This document shows positions 1-64,000 of a stretch of DNA of 64,000 nucleotides, piece after piece. The notes under the pieces are model-generated. The model saw only the letters and a program-made list of their open reading frames with translations, did no database searches and had not been told where the DNA came from. The stretch covers positions 24,801 to 88,800 of the forward strand of contig NZ_QVEX01000020.1 of the NCBI RefSeq assembly GCF_003434055.1, in the 5' to 3' direction. The stretch's first letter is position 1, and each line of letters starts with the position of its first letter. The position numbers and the translations under genes were made by a program. This stretch comes from Enterocloster aldenensis. Its GTDB lineage: Bacteria > Bacillota > Clostridia > Lachnospirales > Lachnospiraceae.

Positions 1-1020
1 AGCACAGCCCACAGCAGCGAGGAAGCCTTCAACGACAACCGGTATGCCCGGAACCTCCATTCCAAGCAGGCTGAAGCCTTCTCCGAACAGGCCGTCATTG
101 GTCCAGTCAGTTGCCCATGCCCCTACCGTGGAAACAGATATATAATATACAGCCCACATAACCAACGCAAATATGGGAAGGGCCAGCCAGCGGTTGGTAA
201 CAATATGGTCAATCTTATCTGATGCACTCAGCTTCTGCCTGTTCTTCTTCACATAGCATTTATTGATGATAGATGTAATATATGTATAGCGCTCATTGGT
301 GATAATGCTCTCAGCATCATCATCCATGGCATCTTCCGTGCCTTTGATAAGCCTTTCCACATCCGGAACCATGGTCATATGGGCAGCGATTTTGTCATCG
401 CGTTCAAACAGCTTGATGGCATAAAAACGTTTCTGTGCATCCGGGATATCAACTCCCAGGCTTGCCTCAATCTCATCCAGCACATGCTCCACATCCGCGC
501 CGAACTCATGGACAGGCGCTGTCTTGCCGCTGGCCTTGGCCAGTTCTACTGCCTTGGCAGCTGCATCCATAATGCCGGTGCCCTTTAGGGCTGAAATCTC
601 AACCACAGGACAGCCCAGTTCCTTGCTCAGGGCGTTTATATTAATCTGGTCGCCGTTTTTCTGAACAATATCCATCATGTTCACAGCCATGAGCACGGGA
701 ATCCCTAACTCCATCAGCTGTGTGGACAGGTAAAGGTTACGCTCCAGGTTTGTACCATCTACAATATTCAGGATTGCATCTGGGCGTTCCGTAATCAGAT
801 AGTTTCTTGCAACCACTTCTTCCAGTGTATAAGGTGACAGGGAATAAATTCCCGGAAGGTCCATGATGATTACTTCCTTGTTCCCCTTCAGCTTTCCTTC
901 CTTCTTTTCAACCGTAACACCAGGCCAGTTTCCTACAAACTGGTTGGAACCCGTCAACCCGTTAAAAAGAGTTGTCTTACCGCAGTTTGGATTACCGGCC
1001 AAAGCAATTTTTATTGACAT
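1..1020 (-). CDS. feoB: Ferrous iron transport protein B, N-terminal part (gene runs off the left edge)
   Basis: Membrane GTPase-coupled permease that imports Fe(II). The visible 340 residues start MSIKIALAGNPNCGKTTLFN, which contains the G1 loop (GNPNCGKT). They continue with the G2/switch region (NWPGVTVEKKEG), G3 (DLPGIYSLS) and G4-like NMMD, then the helical GDI region and the first membrane segments near the window edge. The ATG at 1018-1020 was chosen because AGGAGG lies 8 nt upstream; an in-frame ATG six bases earlier sits too close to it. The C-terminal permease half is outside the window. It is the last gene of a feoA-feoA-feoB run, and an operator-like palindrome lies in the gap before it. 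Confidence 0.97.
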   Translation of the reverse strand, partial: MSIKIALAGNPNCGKTTLFNGLTGSNQFVGNWPGVTVEKKEGKLKGNKEVIIMDLPGIYSLSPYTLEEVVARNYLITERPDAILNIVDGTNLERNLYLSTQLMELGIPVLMAVNMMDIVQKNGDQININALSKELGCPVVEISALKGTGIMDAAAKAVELAKASGKTAPVHEFGADVEHVLDEIEASLGVDIPDAQKRFYAIKLFERDDKIAAHMTMVPDVERLIKGTEDAMDDDAESIITNERYTYITSIINKCYVKKNRQKLSASDKIDHIVTNRWLALPIFALVMWAVYYISVSTVGAWATDWTNDGLFGEGFSLLGMEVPGIPVVVEGFLAAVGCA

Positions 1021-1063
1021 TTTCATATCCTCCTCTTCCTCTTATTGAGAAAATTTATCAATA

Positions 1064-1081
1064 AATTAGTATTAACTAACT
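1064..1081. promoter_or_regulatory. Palindromic operator-like site, copy 2 (feoA-feoB gap)
   Basis: Read on the minus strand this is AGTTAG-TTAATA-CTAATT, matching the pattern AGTTAG-N6-CTAACT with one mismatch. Sister copies lie at 1661-1678 before the first feoA and at 63562-63579 before the DUF2325 gene. An iron- or redox-responsive repressor (DtxR or Fur type) is the natural guess; the regulator is not visible here. Confidence 0.55.
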
Positions 1082-1104
1082 CATCGTCTTAAAAAAAGCA
1101 GCCC

Positions 1105-1326
1105 CTACTGCACTTCAATCATTTCTGCATCTGCTTTTCTCAGCGATAACTCGTATCCTCTTACATTGACTTCAACCGGATCGCCAAAGGGTGCCACCTT
1201 ACGGACAAATACCTGTGTCCCCTTTGTAATTCCCATGTCCATAATCCTGCGTTTTACAGCTCCTTCACCATGAAGCTTTACCACGCATACCGTATCGCCG
1301 CACTTAACCTCTTTTAATGTGTGCAT
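1105..1326 (-). CDS. feoA: FeoA-type ferrous iron transport accessory protein
   Basis: A 73-residue SH3-like FeoA domain covering the whole protein, with the family pattern RRIMDMGITKGTQV in the first half and G-D-P-V-E-V-N-V-RGYELSLRKADA near the end. FeoA proteins are small cytoplasmic partners that modulate FeoB. AAGGAG lies 9 nt before the ATG. It follows another FeoA-like gene by 37 bp and precedes feoB by 84 bp, all on the same strand, so the three are very probably co-transcribed. Confidence 0.93.
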   Translation of the reverse strand: MHTLKEVKCGDTVCVVKLHGEGAVKRRIMDMGITKGTQVFVRKVAPFGDPVEVNVRGYELSLRKADAEMIEVQ

Positions 1327-1363
1327 TTTACAACACTCCTTTCTTCTTCATACCCCTATTCGG

Positions 1364-1573
1364 TTATATCATTATTTTATTAGCCATTTCCTTGCTGATT
1401 GCTACACGGGCATCCTTCACGTTCACAATCACATTACCATTATTGACAGAAATAACTGTCACATTGGTACCTGGCACAAACCCCATATTCTCCAGATGGC
1501 GGCGCACTTCCTCTTTTCCGCCTACCCGCTTGATGGATGTCACTTCACCCTCTCTTGCCATTGTCAAAGGCAT
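1364..1573 (-). CDS. feoA: Second FeoA-like protein, first gene of the feo operon
   Basis: A 69-residue FeoA-fold protein (MPLTMAREGEVTSIKRVGGK; RRHLENMGFVPGTNVTVI; ARVAISKEMANKIMI). It differs from its neighbour at 1105-1326 but shares the RxxLxxMGFxxG core of the family. Tandem feoA genes before feoB are common in Clostridia. The ATG at 1571-1573 has GGAG 8 nt upstream; a GTG 9 bases earlier would overlap that site, so the shorter form was chosen. The palindrome at 1661-1678 lies about 90 bp upstream. Confidence 0.9.
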   Translation of the reverse strand: MPLTMAREGEVTSIKRVGGKEEVRRHLENMGFVPGTNVTVISVNNGNVIVNVKDARVAISKEMANKIMI

Positions 1574-1660
1574 ACGAATCACTCCTCTTCTCTGTTGATG
1601 TGATTATATTCTTGTAGTCATACAGTCCTGGAAAGTTATGGTATCCTAACTGCATCTCTA

Positions 1661-1678
1661 AGTTAGCACTGATTAACT
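1661..1678. promoter_or_regulatory. Palindromic operator-like site, copy 1 (before feoA)
   Basis: AGTTAG-CACTGA-TTAACT has six-base arms with one mismatch and lies upstream of the feo operon. It aligns over AAGTTAG...TAACT with the site before the DUF2325 gene at 63.56 kb. It is a likely metal-repressor site; this is inference from position and symmetry. Confidence 0.55.
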
Positions 1679-1767
1679 CAAATGTCAATGATTTTTTTCA
1701 ATTTTTCTAAGATATATCCATGAAGAGGAAGGAATCTTTTAACACACCCCAGGTCCAGGCTTTCTGT

Positions 1768-2448
1768 TTACAAAAACAGGGAAAAGGGAAATACCAGTAC
1801 AAGGGAGGGCAGGATATTCAGCACCCTGGACCGCTTGATATCCGCAATCTTAAGCCCCACGGCCAGCGTAATGATCCCTCCGCATGCCTTAAAGTTGGAC
1901 AGCATGGTTTCTGTCACAAACGGCAGTATGTAAGACGCCCCGGCAAACAGCAGGATGCCTACCAGGAATTGCGGTATGGCTACAAATCCCACCAGATATC
2001 CGGCCGTCGTCCCGAATATGACTGCCGTAAAAAAGTCCATGATTGCCTTGGCAATCAGCACGGAATGGTCCCCTGTCATGGCGGAATTCATGGCCCCGAA
2101 AATGCCTGTGCCGCTAAAACAGAACAGGATGATCATGCTGATAAGCACATCCAGCTGTCTGTCATCCAGACTCAGGGGAAGCCTGGATTCCAGGCCGTGA
2201 AGTCCGTGCATCAGGTTTGTTTCCAGATTCAGGAGTTCCCCGATGACCGTGCCGATGATAACGGCCAGGATAACAGCCGACAGGCTTTCAAGGCGGATAA
2301 TCAGCGTAACCCCCATGGTGATGGCGGATAATCCGAAAATGCCTGGCAGGGACTCCTTTAGCTTATCCGGAAAATAATCCTTTAAAAAGGCCCCCATAAG
2401 GCCTCCAATCAATACTGCAGTGCAATTAATCATAATACCGTATGGCAT
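1768..2448 (-). CDS. DUF554 family membrane protein
   Basis: A 226-residue integral membrane protein with six to seven hydrophobic segments, matching the DUF554 (YdfK-like) family: the N-terminal GIMINCTAVLIGGLMGAFL, GIFGLSAITMGVTLI and the later FCFSGTGIFGAMN block are characteristic. The family is regarded as a possible transporter, but the substrate is unknown. It begins 19 bp after a MarR regulator on the same strand, so the regulator probably controls it together with itself through the inverted repeat at 2904-2944. Confidence 0.85.
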   Translation of the reverse strand: MPYGIMINCTAVLIGGLMGAFLKDYFPDKLKESLPGIFGLSAITMGVTLIIRLESLSAVILAVIIGTVIGELLNLETNLMHGLHGLESRLPLSLDDRQLDVLISMIILFCFSGTGIFGAMNSAMTGDHSVLIAKAIMDFFTAVIFGTTAGYLVGFVAIPQFLVGILLFAGASYILPFVTETMLSNFKACGGIITLAVGLKIADIKRSRVLNILPSLVLVFPFSLFL

Positions 2449-2467
2449 GCTGTCCGCTCCTTTTCTG

Positions 2468-2890
2468 CTATTTCATTGGCCGGTCCGTCAGACGCCGGTG
2501 GATTTTCCCATATAATTCCATAAACTGTTCCACTTCCTCCTCCGGCATTCCATCAAAGGTCTGTTCCTCAATGTTCTGGAATGCTTCCATGACCCGCTGC
2601 TGCTGCTGCCTCCCCTTTTGTGTAAGGAAGATGTGGAAGGTGCGGCGGTTCCCGTTCAGCCGTCTGCGCTCAATCAGCGCCTTGGCCTCCATGCCGTTGA
2701 GCACGGATGTAAGCGTGGCCGCCTCAATATAGCAATGTGCCGCAATCTCCTTCTGGCTGGCCCCGTCGTGATACCCCAGATAATCCAGAACTTTTGGCTG
2801 GCCTGCTGTCAGCCCGGTTTCCTCAAGGATTTCCATCAGCATCCTGTTATAAATTGCATGATTTGCCATGACCATGTAGTGGAATGTCAT
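2468..2890 (-). CDS. MarR family transcriptional regulator
   Basis: A 140-residue winged-helix regulator. Residues around 30-100 carry the MarR core: LDYLGYHDGASQKEIAAHCY, then EAATLTSVLNGMEAKALIERR and a wing with NRRTFHIFLTQKG. The ATG at 2888-2890 was chosen because AGGGGA lies just upstream. A longer in-frame start would translate through the 12-bp inverted repeat at 2904-2944, which is better read as the promoter/operator. It heads a two-gene unit with the DUF554 membrane protein, so it may sense that protein's substrate. Confidence 0.88.
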   Translation of the reverse strand: MTFHYMVMANHAIYNRMLMEILEETGLTAGQPKVLDYLGYHDGASQKEIAAHCYIEAATLTSVLNGMEAKALIERRRLNGNRRTFHIFLTQKGRQQQQRVMEAFQNIEEQTFDGMPEEEVEQFMELYGKIHRRLTDRPMK

Positions 2891-2903
2891 GATTTCCCCT
2901 TTC

Positions 2904-2944
2904 AAAATGATTAGATTTCTAATTATTATAATTCTAATCATTTT
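2904..2944. promoter_or_regulatory. 12-bp perfect inverted repeat, probable MarR operator
   Basis: AAAATGATTAGA (2904-2915) and TCTAATCATTTT (2933-2944) are perfect inverted copies with a 17-bp AT-rich spacer that itself contains a partial TTAGA..TCTAA palindrome. It lies immediately upstream of the marR start. MarR proteins usually autoregulate through such dyads. Confidence 0.7.
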
Positions 2945-3012
2945 TCCTGTCAAGTCCCCTGTTCATGATTCAGGACAATGATTCAGGTCCCTGGTCCAAA
3001 GGAGCGGCACCG

Positions 3013-3059
3013 AAAAACAGGCATCCATGCCTGCTGTTGCACAGTACATGGATGCCTGT
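3013..3059 (-). terminator. Rho-independent terminator of the macrodomain/SirTM unit
   Basis: A perfect 13-bp stem, ACAGGCATCCATG (3017-3029) with CATGGATGCCTGT (3047-3059), followed on the minus strand by TTTTT. It sits just after the stop of the macrodomain gene at 3068. Confidence 0.85.
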
Positions 3060-3067
3060 CCATGATA

Positions 3068-3868
3068 TCATTCGCTGGGATGATGCCCATCCCACACAAT
3101 CCGTCTGTAAAGCTCCCGGTCCGTATCTGTAAACACATTGAATATGACCTGCCTGAGGGAGGAATCATGCTCCAGGAACCGCGATACGGTTTCCACCGCA
3201 ATCTCTGCCGCCTTTTCCTGCGGGAAATGAAATACGCCGGTGGATATGCAGCAGAATGCAATGGACTGGATGTCATGCTTTACAGCCAGTTCAAGACACG
3301 CCTCATAACACCCTGCCAGAAGTCTGCAGTCCTTCCTGCCAAGGGGGCCTGTGATGTTTGGTCCCACCGTATGCAGCACATACCTGGCAGGGAGATTAAA
3401 TCCAGGTGTGATTTTAGCACTGCCAACCCGCTCCTCCTGTCCCTGGGCCCGGATGATATCATTGCATGCCAGCCGCAGCTGGACTCCCGCATAAGTATGG
3501 ATCATATTGTCAATACAGGAATGGCAGGGATGGAAGCAGCCCAGCAGCCCACTGTTGGCGGCATTGACAATGGCATCCGCTTTCAGCCGCGTTATATCTC
3601 CCTGCCAGAGAAAGACACGCCTGTCCTTACCCACGTTTTTAAGGAAACGGCTGTCCACCACGCCACGCCTTCTTACCTCCTCCGACAGGTATTTATCCTG
3701 TACGGACAGGAAATCCGGCCCCGCCGGCATGGGCGGCCGCAGGTTAAAAAGGGAGCGCAGGAGTCTCCACCTGGCTTCCTCATCCCCCGGGATGTCCATG
3801 TGCCGGTACTGGGGCATCTCTGTCAGCAGGACCTCAATCAGATACTCCCGTTCCTCCTCATGTGTCAC
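3068..3868 (-). CDS. Macrodomain protein-ADP-ribose hydrolase, SirTM-linked type
   Basis: A 266-residue cytoplasmic protein. An N-terminal helical extension (about residues 1-85) is followed by a macrodomain (about 85-266): WQGDITRLKADAIVNAANS is the ADP-ribose-binding loop, and LHTVGPN and CCISTGVFHFP are the later binding segments. The stretch GLLGCFHPCHSCIDNMIH has the Cys/His cluster expected of the zinc-containing macrodomains that partner SirTM. Such enzymes remove ADP-ribose from proteins modified by the linked sirtuin. The GTG at 3866-3868 was chosen for its AAAGGAG at 8 nt. It follows SirTM by 24 bp, but no GcvH-L or lipoate ligase gene, their usual partners, is nearby. Confidence 0.9.
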   Translation of the reverse strand: MTHEEEREYLIEVLLTEMPQYRHMDIPGDEEARWRLLRSLFNLRPPMPAGPDFLSVQDKYLSEEVRRRGVVDSRFLKNVGKDRRVFLWQGDITRLKADAIVNAANSGLLGCFHPCHSCIDNMIHTYAGVQLRLACNDIIRAQGQEERVGSAKITPGFNLPARYVLHTVGPNITGPLGRKDCRLLAGCYEACLELAVKHDIQSIAFCCISTGVFHFPQEKAAEIAVETVSRFLEHDSSLRQVIFNVFTDTDRELYRRIVWDGHHPSE

Positions 3869-3892
3869 TGAAACCACTCCTTTCTTTACAGC

Positions 3893-4840
3893 CTATTTCC
3901 CAGGACCGCTTCCCTCTCCTGCCCGGTCCCCCAAGGCTGCACTTATATCCTCAAGACATACCGCCAGGTCCATGTTGATCCCCACTGCCCGGCTTCCCAG
4001 GCTTTCGGGTACCGCTGCATCATCAAGATTCAGGCGGATCAGGCTCCACCCGCTGTTTTCGCACAGCATTTTCTCAAATGGGAAACGGATGATGGCCGGG
4101 GTGTTGAATCCAACCCCCAGTTCCAGCAGCGCCAGCCTGCGTCCAGCTGCCCGTTTCAGGAAATCCCCATACCTTCCCGCTGCCTGATGCCAATGTCCAT
4201 CTTCCACAAAATACCCGTCGCACCGCAGGTTCATGGTCATGGGACCATTGCAGACAGGACATCTCGGCACCATGCCGGAGGGAATCCTGCAGTCCTTGGC
4301 AGCCTGGTCCATGCGCACGAAAAGTCCCGTTGCATCGTAGGTTTTCTGGTGGCAGGCTTTTGCGCACTGGATTAGCCCATAGTCCCCCTGGGTTGCAAAG
4401 ATATCCTCGTCCTTAAACCCGGCTTTCCAGAACTGATGGTCCACATTGGTGGTCAGCACAAAATGCTCTCTTTTGCGCATCATCTCAAAGACCTTGAGAT
4501 ATAAGGGCAGGGCCGGCGGTTCAATCCGGTTCACATAAGCATGCCTTGACCAGTAAGCCCATCGTTCCTCCTGTGTCGGAAATGGATAAAAGCCTGCCGC
4601 GTACATATCCCTCATGGCAACGGGGCCGTACCGGCCAATGAATTCACTGAAATTATCCGTAAAACGGCGCCCGCCATAGACAAGTCCTGCTGCCGCGGAA
4701 AGCCCTGCCCCTGCTCCAATCAGAACCGCATCCGCCTGGTCCAGCAGGTCTGCCGCCCGTCTGACCTGCTCTTCATATGGCGCTTCCTGATACACGTAAT
4801 CCCCGGCAGGTGTTCCCCTTAAAAACCGCATCCAATCCAT
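3893..4840 (-). CDS. SirTM, class M sirtuin (protein ADP-ribosyltransferase)
   Basis: A Sir2-fold protein of about 315 residues. LIGAGAGLSAAAGL is the NAD-binding loop. TTNVDHQF is followed by TQGDYGLIQC, where a canonical deacetylase would have its catalytic His. A zinc-ribbon-like CxxC...C pair follows (CAKAC; CPVCNG). In characterised SirTM enzymes the missing His marks a switch from deacylation to ADP-ribosylation. Start is uncertain: ATG at 4840 (GGGAG at 9 nt), or in-frame ATGs at 4861 and 4831. It is paired with a macrodomain hydrolase 24 bp downstream, giving a writer/eraser pair. The usual target, the lipoylated GcvH-like protein, is not in this window. Confidence 0.9.
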   Translation of the reverse strand: MDWMRFLRGTPAGDYVYQEAPYEEQVRRAADLLDQADAVLIGAGAGLSAAAGLVYGGRRFTDNFSEFIGRYGPVAMRDMYAAGFYPFPTQEERWAYWSRHAYVNRIEPPALPLYLKVFEMMRKREHFVLTTNVDHQFWKAGFKDEDIFATQGDYGLIQCAKACHQKTYDATGLFVRMDQAAKDCRIPSGMVPRCPVCNGPMTMNLRCDGYFVEDGHWHQAAGRYGDFLKRAAGRRLALLELGVGFNTPAIIRFPFEKMLCENSGWSLIRLNLDDAAVPESLGSRAVGINMDLAVCLEDISAALGDRAGEGSGPGK

Positions 4841-4976
4841 ACCCTTCCACTCCCTTTCCATCCATCAAATCCTTCATCCAACTGCGCCAGAGGGCCATAT
4901 CCAAAGGGCCATATCTCCACCCGTCTGCCGCAGTGCAGGTTGTTTTCCTGCCTGATTGCCCAGAAGATACCTGCCC

Positions 4977-5005
4977 TTGCAAAAAAATCCCCCATGGTCT
5001 ATAAT
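4977..5005 (+). promoter_or_regulatory. Sigma-A type promoter for the HxlR gene
   Basis: TTGCAA (4977-4982), a 17-bp spacer and TATAAT (5000-5005), about 55 bp before the HxlR start. A good consensus match. Confidence 0.65.
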
Positions 5006-5061
5006 CACCATATACATCCCTCTGTCACTGTACATCTACTAATATACCAGGAGGTACATAA

Positions 5062-5385
5062 ATGGAACATACAAAAAACATCCCCGACTGTCCGGTGGAA
5101 ATGACCCTGCAGCTCATCGGAGATAAATGGAAAGTCCTTATCATACGCGACCTGCTGACCGGGACCAAGCGTTTCAATGAGTTAATGCGCTCTGTAAGCG
5201 GGATAACCCAGAAGGTCCTTACCAGCCATCTCAGGGCCATGGAAAAGGATGGCCTGGTTACCCGTACCGTTTACCCTGAGGTCCCGCCCAAGGTTGAATA
5301 TACGCTGACCGGGACCGGATACAGTTTAAAACCCATTCTGGATTCCATGTATGCATGGGGCAATGAATACAAATCCGGTCTGTGA
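5062..5385 (+). CDS. HxlR family transcriptional regulator
   Basis: A 107-residue winged-helix protein typical of the HxlR family: CPVEMTLQLIGDKWKVLIIRDLL at the start, FNELMRSVSGITQKVLTSHLR as the recognition helix region, and YPEVPPKVEYTLT as the wing. The N-terminal Cys of CPVE is often redox- or electrophile-sensing in this family. GGAGG lies 8 nt upstream of the ATG. It converges on a PNPOx-like flavin protein; a hairpin terminator separates them. The target genes are not evident. Confidence 0.92.
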   Translation: MEHTKNIPDCPVEMTLQLIGDKWKVLIIRDLLTGTKRFNELMRSVSGITQKVLTSHLRAMEKDGLVTRTVYPEVPPKVEYTLTGTGYSLKPILDSMYAWGNEYKSGL

Positions 5386-5402
5386 CGCAATACACATGGT
5401 TT

Positions 5403-5435
5403 GGGCGGGAGTAAACATCAAGCTCCCTCCCTTTT
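5403..5435 (+). terminator. Terminator after HxlR
   Basis: GGGCGGGAG (5403-5411) pairs with CTCCCTCCC (5423-5431, one mismatch) and is followed by TTTT. It lies between convergent genes. Confidence 0.65.
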
Positions 5436-5442
5436 GCAGGAG

Positions 5443-5838
5443 CTAGAACTCATAGGGAGGATTGCCGGAAAAATCGGCAATCACGCCATGGGGATGTTCC
5501 AGATAAAACACAGTGAATATCGGATTATCCGCTGTGCCGTACTGTCCCTTCACAATGGGGTTTCCCATGCAGGCCTCCTTAACTTCCATGTTGTCTTCAA
5601 ACACAGCCTTTCCATGCAGGCGCATCCAGGCAAAGGCGGCATCGGCAATGCTCACCTCAATCTCCGGGTTCTCCTGCATATCCTTATAAACATCTTTCTG
5701 GTTGTTGGTGCAGAACCAGAGTTTCCCATCCTTTTCCAAACAGAACATGAACGGACGGCATTTTGCCTTTCCATCCCTTCCAACCGTTGCCAGATACTGT
5801 ACGGGATTTGCCTGTAAGAATTCAACTACTTTCTGCAT
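5443..5838 (-). CDS. Pyridoxamine 5'-phosphate oxidase-fold (flavin-binding) protein
   Basis: A 131-residue single-domain split-barrel protein. MQKVVEFLQANPVQYLATVG and KAKCRPFMFCLEKDGKLWFCTN are typical of the small PNPOx-like family that binds FMN or related cofactors. The substrate cannot be told from sequence. The inner ATG at 5836-5838 was chosen because AAGGAG lies 8 nt upstream; a seven-codon longer start has no site. It is a monocistronic gene convergent with HxlR. Confidence 0.88.
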   Translation of the reverse strand: MQKVVEFLQANPVQYLATVGRDGKAKCRPFMFCLEKDGKLWFCTNNQKDVYKDMQENPEIEVSIADAAFAWMRLHGKAVFEDNMEVKEACMGNPIVKGQYGTADNPIFTVFYLEHPHGVIADFSGNPPYEF

Positions 5839-5979
5839 ACTGTCTGTCTCCTTTATCATCCATCATTTTGGGGAATGGCCATTTCCTATGGACTTATTAT
5901 AAAGGAGGCCGGTTCTTCCTGTAAGTACGCACTTTAAAGTGGGATAGCTTCCCAAAAGTAACTTAGTATCTGATAGATA

Positions 5980-6564
5980 CTATCTGGCAAATCCAGAAAA
6001 GTCGATTACCAGGTCCTCAAACCCAATAGACCCCACCTTATCCTCCCACCCATAGCTGAACACCTTCTCATGCTCAAAGTCATAGATGAGGATTACATCC
6101 TTTTCCATATCCAGAATCCAGTACTCCCGGACACCTGCGGACTGGTACTTGTTCAGCTTCAGCAGATAGTCCCTGCTCCTGGTGCTGGGGGATACGATCT
6201 CAGCTATCAGGTCCGGCGCGCCATGGCAGCCTTTTTCATCCATCTTGCTGTTATCACATACCACCATCAGGTCCGGTTCCAGATAGGTATAGCCATCCTC
6301 ATCCAGATACAGGGCCAATGGCGCCGGGTAAACCTGGCAGCCGCAGTTCTTTTCCTTGATATAATTCCAGATATTTCCAGACAAAAACATCACCAGCCGC
6401 TGGTGCGTCCTGGTCGGCGCGGCCATATAATACAATCTTCCGTCAATCAACTCCGCCCTTACATCCTCCGGCAGCGCCTCCATATATTCCACATTATAAA
6501 TCTGCTCCTGTGCCAATGCCATATTTTTTTTAATTACCTCTTCCTCTCCCATATACGTGGGCAT
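5980..6564 (-). CDS. Uma2 family (DUF820) restriction-endonuclease-fold protein
   Basis: A 194-residue protein of the Uma2/DUF820 family, PD-(D/E)XK nuclease fold: YMEALPEDVRAELIDGRLYYMA at the N-terminus, TYLEPDLMVVCD with the catalytic-type Asp, GAPDLIAEIVSPSTRSRDYLLK with the E-x-V-S-P-S motif, and YQSAGVREYWILD. These domains are abundant in some bacteria, and their biological substrate is unknown. AGGAGG lies 7 nt before the ATG. It stands alone, with 370 bp of non-coding DNA upstream. Confidence 0.88.
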   Translation of the reverse strand: MPTYMGEEEVIKKNMALAQEQIYNVEYMEALPEDVRAELIDGRLYYMAAPTRTHQRLVMFLSGNIWNYIKEKNCGCQVYPAPLALYLDEDGYTYLEPDLMVVCDNSKMDEKGCHGAPDLIAEIVSPSTRSRDYLLKLNKYQSAGVREYWILDMEKDVILIYDFEHEKVFSYGWEDKVGSIGFEDLVIDFSGFAR

Positions 6565-6820
6565 AGCTGCGCCTCCTGTCAGTATAGCTGTTTTCTTTCA
6601 GTATACCTTACCGCCAGCCCATATGTCTAATTATTTTTCTGCTGTCCGGTCTTTCACTGCATGTGATGTCCCTACCATAAGCCCATATGCCCACCTCCCC
6701 CGATGCTCCTTCTAAATATAATGGAAATTTGGAACAGAAACGTCCCATGAACCTGCCGGTCGTGAAAACCAGCGATGTATGTCATCAAAATAGCACAATC
6801 CGTCCCCCTTGTCAATATTA
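6565..6820. other. Non-coding stretch between Uma2 and the GGDEF-EAL terminator
   Basis: No credible gene: the open frames here lack ribosome sites and recognisable protein patterns. It should hold the promoter of the Uma2 gene, but no strong -35/-10 pair stands out. Confidence 0.4.
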
Positions 6821-6863
6821 AAAAGACCAGACATCTGCGTATCCCCATCAAATGTCTGGTCTT
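6821..6863 (-). terminator. Terminator of the GGDEF-EAL gene
   Basis: A perfect 12-bp stem, AAGACCAGACAT (6823-6834) with ATGTCTGGTCTT (6852-6863), followed on the minus strand by TTTT. Confidence 0.85.
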
Positions 6864-6935
6864 GATTTTAAATCCAATTAAATCCATTTCAATCCACAAA
6901 CTGACTCCGCAAACATAAAACCTGGCTTCTGCTGC

Positions 6936-9185
6936 TCAGACATCCTTGGGAACCAGGGGGGTCCTCCCCTGTTCCTTCACCAGTCTGTCAAATTCCTCCA
7001 GCGGCATGGGCTTAAAGAACGTATATCCCTGTACCACATCACATCCGCAGTGCCTCAGGAATTCCACACTGTCCCTGTCCTCCACGCCTTCGGCGATGGT
7101 CTTGATGTCCAGTTCCTTTGCCATATGGATGAAATTGGAGATTACAATCCGCTCCCTGCCCATATCCCTGCTCTTGTGAAAGAACATGATATCCAGCTTC
7201 AGCACGTCGATGGGCAGATTCTTCAGCAGGTTAAGGGAACTGTAACCCGAACCGAAATCATCCAGGGAACATGTAAATCCATTGTACTGAAGCTGCCTCA
7301 CAATGTCAGAAAACATATCAGTGTCGTTTAGCAATACGCCTTCGGTAAATTCCAGTTCCAGGCACCTGTCCGGAATCCCGAACCGTTTCTTTGTCTCTGA
7401 ATAGTATTGGATGAAGTCCTTCTGTAGCAGACCCACCTTGGAAACATTGACCGCAATGCTGATTGGGTGTCCGCCCTTATCCAGATACCCTCTGTACCAT
7501 CTGCAGACCTGTTCAAACATATACCGGTCCAGCATCACAATCCGTCCGCTCTTCTCAAACAGGGAAATGAACCGGTCCGGAGGTACAAGCCCCCTGGAGG
7601 GGCTGAGCCAGCGCACCAGGGCCTCTGCGCCTGACAGGCAGTTATTGTTCTGGATATTAACCTTGGGCTGCATGTAAACTTTGAATTCACCGGCTTTAAT
7701 GGCTTTCTCAGCTTCTGATTCCAGGATGGAATCCTCTATCTGGCGCTTCCTGAGCCCGCTGTCATACAGGGCAACGTTGCTCCCCGGCTTTTTCTTGGCA
7801 ATCTTATGCGCCATATTGGCATAATTCATCAGCACATCTATGGAAAGCTTTTCATCTCCCGGACTGAGCCGGTAAATCCCCACAGACAGTTCAATAAACG
7901 CCTGGCTTTCAACGCCTGCATTTTTTATATGGTCCAGTACTCCCTGGAACCTGATGTTGAGGCCGCCCTGATCCTCATACTTTACAATACCCGCAAAATT
8001 ATCCGCGGATATACGGCACACGATACAATCCTTATCTTCCAGCCCCTTAAGATATTCTGATATGAGCCTCAGGATCTTATCCCCTTCTTCATATCCAAGT
8101 ATGTCATTGATGAACTTAAACTTTTTTAAATCCCCGTACCACAACAGGTAGGAGGACAGGTCATTTCTTTCCATAAACGGCTTCACATCCAGCTTAAAGC
8201 CGTCAAAATTGCGCAGGCCTGTAAGGGAATCCCTGTATGCCAGGTCCATGAGCATTTTCTGGGTCCTGGCAGCCATGCTTCGCTGCCTTGAAAGGAACAG
8301 GGCGAACAGACAGCAGGACACCACGATGATTGTCATGATCCCGGCGGCTGTCTCCGTGTACCTGGCGCGCAGCACACGGTCAGGCACCATGCTGTGCAGG
8401 TACCAGCGTCCCTCCAGAAGCGGGATGATGACGGATACCTGCTTCCTGCCGGTCCGGTCCAGCATGTCAAAGGATGCGGTCCCTCCTGTTCCAACCGCCT
8501 CCCTTATCAACTCACGGTTCTCAGGCAGGATGTCCCCGGGATAGGCATTGATGGAACGCAGCACATAATCCCCGTCCCCATTGACTATGTTGGAAAAGCC
8601 CTGTCCGCTGAGCACGGGGGCATCCAGGATCCGGCGGAGCACGTCCGCGGAATGGACGGCGCATAATACGCCCATGGTCCCCCCTTCCGAATTGGGGATA
8701 TTGACCCCATAATAATTCACATAACGGTCTTTCCTGCGTTCATCCTGGTATATATCCGATACCGTGCTGGTTCCATAAAGGGCATTTTGGAAAAACTCCA
8801 TGTCGCGGAAGCTGATTTCATAAATACTGCCATCTAAATCCACCAGCCAGGCGCTGCCGTCCGGCCGGGCAAACCCCATTCGGATAAAAGCATTGTCATT
8901 ATTGATTTCCTGCAGGATTGGCAGCAGCTGTTCCCGTTCCATTCCCCCTATCTCGCCCAGGATTACCGCAAGCCCCTCCAGTGTCTGAAGGTCTCCCTGT
9001 ATCTGCTTAATGATGGTGGTTTTTTTCTGTTCCGCAGCATTATACAGCGCCTCGATATTCTCACCCTGGTTCTTTCTGATCATCTGCACCAGAAACAGCA
9101 GGCTGCTGGCAATAAAACATGCGCACAGTAACAGGGGAAGGATTGTATCCCATATCCTGTGCTTGCTTCTGTCTGACCCTTTCAT
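6936..9185 (-). CDS. Membrane sensor with degenerate GGDEF and intact EAL domain (probable c-di-GMP phosphodiesterase)
   Basis: A 749-residue protein. It has an N-terminal membrane helix (about 13-35), an extracellular Cache-like sensor region (36-280), a second helix (about 283-303), a GGDEF-fold domain and a C-terminal EAL domain. The GGDEF signature is replaced by ISADNF, so cyclase activity is unlikely. The EAL domain keeps the motifs EALVRW, NVS, ELEFTE, DDFGSGYSSL, LKLD, EGVE and QGY, so it should hydrolyse cyclic di-GMP, with the GGDEF part perhaps binding GTP as a control module. The ribosome site is weak (GGGG at 8 nt). It is monocistronic, with its own terminator at 6821-6863. Confidence 0.92.
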   Translation of the reverse strand: MKGSDRSKHRIWDTILPLLLCACFIASSLLFLVQMIRKNQGENIEALYNAAEQKKTTIIKQIQGDLQTLEGLAVILGEIGGMEREQLLPILQEINNDNAFIRMGFARPDGSAWLVDLDGSIYEISFRDMEFFQNALYGTSTVSDIYQDERRKDRYVNYYGVNIPNSEGGTMGVLCAVHSADVLRRILDAPVLSGQGFSNIVNGDGDYVLRSINAYPGDILPENRELIREAVGTGGTASFDMLDRTGRKQVSVIIPLLEGRWYLHSMVPDRVLRARYTETAAGIMTIIVVSCCLFALFLSRQRSMAARTQKMLMDLAYRDSLTGLRNFDGFKLDVKPFMERNDLSSYLLWYGDLKKFKFINDILGYEEGDKILRLISEYLKGLEDKDCIVCRISADNFAGIVKYEDQGGLNIRFQGVLDHIKNAGVESQAFIELSVGIYRLSPGDEKLSIDVLMNYANMAHKIAKKKPGSNVALYDSGLRKRQIEDSILESEAEKAIKAGEFKVYMQPKVNIQNNNCLSGAEALVRWLSPSRGLVPPDRFISLFEKSGRIVMLDRYMFEQVCRWYRGYLDKGGHPISIAVNVSKVGLLQKDFIQYYSETKKRFGIPDRCLELEFTEGVLLNDTDMFSDIVRQLQYNGFTCSLDDFGSGYSSLNLLKNLPIDVLKLDIMFFHKSRDMGRERIVISNFIHMAKELDIKTIAEGVEDRDSVEFLRHCGCDVVQGYTFFKPMPLEEFDRLVKEQGRTPLVPKDV

Positions 9186-9279
9186 CTCATATACCCCGGC
9201 CTTTTCTCAAAGTAATATCCATACAATACCGATTATTCAGGTAATATTATAATAATATATCCGGAAACAAATGGCAATC

Positions 9280-9307
9280 AAAAAAACAGGCAGCAAGACT
9301 GCTGCCT
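9280..9307 (-). terminator. Terminator of the SseB gene
   Basis: AGGCAGCA (9288-9295), a 4-nt loop and TGCTGCCT (9300-9307); on the minus strand it is followed by a run of T's (9280-9286). Confidence 0.8.
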
Positions 9308-9359
9308 ATAACCTGGTATTCTGTCCATGGACAGGCCATGGACTTAATGACCATATGGC

Positions 9360-10112
9360 TTACTGTTTTGCCCGTTTTACCTGAAGCGGCATCCTGACTC
9401 CCATGGGGTTAAGGAGCACGCCCGTGGCCTCCGCCACAAGTATCTGGGGAATCCTGTCAGCTGTCACCACAATGGGACGGAGCTGATTCTCTTTATTGAA
9501 CTTCTGGAATTCCATGATATCCGTAAAAATCGCCTGGTAAACTTCCTTGTCATTTAACTTCACAACCGGAATCCCATTCCCCTCTTTCTGGACAGCGGCA
9601 ATGAAGCTTCCTTTGCTGAAGTAGTTGGAAATTTCATCCTGCCATTCCTTAATCTGAGGATTCCCCTCCTGGACAGACGGTTTCCTGGTTTCCTGCATAT
9701 AATAAAGGGCAGTCAGGTGCAGGGAGGGATTTTCCACCAAAAGCTTGCCCTCCGGGTCCTGCTCCGGTTTATTACGTCTTACAAAATCAGCCAGCTGAAT
9801 CCGTGTCTGTGTATCCCCTTCACTTACCAGAAGCGCATTGATGCCCATGGTGTACAGGCTGGTATAGAACAGCAGCATCTGCCTCTTCTCCAGTTTTACA
9901 ATCCCCACAGGTATCCCTGCCTCATTCAGCTGTTTTGCCTTCCCTTCCGCATCCTGCGCGCTGAAAAACATCATGATTTCATCATCAAAGGTTTCAGGGT
10001 CACAGACCACATATGGTTCCTTGGTGCACCCTGATACCAATGCCCAGAGTGATTCCGCAGTTTTAAGGCGCTGTATGATTTCCTGATTCCCTGTGTTTTC
10101 ATTGTTGTTCAT
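9360..10112 (-). CDS. SseB family protein
   Basis: A 250-residue soluble protein. The N-terminal part (about 20-125) resembles the SseB N-terminal domain: LWALVSGCTKEPYVV, DDEIMMFFSAQDAEGKAKQL and GIPVGIVKLEKRQMLLFYTSLYTMGINALLV. The C-terminal half has the pattern expected of a second SseB-type segment (VVKLNDKEVYQAIFTDIMEFQKFN). SseB-like proteins have no firm biochemical role. AAGGAG precedes the ATG, and a terminator follows the stop. The neighbours give no functional clue. Confidence 0.75.
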   Translation of the reverse strand: MNNNENTGNQEIIQRLKTAESLWALVSGCTKEPYVVCDPETFDDEIMMFFSAQDAEGKAKQLNEAGIPVGIVKLEKRQMLLFYTSLYTMGINALLVSEGDTQTRIQLADFVRRNKPEQDPEGKLLVENPSLHLTALYYMQETRKPSVQEGNPQIKEWQDEISNYFSKGSFIAAVQKEGNGIPVVKLNDKEVYQAIFTDIMEFQKFNKENQLRPIVVTADRIPQILVAEATGVLLNPMGVRMPLQVKRAKQ

Positions 10113-10146
10113 TTGTTTCTCTCCTTTTCTACCTTGTTAAGTGCAT

Positions 10147-10166
10147 CCGTGCAGGATCCTGTACGG
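10147..10166. repeat. 20-bp near-perfect palindrome in the SseB / VIT-VWA gap
   Basis: CCGTGCAGGATCCTGTACGG is symmetrical apart from one G/A pair. It lies 35 bp upstream of the SseB start on the divergent side. It could be a regulator site or a hairpin; nothing else identifies it. Confidence 0.35.
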
Positions 10167-10301
10167 CCTTGTCCCTCTGCACGGAACACTTAAACCAGAC
10201 TATCGTTTCTTATTATATCATTCCTTTCACTCATATGCCATTTATTTTATAAATCTTTTCTATTACGTTTCTATTACCTTTATTTTCATCCCATTTTTCG
10301 A

Positions 10302-10342
10302 TTTGATACAACTTTGATGCATCTTTGATGCTTTTTTGATGC
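10302..10342 (+). repeat. Four direct repeats at exact 11-bp spacing upstream of the VIT/VWA-exosortase operon
   Basis: TTTGATAC at 10302, then TTTGATGC at 10313, 10324 and 10335: four copies with an 11-bp period. Such phased direct repeats are typical binding arrays for activators that stack on one face of DNA. The third copy contains TTGATG (10325-10330), a possible -35 that is 17 bp from TATTGT (10348-10353). The array may therefore overlap the promoter of the operon starting at 10403. Confidence 0.65.
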
Positions 10343-10402
10343 ATGGGTATTGTAAATTAAACAGGAAGCCAGCTCCACTATAAGACAATTGAGGTGTCCG
10401 AT

Positions 10403-12448
10403 ATGAAAAAAAAGAAAACATGGCTGTTTATACTTTCTTTAATACTGCTCCTGTCCCTGTGCCCTGCCGCCTATGGCGGGGAAGACGGCAATGACCCGGT
10501 TGACAAAACCCTTGCCCCTTATTTCCTGGTTGAAGGGGCGGACCCATCCTCTGACAGCTTTCCGCTAAAGGACACAAAGGTGTCAACCACCATAAACGGC
10601 GTCATAGCCGAAACCTATGTTACCCAGACCTATGGAAATGAGGGCAGTGTCCCTGTAAATGCAAGCTATGTCTTTCCTGCCTCCACCAGGGTCTCTGTCC
10701 ACGGTATGAAAATGCAGATTGGAGACAAGGCTGTCACTGCCAGGATAAAGGAAAAGGAAGAGGCGCGCCAGGAATTCACCGCTGCTAAAAGCCAGGGAAA
10801 AAGCGCGTCCCTCCTTGAACAGCAGCGCCCCAACGTATTTACAATGAAGGTAGCCAACATCATGCCCGGTGATACGGTAAATATCGAACTGCATTATACG
10901 GAAATGCTTGTCTTAACTGAAGGGACCTACGAATTTGTATTCCCTGCGGTTGTGGGTCCCCGGTACGTAAGCCCTTCATCGGACCAGAAGGAGGGCGGGC
11001 ATGAATGGGCAGCCGCGCCCTACCAGGAAAAAAACGCTGCGCCCAAGGGAACCTACGACATTGCGGTCAGCCTTTCCACAGGCGTCCCCATTACCGGCCT
11101 GGCCTGCGCCTCCCATAAAATCAATGTGGAGCAGCCCGTTGATTCCTCTGCCCGGATTGCGCTGGGGGATCCGGCCGATCATGGCGGGGACCGGGATTTC
11201 ATACTCCGCTGGCAGCTGGCCGGACAGGCGGTAAAAAGCGGCCTTATGCTGAATACCGGTGAAAAGGAAAATTTCTTCATGCTCATGGTCCAGCCCCCGG
11301 AACGTGTATCGGCAGAAGACATCCCTTCCCGTGAATATATTTTTGTCCTGGATGTGTCCGGATCCATGTTCGGATATCCGCTGGACACTGCCAAGGAACT
11401 GATTGAGGACATGGTTTCCAACCTGCGTGAAACAGACACCTTTAACCTGATACTTTTCTCCAATAACGCCATATGTATGTCGCCGGAATCACTGCCTGCC
11501 ACGGATAAGAATGTGGGGCAGGCCATTGACCTGATCAACCGCCAGAAAGGAGGCGGCGGCACCGAGCTGGCACCGGCCCTGAAAAAAGCAGCCGGGATTC
11601 CCATGGATCCCAGGGCAGGCACCGTCTCCCGCAGCATCGTGGTCATCACGGACGGTTATATGTCTGACGAACAGGCCATATTTGACATTGTATCAGGAAA
11701 CCTTGACACCACCAGCTTTTTCTCCTTTGGCATCGGGACCTCCGTGAACCGTTACCTGATTGACGGCATTGCCAGGGCGGGAGGCGGCGGATCCTTTGTT
11801 GTCACGGATCCGGCTGAAGCAGCGGATACGGCCAGGCTCTTTGAGACCTATATACACTCGCCTGTTTTAACGGACATCCATGTGGACTATGACGGATTTG
11901 ATGTCTACGACATCGAACCCACGGCCATTCCCACCCTCTTTGCCCAAAAACCCATTGTCCTGTTTGGGAAATGGCGGGGCCGGCCCGCCGGCGCCATACA
12001 CATCACAGGAAAGTCCGGGACCGGGGATTACAGCCAGACAATCCAGGTTTCAGAAACAGCGGCCTTAGGCACAAACACCGCCATCCCCTATCTGTGGGCA
12101 CGCACCCGTGTGGAAAACCTGATGGATTATGGATTCAACGGCGGGGATGAGGAAGCTGTCAGGAAAGAAGTGACCGCCCTGGGCCTTGACTACAGCATGA
12201 TGACTTCCTATACCTCCTTTGTGGCAGTGATGGATGAAGTGCGCAACACCACAGGTGAAGGCAGGGATGTGGACCAGCCGCTGCCCCTTCCCCTGCATGT
12301 GTCTGACCTGGCCGTGGGCAGGGGATACACCATTGGCTCCGAACCGGATATCCTGCTCCTTGCAGCGGCTGCGGCTCTTATATTGATTTTGAATATCCGG
12401 AACACCACTGCAGGCAGCAATCATGCCGGAGGTAAGAATGATGGCTGA
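10403..12448 (+). CDS. Secreted VIT and von Willebrand factor A domain protein with exosortase-type C-terminal tail
   Basis: A 681-residue protein. It starts with a signal peptide (MKKKKTWLFILSLILLLSLC) and a VIT domain (about 35-165; VSTTINGVIAETYVTQTYGN, YVFPASTRVSVHGMKM). A VWA domain follows (about 310-490), whose MIDAS motif DVSGS in YIFVLDVSGSMFG is intact, then a beta-rich region. The tail reads SEPDILLLAAAAALILIL then NIR: an xEP motif, a hydrophobic helix and a basic residue, the plan of PEP-CTERM exosortase signals. The ATG at 10403 has GAGGTG upstream. The gene overlaps the exosortase-like gene, which probably cleaves and anchors it. The ligand is unknown; VIT/VWA proteins often bind surfaces or other proteins. 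Confidence 0.88.
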   Translation: MKKKKTWLFILSLILLLSLCPAAYGGEDGNDPVDKTLAPYFLVEGADPSSDSFPLKDTKVSTTINGVIAETYVTQTYGNEGSVPVNASYVFPASTRVSVHGMKMQIGDKAVTARIKEKEEARQEFTAAKSQGKSASLLEQQRPNVFTMKVANIMPGDTVNIELHYTEMLVLTEGTYEFVFPAVVGPRYVSPSSDQKEGGHEWAAAPYQEKNAAPKGTYDIAVSLSTGVPITGLACASHKINVEQPVDSSARIALGDPADHGGDRDFILRWQLAGQAVKSGLMLNTGEKENFFMLMVQPPERVSAEDIPSREYIFVLDVSGSMFGYPLDTAKELIEDMVSNLRETDTFNLILFSNNAICMSPESLPATDKNVGQAIDLINRQKGGGGTELAPALKKAAGIPMDPRAGTVSRSIVVITDGYMSDEQAIFDIVSGNLDTTSFFSFGIGTSVNRYLIDGIARAGGGGSFVVTDPAEAADTARLFETYIHSPVLTDIHVDYDGFDVYDIEPTAIPTLFAQKPIVLFGKWRGRPAGAIHITGKSGTGDYSQTIQVSETAALGTNTAIPYLWARTRVENLMDYGFNGGDEEAVRKEVTALGLDYSMMTSYTSFVAVMDEVRNTTGEGRDVDQPLPLPLHVSDLAVGRGYTIGSEPDILLLAAAAALILILNIRNTTAGSNHAGGKNDG

Positions 12449-13232
12449 GACATCCATGCCGGGCTCTTTTAAAATATTCCCTATCCTCAGACAGAACTGG
12501 CCATACTATCTCACCGGGACAGCTGTCATAATCATCATCAAGGTTTTTTACGGACACGCGGCCGCCAGCCGGCTAACATGGATCCTGACCCCCACGGCCT
12601 GGTGGGTCAGGACCTTAAGCAGGATCCCGTTTGAATATGACCCCATTGCAGGATATGTGAATTATCCCCTCCGCTTTATCATTGCGCCATCCTGTTCCGG
12701 TGTCCAGTTCATGATGATTGCCATTGCCATGCTTATTTTTTCTTATGTTCACCGCATGGATACAAAAAAGAAAAAAATCATCTGGACCCTTTTCAGTTTC
12801 GGGATATCCTATCTGTCCACTGTGTTTATCAATGGGTTCCGAATCCTGCTGTCCATATACCTGCCTGCCTCGCTGCCGGTCTGGCTGCACAATCCCCGGC
12901 TTTACGAGGGGTGGCTGACCCGCGGACGGCTTCACACCATGACCGGGGTGGCTGTGTATTTCACATCCCTGTTCATACTGTATCACGGCGCAGGACATAT
13001 TTCAGGCAAACCATTCCCCACATGGTCCCCGCCCCTTTTCTGGTATGTCTTCCTTGTGCTGGGCCTTCCTTTCCTTAACAGAGCATGCAAAAACAACGGG
13101 CCCCGGTTCCTGGAATACGCAGCGCTACTGGCAGCCGTATGCACGGTTATCCTGTTCCTGTTTTTTCTGGCAGGCAGGATGAGACGGCATTTTATGAAAC
13201 GGCATGGAAATACTGCCGTGGACAAAAACTGA
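12438..13232 (+). CDS. Exosortase-family transpeptidase (exosortase K-like)
   Basis: A protein of about 264 residues with seven to eight membrane segments. It carries the exosortase/archaeosortase catalytic triad in order: Cys in IIAPSCSGVQFMMI, Arg in FINGFRILLS and His in GRLHTMTGVAVYF. These enzymes cut a C-terminal signal and transfer the protein to a cell-surface acceptor. The best family match I can recall is exosortase K, the type seen in Clostridia. GGAGG lies 5 nt before ATG 12438 and 8 nt before ATG 12441; either start overlaps the VIT/VWA stop, so the two are translationally coupled. That pairing supports one dedicated substrate. Confidence 0.85.
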   Translation: MMAETSMPGSFKIFPILRQNWPYYLTGTAVIIIIKVFYGHAAASRLTWILTPTAWWVRTLSRIPFEYDPIAGYVNYPLRFIIAPSCSGVQFMMIAIAMLIFSYVHRMDTKKKKIIWTLFSFGISYLSTVFINGFRILLSIYLPASLPVWLHNPRLYEGWLTRGRLHTMTGVAVYFTSLFILYHGAGHISGKPFPTWSPPLFWYVFLVLGLPFLNRACKNNGPRFLEYAALLAAVCTVILFLFFLAGRMRRHFMKRHGNTAVDKN

Positions 13233-13243
13233 CCAATACATGA

Positions 13244-13288
13244 AGATTCCCCTGCCTGACGGCATCCAGCCGGTCAGCAGGGGAATCT
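13244..13288. terminator. Long hairpin between the convergent exosortase and racemase genes
   Basis: AGATTCCCCTGCCTGAC (13244-13260) pairs with GTCAGCAGGGGAATCT (13273-13288), with one bulged base. Its position between two convergent genes suggests a bidirectional terminator, but neither side has a good T-run. Confidence 0.55.
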
Positions 13289-13309
13289 ATATCAATCTGT
13301 CTTATGATA

Positions 13310-14029
13310 TCACAGTTCCACATGGCTGGCGTTGCGAAACACAGGGTACACTGCCGTTGCATGCACCAGTCCCAGCCTCACACTCATCTCCGCATATGCA
13401 GGCGCGATAAACGCAGGGTCGATGACCTTGACCGGAAGCTCCTTTTCCAGCATCTCCCCATAACCTGCCATGCCCAGGCAGCCCAGGATAACGCCGTCCG
13501 CCTGTTCTTCCCTGACAGCTTTTTCGCAGACCTGTTTCAGATACCGTGCGGTTGCCCCGGGGTCAGCCCTCAGTTCCCCGATGGGAATGTCCAGCGCCCT
13601 CACGGAAGTCATCTTTTCCCTGGCAATCCCGTTGCGCATCAGCCTGCGGTATGTCCTTGGGATGTTGGCGCTCTCCGTGGTGATTACCACGAACCGGCTG
13701 CACAGCAGGCTGGCCGCGCAGAGGCTGGTCTCCCCTGGCCCGATTACCGGGATCCTCACATTCTCCCGCACCGCGTCAATCCCCACATCGCTGAAACAGT
13801 ATATGACAATGGCGTCATATCCTTCCTGCTCAGCTTTTATGCTTTCCTTCACAAGCTCCGGGGCTGCAAATGCCTCATCCGTGTTGCAGTCCAGCTCGTC
13901 CGGCCCTTTCTTTATACAGTCCACGGATATGGTCACGCCCTTTGACACGGCGGCTGACAGCATCTTTTCCCTTTGGTCCATGGTCTCCCGGTCCATGGCC
14001 TTGTCTGTCATGATTACTTTAATCTTCAT
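13310..14029 (-). CDS. Aspartate/glutamate/hydantoin racemase family protein
   Basis: A 239-residue cytoplasmic protein of the Asp/Glu/hydantoin racemase superfamily. The two catalytic Cys are present, one per lobe: YCFSDVGIDAVRE in the first and ILGCLGMAGYGEML in the second. GGAGG lies 5 nt before the ATG at 14029; a four-codon longer start lacks a site. It is the last gene of the sigma-54-controlled operon, only 2 bp after the AGCS symporter. It may therefore racemise the amino acid or hydantoin-like compound that the operon imports or makes. The exact substrate cannot be read from the sequence. Confidence 0.85.
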   Translation of the reverse strand: MKIKVIMTDKAMDRETMDQREKMLSAAVSKGVTISVDCIKKGPDELDCNTDEAFAAPELVKESIKAEQEGYDAIVIYCFSDVGIDAVRENVRIPVIGPGETSLCAASLLCSRFVVITTESANIPRTYRRLMRNGIAREKMTSVRALDIPIGELRADPGATARYLKQVCEKAVREEQADGVILGCLGMAGYGEMLEKELPVKVIDPAFIAPAYAEMSVRLGLVHATAVYPVFRNASHVEL

Positions 14030-14031
14030 GC

Positions 14032-15558
14032 TTACCTCCATACATCTGTCTCAATGCCTATGTCAGATGATACAAACCGCCTGCCTCCGCTGCATTTATA
14101 ATTCTTATATGCATTGAGGATGATATTCCTGGCCATGAGCAGGGTTGGGATATTGATGAATACCAGCACCACGTTAATCAGGTCCGATACATACCACAGG
14201 TTATCCAGCTGAAGCCCTGCCAGCACGGTAATGGTCCCCAGCGGCACAAAGAATAATGCGCCCAGCACGCGGACAAAACCGATAAAACCTTTGCTGGTGG
14301 AAATCTTGTTGGCTGCGATTTCCGCATAAGTCAGGTCGCACAGCAGGGTTGTAAATGCAAACAGTCCGAACGCAATGGCCACGAATATCAGGGCCGCGGT
14401 GTCCATGGCAGTACCCGGGACCAGTTCCTTGACAGAGGTCAGGAAAGTGCCTATCTTATCCAGCTTCAAGGTGTCCCAGTCAATACCTGGGTTTTCCCAG
14501 ATGGTTCCTGCCGTGATGACAAAACCGGTCAGGGAACAGATCACAATGGTATCCACAAACACACCGATGGCCTGGACAAAGCCCTGCTCACATGGATGGT
14601 TTGCATCCGCAATGGAACTGGCCTGGGTGGCAGTACCCATGCCGGCCTCATTGGAGAGCAGGCCCCTCTTAAGGCCCTGGGCCATGGCCACGCCGAAAGC
14701 GCCTCCGAATACGGCCGATGGCTTGAAAGCCCCTCCGAACACAGCAGCCACAAAGGCCGGGACCTTATTCAGGTTCAGGATGATAAGCAGGGCAATCACC
14801 GCAATATACAGGGCCGCCATCACAGGAACAGCCCGGTCGGAGAACCTGACCACGCTTTTGATCCCGCCAAAGGTAATGACTGCGATAATCACCACAATGG
14901 CAGCAGCAATGACATAATAGAGGGGTTCTGATACCTGGGTCACGCGCCCGGTCACTTCATTGGCAATGGAGCTGGCCGCTGTAAACACATGGAATGTATG
15001 TACCGGAATGCTCAGCATGTTGTAGAGCAGGTACAGGATACACATCCCTGCGCCCACCCATGCCTTGTTCTTCCATATTTTCTGGATATAAAACGTAAAT
15101 CCCCCCACATATTCATCGCCCTTTTTCTCCTTGTATATCTGCGCCAGGGTGGCCTCCCCAAAGGAGGTTGCCATGCCTGCAAAGGCAGATATCCACATCC
15201 AGAAAATCGCGCCCGGGCCGCCAATCGTGACAGCGCCCGTAACACCCACGATATTGCCTGCCCCTACCCTGCCCGCCATACTGATCAGGAAGGCCGCAAG
15301 CTGGGTGGTGCCCACCTTGGCCTTTGTCTTAGCAGTAAGCAGCTTAAGGCCGGTCTTAAATTCCTTCATCTGGACAAAGTTGAATTTAAAGGTAAAGTAA
15401 AAGCTGCCTCCCAGCAGCAGTAAGATTGCCAGGGAGAACTGCCCCAGGATAGGGATTCCGGAATACCACGCATAATTGGTTGGGAAATCCCATAGGAAAT
15501 CCGCAACAGGCACAACGCCTGCAAACATCCTGTCCACCATCTCAAAAATTCCCGCCAT
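14032..15558 (-). CDS. AGCS family sodium:amino-acid (alanine/glycine) symporter
   Basis: A 508-residue membrane protein with about eleven hydrophobic segments and AGCS hallmarks: TTQLAAFLISMAGRVGAGNIVGV, GPGAIFWMWISAFAGMATSF, GGAFGVAMAQGLKRGLLSNEAGMGTA. The family imports small neutral amino acids with sodium or protons. The inner ATG at 15558 has GGAGG 9 nt upstream and is preferred to the ATG seven codons earlier. It is the third gene of a four-gene unit with two deacetylase-fold proteins and a racemase, so its cargo is probably the nitrogenous substrate or product of those enzymes. Confidence 0.93.
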   Translation of the reverse strand: MAGIFEMVDRMFAGVVPVADFLWDFPTNYAWYSGIPILGQFSLAILLLLGGSFYFTFKFNFVQMKEFKTGLKLLTAKTKAKVGTTQLAAFLISMAGRVGAGNIVGVTGAVTIGGPGAIFWMWISAFAGMATSFGEATLAQIYKEKKGDEYVGGFTFYIQKIWKNKAWVGAGMCILYLLYNMLSIPVHTFHVFTAASSIANEVTGRVTQVSEPLYYVIAAAIVVIIAVITFGGIKSVVRFSDRAVPVMAALYIAVIALLIILNLNKVPAFVAAVFGGAFKPSAVFGGAFGVAMAQGLKRGLLSNEAGMGTATQASSIADANHPCEQGFVQAIGVFVDTIVICSLTGFVITAGTIWENPGIDWDTLKLDKIGTFLTSVKELVPGTAMDTAALIFVAIAFGLFAFTTLLCDLTYAEIAANKISTSKGFIGFVRVLGALFFVPLGTITVLAGLQLDNLWYVSDLINVVLVFINIPTLLMARNIILNAYKNYKCSGGRRFVSSDIGIETDVWR

Positions 15559-15588
15559 GAACCATTTCCTCCATTTCATTTTGTATTG

Positions 15589-16431
15589 TTAACATCCTGC
15601 ACCGCATCCACTGTAATAACCGTACATGTCCCAGCCGGTTGCCCACCAGACATCACCCAGCCCATTGATGTAATCAATCAGATCCTCCAGCATCCCGATC
15701 CTGCCCGGCGCACCGATGGCTGCCGGGTCAAGCTGCAGCACATAGCAAAGCCCGTATTCATGGCAGCCGCAGAACTCATCCTTCCAGTTGCTGAGCACGC
15801 CCGTATAATTGGCAATCCTTCCCTGTCCTGCCGGAAATGCAGGATGATAATTAAATGCAAAATACGGCAGGTCATAATTCACCCAGTGTATGGGGATTTC
15901 CAGGATGGATGCACCGTCCCCCAGGTCCTTTACATATGGCCTGTCGTCATCACAGAGATTGCTGGAATATACCATGCCGTGCTTTCGCGCAATCCTGAGC
16001 GTGTCCAGGGTCAGCTCCCCTTCCGGGCTTCTGAACCCCCTCGGACTTATGCCGCAGATCTGCCGGATGGCCTCAGCGCCTTTTTGGATGGCCTCCTCCT
16101 GTTCCTCCACGGACAGCAGGGCCATATTCTCATGCCGGTAGCCCATGGCCCCGATTTCATGGCCGCGGTCCCGGATTTCCAGGATTTTATCCGGATAATG
16201 CTCCGCAACCCATCCAGGGGCGAAGCATGTGGCCTTTATCCCTTTGTCATCCAGGATATTAAGGATCCTGTCCAGGCCCCGGTTCATCCCATATTGTCCC
16301 AGGGACAGGGTTTTGGGCATGTTGACGCATGTCTTGTCCAGCTGTAGCCAGAAAAGCTCTGCATTTAAATTAATGGTAATCATGGCCGCGCATTTTTTCC
16401 CGCCGGGCCATTTTGGTCTTTCCACTCTCAT
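15589..16431 (-). CDS. Polysaccharide-deacetylase-fold protein with altered catalytic residues
   Basis: A 280-residue NodB-fold (CE4/PuuE-like) protein, clearly a paralogue of the next gene upstream: both share KKCA.M, LSLGQYG, KATCFAPG, HEIG, RGFRSPEGEL and DDDRPY. The first catalytic motif of the paralogue, FDLDGD, is NLNAEL here, losing both Asp. HGYAHE is MGYRHE, losing the first His of the metal site. Metal-dependent deacetylation is therefore unlikely; a regulatory or partner-subunit role, or metal-free chemistry, is possible. AGGAGG lies 8 nt upstream. The ATG abuts the stop codon of the upstream paralogue, giving TAGATG. Confidence 0.85.
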   Translation of the reverse strand: MRVERPKWPGGKKCAAMITINLNAELFWLQLDKTCVNMPKTLSLGQYGMNRGLDRILNILDDKGIKATCFAPGWVAEHYPDKILEIRDRGHEIGAMGYRHENMALLSVEEQEEAIQKGAEAIRQICGISPRGFRSPEGELTLDTLRIARKHGMVYSSNLCDDDRPYVKDLGDGASILEIPIHWVNYDLPYFAFNYHPAFPAGQGRIANYTGVLSNWKDEFCGCHEYGLCYVLQLDPAAIGAPGRIGMLEDLIDYINGLGDVWWATGWDMYGYYSGCGAGC

Positions 16432-17304
16432 CTATCCCACCTCCTGAGTCTTACCGCAGCCAGGGCCGGAATGCTCCCTGTACCAGTCCGCTATCTGTGA
16501 CCCGGTTGCAATCCACACATCCTTTTTGGACGTTATGTGCCGTAACAGATGGTCCAGGATCCGTATCCTTCCCGGTGAACCGATTACCTGGGGATGGCTC
16601 ATGAAGGAAATGCACAGTCCGTACCTGTAGTGTCCTTCAAACTCACGCATGAAGTTATCCTCCACCTCCCGGTAGCAGGAAATCCTGTCCTGTCCCGCCG
16701 GCTCCGCCGGATACATGTGGTAGGCCATGGCAACATAGTCATCCACTTCCCACTTGGTGGGGATTTCGATGAAATCCGTCTCCCTGCCGTCAATGACAGT
16801 CCGGTAGGGCCGGTCATCCCCCCTCATGGAACTGGAATAGCGGATCCCCCTTTCATACAGCAGCTTCGGCGTTTCCACGGCCCAGTCCCCGGACGGCGTC
16901 CTGAAGCCTTCCACATCATGTCCGATCAGCTCCCTTAATATGCCCTGGGGCTTTTCAATGATTTCAATCTGCTCCTCCGTTGTTTTTCCGGCAAACCGCT
17001 CATGGGCATATCCATGAAGTCCGATTTCATGCCCGGCAGCCGCAATCCGTTTTACCACCTCCGGATACCGCTGCGCCGTAAGACCAGGAATAAAAAAGGT
17101 TGCCTTTACCCCATACTGGTCCAGCTTGTCCAGAATCCTGTCCGCGCAGCGCTTGGGACCATACTGCCCCACGGACAGGGACTTAATGTATTGTTCCCCG
17201 CCAGGAAGGCCCCTGTTCCCGTTTTCCCAGGTTGTGTCGCCGTCCAGGTCAAAGGAAAACATAACCGCGCATTTTTTGCCCTCCGGCCACTGTATTGCAT
17301 CCAT
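16432..17304 (-). CDS. Polysaccharide deacetylase / PuuE-type amidohydrolase
   Basis: A 290-residue NodB-homology protein with a complete active-site set: FDLDGDTTWE (base and metal Asp), HEIGLHGYAHERF (metal His pair), VEGFRTPSGDW, and DDRPY then EIPTKWEVDDY near the end. Such NodB-fold proteins include chitooligosaccharide deacetylases and the uric-acid-pathway amidohydrolase PuuE. The lack of a signal peptide and the link to an amino acid symporter and a racemase favour a small cytoplasmic amide substrate. AAGGAG lies 9 nt upstream. It is the first gene of the operon driven by the sigma-54 promoter at 17387-17403. Confidence 0.88.
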   Translation of the reverse strand: MDAIQWPEGKKCAVMFSFDLDGDTTWENGNRGLPGGEQYIKSLSVGQYGPKRCADRILDKLDQYGVKATFFIPGLTAQRYPEVVKRIAAAGHEIGLHGYAHERFAGKTTEEQIEIIEKPQGILRELIGHDVEGFRTPSGDWAVETPKLLYERGIRYSSSMRGDDRPYRTVIDGRETDFIEIPTKWEVDDYVAMAYHMYPAEPAGQDRISCYREVEDNFMREFEGHYRYGLCISFMSHPQVIGSPGRIRILDHLLRHITSKKDVWIATGSQIADWYREHSGPGCGKTQEVG

Positions 17305-17386
17305 CTCCCATCGCTCCTTTTCATGATTATTGTATATTTATTAACAACAGTATGACGATTTATTATACTTATTGCTCTTTATTTAT

Positions 17387-17403
17387 AGCAAAAATCATGC
17401 CAA
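17387..17403 (-). promoter_or_regulatory. Sigma-54 (-24/-12) promoter of the deacetylase-AGCS-racemase operon
   Basis: Read on the minus strand the site is TTGGCATGATTTTTGCT, matching YTGGCACGRNNNTTGCW at all but one position with the GG and GC exactly spaced. It lies about 85 bp before the first gene and next to a sigma-54 activator gene, which supports the reading. Confidence 0.88.
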
Positions 17404-17451
17404 AAGAAAAATAACGTATTTTTATGCATTTTCTTTTATATTCATATAGAA

Positions 17452-17492
17452 AATAGGGTTTATAGGATAATTTTTATCCTGCAAACCCTATT
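17452..17492. promoter_or_regulatory. Nested inverted repeat: upstream activator site or terminator
   Basis: AATAGGGTTT (17452-17461) pairs with AAACCCTATT (17483-17492), and inside it AGGAT (17464-17468) pairs with ATCCT (17476-17480). It starts 65 bp upstream of the -12 element, a usual place for a sigma-54 activator site. It also lies 30 bp after the end of the activator gene and is followed by TTTT on that strand, so it may serve as its terminator as well. Confidence 0.6.
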
Positions 17493-17521
17493 ATTTCCCA
17501 TAACCAATCCGATTGTTTTCA

Positions 17522-19615
17522 TCAGCTTATCCCATAACCGCCGCGCCTGTCCATGACCTGAAGAAGGGACAGCCCATCCCGCGTAATCACACTGCCTCCC
17601 CTGCCCCTGACAGACCTGACAAACCCGTGGGCGGACAGTTTGGACAGGGCCTTCCTCACTTCAGCTTCCGTATAGAACCCGCCGCTGCCGTTCACCTTCT
17701 CCAGCAGCTTCTGCCGCCCATAACGCTCATTGCGTTCCAGGGATTCCCGAAGCTGGACAAGGACCGCCTTATACAGCCCCAGGTCCTTCCACTCATTTAA
17801 TATGAACCGTTCCATGAATCCCGGCTCCTTATCCATCCCTTCCGTTATGCAGGACTTCTGCCCCTCATCCGGGAAGCCAGGGACAGCCCTCCCTTTCCCG
17901 CTCCTCAGGGGCGGCAGGTCCTCTGCCCCGATTACCTGTTTCTCCTTTGTCAAAAGGAACTCCACCACATTGCGCAGCTCCCTTACATTTCCCCGCCACG
18001 AATAACCGGTGAGGATTTCCTCTGCCTCCGGGGTCAGCACCATATGCGGATGGTTCCTGCCTGCAAAAAAATGGAATATGGGAAGTATGTCCTGGGTCCG
18101 CTCCCTTAAAGGAGGCACGTTAAGGGGAAGTACATTTAACCGGTAGAACAGGTCCTCCCGGAAGGCGCCATTTTCCACCATGGCAAACAGGTCCTTGTTG
18201 GTGGCGGCAATCACCCGCACATCCACATCAATGCTTTTATCCGAACCGATCCGGTCCACCTTCCGCTCTTCCAGCACCCGCAGCAGCTTGGACTGGAGGG
18301 ACATGGGCATTTCCCCTATCTCATCAAGGAAGATGGTGCCTTTATGCGCCAGTTCAAAATACCCCGTCTTACCGCCTTTTTTCGCACCGGTAAAGGAGCC
18401 TTCCTCATACCCGAACATCTCGCTTTCCAACAGGCTGTCCGGTATGGCCGCGCAGTTGACGGCCACAAAGTTATAATTTTTCCTGGCAGACTCGTTGTGT
18501 ATACCCTGGGCGAACATTTCCTTGCCGGTCCCGCTCTCCCCGGTAATCATCACAGCCGCGTCCGAGCGCGCCATCTGCCTGCCGTTCTTCACGGCTTCCC
18601 GGATAGCGCTGCTGCTTCCTATGATATCCTCAAACGTATACCTTGCCCTGTGGCTGGTTCCGTACAGTTTGGAACGCATGTCATGCTGCCTGGTCTCCGC
18701 TTCCTCAAAATCCTTGAGCGTTATGATATGCCCTGCAACCTTGTCCCCGGAACGGATTTCCACTGCCGAGGCAATCAGGTTGCTGTCCCCTGTCTTAATC
18801 AGCTTTTCCCGGGTGCTCTTCACATCCAGTTCAGGCAGCAGCTCCTCAATGTTAAACCCGCGCAGCACCCTGGACCGGTGGGACATCAGCTGCCTGGCTT
18901 TTTCATTGCACAGGTAAACCCGGCCCACCACATCCGTTATGATAATCCCTTCATTCATCAGGTTCATGAGGGTATTCAGCTTATCCGACATATTTTCCTT
19001 GTCATTGAGCAGTTTATCCATGCTGGAGTCAATGTAATAATACTCCCTTCTGGCGGCAGCTGCCTCCTTGGAGGAGAACTCATCATAGACCCCCAGCTTC
19101 CCGGCAATGATATACAGGCTGTTCATGTCAACCGAGCTTTCCCCCACATCAATCACCTGGCTGATTTCCCCGGGTACCAGGTGCCCCTCATTGGGGGTGA
19201 TGGCCAGCTTGATGGACCTGTCGTAATCCCCTGTCCCGTAGTATGGGAACAGCTCCACATCCCGAAAGCCTGAGGCATACATACTGGTTATGGTGTGCAT
19301 GCAGGTCCTGTGGTCAAAGTTGACCAGCAGGGCTTTGGTTCCCTTTGGAATCTTCTTAAGCTTTTCCATCTGTTTTTTGGTAAGGGCCAGCGAGAGGACC
19401 ACGATTTCCGATCGGTCGCTGATTTTCTGGCGGACCTGCTGGAATATGTTAAAGGCCGACACCAGGACATAGTCCTCCTTTACCCGGTCCAGGGTTTCCA
19501 CCTCTGCAATGGAATACGCCTTAAAACTGGCATATCTGCCCAGATATTTGCTGATGTTGTCCATCAGGAACCTTGCATACTGCTTTTCCGTTGCCACCAC
19601 CGCTATCTCTTTCAT
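17522..19615 (-). CDS. Sigma-54-dependent transcriptional activator
   Basis: A 697-residue regulator. An N-terminal sensory region (about 1-190) resembles the PrpR-N-like type, followed by a PAS domain (about 205-310; MNEGIIITDVVGRVYLCNEKA). The AAA+ domain (about 330-565) has Walker A GESGTGKE, the sigma-54 contact loop GSFTGA (usually GAFTGA), Walker B IFLDEIGEM, and RLNVLPL and WRGNVRELRN. The C-terminus is not the usual Fis helix pair but a longer winged-helix-like region (FYTEAEVRKALSKLSAHGFVRSV). It reads away from an AraC gene and toward the operon bearing the sigma-54 promoter, which it very probably activates. Confidence 0.93.
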   Translation of the reverse strand: MKEIAVVATEKQYARFLMDNISKYLGRYASFKAYSIAEVETLDRVKEDYVLVSAFNIFQQVRQKISDRSEIVVLSLALTKKQMEKLKKIPKGTKALLVNFDHRTCMHTITSMYASGFRDVELFPYYGTGDYDRSIKLAITPNEGHLVPGEISQVIDVGESSVDMNSLYIIAGKLGVYDEFSSKEAAAARREYYYIDSSMDKLLNDKENMSDKLNTLMNLMNEGIIITDVVGRVYLCNEKARQLMSHRSRVLRGFNIEELLPELDVKSTREKLIKTGDSNLIASAVEIRSGDKVAGHIITLKDFEEAETRQHDMRSKLYGTSHRARYTFEDIIGSSSAIREAVKNGRQMARSDAAVMITGESGTGKEMFAQGIHNESARKNYNFVAVNCAAIPDSLLESEMFGYEEGSFTGAKKGGKTGYFELAHKGTIFLDEIGEMPMSLQSKLLRVLEERKVDRIGSDKSIDVDVRVIAATNKDLFAMVENGAFREDLFYRLNVLPLNVPPLRERTQDILPIFHFFAGRNHPHMVLTPEAEEILTGYSWRGNVRELRNVVEFLLTKEKQVIGAEDLPPLRSGKGRAVPGFPDEGQKSCITEGMDKEPGFMERFILNEWKDLGLYKAVLVQLRESLERNERYGRQKLLEKVNGSGGFYTEAEVRKALSKLSAHGFVRSVRGRGGSVITRDGLSLLQVMDRRGGYGIS

Positions 19616-19656
19616 CCGCCTTCACCTCTCCCTTGCCGCATATGGCCGATTGTACC

Positions 19657-19692
19657 GTAACCGTTCAGACGGCGCGCTGCCTGAACGGTTAC
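19657..19692. promoter_or_regulatory. Perfect 12-bp inverted repeat in the divergent sigma-54 activator / AraC promoter region
   Basis: GTAACCGTTCAG (19657-19668) and CTGAACGGTTAC (19681-19692) flank a 12-bp GC-rich spacer. It is a plausible operator for the double-AraC protein or for the sigma-54 activator gene. It could also fold as an RNA hairpin, but it has no T-run. Confidence 0.6.
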
Positions 19693-19796
19693 ATTATACC
19701 TGAGGCAGATTGCTTTTTCAACTCCCCTGCTTCTTGCGGATACGCGGAAAGCTGTATATAATGGTATCAGACAATCCAATACTAATGGAGGCCCAT

Positions 19797-21065
19797 ATGG
19801 CAGAAATCGTACCAATGCAAAGCCTGTACTGCTCCATGCAGGATGAGAACAGAATATGCAGTTTTGACATCGAGGTCCTGACAGGGCCGACCACGCCCCT
19901 GATCCATCCCATGTCCCGTTTCTGGCTAATCAACAGCGGAAAAGGGACACTTATGCTTAACAACCGACCCTATGAGCTGAGGCCGGGCGCCGTGGTCAGT
20001 GTCCTTCCCTGGCAGATCAGCGATATCGTGAAGGTGGAGTCACCCATACAGTTTTTTGTGATGGCGTATTATTTTGACAACATCAATGAAATCATCAAAA
20101 CCTTTTATAATCCCGGCAATGAACCGCTCTCCATCATCCAGACCCTTTCCGCCGGCCCGGTCCTGTATCTTGAGGGAGAGGACCTGGCATCCATGCAGAA
20201 GCTGTTCCTCCAGATCAAGGGGGAGATCGGCATGGAATCCAGCAACCCATCCGCCGCGTCCCGGCCGCCTTCCCGGGAACTCAGCAACCTCTATATCACC
20301 AATAAGCTCATTGAAATCATCATTAATTTCCTGCGCGCCAAAAAGACGGCATCCCTGCCGCCTTGCGCCGGGCCCATTGAACCCAGTGAGATATTCCAGT
20401 ATCTGTACAGCCACCTGAACGAAAAAATCACCCTGTCCAAGCTGTCCCGGATTTTTTATATGAGCGAGTCCTCCATCAGCACCTATATCACCAGGACCAC
20501 CGGCCTTTCCTTCTTTGACCTGTTAAATGAAATGCGGATTGGGAAAACCATCAACTTCCTGCTCTATACCGACTTTACCCTGGAAGAACTGGCTGAAATC
20601 CTGGGCTTTGTGGACAGCGCCCATATCAGCAAGGTCTTTTCAGCCCGGGTGGGCATGAAGGCCAATGAATTCCGCACCACGTACCAGAACGTGGGCAGCC
20701 TGTGCCGGATTAAGGACAGGAAGGATTTCTATTCCATTGTATCCTATATCTACCGCCACTACAGCGAGCCCCTGAATCCGCGCATGGTAGGTGAGCGGTT
20801 CCTCCTGTCGCCCAAAGAACTGAACCGTATCCTGTTGTACCAGGTGGAGATGAACTTCTCCGATTACCTGAACTTCATACGGGTCAACCGGGCATCCGAA
20901 CTGCTGCTTTTGACCTCCAAGAGCATCCTTGAGATAGCCCTTGAGACCGGATACCACAACGAGAAGACGCTGACCCGCAATTTCCTGAAGTTCCGCTCCA
21001 TGACCCCTGGAAAGTTCCGCCAGTCCGTGGGACTGCAGGATTTCCCAGGCCCCGGGCATGTATGA
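19797..21065 (+). CDS. AraC family regulator with two tandem AraC DNA-binding domains
   Basis: A 422-residue protein. The N-terminal cupin-like sensing domain (about 15-125; LIHPMSRFWLINSGKGTLML, LRPGAVVSVLPW) is followed by two complete AraC-type helix-turn-helix modules. The first is about 200-300 (KITLSKLSRIFYMSESSIS then FTLEELAEILGFVDSAHISK). The second is about 315-410 (MVGERFLLSPKELNRILL then SILEIALETGYHNEKTLTRNF). Most AraC proteins have one such module. GGAGG lies 5 nt before the ATG at 19797. It is divergent from the sigma-54 activator and convergent with the arginine genes; the target is unknown. Confidence 0.9.
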   Translation: MAEIVPMQSLYCSMQDENRICSFDIEVLTGPTTPLIHPMSRFWLINSGKGTLMLNNRPYELRPGAVVSVLPWQISDIVKVESPIQFFVMAYYFDNINEIIKTFYNPGNEPLSIIQTLSAGPVLYLEGEDLASMQKLFLQIKGEIGMESSNPSAASRPPSRELSNLYITNKLIEIIINFLRAKKTASLPPCAGPIEPSEIFQYLYSHLNEKITLSKLSRIFYMSESSISTYITRTTGLSFFDLLNEMRIGKTINFLLYTDFTLEELAEILGFVDSAHISKVFSARVGMKANEFRTTYQNVGSLCRIKDRKDFYSIVSYIYRHYSEPLNPRMVGERFLLSPKELNRILLYQVEMNFSDYLNFIRVNRASELLLLTSKSILEIALETGYHNEKTLTRNFLKFRSMTPGKFRQSVGLQDFPGPGHV

Positions 21066-21138
21066 AACCAAGGGACGGCCCTGTACAGCAACCCATAAAC
21101 AGACCCTAGGGCTACAGATTCCAGGGCTGCCCCTGATT

Positions 21139-22239
21139 TTACCGGATTACCTTCAGCGCCTTGGCCACAATGGTGATGAAGTCCTGGACATTGGTAACCA
21201 CGGTGGTGGCGCAGAGACTTCCCCTGTCCAGAAGCTTGTTTACCACAAACTCATCCGCATCCACGGTATACAGGTACACCGGACGTATGGTGCCGTCGGG
21301 CATCACCCGGAAGGACGGCGTCATATTGCCTGTGGCAATGGTGTGAAGCATGGTTGCCAGGCAGATGACGCAGGTGGATTTCTTCACAAGGCCCCGCATG
21401 GCGCCCTGGCCCTCATAAGCGCTGCCGATTACCTCCGGCAGGGGCCCGTCGTCCCGTATGGAACCGGTCAGCACCATAGGCACATGGTTCTTCACACAGC
21501 TGTATATGATACCGTTGTCAATGTGATAATCCTCTATGAACTGCGGAATGGATCCGCTTCTTCTGGCCTTGTTGATTACGTCCAGATGGTTGTAATGGCC
21601 ATTGGGCTGGGATACCTGGGTATAGATATCCTGCCCCAGGGCAGTGTGCAGCAGCGCCCCCTCCAGGTCATGGGTTGCCAGGGCATTGCCTGCCATCAGC
21701 CCATGGGCGTAACCGTTGTCAATGAGCGCCTGCATGGCTGCCCTTGCATCCGCGTCAAAGGAAAACGCAGGTCCCATGACCCAGACAATATTGCCGTGCT
21801 CCTTTTCATGCTTTAAGAGCTCAAACAGATTGTCATAATCCCTGGCATAGGAAGTTTCCCGGCTCCTGCCCTGGCGGAACACGAACTGGTCCTCCGGCTT
21901 CCCGTCCTCTTCCTCAAAGCCGTGGCAATGCATGTAGATCCCTTCCTCGCATTTCTCCGTCCGTCCAAGGATTACCTTATCGCCCTTCTTGATATTCCTG
22001 TTCTCCACCACGTTAAGGTGCCCATCGTCACAGAGCACTACGCTGGAGTCCATGCGGCTCTCCTCAGCCAGCACCCATTTCCCGTTAATCTTAAAATATT
22101 CCGGGTACATGGAGGTGCTGTGATAGTTGTCAGGCGCAACCCCGTCCATGTCCGCTGCCTTGTATTTTACATCCGGGGCATTGACAAATTCCTCCTTGGT
22201 AAAATCCGGATGATGATATTCTGGTAATTGAAATGACAT
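21139..22239 (-). CDS. LOR/SDH-type (TIGR00300-like) protein, probable ornithine cyclodeaminase
   Basis: A 366-residue protein of the family related to the C-terminal domain of cyanobacterial AgrE/ArgZ and to archaeal ornithine cyclodeaminase. Typical segments include VAPDNYHSTSMYPEYFKING, VMGPAFSFDADARAAM, NGYAHGLMAGNALATHDLEG and VPMVLTGSIRDDGPLPEV, the last two probably for NAD and substrate. It would turn ornithine into proline and ammonia. The inner ATG at 22239 has AAGGAG 6 nt upstream and was preferred to a longer frame without a site. It follows arcA and arcB on one strand, which is the main support for ornithine as substrate. Confidence 0.8.
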   Translation of the reverse strand: MSFQLPEYHHPDFTKEEFVNAPDVKYKAADMDGVAPDNYHSTSMYPEYFKINGKWVLAEESRMDSSVVLCDDGHLNVVENRNIKKGDKVILGRTEKCEEGIYMHCHGFEEEDGKPEDQFVFRQGRSRETSYARDYDNLFELLKHEKEHGNIVWVMGPAFSFDADARAAMQALIDNGYAHGLMAGNALATHDLEGALLHTALGQDIYTQVSQPNGHYNHLDVINKARRSGSIPQFIEDYHIDNGIIYSCVKNHVPMVLTGSIRDDGPLPEVIGSAYEGQGAMRGLVKKSTCVICLATMLHTIATGNMTPSFRVMPDGTIRPVYLYTVDADEFVVNKLLDRGSLCATTVVTNVQDFITIVAKALKVIR

Positions 22240-22304
22240 ATGTTTCTCCTTCTTTCTTTTATAATTAATCAATCCCGGGCCGGAAACGAATTTCCAAACA
22301 CGCC

Positions 22305-23297
22305 CTAACAAAGCGTGGCGTAGATAACGGCCTTGATTGTATGCATGCGGTTCTCCGCCTGGTCAAACACAACCGACTGCCTTGACTCAAACACTTCATC
22401 CGTTACTTCCATCTCCGTGATGCCGAACTTTTCAGCAATCTCTGCCCCGATGGTGGTCCTGGTGTCGTGGAAGGAGGGCAGGCAGTGCATGAATACAGCC
22501 GTGTGCTTTGCCTTTTTCATCACCTCTCCATTCACCTGGTACCTGCGCAGCAGTTCAATCCTGGTTCCCCATACAGAATCCGGCTCACCCATGGACACCC
22601 AGATATCGGTGTACACTGCGTCCGCATCCTTCACGCCCTGGTCCACATCCTCTGTCAGCCGGATGGTGCATTCATTTTCCTCTGCAATCAGCCTTGCCTC
22701 TGCCACCAGTTCCTGGGCAGGGAACAGCTCCTTTGGGGCGCAGGCCGTAAAGTGGATGCCCATTTTGGCGCAGGCCACCATCAGGGAATTGCCCATGTTA
22801 TTCCTTGCATCGCCCATGTATGTAAAGCGCAGCCCTTTGAGGCAGCCGAACTTCTCCTCCAGCGTCAGAAGGTCGGCCAGCATCTGGGTGGGATGGAACT
22901 GGTCCGTAAGCCCGTTCCATACAGGCACGCCCGCATACTCCGCAAGCTCCTCCACAACCGCCTGGTCATATCCCCTGTACTCAATGCCATCATACATCCG
23001 TCCCAGGACCCTGGCCGTGTCGGCAATGCTTTCCTTTTTCCCCATCTGGCTGCTGCCCGGGTCCAGGTAAGTCACGCCCATGCCCAGGTCCCTTCCCGCA
23101 ACCTCAAAGGCGCAGCGGGTGCGGGTGGATGTCTTTTCAAACAAAAGAACGATGTTCCGGTTATCCAGGTATTTGTGGGGAACGCCGTTCCTCTTCATGT
23201 TCTTAAACTGTTTTGACAGATCCAGCAGATAGCGGATCTCCTCCGGCGTGTAGTCCAATAACTTCAGGTAATTCCTTCCTCTGATATTCACTGCCAT
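22305..23297 (-). CDS. arcB: Ornithine carbamoyltransferase (catabolic type by context)
   Basis: A 330-residue cytoplasmic enzyme. The carbamoyl phosphate loop [14 protein letters not shown] (about 53-66) is intact, followed by [17 protein letters not shown], the [11 protein letters not shown] motif, the SMGE loop in [14 protein letters not shown] (ornithine binding), and [11 protein letters not shown] with the catalytic Cys. It interconverts citrulline plus phosphate with ornithine plus carbamoyl phosphate. AAGGAG lies 8 nt before the ATG. It lies 33 bp after arginine deiminase and before the cyclodeaminase-like gene, so it probably works in the citrulline-to-ornithine direction. No carbamate kinase gene is present here. 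Confidence 0.95.
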
Positions 23298-23330
23298 CTT
23301 CCTTACTCCTTTGCTATGTTATTTGAATGT

Positions 23331-24551
23331 TCAGTCACGCACCAGGGGCATGCTCATGCACCGGGGGCCTCCCCTTCCCCTGGACAGCTCCGAACTGGGC
23401 ATTTCAAGGACTTCGATGCCCTTATCCCTGAGCATCTCATTGGTTATATAGTTCCGGTCGTATACGACCACCTTTCCCGGCTCAATGCACAGTGTATTGG
23501 AGCCGTCATTCCACTGTTCCCTCTCTGAGGCAACCCTGTCCTTTCCGCCGCAGCGTATCATGGTCACCTTATCCATCCCCAGATAATCTGCCAGCACATC
23601 CGGAAGCGGACGGTCAAGCTCCTTTGCAAAAAGCCTGCCCTTGCGGTCCCCGCGCCGGATTTCATAAATGCGCAGGTTTCCCAGGATTCCGGGATGGATG
23701 GTAAATTTGTCATGATCCACCTGGGTGCACACCGTGTCCAGATGCATGTACGCGCGGATGCTGGGGATATCCAGGGCCAGGATGGTCTCCACCTCACATG
23801 CGCTGTCCTCAAACAGGTTCTGGGCCAGAAGTTCAATTGCCTCCGGCGTGGTCCTTTGGGAGATTCCCACGGCCAGGACCCGATTGCTCAGGTTCAGGAT
23901 ATCTCCTCCCTCAATGGAAAACGGATACTCCCTCTTATAATAAAATGGCGTCCTCCCCCCGTAATCCGGATGATGCTCCAGGATGTACTGCCCGTAAATG
24001 GTTTCCCTTCTCCTTGTCCTTGAATACATGCAGTTCAGGCTGACCCCGGCCCCGATACAGGCAAAGGGGTCCCTTGTAAAGTACAGGTTGGGTATGGGAT
24101 CCATGATGAAACGGCTGTCTGATTTGACCAGGTCCACTAAGGGGCTGTGGGTTTCAGACTTAATCTCATGCATGCTGACCCCGGACATGGTCTTTAGCAC
24201 CAGCTCCTTTTCATCCGGAATATCCATCAGGAAATCAAACAGCTGATTCCTGAACTTCTGCGCGGTATTCCCTCCCTCACGGATGAACTGCCGGATGAAG
24301 TTTTCCCTGATATCCGGGGACTGCCTTAACACATCCGCCATCATGTCCTCCATATAGACCACCTGGCTTTTGTTTGCCTTTAAAATGCCGGCGAAAATAT
24401 CGTGTTCCCCCTGGGCTGTCTTAAGGTATGGGATATCGTCAAACAGCAGCCGTTCCAGTTCCCCCGGAACCAGGTGCTCCAGTTCCTTTCCCGGCCTGTG
24501 AAGCATGACCTTTTTTAACTTTCCTATCTCGCTTTTCACACAGATTGGCAT
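23331..24551 (-). CDS. arcA: Arginine deiminase
   Basis: A 406-residue enzyme turning arginine into citrulline and ammonia. Family motifs are intact: LKKVMLHRPGKELEHL at the N-terminus, PNLYFTRDPFACIG, EGGDILNLSNRVLAVGISQRT, MHLDTVCTQVDHDKF with the catalytic His, and the C-terminal GRGGPRCMSMPL with the nucleophilic Cys. The inner ATG at 24551 was chosen because AAGGAG lies 8 nt upstream. It is the first gene of the arcA-arcB-ocd run and faces a LysR regulator across 285 bp. The usual arcC (carbamate kinase) and arcD (antiporter) are missing from the run. Confidence 0.96.
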   Translation of the reverse strand: MPICVKSEIGKLKKVMLHRPGKELEHLVPGELERLLFDDIPYLKTAQGEHDIFAGILKANKSQVVYMEDMMADVLRQSPDIRENFIRQFIREGGNTAQKFRNQLFDFLMDIPDEKELVLKTMSGVSMHEIKSETHSPLVDLVKSDSRFIMDPIPNLYFTRDPFACIGAGVSLNCMYSRTRRRETIYGQYILEHHPDYGGRTPFYYKREYPFSIEGGDILNLSNRVLAVGISQRTTPEAIELLAQNLFEDSACEVETILALDIPSIRAYMHLDTVCTQVDHDKFTIHPGILGNLRIYEIRRGDRKGRLFAKELDRPLPDVLADYLGMDKVTMIRCGGKDRVASEREQWNDGSNTLCIEPGKVVVYDRNYITNEMLRDKGIEVLEMPSSELSRGRGGPRCMSMPLVRD

Positions 24552-24801
24552 GCAGCTATCTCCTTTGCGCTCTTGTTCTGCTCTCATATGGATATTCTAT
24601 TATATTTTTGCGGGAACGGTAGGACATCCGGAGAGCCTGGATTGGTATTTTAACCTGTTTTGCCCCGGAATATGCCTGGGACACGGGTCCTGGAATTAGC
24701 CCAATACATGGACATACGGATAAGACCGTGCTGTAATCCATTCCCAGGACAGGGGTTTAAATACAAAAATATTTCCCCTATTTGTCTCAAATATGCTAAA
24801 A

Positions 24802-24830
24802 TACCTCCATGGCATAAAGCAATGGAGGTA
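24802..24830 (+). promoter_or_regulatory. Inverted repeat enclosing the LysR ribosome-binding site
   Basis: TACCTCCAT (24802-24810) and ATGGAGGTA (24822-24830) are perfect inverted copies; the second contains the GGAGG of the LysR gene at 24837. In RNA the arms would hide the ribosome site; in DNA it may be an autoregulatory operator. TAAAAT at 24797-24802 looks like a -10, which would favour the DNA operator reading. Confidence 0.5.
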
Positions 24831-24836
24831 CCTGTC

Positions 24837-25736
24837 ATGACACTGCAGCAACTGCGCTATATTGTAACAATCGTGAACTGCGGCTCGATTTCCGAAGCAG
24901 CCAAGCAGCTCTTCATCACCCAGCCCAGCCTATCGAATTCAGTCAAGGAACTGGAAAAGGAAATGGGGATTTCCATCTTTAACCGCAGCTCCAGGGGGAT
25001 TGCCCTGTCCCCGGAAGGCACGGAATTCCTCTCCTATGCAAGGCAGGTCCTGGAGCAGGCAGAACTTCTGGAACAGCATTATACGGGCAGGAAACCGTTA
25101 AAACGGATCTGCTCCATCTCCACCCAGCATTATGCATTTGCCGTTAATGCATTTGCCAATGTGGTATCCAGGCAGAATACGGATTCTTATGAATTTACCC
25201 TGAGGGAAACCCGCACCTACGAAATCATAGATGATGTGAAAAACTACCGGAGCGAGCTGGGCATCCTGTATATCAATGAATTTAACCGCAAGGTACTGGA
25301 AAAGCTGTTCAAGGAAAACGGACTTGTCTTCCATCCCCTGCTCCAGGCCGACCCCCATATATTCATCAATGTCTCCCATCCCCTGGCAGGACGGAAAAGC
25401 GTTTCCATCCAGGAGCTGGAACCGTATCCCTTCCTGGCCTTTGAACAGGGGGAACAGAACTCCTTCTACTTTTCAGAGGAAATCCTGAGTACCATTCCCA
25501 GGAAAAAGGTAATCTATGTAAGCGACCGGGCCACCCTTTTTAACCTTCTGATCGGCTTAAACGGATACACCATATGCAGCGGCATCCTTAACAGCAATTT
25601 AAACGGCGATTCCATTATCGCCGTCCCCCTTGAGACAGAGGAATCCATGCTCATCGGATGGATTGCCAATCCCAGGCTGCATCTCAGTGAATTTGCAAAA
25701 AAGTACCTGGAGGAGCTGGAACGGCTGATCCGCTGA
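24837..25736 (+). CDS. LysR family transcriptional regulator
   Basis: A 299-residue regulator. The N-terminal winged helix (about 1-60) reads MTLQQLRYIVTIVNCGSISE, then AAKQLFITQPSLSNSVKELE, then GISIFNRSSRGIALSPEG. A periplasmic-binding-like effector domain occupies about 90-295. GGAGG lies 8 nt before the ATG at 24837; a much longer in-frame start upstream has no ribosome site. It is divergent from arcA and convergent with metF, so control of the arginine genes is the simplest guess, although nothing in the effector domain identifies the ligand. The last codons run into a 14-15 bp tandem repeat. Confidence 0.92.
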   Translation: MTLQQLRYIVTIVNCGSISEAAKQLFITQPSLSNSVKELEKEMGISIFNRSSRGIALSPEGTEFLSYARQVLEQAELLEQHYTGRKPLKRICSISTQHYAFAVNAFANVVSRQNTDSYEFTLRETRTYEIIDDVKNYRSELGILYINEFNRKVLEKLFKENGLVFHPLLQADPHIFINVSHPLAGRKSVSIQELEPYPFLAFEQGEQNSFYFSEEILSTIPRKKVIYVSDRATLFNLLIGLNGYTICSGILNSNLNGDSIIAVPLETEESMLIGWIANPRLHLSEFAKKYLEELERLIR

Positions 25737-25813
25737 TATGGATCCGCTGATATGGATCCGCTGCCATGGACTTCCGCTGCATGGACTTCCGCTGCATGGA
25801 TTTCCGCCGCCAT
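25727..25813. repeat. Tandem repeat of six 14-15 bp units across the LysR stop codon
   Basis: The first three units are GATCCGCTGATATG (25727-25740 and again 25741-25754) and GATCCGCTGCCATG (25755-25768). Two identical units GACTTCCGCTGCATG (25769-25783, 25784-25798) and a diverged last copy (25799-25813) follow. It fills the gap between convergent lysR and metF, and unit 1 overlaps the lysR stop. It is likely to vary in copy number between strains. Confidence 0.8.
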
Positions 25814-25818
25814 CCTTG

Positions 25819-26682
25819 TCAGGACGCCATCAGCCGGAATACGGACTCATGAATTTTATTGGCAATATAGGGATTGTTCATGGTGTACAGATGGATTCCG
25901 TCCACCCCATGGGCCGCCAGGTCCACAATCTGGTCAACCGCATAGGCGATTCCCGCATCCCTCATGGCCGCCGGGTTATCCCCGTACCGCTCCATCATGG
26001 ATATGAACTTTTGTGGAAGCTTCACGCCGCACAGGGATACCATGCGCTCAATCTGTTTTTTATTTACAACCGGCATGATCCCGGCTTCCACCGGAACCCG
26101 GATGCCCGCCAGGTCAAGCCGCTCCCTGAAACGGTAAAAATATTGGTTGTCAAAAAAGAGCTGGGTAATCAGCTGGCTGACCCCTGCATCCACCTTTTGC
26201 TTAAGGTTCCTGATGTCCTGCACCAGGTCCCCTGATTCCTGATGGCCTTCCGGGTAACAGGCGCCAATGATGTTAAAATCACCGTGGTCCCTGATGAATC
26301 CAACCAGATCCGCAGCATACTTAAAACCGCCTGCCGGTTCCATGTCCGGGATGCGGTCGCCTCTCAGCGCCAGGATGTTTTCAATCTGATGTGCCTTCAG
26401 CTGTTCCAGTATCCTTGCGGCCTCTTCCTTTGTCAGATGCAGGCAGGGCATGTGGGCCACGCTTTCAATCCCATACCGGTGCTTGATGGAGGATGCGATT
26501 TCCAAGGTGGCGCGGCTGTTCCCAATGCCTCCCGCCCCATAGGTCACGCTGATGAAATCCGGCGTTATCCCCTTAAGTCCGTCCAATGTCTTATATACGG
26601 TATCCACGGGCGCTGTCCGTTTGGGAGGAAACACCTCCAGGGACAGCACTGTTTTCTGTTTAAAAAATTCCGATGTCTTCAT
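25819..26682 (-). CDS. metF: Methylenetetrahydrofolate reductase
   Basis: A 287-residue TIM-barrel flavoprotein that reduces 5,10-methylene-THF to 5-methyl-THF. Motifs: VLSLEVFPPKRT at the N-terminus with the catalytic Glu, FISVTYGAGG, HMPCLHLTKEEAARIL, NILALRGDRIP, FNIIGACYPEGHQES, and QLITQLFFDNQYFYRF. The length matches the short MetF type. GAGGGG lies 7 nt before the ATG. It stands alone here; in Clostridia it feeds methionine synthesis or folate C1 flow. No partner metV-like gene is adjacent. Confidence 0.95.
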   Translation of the reverse strand: MKTSEFFKQKTVLSLEVFPPKRTAPVDTVYKTLDGLKGITPDFISVTYGAGGIGNSRATLEIASSIKHRYGIESVAHMPCLHLTKEEAARILEQLKAHQIENILALRGDRIPDMEPAGGFKYAADLVGFIRDHGDFNIIGACYPEGHQESGDLVQDIRNLKQKVDAGVSQLITQLFFDNQYFYRFRERLDLAGIRVPVEAGIMPVVNKKQIERMVSLCGVKLPQKFISMMERYGDNPAAMRDAGIAYAVDQIVDLAAHGVDGIHLYTMNNPYIANKIHESVFRLMAS

Positions 26683-26770
26683 ACGTATTCCCCTCTTTCC
26701 TGATTGCTGCCATCATAACACAAACAGAAAAGGGGGGCATAATTCCTATTTTTTATGACTTTCCATAGAT

Positions 26771-28195
26771 TTAAACTATATCCCTGTCATAGGCCTTGAT
26801 ATACACAAAATTATCATTGTTCCGGTCCATGGTGTATTCCGGGTCCAGGATGGCATCCATAAACTCCTTTCCGCCCGGCTCAACCGCGGCCAGCCTCATG
26901 CCCAGTTCCCGCTCCACATCCTTTACCGTCAGGTCGTCCAGGAATACCTGTTCCCCCATGCGCAGCATATTGGACGGGATCAGCAGCACGCCGCCCAGGT
27001 CTTCCCCCTTATCCTGGCGCTCCTTCAGCTGCCCGATCAGGTCCTGTCCCGTTATCAGGCCTGAAACGGTGATGGTCTCCCCGAAGAAATCGTTCCTGAT
27101 ATAATATACATGGATGGTCAGGCCGGGGAACGCCTCCATCAGCTTGCATGCAAACCCGCAGATTGTGGGATAGGCCAGCTTCCCGGTTGCAATTGTAAGT
27201 GTGCGCTTTACCTTCCCTGCCAGTTCTTCATAACCCGGGCTGTGGACCGCAGCATCCAGGGCCTCCTGGAATTCATTGATGAACAGGCGCATCATGCCCA
27301 CTCCGTTTTCCAGCTGGATATAACCGTCATAGCGCTCCTCTTCCGGGAACTCCCGCCCTGCCGTTATATACCACTCGTCGCTTGCATGGATGAAATGCAG
27401 GCCGAACTTATGGTAGAATTCCTCCTGGCGGCACTCTATCATGTCAATCACATCCCCTGCCTCTTCTTTGGTATACAGTCCGATGGGGAACAGGTTGTCC
27501 CGGAACTTGGTGATTCCGGCCGGCACAACAGAAACGCTCCTTAAAAACGGCAGGTACCCGGCCAGGTCATTGATGGTGTGTTCCAGTTCCGCACCGTCGT
27601 TCACATTCTTACAGCACACAACCTGCCCATTCATTTCCACATGCCCGTCATAAAGCATTTTCAAATACTTCAGCTTCTCCCCTGCAAAACGGTTGTGGAG
27701 CATCTTACACCGCAGCTGCGGGTTGGTTGTCTGCACGGAAATATTAATGGGCGCCAGCTGCATCCGGATGATCCGCTCAATATCCCTGTCCTTCATATTG
27801 GTCAGGGTGATATAATTCCCCTGAAGGAAGGAAAGACGGGAATCATCATCCTTAAAATACAGCGTGTCCCTCATCCCGGGCGGCATCTGGTCAATGAAGC
27901 AGAAAATACACTTGTTGCTGCAGGAGCGGTATTCACTCATAAGGCTGTTCTCAAACTCAATGCCCAGGTCGTCATCGTATTCCTTCTCAATCTCCAGCAG
28001 CCATTCCTCGCCGTCCGGTTTCCTTACCAGCACTTCAATATATTCATCCTTAATCATGTACCTGTAATCAAAGACATCTTCCACATCCTGTCCATTGACC
28101 GCAAGCAGCACATCCCCTGGTTCAATCTCCATCTCTTCTGCGATGGAGCCGGGAAACACTTCCTTAATCACATGTTCATTCTTTTTTATATTCAA
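26771..28195 (-). CDS. DUF512 family radical-SAM protein with N-terminal PDZ domain
   Basis: A 474-residue protein. A PDZ-like domain (about 1-70; IKEVFPGSIAEEMEIEPGDV) is followed by a radical-SAM-type region with the cluster motif CSNKCIFCFIDQMP, which has the three Cys for a 4Fe-4S centre, and a C-terminal DUF512 domain (about 290-470). This family is widespread in Clostridia and Cyanobacteria, and its substrate is unknown. The start is TTG with GAGGGA 6 nt upstream. The gene stands alone between metF and an ABC exporter. Confidence 0.9.
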   Translation of the reverse strand: MNIKKNEHVIKEVFPGSIAEEMEIEPGDVLLAVNGQDVEDVFDYRYMIKDEYIEVLVRKPDGEEWLLEIEKEYDDDLGIEFENSLMSEYRSCSNKCIFCFIDQMPPGMRDTLYFKDDDSRLSFLQGNYITLTNMKDRDIERIIRMQLAPINISVQTTNPQLRCKMLHNRFAGEKLKYLKMLYDGHVEMNGQVVCCKNVNDGAELEHTINDLAGYLPFLRSVSVVPAGITKFRDNLFPIGLYTKEEAGDVIDMIECRQEEFYHKFGLHFIHASDEWYITAGREFPEEERYDGYIQLENGVGMMRLFINEFQEALDAAVHSPGYEELAGKVKRTLTIATGKLAYPTICGFACKLMEAFPGLTIHVYYIRNDFFGETITVSGLITGQDLIGQLKERQDKGEDLGGVLLIPSNMLRMGEQVFLDDLTVKDVERELGMRLAAVEPGGKEFMDAILDPEYTMDRNNDNFVYIKAYDRDIV

Positions 28196-28311
28196 CTGTA
28201 ATCCCTCAATCTATGATTTTTTCAATCCACACAAACCAGAATATCAGTAATGGATGGTTTTTTCAAGGGCTAACCCTTTGGTTTTCCCGCTGTCTGAACG
28301 GTTGCGTCCTG

Positions 28312-29049
28312 TCATGCTTTGGCCTCGCGGTAACAGGCCCACACTGAACAGCCTGTAAACACTGCCACAAACAAAGCCGACACGCCCATGGACAGGAAGT
28401 TAACGCTGCCCCCAAAGGATATCTCCCGGATCAGACGGGTCGTGTGGGTCAGGGGCATGATGTCCACAACCAGCTTTAAGGCCCGTGGTATGCCGTCCAG
28501 CGAAAAGAAGGTGCCGCACAAAAAGGACATGGGGGTTATGACAATATTGGTAAAGTTATTCATATCATAATGGCTTTCAATCATCAGGGCGGCAAAGAAG
28601 CCCAGGGCGGCAAAAATCAGTGAATTAAGGGCAACCGCGGTGAGGAGCCAGCCGTTGAGCACCAGGCCGGCGCCGGATACCAGCCCCAGGACCAGGATGA
28701 ACACGCCGGAATACATGCCCCGCAGCGCCCCGGCCAGGATATGCCCGGCAGCCAGCAGATACATCCTGGTGGGCGAATAAAAATAACATTCAAAACTTTT
28801 TTCATGGAGCCGCATCACGCTGATCCGGGTGGATACGGACGTATAGCTGTTGCGCATGGTGGTCATGGCCAGCAGTCCCGGGATCAGATAATAGAGATAA
28901 GGCTGCCCGCCCACATCCATCATTCCCCCCAGTCCCATCCCAAAGGTCACGAAATACAGGAAGGGGGACACCATCTGTGAAAATGTGACCCGCCAGAACC
29001 GTCTCTTAAGGAACAGCCATTCCCTCCACAGGATCGTGGTTATCTCCAT
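28312..29049 (-). CDS. ABC-2 type permease
   Basis: A 245-residue membrane protein with six segments of the ABC-2 (NodJ/DrrB-like) family: LKRRFWRVTFSQMVSPFLYFVTFG at the start, and ITPMSFLCGTFFSLDGIPRALK, the typical C-terminal ABC-2 signature region. It forms an exporter with the ATPase encoded just upstream; the ATG overlaps that gene's stop by 10 bp, so synthesis is coupled. The cargo is unknown. Being downstream of cobI by overlap suggests a link with tetrapyrrole metabolism or merely chance clustering. Confidence 0.9.
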   Translation of the reverse strand: MEITTILWREWLFLKRRFWRVTFSQMVSPFLYFVTFGMGLGGMMDVGGQPYLYYLIPGLLAMTTMRNSYTSVSTRISVMRLHEKSFECYFYSPTRMYLLAAGHILAGALRGMYSGVFILVLGLVSGAGLVLNGWLLTAVALNSLIFAALGFFAALMIESHYDMNNFTNIVITPMSFLCGTFFSLDGIPRALKLVVDIMPLTHTTRLIREISFGGSVNFLSMGVSALFVAVFTGCSVWACYREAKA

Positions 29050-29888
29050 CCCCCCACCCCCTTACTGGTATGGTGGAAGAACACGTCCTCCAGTGTGGAG
29101 GGCAGGACGCTGCATGGCACGTCCAGTAAAGCCGCCCTGGCTTTTGCCTCCGGCAGGTTCTTAAAAAACTCTGACCGCATACGCTCGTCCTCCCCTTCGT
29201 ATTCTACTTTATACGGCCCGATTTCAGCAATCAGCCCTTGCGGCGTATCCTCCCGGAATATCCTGCCCCCGTCAATCAGCATCACGTCGTCGCACAGATG
29301 CTGGGCCTCCTCTATATAATGGGTGGTCAGAAGGATGGTCTTTCCCTCCTTGTGCTGCATCCTGAGGAAATCCCAGATATCCCGCCTGGCGTTGGGATCG
29401 ATTCCCACCGTGGGTTCATCCAGGAACAGATACCTGGGATCATGTATCAGGGCTTTGGCAATCATGAGCTTGCGCTTCATGCCTCCGGACAGGCCCTGGG
29501 CCACCCGCCTGCGCACGGATTCCAGGCCCAGGAAGGATAAGAGCCTGTCCGTGGACGCAGCAATATCCGCCTTTCCCATCCGGTAAAGGCGGCCTGCAAA
29601 TTCCATATTCTCTTCCACGGTCAGTTCCTTGTCCAGGTTCATGTGCTGGCTGGTGACCCCGATTGCCTGCTTTACCGCCACCGCATTCCTGTCCATGGGC
29701 TGCCCGTCAAACATTACGGTTCCTGTATCCGGCATCAATAAGCCGGTCATCATGCGCATCAGCGTTGTCTTTCCAGCCCCGTTCGGGCCCAAAAGCCCCA
29801 GGAAGGTCCCGTCCTTTATCTCCATGGACACCCCGTCCACCGCGGTGACTGTTCCGAACTTTTTATGAAGGCAGTCACACACAATCAT
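29040..29888 (-). CDS. ABC-2 exporter ATP-binding protein
   Basis: A 282-residue ATPase: Walker A LLGPNGAGKTTLMRMM, Q-loop TSQHMNLDKEL, signature LSGGMKRKLMIAKAL, Walker B YLFLDEPTVGIDP and the H-loop LLTTHYIEEAQ. It resembles the NodI/CcmA group, with the usual C-terminal extension. The ATG at 29888 has GGGAGG 7 nt upstream and lies 14 bp inside the end of cobI, so cobI, ATPase and permease form one coupled unit. Confidence 0.92.
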   Translation of the reverse strand: MIVCDCLHKKFGTVTAVDGVSMEIKDGTFLGLLGPNGAGKTTLMRMMTGLLMPDTGTVMFDGQPMDRNAVAVKQAIGVTSQHMNLDKELTVEENMEFAGRLYRMGKADIAASTDRLLSFLGLESVRRRVAQGLSGGMKRKLMIAKALIHDPRYLFLDEPTVGIDPNARRDIWDFLRMQHKEGKTILLTTHYIEEAQHLCDDVMLIDGGRIFREDTPQGLIAEIGPYKVEYEGEDERMRSEFFKNLPEAKARAALLDVPCSVLPSTLEDVFFHHTSKGVGGWR

Positions 29889-30600
29889 GGGTCTGCCTCC
29901 CCTGCCGCTTGATGATGATGGTTGAAAGGTAAGGGATGTCGTACTGCTTAAGCTCCTCAAAATCCGTAACCAGGCGCTCCTCCCCTGTGCCGGACTTTGT
30001 AATCAGGACAAAGTTATCCTCCAGATGGTTTTCACGGATTGCCTGAATCAGCGCCTCCTGGTCAGAGGATGGCTTCATCAGCACCACATTGTCGTGCTCC
30101 CTTAATACTTTTCCCAGTTCCTCCCCGCTGTTCTTGCGCACAGGCACAACCACAAGGTCCTCATCCCATGCCACCAACGGCATTTTCATTGAATCTGCCA
30201 CCGCGCAGAAGGATGTGATTCCCGGCACTACCTCCACTTCAACCCCGGCCCGTTCAATATATGGCAGGGTGTACATGAATGTACTGTAGACAGCCGGGTC
30301 CCCCAGGGTGATGAAGGCGCCTGTCCTGTCTTCCTTAAGCATTCCTGCAATCCGGCCTGCATTGTCCTCCCACATCCGGCGCAGCTTCCCACCGTGGTAA
30401 TGCATGGGATAGACCAGATTCACAATCCGTGCCTTGGTATCCTTAAGCAGGTCTTTTATGATGTCAAATGCAAAACTGCCTGCCCCGGCTTCCTTTTCAG
30501 GGCAGAATATGGTATCCGCCTCCTTGAGGATCCGGTATGCCTTTAAGGTCAGCAGTTCAGGGTCTCCCGGCCCCACGCCGATTCCGTATAATTTTCCCAT
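29875..30600 (-). CDS. cobI: Precorrin-2 / cobalt-factor II C20-methyltransferase
   Basis: A 241-residue SAM-dependent tetrapyrrole methylase. LYGIGVGPGDPELLTLKA is the family start, ITLGDPAVYSTF the glycine-rich SAM loop, EVVPGITSFCAVAD the central motif, and LMKPSSDQE follows. It adds the C20 methyl in corrin-ring synthesis (CobI/CbiL). The ATG at 30600 has AGAGGAA upstream; a 12-codon extension lacks a better site. It is oddly isolated: no other corrin-ring gene is adjacent, and it is translationally coupled to an ABC-2 exporter. The nearest related genes are the CbiK operon 4-10 kb away. Confidence 0.88.
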   Translation of the reverse strand: MGKLYGIGVGPGDPELLTLKAYRILKEADTIFCPEKEAGAGSFAFDIIKDLLKDTKARIVNLVYPMHYHGGKLRRMWEDNAGRIAGMLKEDRTGAFITLGDPAVYSTFMYTLPYIERAGVEVEVVPGITSFCAVADSMKMPLVAWDEDLVVVPVRKNSGEELGKVLREHDNVVLMKPSSDQEALIQAIRENHLEDNFVLITKSGTGEERLVTDFEELKQYDIPYLSTIIIKRQGRQTHDCV

Positions 30601-30678
30601 CGTCCATTCCTCTTTTCGTTCTTCGTACCATGACATGGTAACATATCAAAACTCAAAGAGCAATTCTTTCCCGTTATT

Positions 30679-33111
30679 TTAATGAAAATGTCCGCCCATC
30701 CACCCGGCCAGCATATCGTATAACAGATCAGGATCAATGGGCTTTGCCAGATGCCCGTTCATCCCAGCCTCGCCGGCCCTCACCACGTCCTCGTGGAACG
30801 CATCGGCCGTCATGGCTATGATGGGAATGCTGCGGGCCATTTCATGGTCCGAGCCGCGGATGGCCTGGGTTGCTTCATAACCGTCCATCACCGGCATCTG
30901 TACATCCATCAGGATCAGGTCAAAGGAATCGCCGTGGGACAGGAACCGCTCCACTGCCTCCCTGCCATTGACCGCGCATTCCACCGTGATATCAGCCATG
31001 TGCAGCAGTTCCACCGCGATTTCCCGGTTAAGCCCATTGTCTTCCACCAGCAGCACGTGATGCCCTGCCAGGCCGGCCCGCCGTGCCGTTCCTCCCGGCG
31101 GCCGCACGGCCCGTTCGATTCCGGTCACGGAAAGCAGCGTATCATAAAGGGTGGAGGCAAAAATAGGCTTGGTGATGAATGCGTTGGCCCCCGCCTGCCT
31201 GGCGCTGTTCTCAACAGCGCCCCAGTCATAAGCCGTTATGATGATGATCATGGTCTCCGGGCCAACAATTTCCCTTATCCGGCGGGTCACCTGGACCCCA
31301 TCCATATCCGGCATCCTCAGATCAATGAGACAGACATCATAATCCCCGCCTGACCGGTGGGCCAGACGGACGCGGTTTATGCACTCCCTGCCGGTCAGGA
31401 CCCAGTCCGACCGGATTCCCAGATTTTCCAGCAATAGGGCTGTATGGACACAGCTGTCCCTGTCATCATCCGTCACCAGCACCTTCAGGGATTCCATCAC
31501 ATACTGTTTGGCAGACGTCTGGCTCCCCTTATCCTTTGGAAGGTCAAAATCCAGTTCCACGGCAAAGGACGTTCCTTTTCCCAGTTCACTCTGCAGCGTT
31601 ATGGTACCGCCCATCAATGTAACAAGATTTTTGGTGATGGGCATACCCAGGCCGGTGCCTCCTGGGTTCTCACCCATAGACATGTCTTCCTGCTCAAATG
31701 GGACAAAAAGGCGTTCCATGAATGCGCTGCCCATCCCTATTCCTGTATCGCTTACCGTAAAACGCAGCCGGATCCTGCCGTCCTTTTTCTGCAGCTGCCT
31801 GATTTCCATACGGATACTGCCCCCTGCCGGGGTAAACTTAAGCGCATTGGATAAAAGGTTGAGAAGGACCTGGTTCAGCCGCAGTGAGTCGCCTATCAGT
31901 TCCGTATCCGTAAGCCCTGCCAGCGGCACGGTAAAGTCCAGGCCCTTTTCCCTGGCCTGGGGATAGATGATGGAGGAAACAGACTCCACCACTGTCTCCA
32001 GCTTAAACTGCTCATGGGCAATCTTCATCTTTCCCTCGGAAATCTTGGACATATCCAGAACATCATTAATAAGGGTCATCAGGTGCTTGGATGAATACCC
32101 TATTTTCTCCAGACAGTCAGCCACACGCTGTTTGTCGTCAATATAAGCAGCCGCAATGGTGGTCATGCCGATAATCGCATTCATCGGCGTGCGGATTTCG
32201 TGGCTCATGCGTGACAGGAAATCTGATTTGGCCCGGTTGGCATGTTCCGCCACGGTAAGGGCATCCTTAAGGGCCGCTGCCTGTTCCGTCAGTTTTTTCT
32301 GTATTTCCCTTAATTCGGTCACATCTGTTATATCGATGAAGATAGCCAGGTACACAGGGCTTTTCTCCTGCCAGTCAATACAGGCCGCGTTCACCTGAAG
32401 CCACAGCCCCTGCCCTTTCCTGTCCCTGACATGCATGACAAAGCGTACCGGCTTCCCGCTCATCAGTTCCTTCCTGTGGGACCGGATGGTTTCCATATTG
32501 TCCTTTATGTTCTGTTCCTGCAGGGCATGCAGCTCCCCGTTTGTCCTGTCCCCGAAATACTCCATAAACCGGGCATTGGCATCCAAAAGGACCATGCCCA
32601 GATCCCAGTCAATCCTGTACTTTGCCACAAAACCAGGAAGGTTTTCATAGGTAACGGACCGCTCCCTCTGCATCTGCACCAGGTCATCAATATTCGTGAG
32701 CACGGAATATGCCACCTGGTATCCGTCTATGTATTCATCCGAAAACCTGGTGGAAAACTGGACCCAGATATATCCGCCGTCTTTCCGCCTGAGACGCGAA
32801 ACCATCTGATATCCGGCCTGGTGTGCCTCAACCGCTTTTATGACGGTCTGGGTAAGGTCATCCCACAGTTCCTGGTCGTCCTTATAATAAAGGTCCGGCT
32901 GGTTATGGAACCTTGCTTCGTATTCACCTTTCGGCCAGCCAATCAGCTCATAGTAAAATTCATTGGCCCAGACCAGTGTAAAATGCTCATCCAGCAAATG
33001 CTTGCTTACACTGACCCTCATCAGATTCATCAGTGTGTCATATTCATAACCGGCCGGCATGCCGCTGGCCTGGTCCTGGCCGGACCTGCTTTTCTTTTCC
33101 TGTTCAACCAT
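30679..33111 (-). CDS. Hybrid histidine kinase with two PAS and two receiver domains
   Basis: A soluble sensor kinase of about 810 residues with no membrane helix. Order: PAS 1 (FTLVWANEFYYELIGWP), PAS 2 with PAC (ITDVTELREIQKKL), HisKA (FLSRMSHEIRTPMNAIIG, with phospho-His), and HATPase (NLLSNALKFTPAGG, DTGIGMG, GTGLGMPITKNL). Receiver 1 follows (VTDDDRD, CLIDLRMPDMDG), then receiver 2 (LLVEDNGLNREIA, ILMDVQMPVMDG, GHLAKPID). No Hpt or output domain is present, so phosphate must pass to another protein. The ATG at 33111 has GGGGGAA 8 nt upstream; longer in-frame starts at 33174 and 33141 are possible. It is divergent from a twin-GntR regulator. Confidence 0.92.
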   Translation of the reverse strand: MVEQEKKSRSGQDQASGMPAGYEYDTLMNLMRVSVSKHLLDEHFTLVWANEFYYELIGWPKGEYEARFHNQPDLYYKDDQELWDDLTQTVIKAVEAHQAGYQMVSRLRRKDGGYIWVQFSTRFSDEYIDGYQVAYSVLTNIDDLVQMQRERSVTYENLPGFVAKYRIDWDLGMVLLDANARFMEYFGDRTNGELHALQEQNIKDNMETIRSHRKELMSGKPVRFVMHVRDRKGQGLWLQVNAACIDWQEKSPVYLAIFIDITDVTELREIQKKLTEQAAALKDALTVAEHANRAKSDFLSRMSHEIRTPMNAIIGMTTIAAAYIDDKQRVADCLEKIGYSSKHLMTLINDVLDMSKISEGKMKIAHEQFKLETVVESVSSIIYPQAREKGLDFTVPLAGLTDTELIGDSLRLNQVLLNLLSNALKFTPAGGSIRMEIRQLQKKDGRIRLRFTVSDTGIGMGSAFMERLFVPFEQEDMSMGENPGGTGLGMPITKNLVTLMGGTITLQSELGKGTSFAVELDFDLPKDKGSQTSAKQYVMESLKVLVTDDDRDSCVHTALLLENLGIRSDWVLTGRECINRVRLAHRSGGDYDVCLIDLRMPDMDGVQVTRRIREIVGPETMIIIITAYDWGAVENSARQAGANAFITKPIFASTLYDTLLSVTGIERAVRPPGGTARRAGLAGHHVLLVEDNGLNREIAVELLHMADITVECAVNGREAVERFLSHGDSFDLILMDVQMPVMDGYEATQAIRGSDHEMARSIPIIAMTADAFHEDVVRAGEAGMNGHLAKPIDPDLLYDMLAGWMGGHFH

Positions 33112-33318
33112 ACTGTCGGTTCCCCCTGGTCCTATTCCCATTGCCCTTCCTGCTTCCCGATGATTCCGCGGCATAAGGCACCTTGTTCATGTGCGTGTCT
33201 TTCTATTATAATTCAAGTACAAAGAAAATTCAACAGACTTCTGGAAATGACCTCCATAAAATGATAAAATAGACTGCATGACATAAGAAATCATTTTACT
33301 ATACGAGGTATTGAACTG

Positions 33319-34791
33319 TTGAAAACAAAGTTAAGGGTCCACAACCTGATTTACCAGTACTTTCTGCTGCGCATGCATTTCCAGTATTATCAATATGGCG
33401 ATACCCTGCCTTCCATCGACACCCTCTGCCGTGAATTCAGTGTTTCCGCCCAGACCGTGACCACTGCACTGCAGCGGCTGCGTGAAGAAGGCTACATCGA
33501 CATGCACAACGGGAGACAGACAAAGGTCCTGTTCAGACAGACCGGGGAAGAATATGAGGCTTTTATCCGAGGGTTCTTCTCCGAGCGGCTGGACGCCTCC
33601 TCTGATTTAACCAGGACCACGCAGATGATCTGCCTCCCTCTGATGACCGAAGGATTCATGCGTATGGACCATAGGGACCTGGCATACATTGCCCCCTTTG
33701 CCAAACGGTCCGGCGCCGACGATGTCCTCTACCTGTTCTGTTATGCCCTGCAGAAGCTGGACAACCCCCTGGCCATGAACCTGTTCTGGGAAACCTCCCT
33801 GTTTCTTGGACTGATGTTTGTCAGTGAAAACAAGGAGCCTTCCATGAGGAAAGCCCTGGACATCCAGGGACAGCTGGAAAACATCATATCCCTGTGCAGG
33901 GCAGGGAACCGGGAACAGCTTCATGAAGCGCTTCTCCATTTCCTAAGGGATTCCGTGGAAAAGGCATTCCAATCCATCCGGCGTTCCCTGGACCCGTTCA
34001 CGCAAGCCGGACCGGTTCCTTTTGTCTGGCGTATTTACTGGGAAAGGCCCCAGATCTGTTACGGGCTGACCATGCGGATCCTCCACGGCATATACCTGGG
34101 GGAATACAGGGACATGGAATATCTTCCTTCATATGAAAAGATGTCCAGGAAATATAATGTGTCCGTGAGCACGGTCCGCCGGGCCATCCATATCCTGAAC
34201 CAGACAGGGGCTGCGGTTTCTGTAAATGGCGTGGGGACCCGTATCTTCCCTGCAGGTACGCCCTGCGGCCTTCCCGATTTCCAAAGCCCTGCCATACGCC
34301 GCAACCTGTCCCTTTTTCTGCAGTCCTTTGAAATCATAGCTTTTTCCTGTGAGGAAGCGGTCTGTTCCACCCTTTTGTCGCTTACCCCGGAACAATACTC
34401 ACGGTTAATCCGTGAAATTGAAACATACCGGGAATCAGGCTGCCATGACTTTACCTTATGGCATCTGCTGATCTGCGTTGCTGTCCACAGTCCCCTGTCC
34501 GGTGTACGGGAAATCTATTCCAGGCTGTACGGCCTCTTTCTCTGGGGGTACCCGCTGAAGGCGTCGCTTCCGGACGCTTCCCGGCTGGACCGCACCATCA
34601 GGCAGTTTTCAGAAACCATACTTCTCTGCCTGCAGGATAATAAGCCGGAACAATGCGGCGCTGCCGTGAGGGAAATGATTACCGGGCAGTTCCCTGCCGC
34701 GGAAAGATATCTGCTGTCACACGGGATCACCACTGAGGAGCTGCGCATGTCGCCCTCCATCCGGCTTCTTTTAAACACCCCAATCGGATAA
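33319..34791 (+). CDS. Regulator with two GntR-type winged-helix domains
   Basis: A 490-residue protein. A GntR winged helix at about 1-75 (YGDTLPSIDTLCREFSVSAQ then TVTTALQRLREEGYIDM) is followed by a helical region. A second GntR winged helix lies at about 255-320 (LPSYEKMSRKYNVSVSTVRR then AIHILNQTGAAVSVNGVGT), and a second helical region ends the protein. Usual GntR proteins have one such domain. The start is TTG with GAGGT about 9 nt upstream. A same-size paralogue lies at 58.9-60.3 kb. Here the gene is divergent from a hybrid histidine kinase. Effector and targets are unknown. Confidence 0.85.
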   Translation: MKTKLRVHNLIYQYFLLRMHFQYYQYGDTLPSIDTLCREFSVSAQTVTTALQRLREEGYIDMHNGRQTKVLFRQTGEEYEAFIRGFFSERLDASSDLTRTTQMICLPLMTEGFMRMDHRDLAYIAPFAKRSGADDVLYLFCYALQKLDNPLAMNLFWETSLFLGLMFVSENKEPSMRKALDIQGQLENIISLCRAGNREQLHEALLHFLRDSVEKAFQSIRRSLDPFTQAGPVPFVWRIYWERPQICYGLTMRILHGIYLGEYRDMEYLPSYEKMSRKYNVSVSTVRRAIHILNQTGAAVSVNGVGTRIFPAGTPCGLPDFQSPAIRRNLSLFLQSFEIIAFSCEEAVCSTLLSLTPEQYSRLIREIETYRESGCHDFTLWHLLICVAVHSPLSGVREIYSRLYGLFLWGYPLKASLPDASRLDRTIRQFSETILLCLQDNKPEQCGAAVREMITGQFPAAERYLLSHGITTEELRMSPSIRLLLNTPIG

Positions 34792-34812
34792 GGCCTTGCT
34801 TTTGTCCGCAAA

Positions 34813-34861
34813 ATACCGCCCCTTCCGGATACTTATGTTCCTTATCCGGAAGGGACGGTAT
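34813..34861. terminator. Bidirectional terminator between twin-GntR and the cobalamin-type ABC operon
   Basis: ATACCG plus CCCTTCCGGATA on the left pair with TATCCGGAAGGG plus CGGTAT (34843-34861) on the right, with a single mismatch. It lies between convergent genes. Confidence 0.75.
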
Positions 34862-34872
34862 GTTTCATCCAA

Positions 34873-35967
34873 TCATATGTATTTTTCCTTGTGTTTCCCC
34901 AGCTCTGCCAGACGCCGGTTCTTCTCATTTACCGGACCGAAATCCTCAATACAGCAGATGACCCGCTCACAGGATGCAAGAAGGGCTGCCGCCCGCTCAT
35001 AGGTCCTGTCCTTAATCAGTTCAAACGGTGCTTCCGACACCACCTCCGCGGCCAGGGCCCTGGCAACCGGATAATCAATGTCATTCTCATGAAGGATACC
35101 GGCTGCAAAGGGAATCCCCCTGCGCTGGAGTTTCCGGTAAACCGGTATTCCGCTTCCATTCCCGCCTATGACAAAGACCTCCGGCTTTCCCTTTACCGGC
35201 TCCATCTCAAGACAGCCAAGTTCTGCATGGTAGCTTCCTTTTGAGATTCCATACAGCTGCGTGATATAGGAGGATGTGAAAATCTCTTCCGGCGTCCCCA
35301 AGCGTTCAATGGTGTCCCCATTGACGCATACAATATAGTCCGACAGCTTCTGGGCCAGGTCCAGTTCATGAAGGGACATGAGTACCGCCACCTGTTTTTC
35401 CCGCACCAGATCTTTTAGGATGGTCAGAAGCTCCAGTTTATGCCGTATATCTAAAAAGGAAGTGGGCTCATCCAGCACAATGGCCTCCGGCTCCTGGCAG
35501 ATGGCCCGCGCAAGGAGGATCCGCTGCTTCTGCCCATCGCTTATCTCCATGAAGTCCCGCCCCCCAAGGTCCCCTGCATGGACCAGTTCCATGGCCTCCC
35601 TTACCTTTTCACGGTCCTCCCGGCCCAGGATTCCCAGACGTCCCGTGTAAGGGTAGCGCCCTGTAGCAACCACATCCTCACAGGTCATGAGTTCGGGGCG
35701 TATCCGTTCCGTCATCAGCACTGACATCCGCCTGGCTATCTGTTTTTCCGTCATATCCTTCATGGAGGCACGGTCCAGATACACAGCGCCCCCCAGCAGG
35801 TCAATCTGCCGGATGATGCTTTTCAGTATGGTGGATTTCCCGGCTCCATTGGGTCCAATCAAGGTCACGATCTGGCCGCGCTTTACATGGATTTCAATCT
35901 GGGCAATCAGCGGCATCTTCCCATATCCCACTGTCATGTTTTCCGTAAAAATATAATCCTCTGCCAT
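34873..35967 (-). CDS. FecE/BtuD-type ABC ATPase with C-terminal extension
   Basis: A 364-residue ATPase. The ABC domain (about 1-245) has Walker A LIGPNGAGKSTILKS, signature EISDGQKQRILLARAI (SDGQ replaces SGGQ) and Walker B AIVLDEPTSFLDIRH. Residues about 260-364 form an extra domain (PEVFVIGGNGSGIPVYRKLQ, GILHENDIDYPVARALAAEV) with a nucleotide-binding-like glycine loop; its role is unknown to me. AAGGAGG lies 8 nt before the ATG at 35967. It is the last gene of the B12-riboswitch operon and powers the FecCD-type permease next door for a corrinoid, haem or siderophore-like cargo. Confidence 0.92.
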   Translation of the reverse strand: MAEDYIFTENMTVGYGKMPLIAQIEIHVKRGQIVTLIGPNGAGKSTILKSIIRQIDLLGGAVYLDRASMKDMTEKQIARRMSVLMTERIRPELMTCEDVVATGRYPYTGRLGILGREDREKVREAMELVHAGDLGGRDFMEISDGQKQRILLARAICQEPEAIVLDEPTSFLDIRHKLELLTILKDLVREKQVAVLMSLHELDLAQKLSDYIVCVNGDTIERLGTPEEIFTSSYITQLYGISKGSYHAELGCLEMEPVKGKPEVFVIGGNGSGIPVYRKLQRRGIPFAAGILHENDIDYPVARALAAEVVSEAPFELIKDRTYERAAALLASCERVICCIEDFGPVNEKNRRLAELGKHKEKYI

Positions 35968-35980
35968 GGTTCCTGCCTCC

Positions 35981-37000
35981 TTAGGATGCGCCATTTTTAT
36001 TGCGCACCATCATGTAAATCACAACCGGCGCACCGAAAACAGCGGTGACCGAACTGATGCTAAGCTCAGTGGGCGCAAACACGGTCCTGGCAATCAGGTC
36101 GCAGAACAGGCAGGACACGGCGCCGCCCATAAAACAGCCTGGAATGACCAGGAGCGGCCTGGCCGTGCCCAACATACGTTTCACAATATGGGGCACCGCA
36201 ATGCCCACAAAGGAAATAGGCCCGGCAAAAGCAGTGACGCAGGCGGACAATATGCTGGACAGCAGGATCAGCGCCACGCGGAACCGCAGGATGTTCACGC
36301 CCATGTTCTGGGCGTACACCTCCCCCATCTGATATGCGCCAATCGGTTTTGCCATCCAGAACACCAGGAGGAGCGACACCGCAGTCACGGCCGCCATCAC
36401 CCGGACATTGTCCCAGGACATCCCTGAAAAGCTTCCCATGGACCAGTTGTGGAGATTAACGATATTGGCCTCATCTGCAAATGTAATGATAAAATCAGTC
36501 ACCGCAGAGCAGATATAACTTATCATCACGCCGCAGATGACCAGCATGGACATTTTCTTCACCCGCCCCGAAATCAGGAGGACGAACCCCATGGATATCA
36601 TGGCGCCTGCAAATGCCGCCAGTATCATGCCCCCGGAACTGATGGATATCCCCCTGCCAAGCAAAAGGATCATGACCAGGGATACCACCAGCTTGGCGCC
36701 GGAAGAAATCCCCAGCACAAACGGACCTGCAATGGGGTTTGCAAAAAAAGCCTGCAGCAAAAAGCCTGACACGGACAGCGCCCCTCCCAGTATGACGGCT
36801 GACAGGATGCGGGGAAGGCGGATATCCCACACAATATGGTACGCGGTTCCCTCACCGGTCTGCTTAAGCAGGATCTTTCCTATCTCCCCCGCGGACAGAC
36901 GGACGCTGCCAAAATTAATATTCCAGAAAAACAGCAGGCACATCATGGCTCCCAGAAGCCCGAATGAAATGCAGTACTGCGTGTATGTTCTTTTAGACAT
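35981..37000 (-). CDS. FecCD/BtuC-type ABC permease
   Basis: A 339-residue protein with about nine to ten membrane helices of the FecCD family: DIRLPRILSAVILGGALSVSG, NPIAGPFVLGISSGAKL, and FAGPISFVGIAVPHIVKRML near the C-terminus are diagnostic. This family imports cobalamin, haem or siderophores. AAGGAG lies 8 nt upstream. It follows the binding-protein gene by 12 bp and precedes the ATPase by 13 bp, giving one tight operon. Confidence 0.94.
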   Translation of the reverse strand: MSKRTYTQYCISFGLLGAMMCLLFFWNINFGSVRLSAGEIGKILLKQTGEGTAYHIVWDIRLPRILSAVILGGALSVSGFLLQAFFANPIAGPFVLGISSGAKLVVSLVMILLLGRGISISSGGMILAAFAGAMISMGFVLLISGRVKKMSMLVICGVMISYICSAVTDFIITFADEANIVNLHNWSMGSFSGMSWDNVRVMAAVTAVSLLLVFWMAKPIGAYQMGEVYAQNMGVNILRFRVALILLSSILSACVTAFAGPISFVGIAVPHIVKRMLGTARPLLVIPGCFMGGAVSCLFCDLIARTVFAPTELSISSVTAVFGAPVVIYMMVRNKNGAS

Positions 37001-37012
37001 TGGGACAACTCC

Positions 37013-38272
37013 TTACCGCAGCCGGTACATGTAGGCCATTTCCTCCTGGTCCGGCGCTTCCTCTGTGAGGATCCGGTGGATATCCAGTATCATATCGCCC
37101 AGGCCCATGGTTTCCTGAAACATGCTTTTCTCCGTGCACCACACATTTCCCTGTTTCACAGCCTTAAAGTCAGCCAGGACGCTGCTTTTGTCCAACAGCT
37201 GGTCAAGGGACTCCAGTCCCCCGTCAATGGTGCTGTTATAAATCAAATAATCCGCTTCCTTTGCCGCTGCGTAAAACGATTCCATCTGCATGTTCATGGT
37301 GGACAGCCCATTGCCGTTCCCGTCCAGGTCTCCCGGAACATAGGTCCCGCCGGCCAGTTCAATCATTTTAGCCACATAATCCCCGGACTTCCTCACATTC
37401 ACATATCCGTTGGAAGTGATGTAGAAAAATGCCACTGTCTTTCCCGTGCCATCCTGGTCCAGCACAGGCCTCAGGTTCTCCATCTGTTTCTCAAAGCAGG
37501 CCTCTGCCTGCTCCTCCCTGCCGGTAAGGACCCCATACAGCTTCAGCCACTCCATCCTTCCAAGGGGGTGGCTTTCATAGCTGGAACGCTCCACCAGCAC
37601 GGGTATGCCCAGCTGTTCCAGCTGTTCCTTTACTTCCGGGGAATGGCTGATCATGGTTGACTCGATTGCCAGGTCACATGCTTTTGACAAGATCAGCTCA
37701 TAATCAGGGGCATTGTATTTGCCGGCATAGTACATATCCCCATCTTCCAGGGCCTGCCTTGCTTCCTCAATATACCAGCCCCTGGCGTCCGTGCCGGACA
37801 GGGTAATCTGGTCCATGGCGCCCAGGCTTTTAAACAGGTCCATGGCCGAGGTCGCAACCAGGTAGATGTCCTTAAGGGGACGCCGGATAACCGTCACATC
37901 CTCCGGCAGGCCTTCCGGCTGCTCTGCCTGCTCAGGAACCACCAGGAAACGGCCGCTGTCCCTGATGGTAATCATGGCGCATCCATCATCATAATAATCC
38001 ACGGCAAACTGGTCTGCGTACAGAAGTTCCATGGTGCGTATGACTTCCCGATTCTCCCAGGAATCCTGGGAGGGCTGCTCCTTTGCCGGCTGCGGCCGGG
38101 CTGCCTGCGGCTGCCCTGGCCGGGGCTTATCCGGCTGCTGCCGGACCGTCTGCTCCTTTGCCTGCCGTGGCTGCCCTCCTGTTTCCCTGCCCGGCGCAGC
38201 GCACCCGCCGGCAGCCGCCATCAGAAGGCAGATCATCATAATTGTGGTTAATATTTTTCCTGTTCTCATCAT
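37013..38272 (-). CDS. ABC transporter substrate-binding lipoprotein (FecB/BtuF fold)
   Basis: A 419-residue exported lipoprotein. The signal peptide ends in a lipobox (MAAAGGCAAPG), followed by a Pro/Gln/Lys-rich linker (about 30-70) and a periplasmic-binding fold of the class with a long backbone helix (PEDVTVIRRPLKDIYLVATS, LAIESTMISHSPEVKEQLEQLG, YYAGKYNAPDYELILSKACD). It captures the cargo of the FecCD-type importer. Its start overlaps the preceding lipoprotein gene's stop by four bases (ATGA). B12-riboswitch control suggests a corrinoid or related tetrapyrrole. Confidence 0.92.
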   Translation of the reverse strand: MMRTGKILTTIMMICLLMAAAGGCAAPGRETGGQPRQAKEQTVRQQPDKPRPGQPQAARPQPAKEQPSQDSWENREVIRTMELLYADQFAVDYYDDGCAMITIRDSGRFLVVPEQAEQPEGLPEDVTVIRRPLKDIYLVATSAMDLFKSLGAMDQITLSGTDARGWYIEEARQALEDGDMYYAGKYNAPDYELILSKACDLAIESTMISHSPEVKEQLEQLGIPVLVERSSYESHPLGRMEWLKLYGVLTGREEQAEACFEKQMENLRPVLDQDGTGKTVAFFYITSNGYVNVRKSGDYVAKMIELAGGTYVPGDLDGNGNGLSTMNMQMESFYAAAKEADYLIYNSTIDGGLESLDQLLDKSSVLADFKAVKQGNVWCTEKSMFQETMGLGDMILDIHRILTEEAPDQEEMAYMYRLR

Positions 38273-39189
38273 TGGACCTTTACGATGGTGGCTGAATCAA
38301 ATATCAGCCCATACTCAATCTCATGCGGCTCACTCATAGCGACCGTATCCGCAATAACCGGCATGTTCCTGTCAAATACAGCCACCGGGATCTCAAACGC
38401 AGAATTGCCCTCTGTGCTTATAAGGTCGAACTTCTCACCGTCCACCTTCATATAATCGTAATTGGCGCTGCCCCAGATAATGGTTGCAAAGACTTTTCCG
38501 TCTTCCACCCGCAGGGATGCAGGGGATTCTACGCTGGCCCGTCCCGAACCGCCTGTCAGGACAACCTTGGCCGTATACATTCCGTTTTCCAGGTTCAGGC
38601 TTCCTGCTGTTGTGACATTTTCCTCAGATAAGCAATCCGGCGGTATGGAATCAGAACAGAACACCAGGACGCGGTCATACCATTTTTCTTTCTTTTTACT
38701 GAATGCGCTGCAGTCAATTTCCATATCCAGGGCTTTGACAGGAACTTTAAAAGTATGCGCGCCCCCTGCCGTCTCCACATATGGGATATAATCCGCTTCA
38801 GAAGCCTTCAGGGCCGCCTCTCCGGTTCCCATATACAGCTTCAGATACCCGGTGCCGCCCATGGTCATGACCGCGCTCATGGCGCCGTCCTTTACCGTAA
38901 GTCGGCAGGCGGTTATCTGGAACATGCTGGAGCTGGAGTCCACTTTAATCGGGTATACCCCGTCTTTTATTTGATCGGCGTATATAGGCGTCCGCTTTTT
39001 GGCTTCCCGGTCCGGGTTTCCGGAGATGGCTTTTGCTGTATCTGGGCGGGTTCCGGCTGCCTGTGCTCCGGTTCCGGCTTCCTCTGCCTGCACTCCGGCT
39101 CCGGCATCCTGCGTTCCGCCGGCGCATCCCCCGGCCAGAAGCATCATGGCAATCATGACTGCAGATAATCCTGCTTTTTGAAATTTCAT
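38269..39189 (-). CDS. Lipoprotein with two NEAT-like repeats
   Basis: A 306-residue exported lipoprotein (lipobox LLAGGCAGG) with a low-complexity Ala/Gly/Glu/Thr linker, then two related beta-rich domains. Domain 1 (about 75-185) has DGVYPIKVDSSSSMFQITAC, LTVKDGAMSAVMTM and GYLKLYMG. Domain 2 (about 195-300) repeats NGMYTAKVVLTGGSGRASVE, LRVEDGKVFATIIW and YDYMKVDG. The pattern resembles NEAT / iron-transport-associated domains that bind haem, but the assignment is by eye. The ATG at 39189 has GGTGG 7 nt upstream. It sits between cbiK and the binding protein, so it may pass a tetrapyrrole between them. Confidence 0.75.
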   Translation of the reverse strand: MKFQKAGLSAVMIAMMLLAGGCAGGTQDAGAGVQAEEAGTGAQAAGTRPDTAKAISGNPDREAKKRTPIYADQIKDGVYPIKVDSSSSMFQITACRLTVKDGAMSAVMTMGGTGYLKLYMGTGEAALKASEADYIPYVETAGGAHTFKVPVKALDMEIDCSAFSKKKEKWYDRVLVFCSDSIPPDCLSEENVTTAGSLNLENGMYTAKVVLTGGSGRASVESPASLRVEDGKVFATIIWGSANYDYMKVDGEKFDLISTEGNSAFEIPVAVFDRNMPVIADTVAMSEPHEIEYGLIFDSATIVKVQ

Positions 39190-39258
39190 ATTCATTCCAC
39201 CTTTAAAAGGGCGATCAGCAACATAACCCCGACCGCCCATTCTTCCTGTTTAACCTGA

Positions 39259-40323
39259 TTACTTTGACAGACTGTCCACTGCAGCCTGTGCGTGTTCCAC
39301 AAAAAGCTGCTGGATGGCTTCCATCTCCCCAAGGCCGCGTACAAGGCATGTTACCTCATAACCAGCGCCCTCAAATGCAGTTTTCCATGAATCTTCCTCA
39401 TCCCCTGCCATATCGTTGTTGGCATGGTCGCCTGCCACTATCATTAACGGCTCCAGGACCACCTTCTTATAGCTGCCTTCCTTAACCTTGGCAAGGACAT
39501 CCTCCAGGCTTGGCTCTGCCTCAACTGTTCCTACATAATAATTCTTATATCCTGCATCTGCCAGCATATCCTGCATCTTTGCGTATACATGGTTGGAATC
39601 CGCCTCTGTACCGTGTCCCATAAAGCAGATAGCTGTTTCCCCGTCATCATACCCCACAGTTGCCTCTGTAATAGCCTTCATGACAGCATTGAAATCATCA
39701 TCCGTGGTCAGAAGCGGCTTACCGATTGCCACTTTCTCAAAGGCATCTGAATACTCCGCCACTTCATTTACAAGGTCCGTGTATTCCAGTCCGTCCATTA
39801 AATGGGTCGGCTGAATGACCAGGTTCCTGACGCCATTCTTCTCCGCGCGTTCAAGGGCCTGGCCAACATTGTCAATTGCAACATTGTCCCGTGACTTCAC
39901 ATGGTCAATGATGATCTGGCTGGTAAATCCTCTTCTGACCGAGTAATCCGGGAATGCCTTTTCCATTGCATCCTCAATGGCCCCTACGGTCAGGCGCCTG
40001 TTGTCATTGTAGCTGGTGCCGAAGCTGACTACAAGAAGCTCATCCTCACCAATCCCGTCCTGGTTCCTGGTGTTATCCTTGGAAGCGTCTCCTGTATCAT
40101 AGTTCTCTTCATCCTCTGCTGCCATACTGTCTGCTGTCTCCTCTTCACTGGATTCTTCTGCGGCGGTTCCTGCTGCCATGGATTCTGCAGTGGTCCCTGT
40201 TTCCGTCCCTGTCCCTGCACCGGCCGCCACGGCCTCTGTTTCCTTTCCGCCTGTACACCCTGTCGCGGCTGCTGCTGTAAGGGCTGCTGCTGTTAATAAT
40301 ACTGCCAGTTTCCTGATTTTCAT
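39259..40323 (-). CDS. cbiK: Exported CbiK-type sirohydrochlorin cobaltochelatase lipoprotein
   Basis: A 354-residue protein. The signal peptide and lipobox (LTAAAATGCTGG) are followed by an acidic, low-complexity linker of about 65 residues and a full class II chelatase domain (about 95-350). Key residues visible: ELLVVSFGTSYNDNRRL, His in IQPTHLMDGLEY, His in CFMGHGTEADSNH, and EPLMIVAGDHANNDMAG. CbiK inserts cobalt into sirohydrochlorin, normally in the cytoplasm; exported CbiK is known from Desulfovibrio. AGGAGG lies 8 nt before the ATG. It is the first gene after a B12 riboswitch and leads an importer operon, so a role in handling external tetrapyrroles is likely. Confidence 0.9.
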   Translation of the reverse strand: MKIRKLAVLLTAAALTAAAATGCTGGKETEAVAAGAGTGTETGTTAESMAAGTAAEESSEEETADSMAAEDEENYDTGDASKDNTRNQDGIGEDELLVVSFGTSYNDNRRLTVGAIEDAMEKAFPDYSVRRGFTSQIIIDHVKSRDNVAIDNVGQALERAEKNGVRNLVIQPTHLMDGLEYTDLVNEVAEYSDAFEKVAIGKPLLTTDDDFNAVMKAITEATVGYDDGETAICFMGHGTEADSNHVYAKMQDMLADAGYKNYYVGTVEAEPSLEDVLAKVKEGSYKKVVLEPLMIVAGDHANNDMAGDEEDSWKTAFEGAGYEVTCLVRGLGEMEAIQQLFVEHAQAAVDSLSK

Positions 40324-40482
40324 CTTCTCTTCCTCCTTATTTTAAAACCATATCGGTTCCGGTGCCATCTTAAAACAATGCCCCCATGATGAGACGTCAG
40401 GAGCACGTCCTTTGACGGCAGTCCGGCAAGGTATCAGGAATACGCCAGAAACAGCTGAAGATTTCCCCAGTACGGCAGACAT

Positions 40483-40509
40483 AAAAAAACACAGGGGAGA
40501 TTCCCTGTG
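40483..40509 (-). terminator. Riboswitch-controlled terminator before cbiK
   Basis: On the minus strand CACAGGG pairs with CCCTGTG, followed by seven T's. A second CACAGGG at 40526-40532 could pair with the same arm, and GGGACC (40530-40535) with GGTCCC (40553-40558), so alternative antiterminator structures are available. Confidence 0.75.
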
Positions 40510-40739
40510 CATCTGATTCCATCCTCACAGGGACCCGCATGCCCTGCAGAACGGTCCCTGGGCTGTAAATACATATAACAACACCCTGAAGCAGTTTTCC
40601 GCAAAAGCAGTTATTCACCGTCTGAGTCAGAAATCTGCGGTCACAAACATGCCTGAAGGTTGCATTTCCCCCTATATGCCAATCGCTGGGGAAAGGCTGC
40701 CCAGGCGCGCTTTAAACGCCGTAAACCGGTACGACCAAT

Positions 40740-40950
40740 TACTCGTGGTCTGGAACCATATTCCTGTACCAACAACTGGCAGGTTTCCTGACTTGCCGCT
40801 CAACACCCATAACCGCCTTCCCAACCCGGACCGGATCAGTGGCTGTACATGACAATGGTTATGCGCTCCCGGCTTACAGTGACGAGATCGTACAGGATTC
40901 GCACCTGTTTCCCTATTATCCGGCGCCTGAAGGATCAGACATGTCCCCAT
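40740..40950 (-). ncRNA. Cobalamin (B12) riboswitch
   Basis: On the minus strand this holds the conserved cobalamin aptamer parts in order: GGGAAACAGGTGCGAATCC, then a GATCTCGTCACTGTAAGCC block, and the B12 box AGTCAGGAAACCTGCC (40778-40793). The aptamer ends about 230 nt before a terminator hairpin and 420 nt before cbiK. It should shut off the cbiK-lipoprotein-ABC operon when adenosylcobalamin is plentiful. The exact ends are estimates. Confidence 0.93.
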
Positions 40951-41036
40951 GACAGATCCGCAGACGCCGGCACCAGCTGTTCTAAACTCGATATGCTATA
41001 TCCTACCATCGATTGGCAGAAAAAGCAACTCTGTTC

Positions 41037-42302
41037 CTATACCATTGGAAAAAAGAAATTTGCCGACAGGCATACCGCAATACCATAGACCACCCACAAA
41101 GGCAGGAATACCTTCAATATATTCTTAATCTTATACTGTCCCGCGCCAAATGCGATAGCGATGGAGGGAGAGCCGGTGGGGGTCAGCATAGCCGCCGTAC
41201 ATCCAGCAAAAATAGCCATGGTGAAGGGTCTGGGGTCCAGCCCCTGGGCCAGGGCCGTCACAACGGCCAATGGCACGAATACCTGCTGTGTCGCAGTGTT
41301 GCTCATAAACTGGGTCAGTATTGCGCCTGCAAAATAAAAGGCAAATAGCATCAGCATAGGTGACGGATTACCGCCAAGAAGTGTCATGATGAAATCCGAT
41401 ACAACAGTACCCGCTCCCGTCTTCTGCATGGCTGTCCCAAGGGGAATAACGCCCGCCAGCATGAAAATCGTATCCAGGTTTATAAAGTCCTTAATGTCAT
41501 TCAGGTTCAGGATCTTCAGGTATGTCAGGACAATGACCGCTATCACAGGGAGGATATACATTGGAAACGGCAGATAGTTCTGGAACAGGATTCCAACGAA
41601 ATTCAACCCGAAAATAAGATACACGATATTTTCCTGGCCCGCAGACAGTAATGGCTTTCCATCCGCTTCCTCCTTAATGGACAGACCGTCGATGCGGTTG
41701 GCCGGCAGCCATTTCCACCCAATCAGTACAATATAGGCAAAAGCTATAACCGCGGGAAGCAGGATTACCTTACTGTAGTCCAGCGCCTCTATCATGGCAG
41801 GCGCACCGTTTGCTTCCAGAAGCCCATTGATCATGACAAAATACGCTCCTGGCAAAAGTCCCTGGACACAGTGGGCAAGCACGGCGCCCGGAAATAACAG
41901 GTGGGCCGGCTGGACCCTGCTCTTCTGGTCAAATGCAGCCATGAACGGAAGAAACATACTGATCAGCGCCGTAGGCATGCTGAACTGGATGATAACAACA
42001 CAGGTCAGCATATAGGCAAAAACAATAAGCTGCCCTTTACCGGAATGTTTCACCATCAGCGTCTTCATTTTCGGCACCAGTCCCGTCTTACCCAGGGCGC
42101 CGCTCAGAATAAACATACCTGCAATCATCACCACATTTGAGTTGGAAAAAGAAGCATATGCTTCATTAAAAGTCAGTACCCCGGTCAGACACAGGACCGT
42201 GGATGCTGTCATTGCCACCAGTCCCAGTTTAAACCTGCCGCACAAAAATCCGGCAATCATCAGCAGCATCACAAGCAGTGTAATGATTAACTGTATATTC
42301 AT
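41037..42302 (-). CDS. SLC13/ArsB-type anion permease
   Basis: A 421-residue membrane protein with about eleven to twelve segments, in two homologous halves: FSNSNVVMIAGMFILSGALGKTG in the first, FINLDTIFMLAGVIPLGTAMQKTG in the second, and the substrate-loop pair SMPTALISMFLPF and MSNTATQQVFVPLAVV. The family moves dicarboxylates, sulfate or arsenite. GGGGGAG lies 8 nt before the ATG, which overlaps the stop of the UxuA-like gene by four bases. Co-translation with a sugar-acid dehydratase suggests it imports a sugar acid. Confidence 0.9.
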   Translation of the reverse strand: MNIQLIITLLVMLLMIAGFLCGRFKLGLVAMTASTVLCLTGVLTFNEAYASFSNSNVVMIAGMFILSGALGKTGLVPKMKTLMVKHSGKGQLIVFAYMLTCVVIIQFSMPTALISMFLPFMAAFDQKSRVQPAHLLFPGAVLAHCVQGLLPGAYFVMINGLLEANGAPAMIEALDYSKVILLPAVIAFAYIVLIGWKWLPANRIDGLSIKEEADGKPLLSAGQENIVYLIFGLNFVGILFQNYLPFPMYILPVIAVIVLTYLKILNLNDIKDFINLDTIFMLAGVIPLGTAMQKTGAGTVVSDFIMTLLGGNPSPMLMLFAFYFAGAILTQFMSNTATQQVFVPLAVVTALAQGLDPRPFTMAIFAGCTAAMLTPTGSPSIAIAFGAGQYKIKNILKVFLPLWVVYGIAVCLSANFFFPMV

Positions 42303-43276
42303 TTGTTTTTCTCCCCCTGTATCTCATTTTCCGCGCAATGCAGAAGCGCTTTCATGTAGCCTGTAAAATAAGCGGCAGACATGTCCGACATTCTTTTGCC
42401 ATCCCGTTCAAAAAATGGATGGTCAATGTTCAGCTGTCCGTCATAACCGCATCTGACCAGCTGCTTCATGATGGCATACATATCCGCGTATCCGTCCTCC
42501 AGCAGTGTCTCCTCAAAATACGGCATGGTAGAACTGACATTACGGAAATGGACAATGGAGATTTTATCCTGGATGCAGAAGGTCTCTATGTCTTTCATCA
42601 GGTTTCCGAAGTCCTGGCTTTCCAGCCAGCAGCCGATACACATCTTCATGGTCAGATAGGGGCTGTTTCCAACCATTTCAAATGCCCTTTTATAGCACTC
42701 TGTATTCCATATCAGGCTATGTACACCGCCCAGGGATGGAACTGGCGGATCATTGGGATGCAGGGCCAGCTTCACATCTGCTTTTTCACATACCGGCAGG
42801 GCACGGTCCATGAAATACCTGAAATTGGACCAGATTTCCTCTTCCCCATACTCCCTGTCATTCGCAATCGGCCTGGACAGGATTTCCTCCATGTCACAGA
42901 TAAACGACTTTTCGCCATGATTATACTTACCTTCACCGATGCGGCTGCGGAAAATCCCGTTGGGCTGCCATGCAATGTAGTTGACCGGTACTCCTGCTTT
43001 TCCAAGAGCCCTGGTAAATTCATTGTATCTGTCAATCCACAGGTCCCTTTCTGGTTTTCCCAAATGGATTTCCGGACATTTCTGCAAATCCGGACATCCT
43101 GCATCCGCGATTTTTAAATTGTATTTAGCTGCTTTCTCCTGAAAATGCATAATGCTGTCATAATCCGTATCCTCCAGCATGAAATTAACTGCCAGGTATT
43201 CAATCCCCATCCCCCGGACGGACTGCATCTGTTCCTCTGTCATCCTGCTGGAACAATTGGCCTGTACTTTTATCAT
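42299..43276 (-). CDS. UxuA-like mannonate dehydratase family protein
   Basis: A 325-residue TIM-barrel protein with UxuA-type signatures: LALHPNDPPVPSLGGV (family A-H-P-D-D-P-P), MKMCIGCWLE, SIVHFRNVSS and LNIDHPFF near the end. UxuA converts D-mannonate to 2-keto-3-deoxygluconate, but this protein is shorter than classical UxuA and the motifs vary, so the substrate may be another sugar acid. The ATG at 43276 has AAAGGA 8 nt upstream; an ATG three codons earlier abuts that site. It is coupled to an SLC13 permease and divergent from a LysR. Confidence 0.85.
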   Translation of the reverse strand: MIKVQANCSSRMTEEQMQSVRGMGIEYLAVNFMLEDTDYDSIMHFQEKAAKYNLKIADAGCPDLQKCPEIHLGKPERDLWIDRYNEFTRALGKAGVPVNYIAWQPNGIFRSRIGEGKYNHGEKSFICDMEEILSRPIANDREYGEEEIWSNFRYFMDRALPVCEKADVKLALHPNDPPVPSLGGVHSLIWNTECYKRAFEMVGNSPYLTMKMCIGCWLESQDFGNLMKDIETFCIQDKISIVHFRNVSSTMPYFEETLLEDGYADMYAIMKQLVRCGYDGQLNIDHPFFERDGKRMSDMSAAYFTGYMKALLHCAENEIQGEKNK

Positions 43277-43336
43277 AATCAACATCCTTTTCCTCTATTT
43301 TTGCCGCGGTTTTTATATACTTATTATAAAAAAACA

Positions 43337-43365
43337 TTGAAAAAATGTACACTTTAGTTTATAAA
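43337..43365 (+). promoter_or_regulatory. Sigma-A promoter of the LysR gene at 43402
   Basis: TTGAAA (43337-43342), 17 bp, TATAAA (43360-43365), with the start codon 37 bp further on. The reverse strand has TATAAT at 43323-43328 for the divergent UxuA-like gene, so LysR binding here could affect both. Confidence 0.7.
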
Positions 43366-43401
43366 TAACAGTATAGTCAAAAGCTATAGAAAGGATATCA
43401 T

Positions 43402-44319
43402 ATGGACTTACACCATTTGGAATATATTGTGGAAATCGCAAAAGAAAGAAACATATCCAAGGCAGCCCAGAACCTGCACATTTCCCAGCCCACCTTAAGC
43501 ATTTATCTTTCCAAACTGGAACAGGAACTGAACCTGAAACTCTTCCACCGCGCCAATAATGTACTGACCATCACAGAAGCCGGGCAGAAGTATGCTAAAA
43601 CCTGTCAGCAGATATTAGATTTAAAAGAATCGCTGTACAAAGAACTCTACAGCGATAAGAATCATGTGTTTTGTATGGGCATCTTATCCAGTGATGCCGC
43701 TGTATTCGGCAAGGTCATGAAGGATTTCAACCGCCTCCATCCCCAGATTACCCTAAAGCCCGTGATTCAGAAATCAAAGGAAATCTATGAGTCAGTCCTT
43801 AGCGGGGAACTGGATTTTGGGTTCATAACCTCTTATTCCAGCCATCCAAAGGATAGCCTGCCAGAGGTAAATACCTCCATTGTAAAGGAATACGAACTCA
43901 TGTGCTGCATCGCTAAAAACAATCCTGTTTACAGCATGCTGCACCTGGAGGACGGAATACTAATGGAACAGGATTATCCGCTTCTTAACCAGCTGACCCT
44001 TTCCGTATCCAGCATACCCATGATACGTAAACGGATTCTGGAGGATCTGGTTATTTCCATGGATTTACATCCCAGGCAGGTCGTCATCAATGACAGCCTG
44101 GAACTATGGGCCCCGCTCCTGGCCATCAATCATATGTACGGCTTCTGGCCATACAGCCATATGGATGACAGCATTGCACAGATTCCCCTTCATTTTCATC
44201 CAAACGTATGCAAACTGCTGATTTACCCAAAAGGTATCCGGATGGCTGCCCCGCAAAAGCAGATGATACGGATGGTGATAAAGGAATTTAAGGACAGGCC
44301 TTACTATTATAACATATAA
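43402..44319 (+). CDS. LysR family transcriptional regulator
   Basis: A 305-residue LysR protein. The winged helix at about 1-60 reads MDLHHLEYIVEIAKERNISK, AAQNLHISQPTLSIYLSKLE, LFHRANNVLTITEAG. The effector domain follows from about 90 to 300 (GILSSDAAVFGKVMKDFNRL; GELDFGFITSY). AAAGGA lies 6 nt before the ATG. It is divergent from the UxuA-like/SLC13 pair, the classical LysR layout, so it probably activates that pair in response to a sugar acid. Confidence 0.93.
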   Translation: MDLHHLEYIVEIAKERNISKAAQNLHISQPTLSIYLSKLEQELNLKLFHRANNVLTITEAGQKYAKTCQQILDLKESLYKELYSDKNHVFCMGILSSDAAVFGKVMKDFNRLHPQITLKPVIQKSKEIYESVLSGELDFGFITSYSSHPKDSLPEVNTSIVKEYELMCCIAKNNPVYSMLHLEDGILMEQDYPLLNQLTLSVSSIPMIRKRILEDLVISMDLHPRQVVINDSLELWAPLLAINHMYGFWPYSHMDDSIAQIPLHFHPNVCKLLIYPKGIRMAAPQKQMIRMVIKEFKDRPYYYNI

Positions 44320-44420
44320 TCCATATGGTAAATCTGCACTATGTACACCAAGGAAAATTTTGTAACTCTTTCATAATTACACGGACCGGGAAATTCTGAT
44401 ATATTAGATACTGCAATATG

Positions 44421-44470
44421 GCTGTAGCTTCTGTCGTGAAGGTCATTCACGAAGGCTGCAGCTTTTTTTT
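44421..44470 (+). terminator. Strong two-part terminator hairpin
   Basis: The outer stem GCTGTAGC (44421-44428) / GCTGCAGC (44455-44462) encloses an inner stem TCGTGAA (44434-44440) / TTCACGA (44446-44452), followed by eight T's. It lies 100 bp after the LysR stop and just before the truncated MATE gene. Confidence 0.8.
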
Positions 44471-44489
44471 GTAAAAACAGCTATCAATC

Positions 44490-45032
44490 GTGGTTGGGAT
44501 TGCGGCCGGATCCCAGCCCATCGTGGGTTATAATTACGGTGCCGGTCACTGGCATAGGGTTAGATGCATCTTCATGACCATGATGATGGCCGAATTCTGC
44601 GTGGGACTCATATCCATGATATGCTTTGAGGCATTCCCATTACAGATCATCAGCATATTCGGCAGCGAGGACGGGCTGTACAATGAGTTTGCAGTACTGG
44701 CCTTCCGCATATTCCTGGGAGGGATTGTGCTCTGCTGCATCCAGAAATCCTGCAGCATCTTCCTTCAGTCAATCGGCAGGCCCGCGCTGTCCATGATGCT
44801 GTCCTTGTTCAGGGACTTTATCTTAAGCGTGCCTTTAACATTAATCCTGCCCAGACTGTCCGGCGTAACCATGGCCTTGTATTCCGGACCAATCGCAGAC
44901 ATAATTTCTTTTGGGGCGGCTGTTCTGTTCATGTGCCGGATTCTCAGGGAACTGGACCGATTGGAGGACAACGCCGGGAAACGGCCAGATGTTCCGGGAA
45001 ATATCCAATCCCTTGAAAAAGCCGGCTGTTGA
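44490..45032 (+). pseudogene. C-terminal remnant of a MATE family exporter
   Basis: About 180 codons matching only the last third of a MATE transporter: GIAAGSQPIVGYNYGAG is the family's conserved loop, followed by four to five membrane segments and a polar tail. Full MATE proteins have about 450 residues and twelve helices, so the first eight or so are missing. The frame begins with GTG right after a terminator hairpin and has no ribosome site. A deletion joined it to the end of the LysR region. It is probably not functional. Confidence 0.8.
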
Positions 45033-45111
45033 AAAGCCGGCTGTGAAAGAACCCTCTTCTAAAAAAACAGGCAATGGACATCCGCGTATGAAAATCCCCC
45101 AATCATCCCCA

Positions 45112-45948
45112 TCACCGTCTGCGCCTGTCAAACCGCCTTCCAGGGTCTCTTTCGTCCTCATGCGGCCCGCGTCCAAAACCATTGCCAAGGGGGCCGTCCC
45201 CATGGTGATGGCAGTGCTCCCTTCGGCCGCGGCCGCGGCTTAATATATAATCATGCATTTCCTTCATCCTGTCAAATGTATAGTCAGAAGGATGCTCGGG
45301 GTCCAGGTGTCTTATGATTTCGTCTTCCAGGCGTTCCAAAAAACCTTTAAACTGCCTCTGCTCCTGATTGTCAAAGCAGTCAAACAGACGGTCCGTGTCC
45401 CTGCCGTCAAACCCATCTGCCTGTTCGACCGCCCTGCGGCCCTCTTCAGTCAGTATAATGTCCATGCTCCGCCTGTCATGTTCACCTGGCACACGCTTCA
45501 CATAGCCCTTGTTCTCCAGCTTTCTTAATAGTTCACTCATGGACTGGGTACTGATTCCCAGAAGATAGGACAGTTCCCTGTGGCTTATCTCCGGCTTCAG
45601 TTTTAAGATTGCCAGGATCCGGCCCTGGCCCTTAAACGGGCTTCCCGCAGGGCCATTTTCCTTGCAGGCCTCTGTCTGGTAGCGGTGTAAGAGCATTCCG
45701 ATATGGAAAAAGTGTTCGGATAGATTTTTTCCGTCGGCCTTCTTATCCCGGTCCATACCCTGGTCCCTATCACAGGCTGCATTGCAGTCCGCATCACTGC
45801 CTGCGTCACTGTCAGGCCCCCGCTCCCCATCATAGTCTGCATCCTCACCCATTTTGGGTTCCATGTCGTATTCCGTATTTGATTCCATGCCATACCCCAT
45901 GTCCTGCCTCCTGCTTCTATCTTCATTTCCATTGTTCATATAACCCAT
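45112..45948 (-). CDS. MarR family regulator with acidic N-terminal and His/Arg-rich C-terminal tails
   Basis: A 278-residue protein. Residues 1-75 are a highly charged, Asp-rich low-complexity leader. The MarR winged helix lies at about 80-210 (GRILAILKLKPEISHRELSY, LLGISTQSMSELLRKLENKG, GEHDRRSMDIILTEEG). The last 45 residues are rich in His, Arg and Gly (HCHHHGDG, RRFDRRRR). Such tails could bind metal or nucleic acid. AAAGGAG lies 6 nt before the ATG. It follows a DtxR remnant by 12 bp and faces a MATE remnant, so it was probably that exporter's regulator. Confidence 0.85.
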   Translation of the reverse strand: MGYMNNGNEDRSRRQDMGYGMESNTEYDMEPKMGEDADYDGERGPDSDAGSDADCNAACDRDQGMDRDKKADGKNLSEHFFHIGMLLHRYQTEACKENGPAGSPFKGQGRILAILKLKPEISHRELSYLLGISTQSMSELLRKLENKGYVKRVPGEHDRRSMDIILTEEGRRAVEQADGFDGRDTDRLFDCFDNQEQRQFKGFLERLEDEIIRHLDPEHPSDYTFDRMKEMHDYILSRGRGRREHCHHHGDGPLGNGFGRGPHEDERDPGRRFDRRRR

Positions 45949-45960
45949 AACAAACTCCTT

Positions 45961-46254
45961 TCATTCTGCTGTACGTGTCATGATTCCCCTGATACCCTTT
46001 ATGGATTCAGGGCTTAAATAATGTTCTATCCTGCACGCATCATGCTCCGCCACTTCCTCCGGGACCCCGATGCTGCACAGGAACTGTTTGAATGTTACAT
46101 AGGAATCGTTGATTTTAGACGCTATTGCATAACCGTTTTCCGTCAGGTCGACCTCATGGTTTTCATGTACCCGAATCAGATTCCCCGATGCCAGTTTGCG
46201 GAACGCAATGGAAACACTGGGTTTCTTGACCCCCAATGCCGTCCATACATCCAT
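45961..46254 (-). pseudogene. DtxR/MntR-type metal regulator, N-terminally truncated
   Basis: 97 codons matching the DtxR family from the recognition helix on: MDVWTALGVKKPSVSIAFRK, then LTENGYAIASKI, FLCSIGVPEEVAEHDACRIEHY and LSPESIKGI, the dimerisation domain with metal-site His and Cys. The first 30-35 residues of the winged helix are missing; a stop (TAA) lies 11 codons upstream in frame. AGGAGG precedes the ATG by only 3 nt, so a short product may still be made. Loss of the first helices would impair DNA binding. The well-kept operator upstream (46392-46437) suggests the loss is recent. Confidence 0.65.
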
Positions 46255-46391
46255 TGACCTCCTCCTGGGAGCAGGACGGATTTACCGTGATCTGCAATGA
46301 CACAATCCTGCGCTCCGGGCCGGCATGGGCCAGCCATATGAACCGATTTCCTTATACGCCATATCTCTATACGACGTATCCATAAACGCAA

Positions 46392-46437
46392 AATACATCA
46401 GGTACCTGATATAAATATAGCAGGTACCTGATGTATT
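46392..46437. promoter_or_regulatory. 17-bp perfect inverted repeat made of two CAGGTACCTG palindromes
   Basis: AATACATCAGGTACCTG (46392-46408) and CAGGTACCTGATGTATT (46421-46437) are perfect inverted copies 12 bp apart. Each arm contains the self-complementary core CAGGTACCTG, the two cores being 21 bp (about two helical turns) apart centre to centre. It lies 140 bp before the DtxR remnant. Probably the operator of that regulator. Confidence 0.75.
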
Positions 46438-46486
46438 GTCAACCCGGATTTTATAAACCGTAAAAAACAATGATAAAAATCAATTC

Positions 46487-47629
46487 CTATAAAGCCAGGG
46501 CCCCCTCCGGCTGGTTCATGGCGTAGGACCCGCCCAGATATCCCCTGGGCAGCATGGGCTGTCTTTCAAACCTGGTCTGCATTTCATAAAAACCTTTTGT
46601 GCGCCCGCTCTCAATCATGCCGGTCAGGACTTCCAGTGAATGAAGCGCCATATCTGCCCTGGTTCTGGGAACACGTCCCATTTGCAGCGCCCAGGCCATT
46701 TCAGCCACGCCAAGCCCCCTGTCATCCCCGTCATATCCATGGGTGTGGGGAAATACAACCGGCTCTGTCCGTCCCTTTAAGATGACCTTTACATCACCCC
46801 CGAAGAAGTTAGGGTCTTCCAGGAACAGGATTCCCTCTGTCCCATAAAATGCAACATACGGCTTCTCTGTGCGGATGCTCCTGGAGTTAAAGTGAAGGGT
46901 TCCCACACATCCATTCCTGAATTGCATGGAACCGGTAAGGTATGTCTCGGACTCCTGGGTATAGGCTTCCCCAAAGTTCCCATTTTTCACAAAGTAATGG
47001 GACTGTTCCGGCATACATACCCCGGACATGCCGCACACTTCCTTAACCTCGCCCAGTATGTTGACCATGGCAGTGGTGTAATAAATCCCCACGTCAATTC
47101 CAATCCCTCCTCCCGGCCTGGAGGTATAGGGGAATTTTTCAGCCAGAAGCCTGGCATCCCTTTGAAGGACCGCCACACAGGAGGTCACGGTCCCAATCAC
47201 GCCCGATTCCACCAGATACCTGGCAGTCTGTACGGCCGCTCCCAGGAATGTATCCGGGGCGCTGCACAGCAGTTTTCCCTTTTCCTCGGCCAGAGAAACC
47301 AGCTCCCGGGCCTGGCCGAATGATGCAGCCAGCACCTTTTCCGTGTACACATGTTTCCCATGTTCCAGAAGGTTCCTGATTACATCATAATGGGCGGCCG
47401 GGTTGGTCAGGTTCACCACAATCCCTATCCCGGGATCCCCGAGGATTTCCTCCATGGTCAGCACAGGGATATCATAGGCCGCCGCCGTATCCCCGGCCAG
47501 CTGCCGGTTTAAGTCGCAGCACCCGGCCACCTCCAGGATTTCAAACCCATTGGTCATGTTCTCAAAGTAGATACGGCTGATGGCCCCGCATCCGATTACC
47601 GCTGTTTTTACCTTTTTGATTCCTTTCAT
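46487..47629 (-). CDS. Gfo/Idh/MocA family NAD(P)-dependent oxidoreductase
   Basis: A 380-residue protein. A Rossmann domain (about 1-125) starts KTAVIGCGAISRIYFENM and has VNLTNPAAHYDVIRNLLEHGKHVYTEK, containing the family's EK motif. The C-terminal alpha/beta substrate domain has GGGIGIDVGIYYTTAMVNIL, with the catalytic-type Asp and a Tyr where His is usual. It oxidises or reduces a sugar or sugar-like compound. AAGGAGG lies just before the ATG at 47629; the frame also allows a TTG one codon earlier. It is the last gene of the carbohydrate operon. Confidence 0.92.
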   Translation of the reverse strand: MKGIKKVKTAVIGCGAISRIYFENMTNGFEILEVAGCCDLNRQLAGDTAAAYDIPVLTMEEILGDPGIGIVVNLTNPAAHYDVIRNLLEHGKHVYTEKVLAASFGQARELVSLAEEKGKLLCSAPDTFLGAAVQTARYLVESGVIGTVTSCVAVLQRDARLLAEKFPYTSRPGGGIGIDVGIYYTTAMVNILGEVKEVCGMSGVCMPEQSHYFVKNGNFGEAYTQESETYLTGSMQFRNGCVGTLHFNSRSIRTEKPYVAFYGTEGILFLEDPNFFGGDVKVILKGRTEPVVFPHTHGYDGDDRGLGVAEMAWALQMGRVPRTRADMALHSLEVLTGMIESGRTKGFYEMQTRFERQPMLPRGYLGGSYAMNQPEGALAL

Positions 47630-47639
47630 CAAGGCCTCC

Positions 47640-49022
47640 TTATACCGCGTTATCCCGAATCACCCCGGCATACCAGTGGCCGCTTTCCTTAATGATCCGT
47701 TCCTGGGTATGAAAGTCCACGAATACGATTCCGAAACGGCTTCCATACCCAAAGGACCATTCAAAATTGTCATACAGGGACCACTGGAAATATCCCTTCA
47801 CATTGACCCCCTGGGAAACAGCTTCCCAAAGCGCGCACAGATGCCGGTGAAGATAATCCTTCCTCGGTCCGTCCTCCACCTTTCCCTCCATGGAAACCAC
47901 GTCATGGGAAGAGGTGCCGTTTTCTGTAATATAAATGTTCTCTATGCCATATTCATTTTTCATGCGCAGGAGCATGTTGGTAAGGCCCTGCTCTGTTACA
48001 GGCCAGTTCCTGTCATTGACCGGAACATGCTTTGGATTCTCAATCCTGAAACCAAGAGGCCATACATGCGGGTCTGCCTTTACATAAAAGTCATTGTAAT
48101 AGTTTAACCCAATGAAATCCAGCTTCTGGCCCATGAGCTTCATATGCTCTTCTTTAAACTCAGGCAGGCGGACTCCCTTGGAGCGGTAAAGTCCCACCAT
48201 GTCCTCAGGATATCTTCCAAACACAATGGGCTCGGCAAACCAGCGGTTCAGGTATCCGTCCGCCCTGGCAGCGGCCGCCCTGTCCTCCTGACTGTCTGTC
48301 AGCGGAAGCCTTCCCATAAGGTTCAGGGTGATTCCGATTTCCCCCTCATATCCCTGATTGCGGAAGTACCTCACTGCCAGGCCATGTCCCACATAGAGGT
48401 GGTAGGCCACCTGCACGGCGGCGGAAAAGTCGCGCAGCCCCGGCGCCTGCCGTCCCTCATAATTGCCCAGGAAGGCTGCGCAGTACGGTTCATTTAAGGT
48501 AATCCATTTCCTGACCCGTCCATGGAATGCATCCATGACAATCTTTGAATACTCCAGGAAATATCCAGGCATATCAGGATTGGTCCATCCCCCCATATCC
48601 TGCAGGGCCTGGGGAAGGTCCCAGTGGTATAAGGTGATATACGGCTCAATCCCGGCATCCAGCAATGCGTCTATGAGGCGTCCGTAGAAATCAAGCCCTT
48701 TCTGATTTATTTCCCCGTATCCCTTGGGAAGGATCCTGGACCAGGCAATGGAAAAGCGGTATGCCTTGATTCCCATCTGCTTCATCAGCGCCACGTCTTC
48801 CTTGTATCTGTGGTAATGGTCGCAGGCTGTTTTCCCGTCATCCCCATCCTGTATGTTGCCGGGGATGGAACAATATCTGTCCCAAATGGTTTCCCCTCTT
48901 CCGTCCTCATCCCATGCCCCTTCAATCTGATAGGACGCGGTTGCCGCCCCCCAGACAAATCCTTCCGGGAAATGCCGTTTTCCAGGTTCCGTCCTATTGG
49001 CATTGTCATTATATTCCTGCAT
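47640..49022 (-). CDS. Family GH1 beta-glucosidase
   Basis: A 460-residue TIM-barrel glycosidase without signal peptide. FPEGFVWGAATASYQIEGAW is the GH1 N-terminal signature, WITLNEPY carries the acid/base Glu, YITENGTSS the nucleophile Glu, and FQWSLYDNFEWSFGYGSRFG the C-terminal substrate loop. It may cleave beta-glucosides or their relatives; a 6-phospho substrate is less likely because import is by ABC and not PTS. GGGAGG lies 7 nt before the ATG at 49022. It sits inside the ABC-sugar operon, so it should act on the imported glycoside in the cytoplasm. Confidence 0.95.
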   Translation of the reverse strand: MQEYNDNANRTEPGKRHFPEGFVWGAATASYQIEGAWDEDGRGETIWDRYCSIPGNIQDGDDGKTACDHYHRYKEDVALMKQMGIKAYRFSIAWSRILPKGYGEINQKGLDFYGRLIDALLDAGIEPYITLYHWDLPQALQDMGGWTNPDMPGYFLEYSKIVMDAFHGRVRKWITLNEPYCAAFLGNYEGRQAPGLRDFSAAVQVAYHLYVGHGLAVRYFRNQGYEGEIGITLNLMGRLPLTDSQEDRAAAARADGYLNRWFAEPIVFGRYPEDMVGLYRSKGVRLPEFKEEHMKLMGQKLDFIGLNYYNDFYVKADPHVWPLGFRIENPKHVPVNDRNWPVTEQGLTNMLLRMKNEYGIENIYITENGTSSHDVVSMEGKVEDGPRKDYLHRHLCALWEAVSQGVNVKGYFQWSLYDNFEWSFGYGSRFGIVFVDFHTQERIIKESGHWYAGVIRDNAV

Positions 49023-49052
49023 CCTCTTACCTCCCATCATCTTATCCCCATC

Positions 49053-49526
49053 CTATTCATCCCGCTCCAACAGTTCCACTACTACCTTCAGGCTGTCCAG
49101 CGCATCCATGAACGCATATCTTCCATTGGCCCCTCTGTATTCGCCTTTCTGCAGGAGCTTCATGCCCCAGTCCTCACAGGCGCTTATGGTCTTTTGCATT
49201 CCTTTCACGTTAAATGAAATATGGTGGATTCCCTCACCGAACTGCTCCAGATGCTCCCTCCATATACTTGGCTCCCCGTTGGGCTGGATCAGTTCCATCT
49301 GCAGGTCCCCAAAGTAAAAAAAGGTCATATAACATTTTGCCTTTGGCGCTGGTTCGCCCCTATATTCGGTATGGGTAATCTCAAAATCACCGCTGTTTAC
49401 GGTTTCCGGTTCCTCCACCCCGAAAAAACGGGCAAATTCTTTTTTTGTCTTTTCAATATCATTTACCAGAAAACCGATCTGTGCCAGCCGCATATCTTCA
49501 ATGGGCCTGTCCATATTCTTATCCAT
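49053..49526 (-). CDS. VOC (glyoxalase/dioxygenase fold) family protein
   Basis: A protein of about 157 residues with the paired beta-alpha-beta-beta-beta modules of the VOC family: AQIGFLVNDIEKTKKEFARF for module one and GEGIHHISFNVKGMQKTISA for module two, with FFYFGDLQMELIQPNGEPS between them. It resembles methylmalonyl-CoA epimerase/lactoylglutathione-lyase-like proteins. Start uncertain: ATG at 49526 (AAGGAAG at 9 nt), 49547 or 49514. It lies in the carbohydrate operon and may act as an epimerase or isomerase on a pathway intermediate. Confidence 0.8.
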   Translation of the reverse strand: MDKNMDRPIEDMRLAQIGFLVNDIEKTKKEFARFFGVEEPETVNSGDFEITHTEYRGEPAPKAKCYMTFFYFGDLQMELIQPNGEPSIWREHLEQFGEGIHHISFNVKGMQKTISACEDWGMKLLQKGEYRGANGRYAFMDALDSLKVVVELLERDE

Positions 49527-49596
49527 CCTTCCAATCTTCCTTTCCATCCTTTACCCATGCATGGCGGTCCAACCACGGATTCTTCCATGCCTGTTT

Positions 49597-50607
49597 CTAT
49601 GCCTGCTTCATTGCTTCCATCTTTTCTATGGCCTCCATCAATCCTTTGATGTAAGCAGTATCTGCATACCTTACCTTATGTCCCCATTCCCTGTCCCCTT
49701 CAATGCCAGGGACATGGTCACTGACAAGAAATCCGTCAAAGCCTGAATGCATCAGCTTATACACAACCTCAAAGGGATCGAAGTTCCCCTCTCCCAGGAA
49801 GCACTCCCGGAATCTTGGCACCGTGCCCTGCACATCCCTCATATGGGCATATACCAGCTTTTTCCTGGGACCGAAATATTCAATGGCATCAAAAATGTTC
49901 CTGGCCCCGCCCTCCATCTGTGAAAAAGTCCCGATGCAGAACAGCAGGCCCCAGTTGGGGCTGTCAATCATGGCCTCCGCCCGTTTATAGCTGTCCAGGT
50001 TGATGAACATCCTTGCAATGCCGGACAGGCTTTTGACAGGAGGGTCATCCGGATGGAGCGCCATGGTGACATGGTATTCCTCGGCAACCGGTATGACACG
50101 TTTCATGAAATACTCAAAATTCTCCCACAGCAGTTCCGCATCCGGTACAGCCACATCCCTTCTCTGCCCAAAATCAGCCATGTCATCCACGCCCTGTTCC
50201 TGCAGTCCCAAATCAAAGGCCTGTACCGTGGCCCCATACCGTCCCACAGGGGCGTGGTTATCCGTCCTCCATACAAAGGATGGGGAGAAATGATATCCCA
50301 GCACGGGAATACCTGCCCGTCCCAAGCTGCGGATGGATTCACAGACATTCTCAATCTGCCTGTCCCTTCCTTCCAGTCCCAGCATGGCTTTGTCATAAAA
50401 GGAAATAGGCATGTTTTCCATGGCCTCCACAATCACGCCGTACCGGTCGCACGCGTCCTTAAAACGCGCCATGTCCTCATACTTCCACAAACCATCTGCC
50501 GGCAGGTCATAGGGCAGGTTAAACTGTACCCTGTCTATCCCCATCTGCCTGGCATTGGTAAGGATTTCCTTATCCACACCGCGAATCTGTCCATATGCCA
50601 ATCTCAT
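49597..50607 (-). CDS. UxuA-like mannonate dehydratase family protein (second copy)
   Basis: A 336-residue TIM-barrel protein with UxuA-family signatures MALHPDDPPVKSLSGIARMF, LLFCIGTFSQ, YAHMRDVQG and LVSDHVPGIEGDREWGHKVR. It is related to the one at 42299-43276, with which it shares the HPxDPP, CIG and HxR blocks. Both are shorter than classical UxuA. GGAG lies about 10 nt upstream, overlapping the end of the enolase-superfamily gene. In this operon it may dehydrate a sugar acid or act as an isomerase/epimerase on an oxidised sugar. Confidence 0.85.
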   Translation of the reverse strand: MRLAYGQIRGVDKEILTNARQMGIDRVQFNLPYDLPADGLWKYEDMARFKDACDRYGVIVEAMENMPISFYDKAMLGLEGRDRQIENVCESIRSLGRAGIPVLGYHFSPSFVWRTDNHAPVGRYGATVQAFDLGLQEQGVDDMADFGQRRDVAVPDAELLWENFEYFMKRVIPVAEEYHVTMALHPDDPPVKSLSGIARMFINLDSYKRAEAMIDSPNWGLLFCIGTFSQMEGGARNIFDAIEYFGPRKKLVYAHMRDVQGTVPRFRECFLGEGNFDPFEVVYKLMHSGFDGFLVSDHVPGIEGDREWGHKVRYADTAYIKGLMEAIEKMEAMKQA

Positions 50608-50613
50608 ATTCCG

Positions 50614-52023
50614 TCAGCTCCAAATCCGGTCCAGGGAAGTTTCCTGGTTCCATTCATCTGTGGATACCCACACATCTTTGCCTTTCATTGGCCCATGTTC
50701 GCGGATAAGGTCCTCGTTAAGGCCCTCAATCCCAAGCCCGGGCGCATCCGTGATTACTGTGAATCCATCCTTCACAATGGGTTTCACCGGCCCAATGATT
50801 AAATCCTGCCACCACTCCGAATCAAATGCGTCATGCTCCTGGGCAAAGAAATTCTCACTGGCAGTTGCCATATGGGCTCCGGCCAGGGCGGACACTGGGC
50901 TTTCACACATATGCAGGGCCATGGACGCCCCATATCTGGCTGCCAGGTCCCCCAGCTTCTTGGTCTCCAGGATCCCGCCTGAGGTCAGCAGGTCAGGATG
51001 GACCACGTCCAGGGCCCCTGCCTGCAAAAGCGGTTCAAAGGACTCAGCCAGGTACATATCCTCCCCGGTAGCGATTGGCGCCGTGGTGGCATGCTTTAGC
51101 TCCCTGTACTGGTCTGTCAGGTACCAGGGCAGCATATCCTCCAGCCAGGCAAGATGATATTTTTCAAGCCTCCTGGCAATCTTTATCATGTCAGGAAGAG
51201 GAAAATGCCCAAAATGGTCAATGGCCAGGGGAACCTTGGTTCCAATCACGCTTCTGACCCTTCCGATATATTCATCCAGCTGATCCAGGCCCTGTTCCGT
51301 CACATGCATGTTGGTAAAGGGATGGGGAATCCTGTTAAAATCATACAGCAGCGCATTGGCCGCCGAACTTTCAGCCCTTGTGCCGGTCCTTGTGACCTGA
51401 CGCACCTTTTCCTCCACCGCCCTCAGTTCATCCACCCAGTCCAGGGGACCGCAGGTATTCCCTTCCTGGGCCATCAGGAGCTCCACACTGAGTATTTTGA
51501 CCACGGTAAAGCCCTGGTCCATATATCCCTTCAGGATACGGCCCACCTTCTCCGGCTCCATCAGTATGCCGGTGGCCCTTCCCTCTTCAATATGGGTATC
51601 CGCATAAAGCCTTACCTTTTCCCGGAACCTCCCTCCCAATAGCTGGTACACAGGCACACCATATGCCTTGCCTGTTAGGTCCCAGAGGGCAAGTTCAACC
51701 GCGCACACACCGGCTGCCTGCCTTGCCGGACCGCCAAACTGTTTGATTTTCCTGAAAATGCGGTCCACCTCACAGGGATTCTCCCCCATGATCCTGCTCT
51801 TTAAGTATTTTAAATACGTGGGGCTGGCCCCGTCGCGCATTTCCCCGTATCCGCTGATTCCCTGATTCGTATCAATCCGAACCAGGGAACAGCCCCAGGG
51901 CGGAAGGTCGACCTTGGTGAACTTCACATCCGTGATCCGCAGCTTTGACGGATTGGAGCTGCGGCGCACATAATCCAGACATTCCCCGTAATTGACCTCT
52001 GTCTGACCGTCTTTATTTCCCAT
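50614..52023 (-). CDS. Enolase-superfamily sugar-acid dehydratase (mandelate racemase / muconate lactonizing type)
   Basis: A protein of about 469 residues. An N-terminal capping domain (LRITDVKFTKVDLPPWGCSL, GISGYGEMRDG) is followed by a barrel with metal-ligand candidates LAIDHFGHF, WLEDMLPWY and IATGEDMYLAESF, and a catalytic-type His in SMALHMCESPVSA. The pattern points to an acid-sugar dehydratase; the length is longer than most by about 50 residues at the ends. Three ATGs in a row follow AGGAGG; the third (52023) has the best spacing. It opens the enzyme part of the operon, after the permeases. Confidence 0.88.
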   Translation of the reverse strand: MGNKDGQTEVNYGECLDYVRRSSNPSKLRITDVKFTKVDLPPWGCSLVRIDTNQGISGYGEMRDGASPTYLKYLKSRIMGENPCEVDRIFRKIKQFGGPARQAAGVCAVELALWDLTGKAYGVPVYQLLGGRFREKVRLYADTHIEEGRATGILMEPEKVGRILKGYMDQGFTVVKILSVELLMAQEGNTCGPLDWVDELRAVEEKVRQVTRTGTRAESSAANALLYDFNRIPHPFTNMHVTEQGLDQLDEYIGRVRSVIGTKVPLAIDHFGHFPLPDMIKIARRLEKYHLAWLEDMLPWYLTDQYRELKHATTAPIATGEDMYLAESFEPLLQAGALDVVHPDLLTSGGILETKKLGDLAARYGASMALHMCESPVSALAGAHMATASENFFAQEHDAFDSEWWQDLIIGPVKPIVKDGFTVITDAPGLGIEGLNEDLIREHGPMKGKDVWVSTDEWNQETSLDRIWS

Positions 52024-52082
52024 CATCATCCTCCTGTCTTAATCCTCTCTTTATCCTGAATCCATCCTGTCCTGTCAAACCA

Positions 52083-52937
52083 TTACCCCTTCACCGCGCC
52101 ATCTGCCATTCCCTTGACAAAATACTTATTGCAGGAAAGGAAGATAAGGAGCACAGGGAACGCCACAACCGCCGAAGCCGCCATGGTGGAACCCCAGTCA
52201 ACGGAAAATTCCCCTGCAAACATGTGTATGGCAATGGGCAGCGTCCTTGTCCTGGTGGATGTGCTTAAGTTCAGGGCAAACAGGAATTCCTCCCATGCAT
52301 GGATATAGGTGTAGATGGCCACGGAAATCAATCCTGGCTTTGCAATCGGAAGCACCACCCTGAAAAGCGCCCCGATTCCGGTGCAGCCGTCTATCTTGGC
52401 AGCTTCCTCAAGTTCCTTTGGCACTGTCTCAAAAAAGGAACTGAGCATGATCACGCCCATGGGTATGGTAAGCGCCATATCCGCCATGATGAGTGAAAAG
52501 TGGGTATCCAGAAGCCCTGTCTTTGCAACCAGGAAATACAGCGGGATGATGATGACCACGCTGGGGATCATCTGCCCAAACAAAAGCGCTATCTTTAAAA
52601 CCCCATGGCCTTTAAATTTATACCGGCTCAGTCCATAACCTGCCAGGATGGATATGAACAGTGTGACCGCCACCACACAGACCGTGATGATCACGCTGTT
52701 GACAAATGCCTGATACATCTTGGAGTTGGTCAGCACATTCACATAGTTGCTGATTGTAGGGGTATCCGGGATGATCTGCGGGGGGATATCATATTGTTCC
52801 GTGGGAAGCTTGATGGAGGTGGACAGCATCCAGATTGCCGGAAACACGGCCACCAGGACCACCAGGAGCAAAACCGCATAGGTACAGACCTGCCAGATTG
52901 GACTGGTTCCTGTCACGGACTTTTTCATTTTCGCCAT
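52083..52937 (-). CDS. ABC sugar transporter permease, MalG type
   Basis: A 284-residue protein with six membrane helices. The C-terminal region has the EAA loop variant ELEEAAKIDGCTGIGALFRVVLPIAKPG, typical of carbohydrate ABC permeases of the CUT1 class. GGAGGGG lies 7 nt before the ATG. It follows the MalF-type permease by 1 bp. Together with the binding protein at 53915-55225 it imports the oligosaccharide or glycoside; the ATPase is not encoded here and is presumably a shared MsmX-type protein. Confidence 0.95.
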   Translation of the reverse strand: MAKMKKSVTGTSPIWQVCTYAVLLLVVLVAVFPAIWMLSTSIKLPTEQYDIPPQIIPDTPTISNYVNVLTNSKMYQAFVNSVIITVCVVAVTLFISILAGYGLSRYKFKGHGVLKIALLFGQMIPSVVIIIPLYFLVAKTGLLDTHFSLIMADMALTIPMGVIMLSSFFETVPKELEEAAKIDGCTGIGALFRVVLPIAKPGLISVAIYTYIHAWEEFLFALNLSTSTRTRTLPIAIHMFAGEFSVDWGSTMAASAVVAFPVLLIFLSCNKYFVKGMADGAVKG

Positions 52938-52938
52938 T

Positions 52939-53817
52939 TTACTTCCCCTCCTTTTCTCTTGTCAGATAGAGATATATAAGGCTAACGGACATGGATAGGA
53001 CGAACAGGACCGCGCTGGCCGCGCTGGCCATCCCAAAATCATAATCCATGAACGCCCGCTTATAAATATACATGGCCATGACCTCTGTCTTGTGGGCCGG
53101 CCCTCCCTCTGTCATTGCATAGATGAATGTAAATGCATTAAGGGTCCAGATAATCATCAGGAGGATGGTGGAGTAGCAGGTTGCGGCTATGGACGGCCAG
53201 GTGACATTCTTAAAAATGTCAAGGATATTGGCCCCGTCAATCACCGCGGCCTCCTTAAGGTCCTTTGACACGCTCTGCAGGGCGGCCTCTATCATCAGCA
53301 GGATAAAGGGGAACATCTTCCAGGTGTTGACTGCAATCACGGACCACATGGCAACCTTTGGATTGGACAGCCATGTCTGGTTTTTCTCAATGATCCCAAG
53401 GGCGCAGAAAATAAAATTGATGATTCCATAGTCGGCATTGTACATCCATTTCCATACAACGGAACCGATGATACTGGGCGTCACCCATGGTATCATCAGC
53501 AGGATGCGGATGAATGTCTTTCCTTTTACAAAGGGCTGGTGAAGCACCAGCGCCATGATAAAGCCCAGTCCAAACTGGAAGAAAACGCTTCCAAAGGTCC
53601 AGAACAGCGTATTGGCAATGGAGCCGATAAAGACCTTGTCCCCAAACAGCTTTTTATACTGGGAAATGCCGCAGAAAACAGGCGCCTCCATGAACAGCGT
53701 GTTATTAAAGAACCCCATTATCAGCGTATAAAACAGAGGATACAGCATGACCACAGCAACAACAATCACTGCAGGAAGTACGTAGCCAGCTCCGGAACGT
53801 TTTATTTTTCTAAGCAT
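52939..53817 (-). CDS. ABC sugar transporter permease, MalF type
   Basis: A 292-residue protein with six membrane helices and the CUT1 EAA loop in DLKEAAVIDGANILDIFKNVTWPSIA. The N-terminal part (SGAGYVLPAVIVVAVVMLYPLFYTLIMG) is usual for sugar permeases. AAGGTG lies 5-6 nt upstream. It pairs with the MalG-type permease immediately downstream. Confidence 0.95.
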   Translation of the reverse strand: MLRKIKRSGAGYVLPAVIVVAVVMLYPLFYTLIMGFFNNTLFMEAPVFCGISQYKKLFGDKVFIGSIANTLFWTFGSVFFQFGLGFIMALVLHQPFVKGKTFIRILLMIPWVTPSIIGSVVWKWMYNADYGIINFIFCALGIIEKNQTWLSNPKVAMWSVIAVNTWKMFPFILLMIEAALQSVSKDLKEAAVIDGANILDIFKNVTWPSIAATCYSTILLMIIWTLNAFTFIYAMTEGGPAHKTEVMAMYIYKRAFMDYDFGMASAASAVLFVLSMSVSLIYLYLTREKEGK

Positions 53818-53845
53818 ACTTTCACCTTTCTCCTCTTAAGAAGCA

Positions 53846-53901
53846 GGCCCTGCCGGCCAATGCCGCCCAGCGCATTAACGCCGGACGGCACCGGCAAGGC
53901 C
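53846..53901 (-). terminator. Hairpin between solute-binding protein and permease genes
   Basis: GGCCCTGCCGG (53846-53856) pairs with CCGGCAAGGCC (53891-53901, one mismatch), with a further stem inside. There is no T-run, so it is more likely an mRNA-stabilising or partial-stop hairpin that keeps binding-protein mRNA in excess, as in many ABC operons. Confidence 0.55.
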
Positions 53902-53914
53902 CGCCCTGCCCGAA

Positions 53915-55225
53915 CTACTCCAATAAACCGTTTACCGCCTGGTCAAGCAGGCTGCATGCTTCTTCTGCGGACATGTCCTCGGACAGCATTAACTGGAGGT
54001 TGTCCATGATGGCCTGACGGATTCCCACAATGTTCTTCACTGCAGGAAGCGCGCTTGCATACTGCAGGGCATCTGCGTTGGGTTTGATGATGTCCTCCGG
54101 ATAATCCGCATAACGGGCCGCCACTTCTGCCGTACCTGTGAATGTGTTGGTATAGATGGCCGCAATATCAGGCCTGGTAAGGAACTTCACGAACTCCCAG
54201 GCAGCTTCCTTTTCCTTGCTGCATCCTGCAACCGCCACGGACCAGCCTCCCAGGATCGTGTTCCTCTCAGCCCCGCCCGCGGTGGGAACCATGGCACAGG
54301 CAAAATTCAAATCAGGATTTGTCTTGACGATTTCCTCCAAATCATAAATGCCGCTTAAGTACATTGCAATCTTACCGCTGGCAAACAGGGTGCGGTTTGC
54401 AATGTTGTCATTCTCCAAAAGGGATGCCGGGGCATATGCCGCCAGGTCCTTATAAAGCTGGGCCGTTTCAACAGCCACGCTGTTTCCCAGCTCTGATGCA
54501 GTGTTTTCCGCATTCAGGATATCACTGCCTGAGGAACGGAGCATGGTTATGTACTGGAATGAAAAGTTGGAATAGTTGGTGCCGCAGAGGCCGTACCCAT
54601 ACACATCCCCGTTGGTACATGCCGCAGCCACTTCCTTCACTTCCTCCCACGTGGCCGGAGGCGCATCGTATCCTGCTGCTGATAAGATATCTTTGTTGTA
54701 ATACATCACATAGGTCTCGCTGCGGAATGGCAGGCCGTAAAGCTTTCCGCCCACCGTGGACGCATCATTGGCCCCCTGTACGAACTGGTCCACATCAAAG
54801 GAATCCCTTGCCACATATTCATCCAGCGGCTCAAGCAGGTTGGCGCTGCCAAAGGTGGTCACCCAGTCAAGGGCACAGGCCATCACATCCGGGGCAGTGC
54901 CGTTGGTCAATGCCAGCATATATTTATCATTGGCCAAATCAGCCTGGAACTCAGCCTCCACCTTGATGTCGGGATGCTCCTTGTTCCAGATTGCCTCCAC
55001 CTCGGGCCACACGGCTTCCTGCCAGTTTCCATCCCAGAATTTGATGGTGGTCTGCTCTCCCCCGGTTCCTGCCTGCTGCCCGGAACCAGCTGCCTGTGCC
55101 TCGGTCCCGGAAGCCTCCCCGGCCGGTTTCTGCCCTTCCTTCCCCGAAGAGCATCCGGTCATAAGCCCGATTGCCATTGCAGCTGCCACAGTTGCGCTCA
55201 GTGTTCTCCTCACTGCCTTTTTCAT
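53915..55225 (-). CDS. ABC transporter sugar-binding lipoprotein
   Basis: A 436-residue exported lipoprotein. The signal peptide ends in lipobox GLMTGCSSGK, followed by an Ala/Gly/Thr linker and a family 1 extracellular solute-binding fold: TIKFWDGNWQEAVWPEVEAI, YGLPFRSETYVMYYNKDILS, GKIAMYLSGIYDLEEIV and ILGGWSVAVAGCSKEKEAAWE are characteristic. It captures a sugar or glycoside for the two permeases downstream. GAGGAGG lies 7 nt before the ATG. First gene of the operon; two LacI operators lie upstream. Confidence 0.95.
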   Translation of the reverse strand: MKKAVRRTLSATVAAAMAIGLMTGCSSGKEGQKPAGEASGTEAQAAGSGQQAGTGGEQTTIKFWDGNWQEAVWPEVEAIWNKEHPDIKVEAEFQADLANDKYMLALTNGTAPDVMACALDWVTTFGSANLLEPLDEYVARDSFDVDQFVQGANDASTVGGKLYGLPFRSETYVMYYNKDILSAAGYDAPPATWEEVKEVAAACTNGDVYGYGLCGTNYSNFSFQYITMLRSSGSDILNAENTASELGNSVAVETAQLYKDLAAYAPASLLENDNIANRTLFASGKIAMYLSGIYDLEEIVKTNPDLNFACAMVPTAGGAERNTILGGWSVAVAGCSKEKEAAWEFVKFLTRPDIAAIYTNTFTGTAEVAARYADYPEDIIKPNADALQYASALPAVKNIVGIRQAIMDNLQLMLSEDMSAEEACSLLDQAVNGLLE

Positions 55226-55266
55226 GTTTTTTCCTCCTCAATCTCATTTCCATACTTCTTTTTCTT

Positions 55267-55281
55267 AAAATGTTAACGTTA
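55267..55281. promoter_or_regulatory. LacI-type operator 1
   Basis: AAAATGTTAACGTTA, with the self-complementary core TTAACGTTA centred on CG, as in LacI-family sites. It lies 42 bp before the solute-binding protein start. An identical 15-mer lies 111 bp away. Confidence 0.8.
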
Positions 55282-55377
55282 CCATTTCTTTCGTGTCTTT
55301 ATACTAGCAAATATTTGTGCATATTGCAAGCATTTTTTAATAAAGATTCGTTTTTTTGCTATTTTTATCCTTATATC

Positions 55378-55392
55378 AAAATGTTAACGTTA
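55378..55392. promoter_or_regulatory. LacI-type operator 2
   Basis: A second identical AAAATGTTAACGTTA, 90 bp before the LacI start codon. Two sites 111 bp apart would allow a repressor-held loop over both divergent promoters. Confidence 0.8.
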
Positions 55393-55481
55393 TTAAATAT
55401 TGTCATTTCAATGCCTTGAAAGTGGTTTTGAGATATGTTATAATGAAAACACAACAAATATTTTCATAAGAGGGGACAAGA

Positions 55482-56495
55482 ATGAAAACAATAAAAGATG
55501 TGGCTGCTTACTCCGGTGTTTCTCTGACCACTGTTTCCCGGGTAGTCAATGGATCTGATAAAGTCTCGCCCAAAACAAAGGCAAAAGTTGACCAGGCAAT
55601 CAAGGAACTGGGATACTTTCCCAACAATGCCGCCCGCTCCCTGGTAAAAAAGCAGACTGACTCCATCGCCATCCTGCTGCGCAACATACACGACCCATTT
55701 TTCACCGACCTGATACGTGGGATTGAGGATGCCTCTGCCAGCCTTGGACGCAACATCATCTTCTGCAGCCCCGGTAAGGACGAGAAGGTGCGGGACCGCT
55801 ATATCGAATACCTGACCAACGGTATCTCCGACGCCATCATCCTGTATGGCTCCCTCTTTACGGACAAGGCCATGGTGGAACACCTCCAGGAAGTGGGATT
55901 CCCCTTCCTGCTCATTGAAAACAATTTCCAGATGATGCCGGTCAACCAGTTCCTCATTGACAATGTGGCCGGAGCCAGGGATGCCGTGAATTACCTCATC
56001 CGCCACAACCATAAAAGGATTGCCCATGTCATGGGCAATCCCAATAAGAAGGTCATCCTGGAACGTCTGAACGGTTATATAGAAACCATGCAGGACAATG
56101 GCCTGCTGATCCAGGACTACTATATCCAGAACACACTCAGCGACTCCACCCTCTCCCTTCCAAAGTTCAGGGAGATGATGAACCGGCCCGAAGGCGAGAG
56201 ACCCACCGCCATTTTCTGCAGCAATGACAAGATTGCCATGATGGTGATCAATGAACTGATGGAATCCGGGTTCAAAGTACCTGAAGATGTATCGGTTGTG
56301 GGTTTTGACAATCTGAATACATATGGTTTCTCCTACCGCGGGCCGCGCATTACCAGCATCCGTCAGCCATTATACCAGATAGGATATGACAGCATCATTT
56401 CCATTGACGGTGTCCTCCAGGGCAGCGTACAAACGCCCATTAACAGATTTTATCCTACCACGTTAGAGGAGCATGAGACGGTGTGTTCTTTGTAA
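55482..56495 (+). CDS. LacI family transcriptional regulator
   Basis: A 337-residue repressor. The N-terminal HTH and hinge (about 1-60) read MKTIKDVAAYSGVSLTTVSR, VVNGSDKVSPKTKAKVDQAI and KELGYFPNNAARSLV; a sugar-binding periplasmic-type domain follows (about 60-335; SIAILLRNIHDPFFTDLIRG, TAIFCSNDKIAMMVINELME, VSVVGFDNLNTYGFSY). AGGGGA lies 5 nt upstream of the ATG. It is divergent from the sugar operon and very likely represses it and itself through the two operators in the gap. Confidence 0.96.
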   Translation: MKTIKDVAAYSGVSLTTVSRVVNGSDKVSPKTKAKVDQAIKELGYFPNNAARSLVKKQTDSIAILLRNIHDPFFTDLIRGIEDASASLGRNIIFCSPGKDEKVRDRYIEYLTNGISDAIILYGSLFTDKAMVEHLQEVGFPFLLIENNFQMMPVNQFLIDNVAGARDAVNYLIRHNHKRIAHVMGNPNKKVILERLNGYIETMQDNGLLIQDYYIQNTLSDSTLSLPKFREMMNRPEGERPTAIFCSNDKIAMMVINELMESGFKVPEDVSVVGFDNLNTYGFSYRGPRITSIRQPLYQIGYDSIISIDGVLQGSVQTPINRFYPTTLEEHETVCSL

Positions 56496-56522
56496 AGAAT
56501 GTCATATGATACGATTCAATGA

Positions 56523-56565
56523 GGCTGGGGAGAAGGTTCCTTTCCGTCACCTGCACGCCCCAGCC
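56523..56565. terminator. Hairpin between convergent LacI and GGDEF genes
   Basis: GGCTGGGG (56523-56530) pairs perfectly with CCCCAGCC (56558-56565), with a 27-nt loop. It could stop transcription from both sides; no T-run. Confidence 0.4.
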
Positions 56566-56631
56566 CCATCCATTCCCCGGCGGTACGGTTCCGCCCCCAT
56601 AACCGGGCATATGTCACCCGCCCGAACAGAC

Positions 56632-58536
56632 TTACGGATAAACCGTAAAACCATTTTTCCCTTTCTGTTTGGTGCGGTAAAGTGCCTGGTCCGCCTTTTC
56701 ATACAGCGTATCAAAATCCCGGTCTTCTTCTGAGGCCACCGATATACCGATACTTGCCGACATTTTCCATGCCTTTCCATCCCTTATGCATTCCGTGTCC
56801 AGGGCATGTGAGAGTTCCTCGGCCTTCTTCCTGACCCAGTCCCTGCTTGGAATGGGAATAAAAGCCACAAACTCATCCCCCCCAATCCGGCCCAGCACAT
56901 CACCCTCCCGGAAATGCTCCCGCAGGATCCTTGCGAATTCCCGTATGCAATAATCCCCAAACGCATGGCCAAAGCAGTCATTGGCCTGTTTGAAATTATC
57001 GATATCAAAGATGAAAAAAGCGTAAGTCTTTTCAGTCTCCTCCGTCAACAGCGCAGTCACCCTGCGCCTGGTAGCGGCCTTGGTCAGGAACCGCGTCATC
57101 TCATCCGTGTAAGCCAGAAGCTCCTTTTTCTTCTCCTCATCAATATTCTTGCGGTAGGTAAACATGTGCAGGCAGTTGTCTTCATTGGAAAAGAAAATAT
57201 ACGCGTCAATGCGCATCCAGAAATAATCGCCGCCATCCTGGGTCATCATGAAATCGTATTTTAAATGGTTATTTCCACTTTCATATTCCCGGATTACATT
57301 TTCCGGTGTAAAGGTTGAGATATAACCCTGCCTGAATTCTTTCTTAATCTGCTTTTCAGCCATGACTCCCAGCGCCTGGTCATAGGGCAGCCCCTCGGCT
57401 CCCAGGCTTTCAAAATACTGGGCCGTGCGCTGGTTTCCCGTACAGTTCCTGGTAATGTTCAGTTCGTAGATATTATCGTAGAGCTGTTCCGTTGCCCGCT
57501 GGAATACATTTTCCCGCTCCTCCATAAGCTTTGTGATCTGTCTGTTAAAATTGCGTATGACCGTGGTGATGATAAACAGCACAATGGAAATAATCACCGC
57601 GATACAGACAATGGTCTGGTACAGACGGTCCCGTATGACACGGACCGTGTCCTCACTGTTCTGCTCTATGACAAGATGCCAGGACAGATCTGGTATGTAT
57701 CTTGTGACCACGTAACTCCTGCCCTGATTCAGGGAATTGCTGCTCCAGAACTCAAGGTTCCTTGTATCCTCCTTAAAGCCAAGGAGTTTATCCCGGATTT
57801 CCTCCTGACCGTAAACTTCAAACCAGTCCGTCTTGCTGTAACCCGTATGTGTGGTGGAGACCTCAATTATGCCGGCCTCATCAATCAGACATATGTTCAT
57901 GTTGTATTTGTCCTCATAGCCCGCCAGGAATTCTTTCAGGTAACTGATGCGGATCCCTACTCCCACAATTCCCAGTATCTTCCCGGAGCTGTCCGCAACC
58001 TTACAGTTCACGAATACCGTAATGGCATCATCCGAACCATCCACCTGATCGTTATCCACATTCATGGAGTATCCAAAGCCGCTGTCCATCAGGTCAAAAT
58101 ACCACTCATTCTCCGGATCATCCTCAACCAGGACCCTGTCGATACCGTTAAAATTGTAATACCGCCTGGTGGCTGATGACACCAGGAAAACAGAGTCAAA
58201 ACCATATTTGTCACGGTAGGTTTTCAAATATGTCTGAAGTCTCTGGACATATTCCCTGTTCTCAAGGTTTTCCATCTCACAGGACAGCTGCTCCACCAGA
58301 AGGCTGTCGTGAGCCATTGTCAGGGAAATATTGACCGGTTTTGTAAGCAGGGTTGTAAGCTGGTAATGGATTCCCTCTCCTGTCAGCGATGCAACCTGTT
58401 CAATATTATTTAGCGTGGCCTGGTAATTAGCCCTGTAACTGAAAAATGCGGTCATGGAAAATCCTACAATCAGGACAATGCTGATCAGCAGGTCTGTTTT
58501 GATTAATTGATTATTCTTCACAACTGATGTCTCCAT
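56632..58536 (-). CDS. Membrane-bound diguanylate cyclase with Cache sensor
   Basis: A protein of about 634 residues. An N-terminal helix (about 13-35; LLISIVLIVGFSMTAFFSY) is followed by an extracellular dCache-like sensor (about 40-290; the segment GKILGIVGVGIRISYLKEFL is typical), a second helix (about 300-320), a PAS-like region, and a GGDEF domain with intact RIGGDEFVAFIP. It should make cyclic di-GMP from two GTP in response to an external signal. Start uncertain: ATG 58536 has only a weak site. An in-frame ATG at 58599 is possible, and an AAGGAGG between them serves an out-of-frame ATG with five codons. Confidence 0.9.
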   Translation of the reverse strand: METSVVKNNQLIKTDLLISIVLIVGFSMTAFFSYRANYQATLNNIEQVASLTGEGIHYQLTTLLTKPVNISLTMAHDSLLVEQLSCEMENLENREYVQRLQTYLKTYRDKYGFDSVFLVSSATRRYYNFNGIDRVLVEDDPENEWYFDLMDSGFGYSMNVDNDQVDGSDDAITVFVNCKVADSSGKILGIVGVGIRISYLKEFLAGYEDKYNMNICLIDEAGIIEVSTTHTGYSKTDWFEVYGQEEIRDKLLGFKEDTRNLEFWSSNSLNQGRSYVVTRYIPDLSWHLVIEQNSEDTVRVIRDRLYQTIVCIAVIISIVLFIITTVIRNFNRQITKLMEERENVFQRATEQLYDNIYELNITRNCTGNQRTAQYFESLGAEGLPYDQALGVMAEKQIKKEFRQGYISTFTPENVIREYESGNNHLKYDFMMTQDGGDYFWMRIDAYIFFSNEDNCLHMFTYRKNIDEEKKKELLAYTDEMTRFLTKAATRRRVTALLTEETEKTYAFFIFDIDNFKQANDCFGHAFGDYCIREFARILREHFREGDVLGRIGGDEFVAFIPIPSRDWVRKKAEELSHALDTECIRDGKAWKMSASIGISVASEEDRDFDTLYEKADQALYRTKQKGKNGFTVYP

Positions 58537-58878
58537 TCTTATATGGTTATATGCTCCGGGGCATCCTATCCGTCCTCCTTTCAGGGAAGTCCGATTCATT
58601 GTATACTAAAAGCTGCCAGAGGGTTTAATTGCTCTGTGCAGCTTAGAAATTCATATGGTTGCAGGTCGCACCATTGTCCCTATTCTTATTATACACGACT
58701 TTTCAGGTTATGGAATCTATTTCCTGAAAGAATTATGAAAGGAATATCGTGATTCCTGAAATCTCCTGCCCTGATTTCCGCCTTACCTTTTTCCCATAAG
58801 TATGGTAAAATTTTATATGATATAAAATAATCAGGAATTAATTTACAGCATATCTGATACGATAGGGGGGATGTGACA
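58537..58878. other. Non-coding gap between the diguanylate cyclase and the twin-GntR pseudogene
   Basis: AT-rich divergent promoter region. A possible leader peptide (MPRSI) with an AAGGAGG site lies on the minus strand about 25-45 bp before the likely cyclase start. I see no other gene or repeat. Confidence 0.4.
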
Positions 58879-60318
58879 TTGGTAAATGAAAATGAATTAC
58901 AGCAGGTCATATACAACGTACTGCTCATGCAGATCAGGTTCGGCACTTACCATTATGGGGAGCACCTGCCCACGCTGGAAGAAGCCAGCCAGCTGTTCCT
59001 TGTCTCCATTGACACGGTCCGCGCCGCCTATCTGAGCCTGAAGCAGGAGGGCTATATCAGCCTGTCCAGAAGCGTGGGGGCTGTGGTAAAGGTATTATAT
59101 ACACGCCAGGAGACGGAACAGCATATACAGGACTTTTACGCCCTTAGGAAGGAGGGTCTGATTGATGTAAGCCGCTCCATGCAGCCCTTGTTCAGCCACG
59201 CACTGTGCATTGGCTTTAAAAACGCTTCACCGGAAACATTGGACAAGATCCTGTCGCTTTCATCTGACAGCCGGTTCCATCCTTCCCATACAATGATCCG
59301 GACCCTGCAGTAAATTTATGGTTCTTTGAATAACGACCTGCTGATGCGCCTTGTATGGAGGACATTCATGTCCTATCAGGCGCCCTTTCTCAGCATCCAC
59401 CGGAACATCAGATACCTTGAGGCAGAGGAGAATCCACTTGTTAACATGATTGAACTCTGCCGCAATCAGGACTGGGAGGCGCTCAAAACCGCGGTGACCG
59501 ATTATCAGGAGTATCTTTCCACAGCCCTGCGCAGCTTCTGCGACAGCCAGATTATGACGCCTCCTGCCGGAAAACAGATTGATTTCCATTGGTACAGCTA
59601 TGAGAAGGCTTCCCAGCTCCGTTACTCCCTGGGCATGGAGATACTAATCTCCATCAACCGCGGCGTTTATCCGGCCGGATCCTTCCTTCCCTCGCTGGAT
59701 AAGCTTTCAAAAGAAAAACATGTTTCCGTCAGCACGGTGCGCCGTACCCTGAGCCTTCTTAACAGCATCGGGGTAACAAAATCCATCAATGGGCTGGGAA
59801 CCAGGGTCCTCCCGCAGGAGGAAATGGCTGATAACTGCGAGTTAACCCACCCCATTGCCCGCAGGCGCCTGCTGGACTGCGCCCAGGGTCTCCAGATCAT
59901 CGCCCTTTCCTGTAAAGATGTGGCAGGACTGACGGCCGCTTCCCTGGACAGCGCGGCTTTATGCCAGATTGGGGAACGTCTGGATTTACTGAAACACACC
60001 GGCCGATATGAACTGACCGCCTTTACCATTCTTGAATTTTTTACCCACCGCGCTCCCTCCCATGCAATCCGCACCGCATACGCTGAACTGCTCCAGCATC
60101 TGATGTGGGGGAATCCGCTCCGCAGCATGGCCGCACAGGCAGGCATCAATACGGCATCCTATCTGCCTTATCTGGAATTCTTTGCCGGATGCGTGGAAAA
60201 GTCGGACTTGACCGGCTTCCCGGAAAAGCTGGAGGAACTTATCCTGTTTGAATTCAAGTTATTGCTTGATAAGCTTGGGCGCCTGGGAATCCCGGAAGCT
60301 TCCGGCCTGCTTTTTTAG
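58879..60318 (+). pseudogene. Twin-GntR regulator interrupted by one in-frame TAA
   Basis: Both halves lie in the same reading frame and together match the size and plan of the intact paralogue at 33319-34791. A GntR winged helix opens it (YGEHLPTLEEASQLFLVSID then TVRAAYLSLKQEGYISL), followed by a helical region. A second winged helix comes later (PSLDKLSKEKHVSVSTVRRT then LSLLNSIGVTKSINGLGT), then a last helical region. The only break is TAA at 59311-59313, between ...MIRTLQ and IYGSLNNDLL, where the paralogue reads straight through. The start is probably TTG at 58879 with GGGGGG upstream. No ribosome site follows the stop. It is a fresh pseudogene, a strain-specific mutation, or a readthrough case. 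Confidence 0.8.
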
Positions 60319-60518
60319 GGCATTTCATCAATCGGACAGGGGCTGGCCATCCATGCCGCGTTTTGAACCGGCCAGTCAGGAGATAGGTAAGTCTCCAGTA
60401 ACAGACCAAAAAAGACAAACATAATGGGCATGGAACTATAATATGGCAGCAGCTTCAGCAGACCGGCAGCAGCAAAAAATAGGGTCAGCACCGCAAATAT
60501 GGCTTTCCACCTGCGCAT
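60315..60518 (-). CDS. Small two-helix membrane protein of unknown function
   Basis: A 67-residue protein with AGGAGG 7 nt before the ATG, so it is probably real. Two hydrophobic segments are seen (AIFAVLTLFFAAAGLLKLLP and SSMPIMFVFFGLLLETYL), with a polar C-terminal tail. I do not recognise the family. Its stop overlaps the end of the convergent twin-GntR frame by four bases. It starts 33 bp after the DUF1266/DUF2185 gene on the same strand and may be co-transcribed. Confidence 0.65.
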   Translation of the reverse strand: MRRWKAIFAVLTLFFAAAGLLKLLPYYSSMPIMFVFFGLLLETYLSPDWPVQNAAWMASPCPIDEMP

Positions 60519-60551
60519 CTTATTTCCTCCTGTTAAAATAGGTTACCGTCA

Positions 60552-61580
60552 TCAGCGTTCCCGCTCCCATTGGCCCTTGCTGTTGCGGCTAAAGGCGCTC
60601 CCTCCTTCTGCCTCCACATATCCAAGTATGTCAGGATACAGGTTGCACACGGTATTCAGGGACCAGATGGATGCGTGGCCGGGATCATTTACATATTCAT
60701 CGGTCTCATCTCCGGCAAAAAAGCGCCAGCCCGTATCCGGCCACTTGGGGCTGGTATCTTTATCCCGGTACATATATCCGATGGCCCTCCCCTCCTCAAT
60801 CTGCTTTGACACAATGCAGCCTCCGTTATGGGGCAGCAGCTGGACCCATTCCCTCTCATCCGGCACATACCAGGCCTTCCTGTACCATGCGCCCCCTTCT
60901 CCCAAAAGATGGCGTACCAGGTTTGCATTGATTTCCAGAAAGGACAGCATGTCCTCCTCATTATTTTCAGGGACAAAATAAACAGCCCCGCAGATACAGC
61001 TTATGGCATACTCCTTAAAACTATGGTAAAACACCTGTGCCTTGGCTATCTGATTGCCGAAAATCCCAAAAAACTCTTCCTCTGTTATCATCCCGCAGGC
61101 AAATGCCTTCCGTCCCAGTCCAATGCGCTCATTGATGTCCCATGCATAGAATCCCCGTTCCTGCACATAGGGATGGAACATGGAGGCAAGGCTGATCCGC
61201 TCTTCAAAAGCCCTCCTGCCCCCTTCCTCCAGTTCCTCAAGGTCAAACAGCGGCGCACCGCACCAGAAGGTCATGAACTGCTCATACTCCCTGCCCGCCG
61301 TGTACTGCTTCATGCAGGCCTCTTCCAGGCTTTCCCTGTCATGTATGCCGTAAAGCCGGGACAGGTGGGCCTTCAGTTCCTCTGCATCCTTGTGATCCCG
61401 GCACCTGTAAAGACTTTCATATCCCATATGTACCGGGATTCCCGGCGCCTTGCGGCATGTGGCGATGCCGCTTAAGAGCAGGGCAAACTCCTTCCTGTCC
61501 GCGGCCCCGGGCTGCTGCGGTTCGGGCATTGCCTGTATTTCTGTCATGACGGCCCTGAGGGCCTGCGCTATCTTATCCAT
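60552..61580 (-). CDS. DUF1266 plus DUF2185 (Imm33-like) protein
   Basis: A 342-residue soluble protein. The middle part (about 75-190) matches DUF1266: FYAWDINERIGLGRKAFACG then MITEEEFFGIFG is the family's W-D-x-x-R-x-x-x-L-x-R pattern. The last 110 residues match DUF2185: LLPHNGGCIVSKQIEEGRAI, GYMYRDKD, TGWRFFAGDETDEYVND and LNTVCNLYPDIL. DUF2185 domains are grouped with immunity proteins (Imm33) of polymorphic toxin systems, but no toxin gene is adjacent, and many are general orphan genes. GGAGG lies 7 nt before the ATG. Confidence 0.8.
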   Translation of the reverse strand: MDKIAQALRAVMTEIQAMPEPQQPGAADRKEFALLLSGIATCRKAPGIPVHMGYESLYRCRDHKDAEELKAHLSRLYGIHDRESLEEACMKQYTAGREYEQFMTFWCGAPLFDLEELEEGGRRAFEERISLASMFHPYVQERGFYAWDINERIGLGRKAFACGMITEEEFFGIFGNQIAKAQVFYHSFKEYAISCICGAVYFVPENNEEDMLSFLEINANLVRHLLGEGGAWYRKAWYVPDEREWVQLLPHNGGCIVSKQIEEGRAIGYMYRDKDTSPKWPDTGWRFFAGDETDEYVNDPGHASIWSLNTVCNLYPDILGYVEAEGGSAFSRNSKGQWERER

Positions 61581-61671
61581 CTGACTGCCTCCTGTAATTG
61601 ATAGGGACAGTATAACATATACATACCTTTACATCCAGATGGAAGAACTATAAACCTCAGATATTGCATGT

Positions 61672-61709
61672 ATTGAATTTTACAGCTTCTTTTCCCTGTA
61701 AAATTCAAT
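61672..61709. repeat. 14-bp perfect inverted repeat overlapping the zinc-ribbon gene's stop
   Basis: ATTGAATTTTACAG (61672-61685) and CTGTAAAATTCAAT (61696-61709) flank a 10-nt loop. The hairpin includes the last codons and stop codon of the small gene at 61680-61853. It could end transcription or protect the mRNA 3' end; there is no T-run. Confidence 0.7.
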
Positions 61710-61853
61710 ATAACCGCAGTCCCTGCATACATAGGCAATGGTAGGTCCCAGAGGCTGGTCCGGATCCGGAACATGGTCCAGCTCATCTACCCATACCAGA
61801 TGGGTCCGGATATGGTTTATCTCCATATTTCCATTACATTTCTGACATTTCAT
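61680..61853 (-). CDS. Small zinc-ribbon protein
   Basis: A 57-residue protein. MKCQKCNGNMEINHIRTHLV carries CxxC near the start, and YVCRDCGYIEFYREKKL carries CxxC near the end: four cysteines in two knuckles, the layout of a one-domain zinc ribbon. A middle segment (DELDHVPDPDQPLGPTIA) is acidic. AGGAGG lies 10 nt before the ATG. Such small ribbons are often of unknown role. It shares a strand with DUF1266/DUF2185 downstream. Confidence 0.75.
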   Translation of the reverse strand: MKCQKCNGNMEINHIRTHLVWVDELDHVPDPDQPLGPTIAYVCRDCGYIEFYREKKL

Positions 61854-61899
61854 CTAATTCGCTCCTCCTTTTTGTAACTCTTACCCATCCAGTATACAA

Positions 61900-61931
61900 C
61901 AAAAAGGAAGAGGCGTGAATACCCCCTCTCC
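61900..61931 (-). terminator. Probable terminator of the DUF1275 gene
   Basis: On the minus strand a G-rich arm (from 61924-61931) pairs with CCTCTTCC (61906-61913) with one mismatch and is followed by TTTTT. Confidence 0.5.
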
Positions 61932-61978
61932 CCATTCAGCTGTATAGGTTATCTATCTGCCAAAACCCTGTCTATGAT

Positions 61979-62671
61979 TCAGAACCCTTCCTTTTTCTCA
62001 ATATCCTCCCGCACAAACATGATGATGAAGCTTGCCAGCAAAAGGACGCAGCTGAGCCAGATGGTCCTTTCCCCCAGAAGGGAGGTGGTCACGCTTCCCA
62101 TTACCGCACCCACGGCAAACATCAGGATGACCCCATAATACCGCATACATCTCCCCAGGCATTCCCTGTCCTTTGTATGGCGGAACCGGTACAGCTGTTC
62201 CGTGGCGCTGCGCAGGTTTCCGATGCACATGGTGGATGCATAGGGACTTCCTTTAATCTTGCGGAAGGCATCCACCTGCATCGCACAGACAAAGGACACC
62301 ATGATGTTGGCAGCCATATTCATGGACTGAGGCATGAATCCCACTGCAAACAGCAGCAGGATCTCAACCGCCACCACCATCTGTCTCCAATGAAGCTTCT
62401 CATCCCGCTGGTGGAGCCGTCTGATGTGCTCAGACATATACACTCCCCCTGCAAATGCGGCAACCGGCCCAAAATACCGCATGGCCATGGCCCACTGGCC
62501 TGAAGCCAGATAGCTTCCCATGAGCACAATGTTGCCTGTCTGGGCATTGGCAAACACCTTTCCCCGGCAGTAATATGTATAAGCATCCTGAAATCCGCCT
62601 GACATAGTCAATAAAATACCCGTTGACACAGCCTCTGACATCTGCCCACGGGTATATATCTGTTTCTCCAT
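61979..62671 (-). CDS. DUF1275 (YoaK-like) membrane protein
   Basis: A 230-residue protein with six membrane segments of the DUF1275 family: GILLTMSGGFQDAYTYYCRG, VFANAQTGNIVLMGSYLASG and STMCIGNLRSATEQLYRF are the family blocks. It is presumed a transporter; substrate unknown. The ribosome site before the ATG is weak (AAAGG about 11 nt upstream). It stands alone. Confidence 0.88.
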   Translation of the reverse strand: MEKQIYTRGQMSEAVSTGILLTMSGGFQDAYTYYCRGKVFANAQTGNIVLMGSYLASGQWAMAMRYFGPVAAFAGGVYMSEHIRRLHQRDEKLHWRQMVVAVEILLLFAVGFMPQSMNMAANIMVSFVCAMQVDAFRKIKGSPYASTMCIGNLRSATEQLYRFRHTKDRECLGRCMRYYGVILMFAVGAVMGSVTTSLLGERTIWLSCVLLLASFIIMFVREDIEKKEGF

Positions 62672-62790
62672 CTCTCATGCCGCCTTTCCCAAGTGAATGA
62701 TAATGACTTTCCAACTCAAGATTGTATCACAGCTGAGGCTAAATTAAAATAGTAAATTATCAGTCCTGGGATGTGTCTGTAAATCCATTC

Positions 62791-63294
62791 CTATTGGCAG
62801 GGAAATCCGGTGCGGACCTCGATATACCCCGGCACTTCCTCCGGATAAATATCAAGCGCGGCAGCCAGTTCCCCGAACAGCAGCCTTCTTGCAGCCTTTG
62901 CCCCGTCCTTTTCCCGGACAGACAGGATCCTCCCTTTGCCTTTGCGGGACTGCTCCATCCTGGATATCTCCTTAATCATGGATGCAAGCTCCAGACAGTC
63001 GCCTGACTGGATGGCTTCCTTGTAGGCCTGGGGCCGTTCCCTGTCATTTGCATATTCCTTGCACTCCACATCCGGCCACGCATTAACAAAACGCTCCGCG
63101 TCCTTCCGGCTCATTATGCCCCGCATCATGACCTTATCGCTATCCACCGGAATACAGATGGTCGTGTCTTTTTCGTATCTTGGCACCAGATAATAATACA
63201 GTCTGTCATTATCTGAAAAGTCTGTCCTGGAGATTTTCTCTACCTGACATACACCTACCGTTCCATAGAGTATGAATTCACCTTTTTTGAACAA
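62791..63294 (-). CDS. CarD/CdnL-type RNA polymerase-binding regulator
   Basis: A 167-residue protein. The N-terminal Tudor-like RNA polymerase interaction domain (about 1-60; GEFILYGTVGVCQVEKISRT, YYYLVPRYEKDTTICIPVD) is followed by a helical DNA-binding region (about 65-165; GKGRILSVREKDGAKAARRL). CarD proteins steady the open promoter complex. The start is TTG with AAGGTGG 4 nt upstream. A 15-bp palindrome lies 15 bp upstream of the start. Confidence 0.9.
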   Translation of the reverse strand: MFKKGEFILYGTVGVCQVEKISRTDFSDNDRLYYYLVPRYEKDTTICIPVDSDKVMMRGIMSRKDAERFVNAWPDVECKEYANDRERPQAYKEAIQSGDCLELASMIKEISRMEQSRKGKGRILSVREKDGAKAARRLLFGELAAALDIYPEEVPGYIEVRTGFPCQ

Positions 63295-63308
63295 TTTCCC
63301 ACCTTTCT

Positions 63309-63323
63309 GAACACATTGTGTTC
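63309..63323. promoter_or_regulatory. Palindrome before the CarD gene
   Basis: GAACACATTGTGTTC is symmetrical around its centre and lies within the 5' leader, between the likely promoter and the TTG start. It may be an operator; no known family assigned. Confidence 0.45.
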
Positions 63324-63403
63324 AAGCGTTTACTGGGTATCCGTCTATTATAACACATTTTTCATGTTATGTAAACCCAACCTGTCCACATCCCAAATCA
63401 ACC

Positions 63404-63451
63404 GGATATTTGACTGAATATTGGATTGGATATTTGACTGAATATTGGACT
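63404..63451. repeat. 24-bp tandem duplication upstream of CarD
   Basis: Two adjacent 24-bp copies (63404-63427 and 63428-63451) differ at one base. Each is itself two related 12-bp halves (GGATATTTGACT / GAATATTGGATT). It lies 110 bp upstream of CarD, inside the CarD-DUF2325 divergent gap, and could vary between strains. Confidence 0.75.
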
Positions 63452-63535
63452 GTTTTTTGACGGTATGTCTGCCCCAACCATATTGCATCAATGCTATTTG
63501 ATAAACATTCTCAAATAGATATCTGGACAATTTCC

Positions 63536-63579
63536 TTGTGCCGGTGTATGATATCCCTATAAGTTAGTTTTGGCTAACT
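63536..63579 (+). promoter_or_regulatory. Promoter of the DUF2325 gene overlapped by the feo-type palindrome
   Basis: TTGTGC (63536-63541), 16 bp, TATAAG (63558-63563). The palindrome AGTTAG-TTTTGG-CTAACT (63562-63579) has perfect six-base arms and starts at the end of the -10, so a bound repressor would block polymerase. The same pattern occurs twice at the feo operon. Confidence 0.65.
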
Positions 63580-63654
63580 ACAAAGACAGGCAACAGGGGC
63601 CAAAACCATCATGACAGCCCCGGCAATATGAATCACGGACAAGGAGGATTTCAC

Positions 63655-63945
63655 ATGAGTGTTGTCATCATAGGAGGCCATGACCGCATGGTAGGCCAGT
63701 ACAAAAAAATCTGTAAAAACTACAACTGCAAGGCAAAGGTATTTACCCAGATGAGCGCCAGCCTGGACAAACAGATTGGCCGTCCTGACCTGCTGGTGCT
63801 GTTCACCAACACGGTCTCACACAAAATGATACGCTGCGCCCTGGACGAGGTGGGAAACCATACGGAGATTGTGCGCTGCCACACCAGCAGCGGCACGGCC
63901 CTGACGGAAATACTGGAGGAAAAATGTGCTGTCTGTGCGGTTTAA
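63655..63945 (+). CDS. DUF2325 family protein
   Basis: A 96-residue protein that is one DUF2325 domain: MSVVIIGGHDRMVGQYKKIC at the start with a glycine-rich loop, RPDLLVLFTNTVSHKMIRCA in the middle, and EIVRCHTSSGTALTEILEEK at the end. The family is common in Firmicutes and has no settled function; conserved His and Cys suggest a metal, perhaps iron. AAGGAGG lies 7 nt before the ATG at 63655. The shared palindrome in its promoter ties it to the feo genes at the other end of the window. Confidence 0.88.
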   Translation: MSVVIIGGHDRMVGQYKKICKNYNCKAKVFTQMSASLDKQIGRPDLLVLFTNTVSHKMIRCALDEVGNHTEIVRCHTSSGTALTEILEEKCAVCAV

Positions 63946-64000
63946 TACTAGGGCCTGTCTGAAAATTCATTCCCGCCATCTGCACGCCCCACTTCGCGGC

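Follow-up and report, generated by a model that had tools for sequence, protein, structure and literature searches.

A gene cluster that is common in gut Clostridia suggests that cobalt is loaded into a scavenged tetrapyrrole ring outside the cell and that the loaded ring is then imported. We consider it somewhat probable that this operon is a B12-repressed system taking up cobalt and the ring together, as cobalt-sirohydrochlorin (cobalt-factor II). Anaerobic B12 synthesis has this compound as its first dedicated intermediate. The new observation is that all 24 corrin-making genomes in our main set of relatives have CbiD, yet 20 of them have an exported CbiK as the only CbiK-family protein found. 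The window, that is, the whole stretch of 64,000 nucleotides analyzed here, carries the operon behind a cobalamin riboswitch.

Operon structure

A sequence-only reading of this DNA had described a B12 aptamer and a terminator, followed on one strand by genes for an exported CbiK, a NEAT-like protein, a binding protein, a FecCD permease and an ATPase. Profile matches and a hairpin confirmed this layout, with the five genes in that order after the riboswitch (Table 1). The aptamer scored above the gathering score of RF00174, and a terminator-like hairpin precedes the first gene, placing the element in that family. The hairpin is presumably the expression platform through which the riboswitch would switch.

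Table 1. Features of the riboswitch-operon region of the window
Feature	Position	Strand	Details
Cobalamin riboswitch aptamer (RF00174)	40776..40976	-	cmscan 97.3 bits, E 4.8e-23, gathering score 31.5
Hairpin resembling an intrinsic terminator, between aptamer and chelatase gene	40489..40510	-	8 pairs, T run
CbiK-type chelatase lipoprotein, predicted exported, 354 aa	39259..40323	-	PF06180 287.8 bits (cut-off 26.2)
Lipoprotein with two NEAT-like domains	38269..39195	-	308 aa (ATG 39195) or 306 aa (ATG 39189)
BtuF/FecB-type substrate-binding lipoprotein, Pro/Gln-rich linker	37013..38272	-	PF01497 97.6 bits, residues 139-382
FecCD-family permease, BtuC-like	35981..37000	-	PF01032 268.5 bits
ABC ATPase, BtuD-like, 373 aa	34873..35994	-	PF00005

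A search for this gene order in relatives, which the earlier reading had called for, found the full five-gene order in 63 of 80 related loci. The riboswitch lies upstream of the chelatase gene in 34 of the 36 loci checked; riboswitch counts per genome are lower bounds, because only some candidates were scored in most genomes. A DASS transporter gene was looked for as a conserved neighbor and matched in 0 of 80 loci, and therefore the DASS transporter was placed outside the system.

The chelatase and the importer

The chelatase consists of a signal peptide, a TGC lipobox, a low-complexity linker and a core that starts at about residue 95. Its best solved relative is FetB (9b86, E 1.7e-46), which we take to be IhtB of Porphyromonas gingivalis, and the next is CbiK (1qgo, E 1.3e-45). 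His237 and His300 correspond in the alignment to His145 and His207 of CbiK, whose roles in the Salmonella enzyme are treated in the cited part of PMC7689651, and both catalytic histidines are present in all 81 rows, the window included. The score against the NCBIfam equivalog NF047852 was 242.7 bits, below its cut-off of 400, and membership in the CbiK family is by domain only.

The signal peptide and lipobox of the earlier reading were borne out, and the enzyme is predicted from them to be exported rather than cytoplasmic. A script rule for both features passed 69 of 80 relatives, the location being a prediction in each. The 11 others were read by hand: a lipobox is present at loci L016 and L031; L028, L035, L044 and L050 have a hydrophobic signal without the cysteine; the true start is later than printed at L029 and L069; the genes of L046 and L052 are cut by contig ends; and L064 has neither a signal nor the operon.

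The two NEAT-like repeats noticed earlier were also recovered. The lipoprotein has the NEAT fold, and the two-NEAT architecture at a looser fit. It is filed as NEAT-like only, since the Pfam NEAT score was 17.1 bits, under the cut-off of 32.8; PF05031 is present in the precomputed annotation of many among 120 listed relatives. A haem-ligating tyrosine motif is a feature of NEAT domains, and the profile alignments to solved NEAT chains stop short of the strand that carries it. We presume that this lipoprotein is a surface tetrapyrrole binder.

The domain set of a BtuFCD importer (PF01497, PF01032 and PF00005) is complete in the window. The best NCBIfam model for the permease was BtuC (210.7 bits, under the cut-off of 334), and the corrinoid ATPase model NF007082 aligned through residue 354 of the ATPase (198.4 bits, under the cut-off of 537). 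Residues ~256-373 of the ATPase form an extra domain, probably Rossmann-like, in agreement with the C-terminal domain seen from the sequence, and this part alternates strands and helices in the structure model (pLDDT 92.2). The closest ABC folds to the model include BhuUV, HmuUV and BtuCD; a fold search with the whole ATPase matched ABC domains throughout and so is silent on the C-terminal fold. A Met8-like glycine-rich pattern, seen by eye only, raised a hidden precorrin-2 dehydrogenase as a candidate for this domain. Pfam gave no precorrin-2 dehydrogenase support, the sole match below 0.001 in a profile search of solved structures was a designed repeat protein, the ATPase is too short for the extra domain in 13 of 64 relatives measured, and the candidate was dropped as unsupported. 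The ATPase is fused to CbiD at L012, L059 and L061.

Corrin pathway in related genomes

The main set comprised 24 relatives; many of the genomes overall are metagenome bins. CobS was found in 23 of the 24. Twenty-one have a single CbiK-family protein, which is the exported form in 20; the lone CbiK of G024 (locus L064) has no visible signal. A further CbiK of cytoplasmic length occurs in three genomes. The chelatase search covered CbiK and CbiX, and no separate CbiX was found in the 24 genomes, all 26 CbiX matches falling on CbiK places. CbiD or CobS lies within 20 kb of the chelatase gene in 13 genomes. The cluster at L089 has corrin-ring genes from CbiL onward, and its 19 annotated products include no other chelatase. 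A cobalt importer was considered as an explanation for the absent cytoplasmic CbiK and rejected on a search that covered CbiM: it exceeded the cut-off in four of the 24 genomes and was strong in two only.

Uroporphyrinogen-III methyltransferase exceeded the cut-off in only 10 of the 24 genomes, and precorrin-2 dehydrogenase matches above 50 bits were found in those 10. Most genomes also had weak dehydrogenase matches (~20-33 bits) over a low cut-off; where the frame was ~460 aa long, the match was assumed, without a case-by-case check, to be another Rossmann protein. HemC was found in eight of the 10 methyltransferase-positive genomes and in none of the remaining 14. All three genes are absent from 14 genomes, including four cultured strains, and these are therefore apparently unable to make sirohydrochlorin. 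Ruminococcus flavefaciens and Evtepia gabavorous are examples of hosts that lack the upstream genes. For the genes tested, the trait of a precursor salvager, a corrin pathway without upstream ring synthesis, is present in these 14 of 24 relatives.

Of the 56 loci remaining after the first 24, 50 entered the methyltransferase search, and the gene exceeded the cut-off in 12 of these further genomes. In the combined sets the methyltransferase is absent from 49 of 69 CbiF-positive genomes, CbiF being called from 120-168 bit matches to the methyltransferase model and not from a CbiF model; one match in this range (L089:2947-3690) was confirmed as CbiF. Three genomes with no match, and two with the methyltransferase but no CbiF-range match, are left out of the 69.

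Export and loss of ring synthesis

For the statistics, 196 genomes were drawn evenly from a single order. Among the CbiF-positive genomes of this draw, the methyltransferase was missing in 6 of 13 with only an exported CbiK versus 8 of 48 others (one-sided p 0.035). The proportions were 7/18 versus 7/43 for any exported copy (p 0.060) and 6/13 versus 7/35 for only-exported versus only-cytoplasmic (p 0.077). These counts use only CbiK matches with E <1e-20 in CbiF-positive genomes (65 places, 63 fetched), and eight CbiF-positive genomes with no such match are counted among the 48 and 43 others. Hand calls set before the count took precedence over the script at L118 (exported) and at L112 and L115 (cytoplasmic).

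On the tree, a single group (support 83, not starred) takes in 93 of the 97 exported rows, and the export state changes four times. This leaves only two to four independent pairs, too few to separate the association from shared ancestry. Export and ring auxotrophy are thus linked in a way that is suggestive and confounded by descent, and we rejected the link as statistical proof. Likewise, the contrast of 49/69 with 7/35 mixes a set drawn by similarity with a different set and is not proof.

Discussion

We computed the operon, its regulatory element, the export signals, the catalytic histidines, the mostly single CbiK and the absence of upstream genes from many genomes. The following route is proposed on this basis. 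When B12 is scarce, the riboswitch would permit transcription beyond the terminator. The membrane-anchored NEAT-like lipoprotein may catch sirohydrochlorin or oxidized precorrin-2 outside the cell, and the lipid-anchored CbiK would insert Co2+ at the surface; we infer both this substrate and this direction of the reaction. The loaded ring would be passed by the BtuF-like protein to the FecCD permease and the ATPase and so enter the cytoplasm, to be turned into the vitamin by CbiL and the remaining Cbi enzymes. Here, too, we infer the protein-to-protein transfer and the cargo of the importer. In hosts without HemC, the methyltransferase and precorrin-2 dehydrogenase the operon would be the sole ring source. 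Hosts with ring synthesis of their own, among them the window's nearest relatives, would gain salvaged ring and cobalt from it.

The sequence-only reading had placed at the surface a chelatase that loads or unloads cobalt in scavenged tetrapyrroles before import, in a corrinoid or sirohydrochlorin salvage route. Relatives' genomes support a surface chelatase acting before import: 14 of 24 are without the ring genes, 20 have the exported CbiK only, and none has a separate CbiX. The direction can be narrowed to loading of a sirohydrochlorin-type ring, and unloading found no support. A corrinoid as the substrate of the chelatase is not supported either, since CbiK acts before a corrin ring exists. 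Nor is salvage supported as the reason for the operon in the host of the window, because the methyltransferase is kept in its four nearest relatives. Among the matches listed from open-licence papers, none describes a salvage role of such a chelatase in Gram-positives.

The best-surviving alternative, which we think unlikely, is ordinary corrinoid uptake. The importer would take B12, cobamides or cobinamide. At the surface, the chelatase homologue and the NEAT-like protein would be accessory binders of corrinoid or cobalt, and an unrecognized enzyme would insert cobalt in the cytoplasm. B12 importers are among the FecCD importers, and the upstream riboswitch and the best NCBIfam models (BtuC and the corrinoid ATPase, both under cut-off) agree with such uptake. 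However, histidines invariant in 81 of 81 rows are unexpected for mere binding, and on this explanation no internal CbiK or CbiX is recognized in 20 of 24 corrin makers and no ring source in 14.

Handling of haem or metalloporphyrin is less probable still. As proposed for IhtB/FetB, a surface chelatase would strip or swap the metal of haem, and the importer would take haem or porphyrin. The best solved relative of the chelatase is the haem-binding protein FetB, credited in the cited part of a review with manganese insertion into protoporphyrin (PMC13402209), several solved NEAT domains among the matches listed hold haem, and the ABC folds nearest to the ATPase model are those of the haem importers BhuUV and HmuUV. 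On the other hand, disruption of a cobalt chelatase gene of Bacteroides fragilis left haem iron use unaffected (unpublished data mentioned in the cited part of PMC6460266). The B12 riboswitch in 34 of 36 loci, the nearness of corrin genes (20 kb or less in 13 of 24 genomes) and the fusions of the ATPase to CbiD also argue against a haem system.

CysG and Met8 are established bifunctional dehydrogenase-chelatases. In ring-making hosts a Met8-type precorrin-2 dehydrogenase might thus insert cobalt in the cytoplasm as well, the exported set being a salvage backup, which we regard as improbable. In L157 to L160, the four relatives inspected on this point, Met8-type genes do lie together with those for HemC and the methyltransferase. 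However, the L158 dehydrogenase may serve siroheme, because its cluster adjoins a sulphite/nitrite-reductase-type gene (PF01077, PF03460), and the explanation is inapplicable to the 14 genomes without the dehydrogenase. A second, cytoplasmic CbiK made from an internal start for ordinary cobalt insertion is very improbable and was rejected as not conserved across the 80 loci: the linker of the window chelatase has two in-frame ATG codons, but no ribosome-site-like 4-mer lies 5-14 bases upstream of either, and in a scan of ATG codons an in-frame one lies within 70 residues before the core in 27 of 80 loci, with such a site in 14.

Known systems share parts of the proposed cobalt-sirohydrochlorin uptake. 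The CbiKP of Desulfovibrio vulgaris is periplasmic and haem-binding. Its solved structure is presumably 2xvx, a CbiK-family chelatase that the window sequence matches with E 2e-34. D. vulgaris has a second, cytoplasmic CbiK, whereas the exported form stands alone in 20 of 24 relatives of the window. Salmonella CbiK shares the family and the catalytic His145 and His207; unlike the window enzyme it is cytoplasmic, and its host makes its own ring. Salmonella also has CbiMNQO (cited part of PMC7689651). The Isd/Hbp haemophores resemble the window lipoprotein in the NEAT fold and, at a looser fit, in the two-NEAT architecture, but the window sequence is under the Pfam cut-off and its operon lies behind a B12 riboswitch.

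A close Gram-negative precedent, from a second phylum and not named in the earlier reading, is the ihtABCDE operon of P. gingivalis. Its transporter cassette is presumably of the BtuF/FecCD type. Like the window, it has an upstream B12 riboswitch, a surface chelatase (the outer-membrane IhtB) and an ABC cassette, as described in the cited part of PMC3764172. IhtB is called CbiK-like in an excerpt of PMC6460266, and P. gingivalis is said in an excerpt of PMC6461909 to lack the steps to precorrin-2. In iht a TonB-linked outer-membrane receptor (a BtuB homologue) takes the place of the NEAT-like lipoprotein; such a receptor is the first gene of an iht-type operon, whereas the first gene in the window is the chelatase. 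In these excerpts the function of iht is filed under haem and not under B12 ring salvage.

Shelton et al. (2019) described tetrapyrrole precursor salvagers, primarily Firmicutes, with a complete corrin pathway minus the upstream steps; in the cited part of that paper only dependence on 5-aminolevulinic acid was tested, and neither an importer nor external cobalt insertion is proposed (PMC6461909). The precorrin-2 salvager class is given as 0.6% in the cited part of PMC8123684. B12 makers without ring synthesis have long been predicted, and the importer and the entry site of cobalt are missing from these accounts as cited. A concrete candidate for the two is the operon described here, which recurs often among Clostridia of the gut and rumen. 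If the proposal is true, B12 in the gut would hinge on the exchange of a ring intermediate from early in the pathway, a textbook cytoplasmic step would move to the cell surface, B12 makers lacking a recognized cobalt importer would have an answer offered, and the iht haem operon of P. gingivalis would possibly be a B12-precursor operon. Automatic pathway scoring that takes any cbiK as cytoplasmic would count such bacteria among the producers on mistaken grounds.

Ring auxotrophy fails to account for the operon in the lineage of the window itself, because the four relatives nearest to the window on the tree (L001, L002, L006 and L003) have all retained the methyltransferase; L007, the fifth nearest, is without it. 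One speculative account, which we hold to be improbable, is that ring-making hosts release their own sirohydrochlorin or precorrin-2 as a cobaltophore, a metallophore specific for cobalt, which would receive the metal from the surface CbiK and return through the importer as cobalt-sirohydrochlorin. Later loss of ring synthesis in other lineages may then have led to piracy of others' cobaltophore. If this is true, cobalt acquisition and the first committed step towards B12 would form a single extracellular cycle.

Results

At least 592 candidate relatives of the window chelatase came from a scan of genomes, and 80 loci were kept. By record titles they belong mostly to Lachnospiraceae, Oscillospiraceae, Ruminococcus and other Clostridia, and many are metagenome bins. 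The five genes of the operon, which encode the chelatase, the NEAT-like lipoprotein, the binding lipoprotein, the FecCD permease and the ATPase, lie in the same order and on the same strand in 63 of the 80 loci. Among the remaining 17 loci, 12 stop less than 1 kb short of the end of their contig. The other five depart from the order: L030 and L034 have neither permease nor ATPase nearby, L042 lacks the NEAT-like protein, L044 lacks the binding protein, and L064 has the chelatase alone. A cobalamin riboswitch precedes the chelatase in 34/36 cases, pooled from 17 loci (16 positive; exception L023) and 24 genomes (23 positive; exception G024) with five loci common to both sets. The sequence-only reading had named a search for this gene order as a check, and the operon that it described proves to be real and conserved.

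The chelatase looks exported and, as far as sequence can tell, catalytically intact, because a simple rule picked out an export signal in 69 of the 80 loci and most others show one on inspection by eye, an internal cytoplasmic start was looked for in these loci and was not conserved, and window His237 and His300, the counterparts of CbiK His145 and His207, are invariant in all 81 rows including the window. In 11 exported CbiK rows (L128, L130, L134, L137-L143 and L145) the chelatase matches are longer (about 820 versus 760 bases), which suggests an insertion. Three exported copies, L118, L094 and L100, fall outside the main exported group; they have no NEAT-like match in the fetched stretch, more distant permease and ATPase genes adjoin them, and their genomes (G207, G211 and G078) all lack uroporphyrinogen-III methyltransferase. 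The C-terminal domain of the window ATPase gave no convincing family match, and the ATPase is too short to contain it in 13 of 64 measured relatives.

Coordinates of features in the window and in loci with chelatase or pathway genes
Location	Positions	Strand	Feature
Window	34873-35229		ATPase C-terminal domain; predicted Rossmann-like, conserved glycine-rich strand-helix start
Window	30679-33174	-	831-aa frame; hybrid sensor kinase by eye (one PAS-like part, a kinase part, two receiver-like parts)
Window	33319-34791	+	490-aa frame convergent with the operon; two GntR-like helix-turn-helix segments by eye
L012	5720-7567		importer ATPase and CbiD in one reading frame
L059	11944-13854		importer ATPase and CbiD in one reading frame
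L061	12011-13915		importer ATPase and CbiD in one reading frame
L159	11188-13569		HemC and methyltransferase in one frame, 794 aa
L160	2310-4706		HemC and methyltransferase in one frame, 799 aa

Among 24 genomes carrying chelatase relatives, CbiD was found in all and CobS in 23, which marks their hosts as bacteria that build the corrin ring or finish it. CbiD or CobS lies at most 20 kb from the chelatase in 13 of them, and three loci carry an ATPase-CbiD fusion (see table). In L089, a locus of a Ruminococcus flavefaciens bin, CbiL, D, F, G, H, J, ET and A, CobT, U, S and C, and also CbiB, CobD, CobQ and CbiC are followed by the operon and its riboswitch; no other chelatase is among the 19 annotated products of this cluster.

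Only one CbiK-family protein was found in each of 21 of the 24 genomes. It is the exported one in 20, and in the 21st, G024 (locus L064), the lone copy has no visible signal. Extra copies of cytoplasmic length or shorter occur in three genomes, G004, G010 and G013. Since the lone CbiK is exported and every CbiX match in the 24 genomes fell on a CbiK place, with no separate CbiX, no cytoplasmic cobalt-inserting enzyme was recognised in most of them by the CbiK and CbiX searches. CbiM is part of the usual cobalt importer. It was strong only in G010 and G013, each of which also has an extra CbiK, and weak but over the cut-off in G016 and G022.

The methyltransferase was above the cut-off in 10 of the 24 genomes, and a Met8-type precorrin-2 dehydrogenase exceeded 50 bits in the same 10. 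HemC was present in eight of these and in none of the other 14, which thus possess CbiD and lack all three together. That three separate losses coincide in the same genomes argues against mere bin incompleteness; four of the 14 are cultured strains by title (three R. flavefaciens and Evtepia gabavorous). In 50 further genomes with relatives, the methyltransferase was above the cut-off in 12, and in both sets pooled it was missing from 49 of 69 CbiF-positive genomes, CbiF being read from 120-168-bit matches to the methyltransferase model, one of them confirmed by name. Five loci (L103, L110, L119, L120 and L123) form a cytoplasmic CbiK subgroup whose genomes all lack the methyltransferase; these genomes may have solved the problem in another way, or their methyltransferase may have escaped recognition.

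Of 196 genomes drawn evenly from a single order, 61 had a CbiF-range match. The methyltransferase was missing from 6/13 genomes with only exported CbiK versus 8/48 others (one-sided Fisher p 0.035), from 7/18 with any exported copy versus 7/43 (p 0.060), and from 6/13 with only exported versus 7/35 with only cytoplasmic CbiK (p 0.077), so that seven genomes with cytoplasmic CbiK alone also lack it. The chelatase tree requires 4 changes of export and 24 of the methyltransferase label (16 counted in exported rows alone and 5 in cytoplasmic rows). Export thus arose only a few times, and losses of ring synthesis appear frequent inside the exported group. The pattern agrees with, but does not prove, a machine that allows ring synthesis to be lost.

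Discussion

In many of these bacteria, where the upstream genes are missing and the corrin genes are kept, the ring must apparently come from outside. Cobalt probably enters together with it, most obviously by way of the exported chelatase and the importer beside it. B12 scarcity would open the riboswitch, the NEAT-like protein would capture the ring, CbiK would insert cobalt, and the binding protein and ABC importer would bring cobalt-sirohydrochlorin to CbiL. Of this scheme, the regulatory element, the genes present, the export signals and the catalytic residues come from computation; we infer which substrate is used, in what order the proteins pass it on and which way the reaction runs. The earlier idea that a surface chelatase treats scavenged tetrapyrroles before import holds in outline, and the genome-wide evidence makes it more specific: at the cell surface, a sirohydrochlorin-type ring would be loaded with cobalt. 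To this reading we give a little better than an even chance.

The nearest known system is the iht operon of Porphyromonas gingivalis, which has a TonB receptor where the Clostridia operon has the NEAT-like protein. Passages of PMC3764172 place a coenzyme B12 riboswitch upstream of the BtuB homologue ihtA and present IhtB as an outer-membrane chelatase that takes iron out of hemin. According to passages of PMC6461909, the steps leading to precorrin-2 are missing from P. gingivalis, and the title of a paper cited there credits the species with a functional corrin pathway. Put together, the riboswitch and the missing steps suggest that the same logic is at work in a second phylum; this joining is new relative to the passages seen of both papers. 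FetB (9b86) is the best solved relative of the window chelatase, and its credit in a review excerpt with making manganese protoporphyrin (PMC13402209) gives some support to chelatase action at the bacterial surface.

Excerpts show that the category of tetrapyrrole precursor salvagers was defined by Shelton et al., who tested 5-aminolevulinic acid (PMC6461909), that a precorrin-2 class is quoted in PMC8123684, and that 13 of the B12-synthesising species in a survey from 2009 had no recognised cobalt transporter (PMC2667541). Among the literature matches listed, the closest printed hint is a passage on a rumen bin with BtuFCD, in which sirohydrochlorin cobaltochelatase is called an enzyme that both transports sirohydrochlorin and joins cobalt to it; an exported chelatase is not proposed in that passage (PMC12654859). 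The matches listed in open-licence full text, for most searches a minor fraction of all hits, describe, in the passages concerned, neither an exported CbiK operon in Gram-positives nor extracellular cobalt insertion for B12.

The chelatases nearest to that of the window on the tree, L001, L002, L006 and L003, are all from methyltransferase-positive genomes, and the next, L007, is from a genome without it. The genomes of L001 to L003 have HemC, Met8 and a single CbiK, and no CbiM. In such ring-making hosts the operon may serve as a backup. A bolder alternative would make it the outer half of a cycle that sends out the cell's own ring to collect cobalt. The ring genes in the L002 genome may serve siroheme, because a sulphite-reductase-type gene adjoins them (L158).
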